DNA of 11,009 bases, from positions 30,657 to 41,665 of the forward strand of contig PKXB01000137.1 in the NCBI GenBank assembly GCA_003133345.1. Reading direction: 5' to 3'. This document shows positions 1 through 11,009 of the stretch, piece after piece. The notes under the pieces are model-generated. The model was not told the origin of the DNA. It worked only from the letters and a program-made list of their open reading frames with translations, and searched no databases. This DNA comes from Hyphomicrobiales bacterium (lineage in GTDB: Bacteria > Pseudomonadota > Alphaproteobacteria > Rhizobiales > Xanthobacteraceae). Each line of letters begins with the position of its first letter. The first letter of the stretch is position 1. A program made the position numbers and the translations under genes.

Positions 1-354
1 GTGGCCATTGGTGTGGCCCGGCGTCTCGATCACGCTGCCCGACAATTTCCCGATCGCCACCTTGTCGCCCTCGCGCACGGTCAGGTCCACCGCCGGTATC
101 GTTTCCGCTTCCGCCGCCGGCGCCACCACGCGGCATTTGTATTTCTCCTTCAGCGCCAGGATGCCGCCGGTGTGGTCGGCGTGATGGTGGGTGACCAGAA
201 TGTCGGTGAGCTTCCAGCCGGTGGCCTTGAGCGCGGCCTCGATCGGCGCCGCCTCGGGCGCGTCGATGGAGGCCGTGGCCCCGCTTTCCGGGTCATGCAG
301 CAGCACCCCGTAATTGTCCTTCAGGCAGAGAAACAGGCGGGTTTCCGCGGGCAT
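1..354 (-). CDS. gloB: Hydroxyacylglutathione hydrolase (glyoxalase II), 5' part, cut by window edge
   Basis: Glyoxalase II hydrolyses S-D-lactoylglutathione to D-lactate and glutathione, the second step of cytosolic methylglyoxal detoxification. The first 118 residues are present. Seen: the metallo-beta-lactamase signature THHHADHTGG at residues 55-64, giving metal ligands H56, H58, D60 and H61, and a further conserved histidine in TPGH (H114). The N-terminus is typical of the family, with DNYGVLLHDP (residues 13-22) and SIDAPEA. The frame is open to position 1, so the C-terminal half, with the remaining ligands and glutathione contacts, lies outside the window. The ATG is read from 354-352. 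This is chromosomal flank: it is GC-rich, unlike the element starting about 80 bp upstream of it. It is divergent from the methyltransferase at the other end of the window. Confidence 0.93.
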   Translation of the reverse strand, partial: MPAETRLFLCLKDNYGVLLHDPESGATASIDAPEAAPIEAALKATGWKLTDILVTHHHADHTGGILALKEKYKCRVVAPAAEAETIPAVDLTVREGDKVAIGKLSGSVIETPGHTNGH

Positions 355-435
355 GGCAGTCCTCGTCGGTCAGGGTGCGGCGTTAACCGTAGCATGCGGA
401 TGAATTGTCTCGCACCCCTCGCGTTCCATGCGGAG

Positions 436-449
436 CGCCATGGTCCGCC
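436..449. other. Putative attL core (left end of element)
   Basis: CGCCATGGTCCGCC recurs as CGCCATGATCCGCC at 10512-10525, in the same orientation, with one mismatch. The copies bracket the whole low-GC interval and lie next to gloB and the methyltransferase respectively. A further TAGTTTT follows 8 bp after this copy and 9 bp after the right one. The core is about 70 bp from the first CTACA arm-like motif. No tRNA is involved; the target would be the divergent intergenic region. The mismatch is unusual for a recombined core and keeps confidence moderate. Confidence 0.45.
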
Positions 450-518
450 TCACAAGCTAGTTTTGCCCTATATTCCACGTAACATTTTGTTCTGACTTGC
501 GTTCTCTCCACGCAGGTT

Positions 519-535
519 CTACACGGGTCACTACA
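519..535 (+). promoter_or_regulatory. Left pair of arm-type CTACA motifs
   Basis: CTACA occurs at 519-523 and 531-535, 12 bp apart, with an inverted TGTAG at 547-550 and flank. The right end has the same arrangement (10431 and 10443, also 12 bp apart, same orientation). By analogy with tyrosine integrase attachment sites, these may be arm-binding sites of the adjacent integrase; this is inference. They overlap the start of int, so binding could also repress it. Confidence 0.4.
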
Positions 536-555
536 TAATGCCACGTGTAGTGACC
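526..555 (+). promoter_or_regulatory. 10-bp inverted repeat spanning the integrase start codon
   Basis: GGTCACTACA (526-535) and TGTAGTGACC (546-555) are perfect reverse complements around a 10-nt loop that contains the ATG at 538-540. In RNA the start codon would sit in the loop of a strong hairpin; in DNA this is a palindromic operator. No convincing Shine-Dalgarno sequence lies at normal spacing upstream of 538. The function (translational masking, autorepression or integrase arm binding) is inferred. Confidence 0.6.
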
Positions 556-2229
556 AAGCTGACGCCAAAACAAACGGGTGGGTATAGCGCTCGCAAGCGC
601 ATCCCAGCGGACGTTCGCGAGGAGTATTCGCGCCAGTTCGACAAAAGCTCAGAGGAATGGTTCACCACCGCCAATGACGTATCGTTCGCGACCGCCAAGA
701 CCCTATTTCATGAGTGGAGCGCGGAGATTGGGAGCCGCTTTGCGAGCATCAGGGCGATGCGCAAGGGGGGCGGTCTAGCGCTTACACGCAAGCAGGCGCT
801 TGCCCTCGCGGGCAAATGGTACGGCTGGTTTGTAAAGCGCCACGAAGACGCGCCGGGTGATCCTGCACGCTGGTGGTCACGGTGGTCAGGTCTGCTGGAT
901 GATCTTGAGGAACTTGCGCCAACGGCTGTGAGGGCAAGCGCTGATACCATAGCGGTCTGGAATTGGCTCAATAGTGCTGAAGCGCGCCCGCGTGTTCGCC
1001 CCATAATCGCGGATGAAGCTCAGACGGCACAGTTCCTTGCCAGCGAAGGGCTTGTGCTGAGCAATGAAGCGCGGGACCTATTCCTGGACATGGTGGAGGA
1101 GGAATTTCTCGCGGCTGTGAAACTGCTGGAGCGTCGCGCGAAGCGTGACTACAGCCCTGACACGCGCATACAGACGTTTCCAAAGTTTGAACTAGATGTG
1201 CCTTTGAGCTCAGAGGGTCTAAGCCCTTGGCAGCTATTTGAAGCGTGGGTGGAGAAACGCAAGCCCGCACCAGCGACAGTCACCCGCTGGCGTGGTGTGT
1301 TCCTCGACTTGGACAAACACTTTGCAGGGCGCGCGGCAGGTTCGCTGAAAGACGATGAAGCGCACGCTTGGGCTACACAATTGGTAACACCTAAGCGCAC
1401 AGCAGCCACCGTAGCCGGGGTGTGGCTTAATGCAGCACACACCGTGTGGATATGGGCGGTAGAGCAACGGAAAGTGCGCACTAATGCGTTCGCCTCAGTG
1501 AAAATAACTATCCCCAAGAGTACACGCACACGAGATACGAAAACGTTCACACCCGCCGAGGCGCGCACGATCCTCAAAGCGTCGTTAGCTATTGGTGACC
1601 CAGGCAAGTCGCCTTCAGCAGCCGTGCGCCGCTGGGTGCCGTGGCTATGCTCTTACACAGGTGCGCGGGCAGGAGAGATAACACAACTACGCGGTAAGGA
1701 CGTTTTGCACCAGGATGGTGTGCCCGCCATTCGAGTAACGCCAGAAGCCGGTACCGTAAAAACTCGGGAGCCGCGCACCATTCCGCTGCACGAGCATTTG
1801 ATTGCACAGGGCTTCCTCAAGTTCGCAAAGTCGAAAGGCGAAGGGCCGCTGTTTTACAATGCTAAGGGCATCAAACAATCGGATGATCCGACGCACCCTT
1901 CACGCCCACGTGCTGTCACTGCCAGAGTTGATCTTGCAGCGTGGGTACGTAGCGTTGGGATTACTGACACTGCTGTAAGCCCAAATCACGCTTGGCGACA
2001 TACGTTCAAGCAGATTGCTGAGCGTTGCGGAATTTCGGAGAGAGTGTCGGACTACATCACAGGGCACGCACCGGCGACGGTAAGCCGTGGCTATGGCGCA
2101 CCAACGCTGCAAGATATGGCTGAAGTTCTAAAGAAGTTTCCACGTTACGAGCTGACACAAGAGGGGGATGAGGATGGCGAGGAAGGCAAAGCGAAACGGA
2201 AGAAGCAAAGCGGTAAGGCGCACTCGTAA
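538..2229 (+). CDS. Tyrosine-type site-specific integrase
   Basis: Catalyses integration and excision of the element by strand exchange between short att cores. The 563 residues carry the complete catalytic set: R377 in TGARAGE, K408 in TVKTRE, H484 and R487 in HAWRH, H510 in TGHA, and nucleophile Y519 in SRGYG. Residues about 226-330 fit a core-binding SAM-like domain. The long N-terminal region (1-220) is the kind found in large alphaproteobacterial integrases, starting with a basic PKQTGGYSARKRIP segment. The C-terminus ends in an acidic then basic tail (541-563). The frame is open back to a stop at 493-495, with no other usable start, so ATG 538 is chosen. The gene sits just inside the left att core and reads into the element. 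Its start codon lies in a hairpin loop, and its 3' end overlaps the next gene. Confidence 0.95.
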   Translation: MPRVVTKLTPKQTGGYSARKRIPADVREEYSRQFDKSSEEWFTTANDVSFATAKTLFHEWSAEIGSRFASIRAMRKGGGLALTRKQALALAGKWYGWFVKRHEDAPGDPARWWSRWSGLLDDLEELAPTAVRASADTIAVWNWLNSAEARPRVRPIIADEAQTAQFLASEGLVLSNEARDLFLDMVEEEFLAAVKLLERRAKRDYSPDTRIQTFPKFELDVPLSSEGLSPWQLFEAWVEKRKPAPATVTRWRGVFLDLDKHFAGRAAGSLKDDEAHAWATQLVTPKRTAATVAGVWLNAAHTVWIWAVEQRKVRTNAFASVKITIPKSTRTRDTKTFTPAEARTILKASLAIGDPGKSPSAAVRRWVPWLCSYTGARAGEITQLRGKDVLHQDGVPAIRVTPEAGTVKTREPRTIPLHEHLIAQGFLKFAKSKGEGPLFYNAKGIKQSDDPTHPSRPRAVTARVDLAAWVRSVGITDTAVSPNHAWRHTFKQIAERCGISERVSDYITGHAPATVSRGYGAPTLQDMAEVLKKFPRYELTQEGDEDGEEGKAKRKKQSGKAHS

Positions 2230-2548
2230 GTTCATCCGCTACACGTCCGATGAACAACCTACGCCAACCCTCTGGGATGCTCGTACTGCGCTCACGATGC
2301 TGGTGATCAACAGCCGCCGTATTGGTAAGCTTGGGGCGCGCTGCCCTGTGACTGACGTTGATGCGGGACGGGCCTTTGCCAACATGGGTCTAATTCAGCG
2401 TGCCGATGGCCAACAGCCTGAGCAACTAACGATGGCTGAAGAGGCGTTCCTGATAGCGGATGATTTGGCTGCGCTGGTTGATACGCTCGCACCGCTGCTG
2501 GGGCTGGATGCTAGCGTGATATTCGAGGCTTTCCACGATAGCGTTTGA
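2174..2548 (+). CDS. Unknown protein with basic N-terminus, overlapping the integrase gene
   Basis: A 124-aa product that I do not recognise. It overlaps the last 56 bp of int in another frame. ATG 2174 is preferred over ATG 2168 because the purine run at 2161-2167 gives a Shine-Dalgarno spacing of about 6 nt for 2174 and none for 2168. The arrangement suggests translational coupling to the integrase. The first 20 residues hold about 10 Lys/Arg, which suggests nucleic-acid binding; the rest is mildly acidic and likely helical (EEAFLIADDLAALVDTLAPL, residues 85-104). Candidate roles, by position and size only, are recombination directionality factor or regulator. In the overlap the integrase tail is also basic, because the DNA there is purine-rich in both frames. 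The gene is followed directly by the first structured non-coding block. Confidence 0.65.
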   Translation: MARKAKRNGRSKAVRRTRKFIRYTSDEQPTPTLWDARTALTMLVINSRRIGKLGARCPVTDVDAGRAFANMGLIQRADGQQPEQLTMAEEAFLIADDLAALVDTLAPLLGLDASVIFEAFHDSV

Positions 2549-2763
2549 CTGCGGCTAGGGTTGGGGTGGTCCCCAGGGGCCACAGAGCGACTACAGTTTG
2601 ACTCAGGGAAGGGTCTGGGTGCGTCCCCTGAACCACCCTGCAGTCCTGGGCCTAATGCGCTGCTTAAAGCCTCTCCGTGAGTCTCCCAGCGCGTTTCTGG
2701 AGGGCACCGACCAGTTTTAAGTTTATATGCGGCGGGGACAGGCGGCTCCATAAGAGACACCCA

Positions 2764-2809
2764 AGTTTAATGCGCTGAAAGCCCGTATATATCTTTAGCG
2801 CTTTAAGCT
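2764..2809 (+). other. Long hairpin inside the first non-coding block
   Basis: 2764-2770 pairs with 2803-2809 (one T-G wobble), then a T-T mismatch, GCGCT 2772-2776 with AGCGC 2797-2801, a single bulged G2777, and AAAG 2778-2781 with CTTT 2793-2796. That makes about 16 pairs closing an 11-nt loop rich in TA. No T-run follows on either strand, so it is not an obvious intrinsic terminator. Confidence 0.65.
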
Positions 2810-2919
2810 CATTCCCCACGTGGAGAGGCTGGAGGCACCGTAAGGAACCTCAGGGGAGCCCCAGATGGATTAGCTGGCGTAAAGTTCCACCAACCCGGCC
2901 ATCACCATTCATCGGGTAA

Positions 2920-2995
2920 CTTACGTCAACTCAGGCCCGCTTCCGAATTGCAGTGAGTATCGAGACACAACGGAAGCAGCCTGAGCGAGCGTAAG
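2920..2995 (+). repeat. 76-bp hairpin repeat, copy A
   Basis: Matches 3065-3140 at 74 of 76 positions. Each copy is a nested inverted repeat: CTTACG/CGTAAG outermost, then CTCAGG/CCTGAG, then GCTTCCG/CGGAAGC, closing a 25-nt loop (2946-2970). The two differences (A2952/T3097 and A2965/G3110) both lie in the loop, so the stem is unchanged between copies. Both copies are followed within a few bases by CTTAAG and TCCAC. Confidence 0.9.
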
Positions 2996-3064
2996 CCGTG
3001 CTTAAGCGTCCACCAATCAGTGTACACATTGTGGATTTACACTTGGTGATGAGACCTAAGGCCG

Positions 3065-3140
3065 CTTACGTCAACTCAGGCCCGCTTCCGAATTGCTGTG
3101 AGTATCGAGGCACAACGGAAGCAGCCTGAGCGAGCGTAAG
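3065..3140 (+). repeat. 76-bp hairpin repeat, copy B
   Basis: Second copy, 145 bp downstream of copy A, with all 38 stem bases identical. Its loop, like that of copy A, contains GAGTATCG (3100-3107; copy A 2955-2962). That sequence is perfectly complementary to CGATACTC at 3215-3222, a possible long-range pairing if this is RNA. Confidence 0.9.
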
Positions 3141-3307
3141 ATAGTCTTAAGTCCACACTGAGTGGGGGATCATCGTTGATGGTGTTCAGGGTGTATGGCT
3201 CAAGCCAGCCCAAGCGATACTCCCGACAGCTTAAGATGAGGGGAGCCAGACTTGGGTGAGCTTAGGTCAAACTTAAGTCACCACCACACTGCGTGTTAAT
3301 GGCGACA

Positions 3308-5281
3308 TCAAGCCGCAACGCTTAAGCCCACCACCGTCCGCTTGAAGCAACTCCCACCGCGTCCCTTCTGTGAAACATAAGTCCACCCCAGACCAGCGAT
3401 GGCCTGCTGAAGCTGACTGTTGTTCTTCAGGTTCTTCCACACGCCGCGCCATTCGACCTTCATCAGTTGGCTGATGACGCCTGTGCCTAGCGGGTTGGGA
3501 AGCGCTGCCATGCTCAAGATTTTCAAGAGAGCATCAGCGTGCGTCTGCCTGTCATCGTGTTTCTGCTGCCCGCTTGTGACCACTTGCGCACCAGGAAAGA
3601 TGCACCCCTTGTTGGCGAGCAGCCGCTTTAGACTTCCAGACATAACAAGCTTTTGTTTTCCACAGTGACCGTGAGCATCAAAACACCGACCACGACCACG
3701 CAGCGCCATCTGCTTTGTCCACCTGAGCAGGTGTCCCTCGCTTAAGGCGTCCACTGCGTGCGCCTTGGTGTTGATGGTGTTCATCTTGGCGAGTGCGCCT
3801 TCGGACGACTTATGCTGTTGCAAGCCTTGGGCAGTGGCGATGATGGTGCGTCGTGGCAGGTGGTACTCATCGAATAGGAACACCACGTCAGCATCTCTCC
3901 ATGAGTTGACGCCAACACCTGTTCCCCAATGCGTTGAACACAAAAGCCGTCCGTCCAGTTTCCACCCGTAGTCTTGTGTGTACGTTTCCTTATGGGAGAA
4001 CCTTTGGTCCCCTTTGGGCCAAGCTGGCACGTCCTCATTCTTAAACAGCGCAAGCTTGCAAACCACCAGTCCACGTTCCCCGGGCTTCATGTTCTGTTTA
4101 ATTGTCTCCAGCATCCAGTCAACATAGGCGCGACGGTTCTTTGCACTCGTGAGGTAACTTGAGAGCCGCGATTTGGTGTGGGGCGGAACGTGGACGATGC
4201 TTAGGTTATCGTACCGGGCTTGAGGCACCGCAGCGTGTGTGCGCCACGAGCAAAGCTGGGACACACCGTCAATGTCTGCGGTGGCATCCAGCAGCATCAT
4301 GCCGGGGTCCAATAGCAGGTTGGTTTCGTACCCAACGAAGCGACAGCTACTGCCAACAGCCCTGTTGACGAACGCATAGCCGTTCACGAGCGCTTTAGCG
4401 AAACCAAAGACAGCCCCAACGCTTTCGCTGGCTTTGTTGTGTCTCACGTAATCATGGGCCGCAGGGGTGGTGAACCACCGCAAGCTTTGGTCAAACACCC
4501 ACGGCGCAGTTGTGGTCGGCTTATCCAAGCTTGCCTTGGTGAAGCTCTTATCGTGCATGAAATCGACCAGCGCGCCTATGTGCGGGCCAATGTGATCGGC
4601 GTGGTCTGTATCCTTCTCGATAAGCTCACGCACGGCTTGGGCTGCTGACAACTCCACATCGAATACCGTCACCTCTTCGGGGCGTTCGTCCACTACGGTG
4701 AGCGCACGTTGGAACGTGTGACCATCGCGTGTCACGTTGCGCGCAATGCTTCCGCGTTTGCCCATGAAAAAGTTGTGAGTGACGATGGCCACCGGGTAGC
4801 GGCTCAGGTCGCCCACAGCGAAGCGTGCAGCAGGCTTGAGGACCTTGGTTGGTTGCTTGCATTTCACGTCATGGTCTGTGGTCCATACTGCAACCTTTCC
4901 CGGCATTTGCTTCTCAAGGTCGCGGTACATTTGGTCAGCCTTATCCATCTGATCGACAAGGAAGAGACAGCCGTAGGGCGCGGCTGGGCTAGCTTCAGCA
5001 AGTTTCGTGACGGCCACCATCAGCGCCATGCTGAAGGAGGTTTTGCCACCGCCAACAGGCGCTGACACTACGTGAAGGCGGGTCGGGGCCTCGGTGCCCA
5101 CTTCAGCATTACAGAAGTCACCAAGGGCGCTGTAGCCCGCCTCAAACACGCTGTTGCCGATCTGTGCGTAGAAGGCGGTGGTTAGGTCGACAGCTGATCC
5201 GCGTAGCTCGTTGATCCGGCGCACGGCGGTGTCGAATGCTTCACGCAGCGTGTCGCGGCTGGGGAGCGTAGGCATTTGCAT
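3308..5281 (-). CDS. SF2-like DEAD/DEAH helicase/ATPase, probable replication protein of the element
   Basis: A 657-aa protein with helicase-like motifs in order: Walker A SAPVGGGKTS (73-82, K80), VTHNF (168-172), Walker B-like VVDERPEE (196-203, D198/E199), LLDATADI (330-337) like motif III, VVCKLALF (406-413), a motif V-like stretch from G453 to P476, and QMALRGRGR (524-532) like the arginine-finger motif VI. From about residue 580 a short C-terminal region (LGWTYVSQKGRGG, 631-643) looks like a winged helix. Such proteins unwind nucleic acid with ATP; in a small element without a polymerase, replication initiation or unwinding is the likely role (inference). ATG 5281 has GGAG 5 nt upstream. 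It is the last gene of a minus-strand set, and its 3' end abuts the structured block. Walker B reads DERP rather than DEAD/DEAH. Confidence 0.75.
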   Translation of the reverse strand: MQMPTLPSRDTLREAFDTAVRRINELRGSAVDLTTAFYAQIGNSVFEAGYSALGDFCNAEVGTEAPTRLHVVSAPVGGGKTSFSMALMVAVTKLAEASPAAPYGCLFLVDQMDKADQMYRDLEKQMPGKVAVWTTDHDVKCKQPTKVLKPAARFAVGDLSRYPVAIVTHNFFMGKRGSIARNVTRDGHTFQRALTVVDERPEEVTVFDVELSAAQAVRELIEKDTDHADHIGPHIGALVDFMHDKSFTKASLDKPTTTAPWVFDQSLRWFTTPAAHDYVRHNKASESVGAVFGFAKALVNGYAFVNRAVGSSCRFVGYETNLLLDPGMMLLDATADIDGVSQLCSWRTHAAVPQARYDNLSIVHVPPHTKSRLSSYLTSAKNRRAYVDWMLETIKQNMKPGERGLVVCKLALFKNEDVPAWPKGDQRFSHKETYTQDYGWKLDGRLLCSTHWGTGVGVNSWRDADVVFLFDEYHLPRRTIIATAQGLQQHKSSEGALAKMNTINTKAHAVDALSEGHLLRWTKQMALRGRGRCFDAHGHCGKQKLVMSGSLKRLLANKGCIFPGAQVVTSGQQKHDDRQTHADALLKILSMAALPNPLGTGVISQLMKVEWRGVWKNLKNNSQLQQAIAGLGWTYVSQKGRGGSCFKRTVVGLSVAA

Positions 5282-5378
5282 AAGTTCTCCACGCGCTCCG
5301 CTGAGGCGGGCACGCTCTTGAGTTTCAAGTTGTGAGGAATGACCTGTGAGGGCCGTTAGCGATTAGAGCAGCGCATTC

Positions 5379-5399
5379 TGAAAAAAACACTAGAGCGTT
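5379..5399 (-). terminator. Weak candidate intrinsic terminator after the 132-aa gene
   Basis: On the minus strand, directly at the stop codon, AACGC pairs with GTGTT around TCTA (one G-U pair), and the sequence runs into seven T (complement of A at 5381-5387). The stem is short and A/U-rich, so termination may be partial, and the helicase gene could still be reached by read-through. Confidence 0.35.
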
Positions 5400-5796
5400 A
5401 CTGTTTGTCCCGTGGTGTGCCGTCCGTCCGTCCACCCGTAGCGGGGCACGTGCAGAGTGAGCCTTCGATCAAAGACGAATTAAGATGATTGCCTCTGCAT
5501 TGTCCTGGTGGAGCAAAGACAGGGCAGGGCCTTCGATACAGCTTCAAGTCCGCCTTATTGACCAACAGAGGGTTAGCAGTGGGTTGGGGCGTATCCGTGT
5601 GTTGCTTGGGGAACCAAATTAGAAGCTTCAGGTAAAACTCGTAGGTTCTACCCCATATTGTTTTGCGCTCACGGATTTCGTCGGGCCATGTGCCGCCCGA
5701 AAGTTCTCGCGCCATCGCGTCCACCAGATTGACAACCTCTTGACTGTGTCCCGGGTGGTTGCGTTCGGTGGGGAACAGCCATGTCTTCTTTTGCAT
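5398..5796 (-). CDS. Unknown small protein (132 aa)
   Basis: I recognise no family. It lies between the 842-aa gene and the helicase gene on the same strand. ATG 5796 is chosen rather than the GTG at 5928, because 5829-5919 is occupied by strong hairpins and because GAGAAC stands 7 nt before ATG 5796, as it also does near the starts of the two neighbouring genes. The N-terminal half (1-66) looks like a folded domain with a possible helix (VVNLVDAMARELSGG, 21-35) and an aromatic segment (YEFYLKLLIWF, 52-62). The second half is Pro-rich with four Cys (91, 100, 115, 117). The Cys pattern could bind metal but is not a clear finger. Coding status is moderately certain. Confidence 0.5.
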   Translation of the reverse strand: MQKKTWLFPTERNHPGHSQEVVNLVDAMARELSGGTWPDEIRERKTIWGRTYEFYLKLLIWFPKQHTDTPQPTANPLLVNKADLKLYRRPCPVFAPPGQCRGNHLNSSLIEGSLCTCPATGGRTDGTPRDKQ

Positions 5797-5828
5797 CCTG
5801 TGTGTTCTCTGTGTTTGTGAATGTAGGT

Positions 5829-5919
5829 CTGCTCTCGCCCCGCTCGTGGTTGCGAGCAAAGGCCCGCGTGAGCAGAAGCGAGAGCAGTAGCAGTAAGCAG
5901 CGGAGTGCCTATTCTCCGC
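5829..5919 (-). promoter_or_regulatory. Structured intergenic spacer between the 842-aa and 132-aa genes
   Basis: CTGCTCTCGC (5829-5838) and GCGAGAGCAG (5878-5887) form a perfect 10-bp inverted repeat enclosing GCTCG (5842-5846)/CGAGC (5853-5857). Next to it GCGGAG (5900-5905) pairs with CTCCGC (5914-5919). Neither hairpin has a T-run, so a processing site, mRNA-stabilising element or regulator-binding site is as likely as termination. The structure argues against coding upstream of ATG 5796. Confidence 0.5.
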
Positions 5920-5928
5920 TACGTCCAC

Positions 5929-8457
5929 CTACTTCGTAATTCGTGAGGGGTTCCATACGGACTTGGCCCAAGTTGGCCCTAAGTACGCACGGATGGTGTT
6001 AGCCACCGCTGGGGGCAGTGTGCTGGTTACATCATTGATGTGAGCCGCCAGCGCCTCTCGTGAGCGCACCTGCCGCACCTTATCGAGTGCAGCGCCAAGC
6101 TCCACGTTATCTGACGCAAAGCGTGGGTCACCGGAGAGTTGCATCAGCCGGTCACGAATGAGCGCCTGTCGCTGTGCCGTGCTATCGTAATAGCGGCCGG
6201 CTACAACATCAGGAGCATTAATGGCACGCTTGAACTGCTCAGTAGCTTGGTGAGCAATCGCGTAGTCCGCAGGGCCAACTTTCGTGTGCAACAGTGTCGA
6301 AGGCACGGGTACTTCGTCCACCGTACTGTCAGCCCCAGCTTTAGCACCAGACAGCTTGCGCATGACCTGTGCAGCAGCCACGCCGTTCTTGACGCTGCCC
6401 ATTGGCGTAGAAGGCGGGACCTGCTCATTAGACGGCTGAGGTGTGACCTTGTTAAGCGCTGCTGCTCCGTTGATGCCTTGAGCAACTAACGGATCAACGG
6501 TGGGTACTACGGGCTTGGCGAGTGGGCTTTGGAGTACACTGTTGCCAGGATTGGACAACATGCCCGCGAAGTCTGATGGCAGCGTAAGTGGCGCATTAGG
6601 ACCAGACGTAGCCGCAAGCTTGCGCAGCATCGGCATAGCCTGTGTGGCCATCTGCTTCAGCGCTTGAGATGAGGGCTGAGGCGTCGGTGTCTGCGTCCAC
6701 GGACCATTGCCCATCTGTGCTGCGATAGCAGCGGGGGAAACAGCAATCTTAGGGCCGGTCGGAGACGTTGGCATCGGAACGTTCGGCTGTGGCTGAGCCT
6801 GCACAGGCCCCGAGATAGGCGTACGCACAACACCACCGTCATTACCAAATCTGTTCACGAAGCGCTGCGCTGGGGCATGTGCACCTGTGATGCTGTCAAT
6901 TCCTTTGGCAGCAGCTGCACCGGCCAAGGCTACTCCAATCGTAGCTGGGCTTGCGGCGATCAGGTGTGCGCCTAGGTGTTCAACAGCAAGCGCGGCCAAA
7001 ACCGATCTAGCTGTATTGTGACCAGATAAGCCTGTGAGCTTGAGCGCGGCGGGTGTAATCCCACCAGTGAACTTACCATCGCTGTAGTTGCCACTGGCCT
7101 TCACAAGTTGCGAGACATGCGCCTCACTCACGAGGTTCATTACGGCTGGGCCAGCAGGATCACCCTGCAAAGCAGACAACAGCGTGGAGTAATCCTTGAC
7201 AGTCGGAAGCTTGCCCTTCTGCACACTGTCGATAATGTTCTGCGCGTCGGTTGGCAGCGGAGTGGTAATGCTTTTGACGGCATCGCCCAACTCACTCTTG
7301 ACGGCAGACGACGCCTTATCGACGGCATCGTAGCCAACTGAGGTGTCACCTAAGCTTCGACCACCGGCAGCATCCGTGACGCGGTTGGCGAAATTAGTTG
7401 AGGCGTTCTCAAGCGCGCCCGTGAACGCGTGATACTTCACCGCATCAATCGCGCCACCAGCAGCATGCGGAGCGGCTAGAACGCCAGCACCCAAGCCTTG
7501 CGTGATGCCCTGCTCAGCGACCTGCTGCGGATCAACCGTGCCTGTGTCGATAAGCTGTCCCGCCGCATTAGCGGTGGCACCAGCCGCAGCTTCAGTGCCA
7601 GCGGTGGTCGCCATGTTTCCCACTGTGCTGGCGATACCCTTGTTTAAAGGCTGACCAATAGGTAGGAGGCGACGGAAGCCAACGCCTTGGATGGCAGTCT
7701 GCGCCGCGACTTTCACGAGTGCGTGCTGCTTGTCAGCATCGTTCGGTTCGGCAGTCGCATCGCCTGTACGTGCGTACGCAGCAGCTTTGGCTTCTGGGCC
7801 AAACATACGCCACGCCATTGAGCCTAAGCCCGCAGCGAGGCCTACGCCTGGGCCACCGACTGCACCAGCGGTGCGCCCGACAGCTAAGTCTTGAACAACA
7901 CCCGGGGCAGCTTCCGCAAGCTTCTGTGGGACGTTTTTCCAGTTGTAGCTCGTAGGGTCGTACCAATGGCTGTCAGGGCTGAGGATCGGAGGCGACTGAT
8001 AGTTTTTCGGGGCAATGGCATCGGCGGTTTTCTGCATCGAGCCGTCAGTGCCAAGCACCTGCTGCGAGGACTGAGAGTCCCCGCGTACAAGGTCAGACAG
8101 ACCTTGCTGGAGGCCCGCGGCTACGCCAGTCGAAGGGGCGTTCTGCTTATGCCACCACTGTGCGCCTCGTAGCGCGGTGGCTTCGTCGGCGGCTTCAATG
8201 TCAAGCTTCTGACCAGTGGGTGTCTGGATGGTGAACACATGCGTGGCAGAAGGTGAAGGCTGTGGCGGTTGTTGCGCTAGATGGTCCATAATTTCAGTGG
8301 GAGAATAGCCAGCATCCTGTGCGGCTTTGAATTGAGGGTCTCCTTGCTGAAGGTGATAGTCAACGATTTCGGGGTCGGTGTAGCCGTGCCAGCGGGCAGC
8401 GGTGTATGCGTTGGGGGCCGCTATTGGAATTGGAGCGGCTGAATTGTCGATAGGCAT
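5929..8457 (-). CDS. Large Ala/Gly/Pro-rich protein resembling phage internal/DNA-ejection proteins
   Basis: An 842-aa protein with no enzymatic motif that I can see. The N-terminus has two related copies of a short motif 25 residues apart, GYTDPEIVDYHLQQ (25-38) and GYSPTEIMDHLAQQ (50-63). A small domain follows (HVFTIQTPTGQKLDIEA, 73-89, then DEATALRGAQ) of a type I associate with the N-termini of phage virion proteins. Residues about 186-216, 276-300, 318-336 and 485-520 are Ala/Gly-rich, weakly hydrophobic helices. Residues 545-600 and 670-690 are Pro/Gln-rich linkers, and the C-terminal 110 residues are helical and charged. Internal or ejection proteins of podovirus-like phages have this layout, so delivery through the host envelope is a reasonable guess (inference). 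No signal peptide is seen. No capsid, portal or terminase accompanies it. Start ATG 8457 has only a weak GAGAAC 9 nt upstream. Confidence 0.6.
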   Translation of the reverse strand: MPIDNSAAPIPIAAPNAYTAARWHGYTDPEIVDYHLQQGDPQFKAAQDAGYSPTEIMDHLAQQPPQPSPSATHVFTIQTPTGQKLDIEAADEATALRGAQWWHKQNAPSTGVAAGLQQGLSDLVRGDSQSSQQVLGTDGSMQKTADAIAPKNYQSPPILSPDSHWYDPTSYNWKNVPQKLAEAAPGVVQDLAVGRTAGAVGGPGVGLAAGLGSMAWRMFGPEAKAAAYARTGDATAEPNDADKQHALVKVAAQTAIQGVGFRRLLPIGQPLNKGIASTVGNMATTAGTEAAAGATANAAGQLIDTGTVDPQQVAEQGITQGLGAGVLAAPHAAGGAIDAVKYHAFTGALENASTNFANRVTDAAGGRSLGDTSVGYDAVDKASSAVKSELGDAVKSITTPLPTDAQNIIDSVQKGKLPTVKDYSTLLSALQGDPAGPAVMNLVSEAHVSQLVKASGNYSDGKFTGGITPAALKLTGLSGHNTARSVLAALAVEHLGAHLIAASPATIGVALAGAAAAKGIDSITGAHAPAQRFVNRFGNDGGVVRTPISGPVQAQPQPNVPMPTSPTGPKIAVSPAAIAAQMGNGPWTQTPTPQPSSQALKQMATQAMPMLRKLAATSGPNAPLTLPSDFAGMLSNPGNSVLQSPLAKPVVPTVDPLVAQGINGAAALNKVTPQPSNEQVPPSTPMGSVKNGVAAAQVMRKLSGAKAGADSTVDEVPVPSTLLHTKVGPADYAIAHQATEQFKRAINAPDVVAGRYYDSTAQRQALIRDRLMQLSGDPRFASDNVELGAALDKVRQVRSREALAAHINDVTSTLPPAVANTIRAYLGPTWAKSVWNPSRITK

Positions 8458-8484
8458 TTATTTTGAGTTCTCGGTAGGTGGGTG

Positions 8485-8510
8485 AAAACTGCCGTCGCGT
8501 CAGACGGCAG
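8485..8510 (-). terminator. Hairpin with short T-run upstream of the 842-aa gene
   Basis: CTGCCGTC (8489-8496) and GACGGCAG (8503-8510) form a perfect 8-bp stem with a 6-nt loop. On the minus strand it is followed by TTTT (complement of 8485-8488). It lies about 30 bp before ATG 8457, so it would stop, or attenuate, minus-strand transcripts coming through the module array before they enter the 842-aa gene. The T-run is short. Confidence 0.45.
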
Positions 8511-8559
8511 AGGGTTTGCAACTCAGGTCGCGTACGAAAGCGAAAGCTGAGTGCGAATA

Positions 8560-8951
8560 GGGTCCATCAGGGGACCCTTGGTCTATACGTGGCCTTAGAA
8601 GTTGGAAGTCGTTGGCCGTACACATATTCCGACTGAATTAGAGCCTCAGCCCTGCTGCTGGGTGAAAATGGGTCCATCAGGGGGCCCTCTAGCTGTACGG
8701 GCAACGCTGGTGGGGTTAAGTCTCTAATCCGACACACGTTCGGTACGATTAGAGCCAACTTCAGTGTCCATCGTTGGGACCGCTCCTTGTGTTGCTCTCT
8801 CTATACCGGTCCTTAAAAGCTGGAAGTCGTTGGTGTTGGTAGAGAACCACTCAAACTAGGCCCGACCCGGCCCTATCCGGATGGGGTCCATCTGGGGACC
8901 CTTGGGCTATACCGGCGTTGCTCAGCTCGTAGCCCGTTGAAACCATTCAAC
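8560..8951. repeat. Array of diverged ~110-bp modules headed by GGGTCC hairpins
   Basis: Module heads start at 8560, 8670, 8764 (degenerate) and 8884. Three heads contain GGGTCCATCAGGGGACCC or a variant (GGGCCC at 8682-8687, ATCTGG at 8890-8895), each a 6-bp hairpin. Exactly 5 bp later comes CTATAC or CTGTAC. A 33-bp segment (8583-8615) recurs at 8801-8833 with 28 identities. ATTAGAGCC recurs at 8639 and 8748. Other stems are 8722-8729/8747-8754 (8 bp), 8904-8909/8930-8935 and 8936-8941/8946-8951. In the second module the head pairs only by a T-G wobble, which favours plus-strand RNA. Function unknown. Confidence 0.6.
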
Positions 8952-9208
8952 TCAGGTCGATTTAGGCCAGCTTTTGTCACATTTGAGGGTGGTCAAAAGG
9001 GGACCCAAGAGGACCCAAGTTTTCACGGACCACCACGCCCGTATTAGCCGAACAACAACAACGGTCTTTAGTCCCCTTCCGTGAAGCGTTCCAAATAGAA
9101 ATCGGGGGATTGTCATGGTCAGAGGGGACCCATTGCGCCGCGCGTGAAGTGGCGCGATAAATTCGTCTCAACGCAGTGCAAATGAAGGCACATGGCCGAG
9201 AGGCAAAA
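8952..9208. other. Remainder of the second non-coding block, with GGGACCC half-motifs
   Basis: No credible gene is seen. GGTGGTC (8988-8994) and GACCACC (9028-9034) are a 7-bp inverted repeat enclosing a tandem of GGACCCAAG (9001-9009 and 9011-9019). Another GGGGACCC lies at about 9124-9131. GCGCC/GGCGC (9135-9139/9151-9155) forms a hairpin upstream of the lipoprotein start. GGGTGGTC at 8987-8994 also occurs in the first block at 2564-2571, likewise facing a GACCACC-type partner. CAACTCAGG is shared too (8519, 8948, 2928, 3073). Confidence 0.5.
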
Positions 9209-9541
9209 ATGCGACTTGCTTTGGTTGTTATTCTGGCATCAGCAGCAGTCCTTGCCAGCTGCAAGACCCAAGAAGAACGTCTGAATGAACTGATGGAAGC
9301 GGACGCGGTAGCGTGCAAGGCAATGTCACAAATCCCTTACGAGACGTGCCTACAGCAGCGCATGCAGTACCGTGTTCTTGGCGCACAGATGCAGGCTACC
9401 CAAGGTGCGGGCATGGGGCCTGCAATGCAGAACGCGGGTGCAGCCTTGCAGTCGATCAACCCACCAGTGGCGGCCCCGCCGCCTATGATGCAACGACCGA
9501 TCCAATGCAACCGGATCGGCAACACGATGCAGTGCTTCTAA
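9209..9541 (+). CDS. Small lipoprotein of unknown role
   Basis: A 110-aa secreted lipoprotein: a hydrophobic signal segment at residues 3-16 and a lipobox LASC with the lipidated cysteine at C18, so signal peptidase II processing and membrane anchoring are expected. The mature part has a charged N-terminal segment, a Gln/Met/Ala-rich middle, a Pro-rich stretch (PPVAAPPPMM) and a C-terminal CNRIGNTMQC that may form a disulfide. ATG 9209 has GAGAGG (9198-9203) 5 nt upstream, better than the in-frame GTG 9176 or ATG 9182, which would put charged residues before the signal. It is the only plus-strand gene in the right half. It could act in superinfection exclusion, lysis or envelope modification (inference from element context only). 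Confidence 0.75.
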   Translation: MRLALVVILASAAVLASCKTQEERLNELMEADAVACKAMSQIPYETCLQQRMQYRVLGAQMQATQGAGMGPAMQNAGAALQSINPPVAAPPPMMQRPIQCNRIGNTMQCF

Positions 9542-9590
9542 GGTCGAAGCAACGTTCTGGCTGGTAGATAAAAGTCCGGCCTTGAGCAGG

Positions 9591-10262
9591 TTATGCTCTC
9601 GCAAGCACATTGCGCACAGTCATCGCGTGCCACCGGCCACCGCGCGACGTTGAAATCCCACGGGCGTTCAGGGCAGTAGCTACGGCCCGCAGTGTCTTTG
9701 CACCTGAGTGCTGCACTTCACGAATGATTGGCAGCACGTTGCCCGCGTGACGGTCTGCCAGCGACTTGATGGTGGCTACTGCAATCTCTCTGGCCTCTGT
9801 CAGCTTAGGCCCGCCTAGCTTCACGCCCCGCGCTTTAGCGGCGGTGAGGGCAGCTTTAGTTCTGCTGCTGATCATCGCCCGCTCTTTCTCGGCCAAGGCG
9901 GCGAACAGATGCAGGATGAACGGGTCAACGTCTGATCCCAACTCCACGACCAGAAACGGCACGCGGTGGGCCATCAGGCCGGATATGAAATGAACGTCAC
10001 GGCTGAGGCGGTCTAGCTTGGCGACCGCAACCGGGCAGCGGCGGCGGCGAGCTTGCGCTAGGGCCTCAGCAAGCTGCGGGCGACGGTCTAGGGCATCAGC
10101 GCCCTTGCCCGTTTCCACCTCCACCAGCACCGAAACAAGCTCGTAGCCTTCCGTCTCCGCGAACCTGGAGAGGGCTTCGCGCTGAGCTTCTATGCCCAGC
10201 CCTGAGCGGCCCTGCATCGTTGTGGAGACCCTGACGTACCCAATAAGCGGCTTGCGAGACAT
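9591..10262 (-). CDS. Small serine recombinase (resolvase/invertase family)
   Basis: A 223-aa recombinase that cuts and rejoins DNA through a serine-phosphodiester intermediate. Seen: YVRVST (9-14) with nucleophile S13 and R11, KLDRLSRD (82-89), the family helix around [15 protein letters not shown] (125-139), and a C-terminal DNA-binding part ([16 protein letters not shown], 190-205, followed by [14 protein letters not shown]). The size fits small resolvases rather than large serine integrases, so resolution of circular multimers or DNA inversion is likelier than integration. ATG 10262 has GGAGG 5 nt upstream. The gene lies at the right end, convergent with the lipoprotein gene, and its promoter region holds a resolvase-like inverted repeat. 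The catalytic residues look intact. Confidence 0.93.
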
Positions 10263-10283
10263 GACACCCTCCAGTTCCTAGTC

Positions 10284-10319
10284 TGTATAAGAACTATAGG
10301 AACATTTAGGATTTATACA
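10284..10319. other. Resolvase-like inverted repeat (candidate res/crossover site)
   Basis: TGTATAA (10284-10290) and TTATACA (10313-10319) are perfect inverted arms spanning 36 bp. A second 7-bp inverted repeat, GTTCCTA (10274-10280)/TAGGAAC (10297-10303), interleaves with it. The DNA is locally AT-rich and directly upstream of the serine recombinase gene. Inverted arms of about 25-36 bp beginning TGT and ending ACA are typical of resolvase subsites; assignment by position and form. Confidence 0.5.
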
Positions 10320-10320
10320 A
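10293..10320 (-). promoter_or_regulatory. Candidate promoter of the serine recombinase gene
   Basis: On the minus strand TTGTAT (10320-10315) and TATAGT (10298-10293) are separated by 16 bp, a fair sigma-70-type match about 30 bp before ATG 10262. It overlaps the inverted repeat at 10284-10319, so recombinase binding would be expected to repress its own gene. Confidence 0.45.
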
Positions 10321-10511
10321 GCAATGCCCGCGCATGGGAAGCGGCAGAGTTATGCGAAACGCGGATACCTCAGAAACCGGTGGGAGTGTGCGCAGGCCTC
10401 ATCCGGGCGACCCCCGTTACAGGCAAGCCACTACACAAACCGCTACACAGACTGAGCGTGGGCCAAAAATAAGCGGATAAGTTACAATGACTTAGCGTTG
10501 GGTCGCTGGTT
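10321..10511. other. Right terminal non-coding segment of the element, with arm-like CTACA pair
   Basis: No gene or tRNA is seen here. CTACA occurs at 10431-10435 and 10443-10447, 12 bp apart and in the same orientation as the pair at the left end. The distance to the adjacent att core (about 64 bp) is close to that on the left (about 70 bp). TTACAAT at 10483-10489 resembles a -10 hexamer pointing at the methyltransferase, but I see no good -35. Confidence 0.4.
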
Positions 10512-10525
10512 CGCCATGATCCGCC
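10512..10525. other. Putative attR core (right end of element)
   Basis: CGCCATGATCCGCC, partner of 436-449 with one mismatch. It ends 21 bp before the methyltransferase ATG, so insertion has replaced the natural upstream sequence of that gene beyond about -35. Rejoining the flanks here restores a short divergent gloB/methyltransferase intergenic region. Confidence 0.45.
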
Positions 10526-10546
10526 GTTTCGTGGTAGTTTTAGGCC

Positions 10547-11009
10547 ATGTCGATCGATGTCGTGGACCTGCGCAATTTCTACGGCCAGCGCCTGGGCGTC
10601 GTGGCCCGCCGCTTCGTCGGCCGCGGCATTCGCGGACTGTGGAAGGATACCGCCGGCCAGCGCGTGCTCGGCGTCGGCTATGCCACGCCCTATCTCGGCC
10701 TGTTCCGCGAGGAGGCCGAACGCTGCCTCGCCTTCATGCCGGCCGGGCAGGGCGTGGTGAAATGGCCGACCACGCGGCCGGCGCTTTCGGCGCTGGTGGA
10801 CGAAAACGAGCTGCCGCTGCCCGACTCGGCGGTCGATCGCGTGATCCTGGTGCACGCGCTGGAAATGACCAACGATCCGGCCGCGCTGCTGCGCGAGGTC
10901 TGGCGCGTGCTGGCGTCGGGCGGGCGACTGCTGGTGGTGGTGCCGAACCGGCGCGGCCTGTGGGCGCGCATGGACACCACGCCGTTCGGCCATGGCCGGC
11001 CCTATTCGC
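10547..11009 (+). CDS. Class I SAM-dependent methyltransferase, 5' part, cut by window edge
   Basis: Rossmann-fold methyltransferase using S-adenosylmethionine; the substrate is not deducible. The first 154 residues are present. Seen: motif I VLGVGYATPYLG (40-51) in the position of the glycine-rich SAM loop, an acidic-then-hydrophobic motif LPLPDSAVDRVILVHALE (89-106), and the family segment REVWRVLASGGRLLVVVPNR (116-135). The ATG at 10547 is the first in this frame, and the frame stays open to the window end. Codons are strongly GC-ending, as in gloB and unlike the element. This is chromosomal flank. Because the element ends about 20 bp upstream, expression probably now depends on sequence within the element's right end (inference). 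Open frames on other strands here are shadows. Confidence 0.9.
   Translation, partial: MSIDVVDLRNFYGQRLGVVARRFVGRGIRGLWKDTAGQRVLGVGYATPYLGLFREEAERCLAFMPAGQGVVKWPTTRPALSALVDENELPLPDSAVDRVILVHALEMTNDPAALLREVWRVLASGGRLLVVVPNRRGLWARMDTTPFGHGRPYS

Follow-up and report, generated by a model that had tools for sequence, protein, structure and literature searches.

What is the role of a gene-free, hairpin-filled stretch of 759 nucleotides that lies between the integrase and helicase genes of a small integrated element? The question is raised by positions 2549-3307 of the window, i.e. of the whole stretch of 11,009 nucleotides from a Hyphomicrobiales bacterium analysed here, which an earlier note had described as gene-free, tiled by helices and possibly a large structured RNA read from the plus strand. 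The block is bounded by two stop codons, that of the gene for a 126-aa protein (2548) and that of the convergent helicase gene (3308). It is indeed free of genes, the longest ORF lying wholly inside it—among ORFs of at least 40 aa—having just 51 aa (2664-2819, minus strand); a 121-aa ORF of the minus strand enters it from 2395 and runs antisense to the gene for the 126-aa protein. The helices are equally real in number: with a pair span of at most 200 nt, a probability of at least 0.7 and at least 4 bp each, 22 were counted on the plus strand (324 of the 759 bases) and 21 on the minus strand (342 of the 759).

The element that carries the block measures approximately 10 kb. It is integrated, the host flanks being joined without it in four of the five related loci (L169, L170, L171 and L173), and in the fifth one (L172) the right flank alone matches, near the end of its contig. 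An imperfect direct repeat, CGCCATGRTCCGCC, read by eye at 436-449 and 10512-10525 near the element ends, is a candidate attachment core; an exact-match scan between the element ends revealed no direct repeat of 9 nt or longer. The repeat adjoins a host gene that looks, by eye, methyltransferase-like. The open reading frames together with domain and family searches define a tyrosine integrase of 563 aa (538-2229, plus strand), whose end is overlapped by the gene for the 126-aa protein (2168-2548, plus strand; 7 homologues among 29 candidates scored). Beyond the block there follow the gene for a 657-aa superfamily-2 helicase (3308-5281, minus strand), a 176-aa ORF and, likewise on the minus strand and upstream of the helicase, the gene for an 842-aa protein (5929-8457) with no function assigned and nine matched proteins. 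The latter may resemble phage internal virion proteins, and AGYSDxEI-like repeats are present near the start of three of the eight aligned proteins of this type, the window's own included. A 121-aa ORF (9176-9541, plus strand) and a serine recombinase gene (9591-10262, minus strand) complete the set. Among the element proteins the domain and family searches recognised neither a primase nor a known initiator domain, and a keyword search of the literature, where a sequence as such is not searchable, yielded no description recognisable as this element.

Two further places in the element are rich in hairpins. A second gene-free block, at 8458-9175, contains a GGGTCC..GGACCC hairpin three times (8554, 8664 and 8878) and a 34-nt repeat twice (8582 and 8800), its part 8458-8800 reaching a z-score of -3.5 on the minus strand; no significant match to this block was found in the eight relative loci compared. 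The other one, at 5656-6083, lies where the 176-aa ORF meets the 842-aa one and exhibits a z-score of -4.3 on the minus strand.

The helicase belongs to a large family, with 427 proteins at E-values of 1e-3 or lower among the 7,999 candidates scored; one of the 120 homologues listed originates from a Xanthobacteraceae bacterium, while most are unnamed. The family has no match in PHROGs, NCBIfam or the PDB sequences, and in Pfam the 49 members searched gave only weak matches, to ResIII (20 of the 49) and DEAD (15 of the 49). The AlphaFold model of the window's protein (mean pLDDT 89.9, pTM 0.86) is closest in the PDB to DinG (6fwr; E 1.6e-13, TM 0.49 by query) and XPD (3crw; E 1.1e-11, TM 0.45), and in a viral structure library it is matched by both DNA and RNA helicases. 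DinG and XPD act on DNA. The fold closest to these two, with which the weak ResIII and DEAD profile matches agree, thus points to a DNA helicase as the predicted activity of the 657-aa protein.

Concerning the stability of the block as a whole, the stretch 2549-3347 folds beyond chance on both strands (z -5.9 plus, -5.7 minus), none of 20 dinucleotide shuffles being as good on either of them. The excess is, however, confined to the right part: 2880-3307 has z-scores of -6.3 (plus) and -6.1 (minus), equalled by none of 100 shuffles, whereas 2549-2879 is near chance (z -1.0 plus, -1.6 minus; equalled by 19 and 5 of 100 shuffles, respectively). The two left-hand stems singled out in the earlier note are therefore located in the near-chance half. 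At a scale of 428 nt, with 24 shuffles for each, the stretch 2874-3301 tops all 50 stretches of the window on the plus (z -5.3) as well as on the minus strand (z -6.1), and at a scale of 160 nt (60 shuffles) the strongest run lies within 2881-3360, with weaker spots at 2561-2720 (minus, z -2.6), 5761-5920 (minus, z -3.6), 8401-8640 (down to z -5.2, minus) and, already in host DNA, 10641-10800 (plus, z -3.7). A separate count found 13 stems in the block, 30 mononucleotide shuffles having 8.8 on average; single stems were unexceptional in it, the best scoring 13.0 and the shuffled best 16.5.

The right part contains a series of hairpins. A three-tier hairpin of 76 nt, overlooked in the earlier note, is duplicated with 97% identity (2920-2995 and 3065-3140), with another hairpin (3001-3060) between the two copies and one with the palindromic CTTAAG at both of its feet (3146-3236) behind them. 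The 76-nt copies differ at two positions only and, since both are near the apical loop, offer no covariation in the stems. A bulged hairpin at 3255-3282, previously given 9 pairs, is present with its single bulge when folded alone but has 12 pairs; when the whole block is folded as plus strand, it gives way to the pairing of 3196-3205 with 3260-3269. In the left half, the nested helices at 2564-2638 are present when that segment is folded alone (26 pairs), and the hairpin at 2764-2809 is present too, albeit with 15 pairs by folding instead of the 16 drawn by hand. The plus-strand fold also shows a domain at 2657-2841, closed by long-range helices (2657-2665 with 2833-2841 and 2668-2676 with 2822-2830).

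The claim that wobble pairs favour the plus strand does not hold. Folded in isolation (energies in kcal/mol, plus/minus), the hairpins 2764-2809 (-15.1/-9.8), 3255-3282 (-11.7/-7.8) and 3146-3236 (-30.8/-24.4) are stabler on the plus strand, whereas 2920-2995 (-31.7/-36.5), 3001-3060 (-13.3/-17.4) and 3065-3140 (-37.2/-38.1) are stabler on the minus strand, 2564-2638 being about even (-31.9/-30.3). Among stems defined without regard to strand, the window has 11 G-T and 13 A-C oppositions, and the relative described below has 7 of each, a weak test as chance stems are included. Neither strand of the block is favoured.

A counterpart was found in a diverged IMG/VR locus (L006), whose helicase is 51% identical to that of the window and in which, as in the window, an 842-aa-like protein lies upstream of the helicase and a convergent integrase downstream. 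The gap in the same convergent position (5850-6425) folds strongly on both strands (z -6.5 plus, -8.6 minus), the signal being uneven here as well: 5850-6180 reaches z -11.1 (plus) and -10.5 (minus), and 6181-6425 only 0.0 (plus) and -3.4 (minus). A 92-aa ORF (6411-6689, minus strand) stands between the gap and the integrase and, as judged by eye only, resembles the 126-aa protein. An ORF of 100 aa (5980-6282, minus strand) overlaps the motif described next and is tentatively taken as a product of chance. A sub-threshold Rfam match in this locus, Xist_exon1 with 20.5 bits (gathering score 50), is also taken as chance.

An exact word of 20 nt is common to both blocks (2765-2784 in the window, 6000-6019 in L006); its local score is 40, the best of 300 shuffles being 31. 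Its end forms the first 16 bases of one copy of a motif, AATGCRCTG followed within 4 nt by AAAGCC, that occurs twice in each block (2654 and 2769 in the window; 6004 and 6118 in L006), at a spacing of 115 and 114 nt, respectively, and nowhere else in either the window or L006 on either strand. Every copy is then followed by an inverted partner; in the window, copy A reads AATGCGCTG-CTT-AAAGCC ... CAGCGCGTT (2654-2695, plus strand) and copy B, lying within the hairpin 2764-2809, AATGCGCTGAAAGCCC ... AGCGCTTT (2769-2804, plus strand). The motif is on the strand of the integrase in the window and on that of the helicase in L006, so that no single gene fixes its direction. Of the stem cells in the four copies, 94% pair, one pair reading GC, GC, GU and AU, and the AAAGCC behind the 5' arm is kept in all four. 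Covariation in this motif, the only alignable one, was at the level of chance, the observed score being reached by 248 of 500 shuffles. Overall, 23 shared 8-mers between the two blocks are unexceptional (shuffled mean 12.4, sd 4.9, maximum 29 in 300). An alignment of the motif with the opposite strand of L006 was set aside, only the stems matching and the local score of 29 falling within the shuffled range.

A covariance model built from the L006 copies only (R3) matches copy B of the window (E 7.7e-4 in 126 kb) but misses copy A, and matches copy B on the opposite strand as well (E 0.028); in a control comprising the window and 79 of the 119 pattern-picked loci (excluding L039, which is on the same contig as L006), the window came first, although narrowly (23.7 versus 22.0 bits). 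The model R1, built from all four copies, recovers these four by construction and also weakly matches the same places on the opposite strand; in 60 genomes it hit one, the window's own.

DNA similarity to the window block or to the L006 block was absent from phages and plasmids, and among 100 relatives similarity to the former was seen in the own genome only. No helicase relatives were found in phages (also when repeated with the homologue P0117 as query), in plasmids (query P0117) or in genome contigs; in viral contigs there were none with a single sequence and two loci with an alignment. Whole genomes with a helicase match, the own one included, amounted to 4 of 397, 7 of 391, 2 of 43, 1 of 385 and 5 of 323 in overlapping draws; apart from the own genome, every match was distant and several were very weak. 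In viral contigs, the 15-mer ATGCRCTGAAAGCCC occurs in at least 120 stretches; when seven window proteins were compared with these by tblastn, only L039 was related among those listed, and the others look like chance. A hairpin-pattern search returned 14 viral and 14 genome stretches, in which no relative is encoded by any of the 27 new loci apart from L039, a pattern derived from the loop of the 76-nt hairpin had no hit in viral contigs, and the integrase queries led to no new loci. In six distant helicase relatives (L007, L015, L016, L017, L018 and L019; 27-35% identical), inspection by eye downstream of the helicase showed no such block—in L016 and L019 there is a tRNA gene instead—and the model R1 matched neither these six nor L020. 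The block is thus not general to the wider helicase family. Three homologues, P0002 of the helicase, P0122 of the 842-aa protein and P0133 of the 126-aa protein, all have 14,540 bases as the length of their longest contig, suggestive of a single element with the same gene set. Closer helicase relatives, among them P0001 (89%), P0002 (77%) and P0004 to P0028, are represented by protein sequences only.

With these results, a structured RNA and a region acting in cis as DNA have to be weighed against each other. The density of helices and the similar block in one relative fit the RNA proposed in the earlier note; a role as DNA would account for the observations about equally well. We slightly favour the block being a cis-acting control region of the 10-kb element, most likely a site of replication or mobilisation, at a probability of roughly 0.4, because of its position behind the helicase gene as in SaPI and SCCmec elements, the absence of a strand preference and the inversion of the motif between the two elements. 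The block adjoins the helicase stop codon in both elements, each block has its two direct motif copies with inverted partners and has them nowhere else, the motif is oriented independently of any one gene, the CTTAAG at the hairpin feet is palindromic, and the helicase model is closest to DinG and XPD. The strong folding of both strands is what inverted repeats in DNA would give, although near-perfect RNA hairpins would fold on both strands too, and G-T and A-C oppositions are nearly equal in number. Several features do not suit such a site. An origin downstream of a helicase gene is expected to hold an AT-rich stretch for melting, and the highest A+T content is 57% in the block (40-nt windows every 20 nt) and 53% in that of L006; long hairpins with internal loops exceed what an iteron origin needs; and both the element proteins, with their want of a recognised primase or initiator domain, and the six distant relatives without the block speak against it.

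Close behind comes a large structured RNA encoded by the block, which would exist on its own or form the structured 3' end of the transcript of the helicase or the integrase, and would serve as a folded scaffold or regulator. It would account for the z-scores (about -6 here, -6.5 and -8.6 in L006), for hairpins that bear internal loops and are not simple palindromes, and for the AAAGCC kept in all four copies while one stem pair changes; moreover, in phage ICP1 and in its satellite PLE the transcripts that are most abundant are predicted to be noncoding (PMC7567579). Against it are the missing strand preference, the covariation no better than in shuffles of four copies, the strand of the motif that differs relative to the genes, and the repeated hairpin feet, which permit alternative pairing. 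Promoter-like sites and, in 2300-3500, intrinsic-terminator-like sites were not found, a weak test with 0.5 and 1.1 expected by chance. As anticipated in the earlier note, no known RNA family was recognised: Rfam, GOLLD and ROOL included, gave no match at the gathering score in the window or L006, and at a loose cut-off (E up to 5, 2500-3360) only eiav_FSE (13.4 bits, gathering 40). It is less likely than not that the block represents a hitherto undescribed class of large structured RNAs, with no relationship to GOLLD or ROOL, located between the integrase and helicase of a family of small integrative elements and having the repeated AATGCRCTG-AAAGCC hairpin as its conserved core. Quite improbable, finally, are ordinary 3'-end structures, i.e. 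terminators or mRNA protection between convergent genes multiplied by local duplication: the convergent position in both elements, the plain recent duplication of 76 nt and the hairpins in other gaps of the element (5656-6083 and 8458-8800) agree with them, but 759 nt far exceeds the length of a terminator, none of the terminator-like sites sought is there, and the motif that both blocks contain twice is suggestive of a specific function.

Among known systems, SaPIs have their origins immediately behind the rep helicase gene, and the SCCmec helicase Cch2 binds an intergenic region downstream of its own gene, which has direct and inverted repeats, the direct ones being needed for binding and the inverted ones not (PMC7581432). 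The block, too, carries repeats, is free of genes and immediately follows the helicase gene of its element, the likeness lying in position and repeats, with no AT-rich stretch here; the L006 gap has the same position, although a 100-aa ORF overlaps the motif there. Unlike SaPI Rep and Cch2, which carry DUF927 or Primase_Cterm-type domains (PMC7581432), the helicase here is DinG/XPD-like. With GOLLD, many representatives of which exceed 800 nt, and ROOL the block has in common a length of the same order, dense helices and, as far as the source covers it, the phage or prophage setting (PMC12286853); it differs from both in having neither a covariance-model match nor a strand preference, and the window contains no tRNA gene. 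The PLE satellite of Vibrio is again an integrase-bearing element with noncoding DNA, which holds an abundant noncoding RNA (the IIR transcript) and the replication origin, in a noncoding origin region of about 3 kb according to the parts describing it (PMC7567579, PMC7145576); the comparison is by description, not by gene sequence, and the present element is not a known satellite. PLE shows that an origin and an abundant RNA may coexist in noncoding parts of one element, and a structured RNA remains nearly as likely here. STAXI, a repeated pseudoknot for which the authors, in the portion concerned, leave RNA or single-stranded DNA open, is similar as a tandemly repeated structured motif near DNA-handling genes (PMC2864571); the block has no Rfam match to its model. 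Further candidates for comparison would be integron attC sites and the intergenic hairpins of inovirus type.

Should the block be a cis-acting replication or mobilisation region, the element would excise, the helicase or a partner would be loaded at the repeats of the block, and one strand would be exposed, with the hairpins as possible landing or priming sites. The helicase family concerned is large, yet lies outside PHROGs, NCBIfam and the PDB sequences. If the block is an RNA, it would add a further large RNA class with a function testable in a 10-kb element; if it is the origin of the helicase, it would show how a DinG/XPD-like helicase starts the replication of a mobile element.
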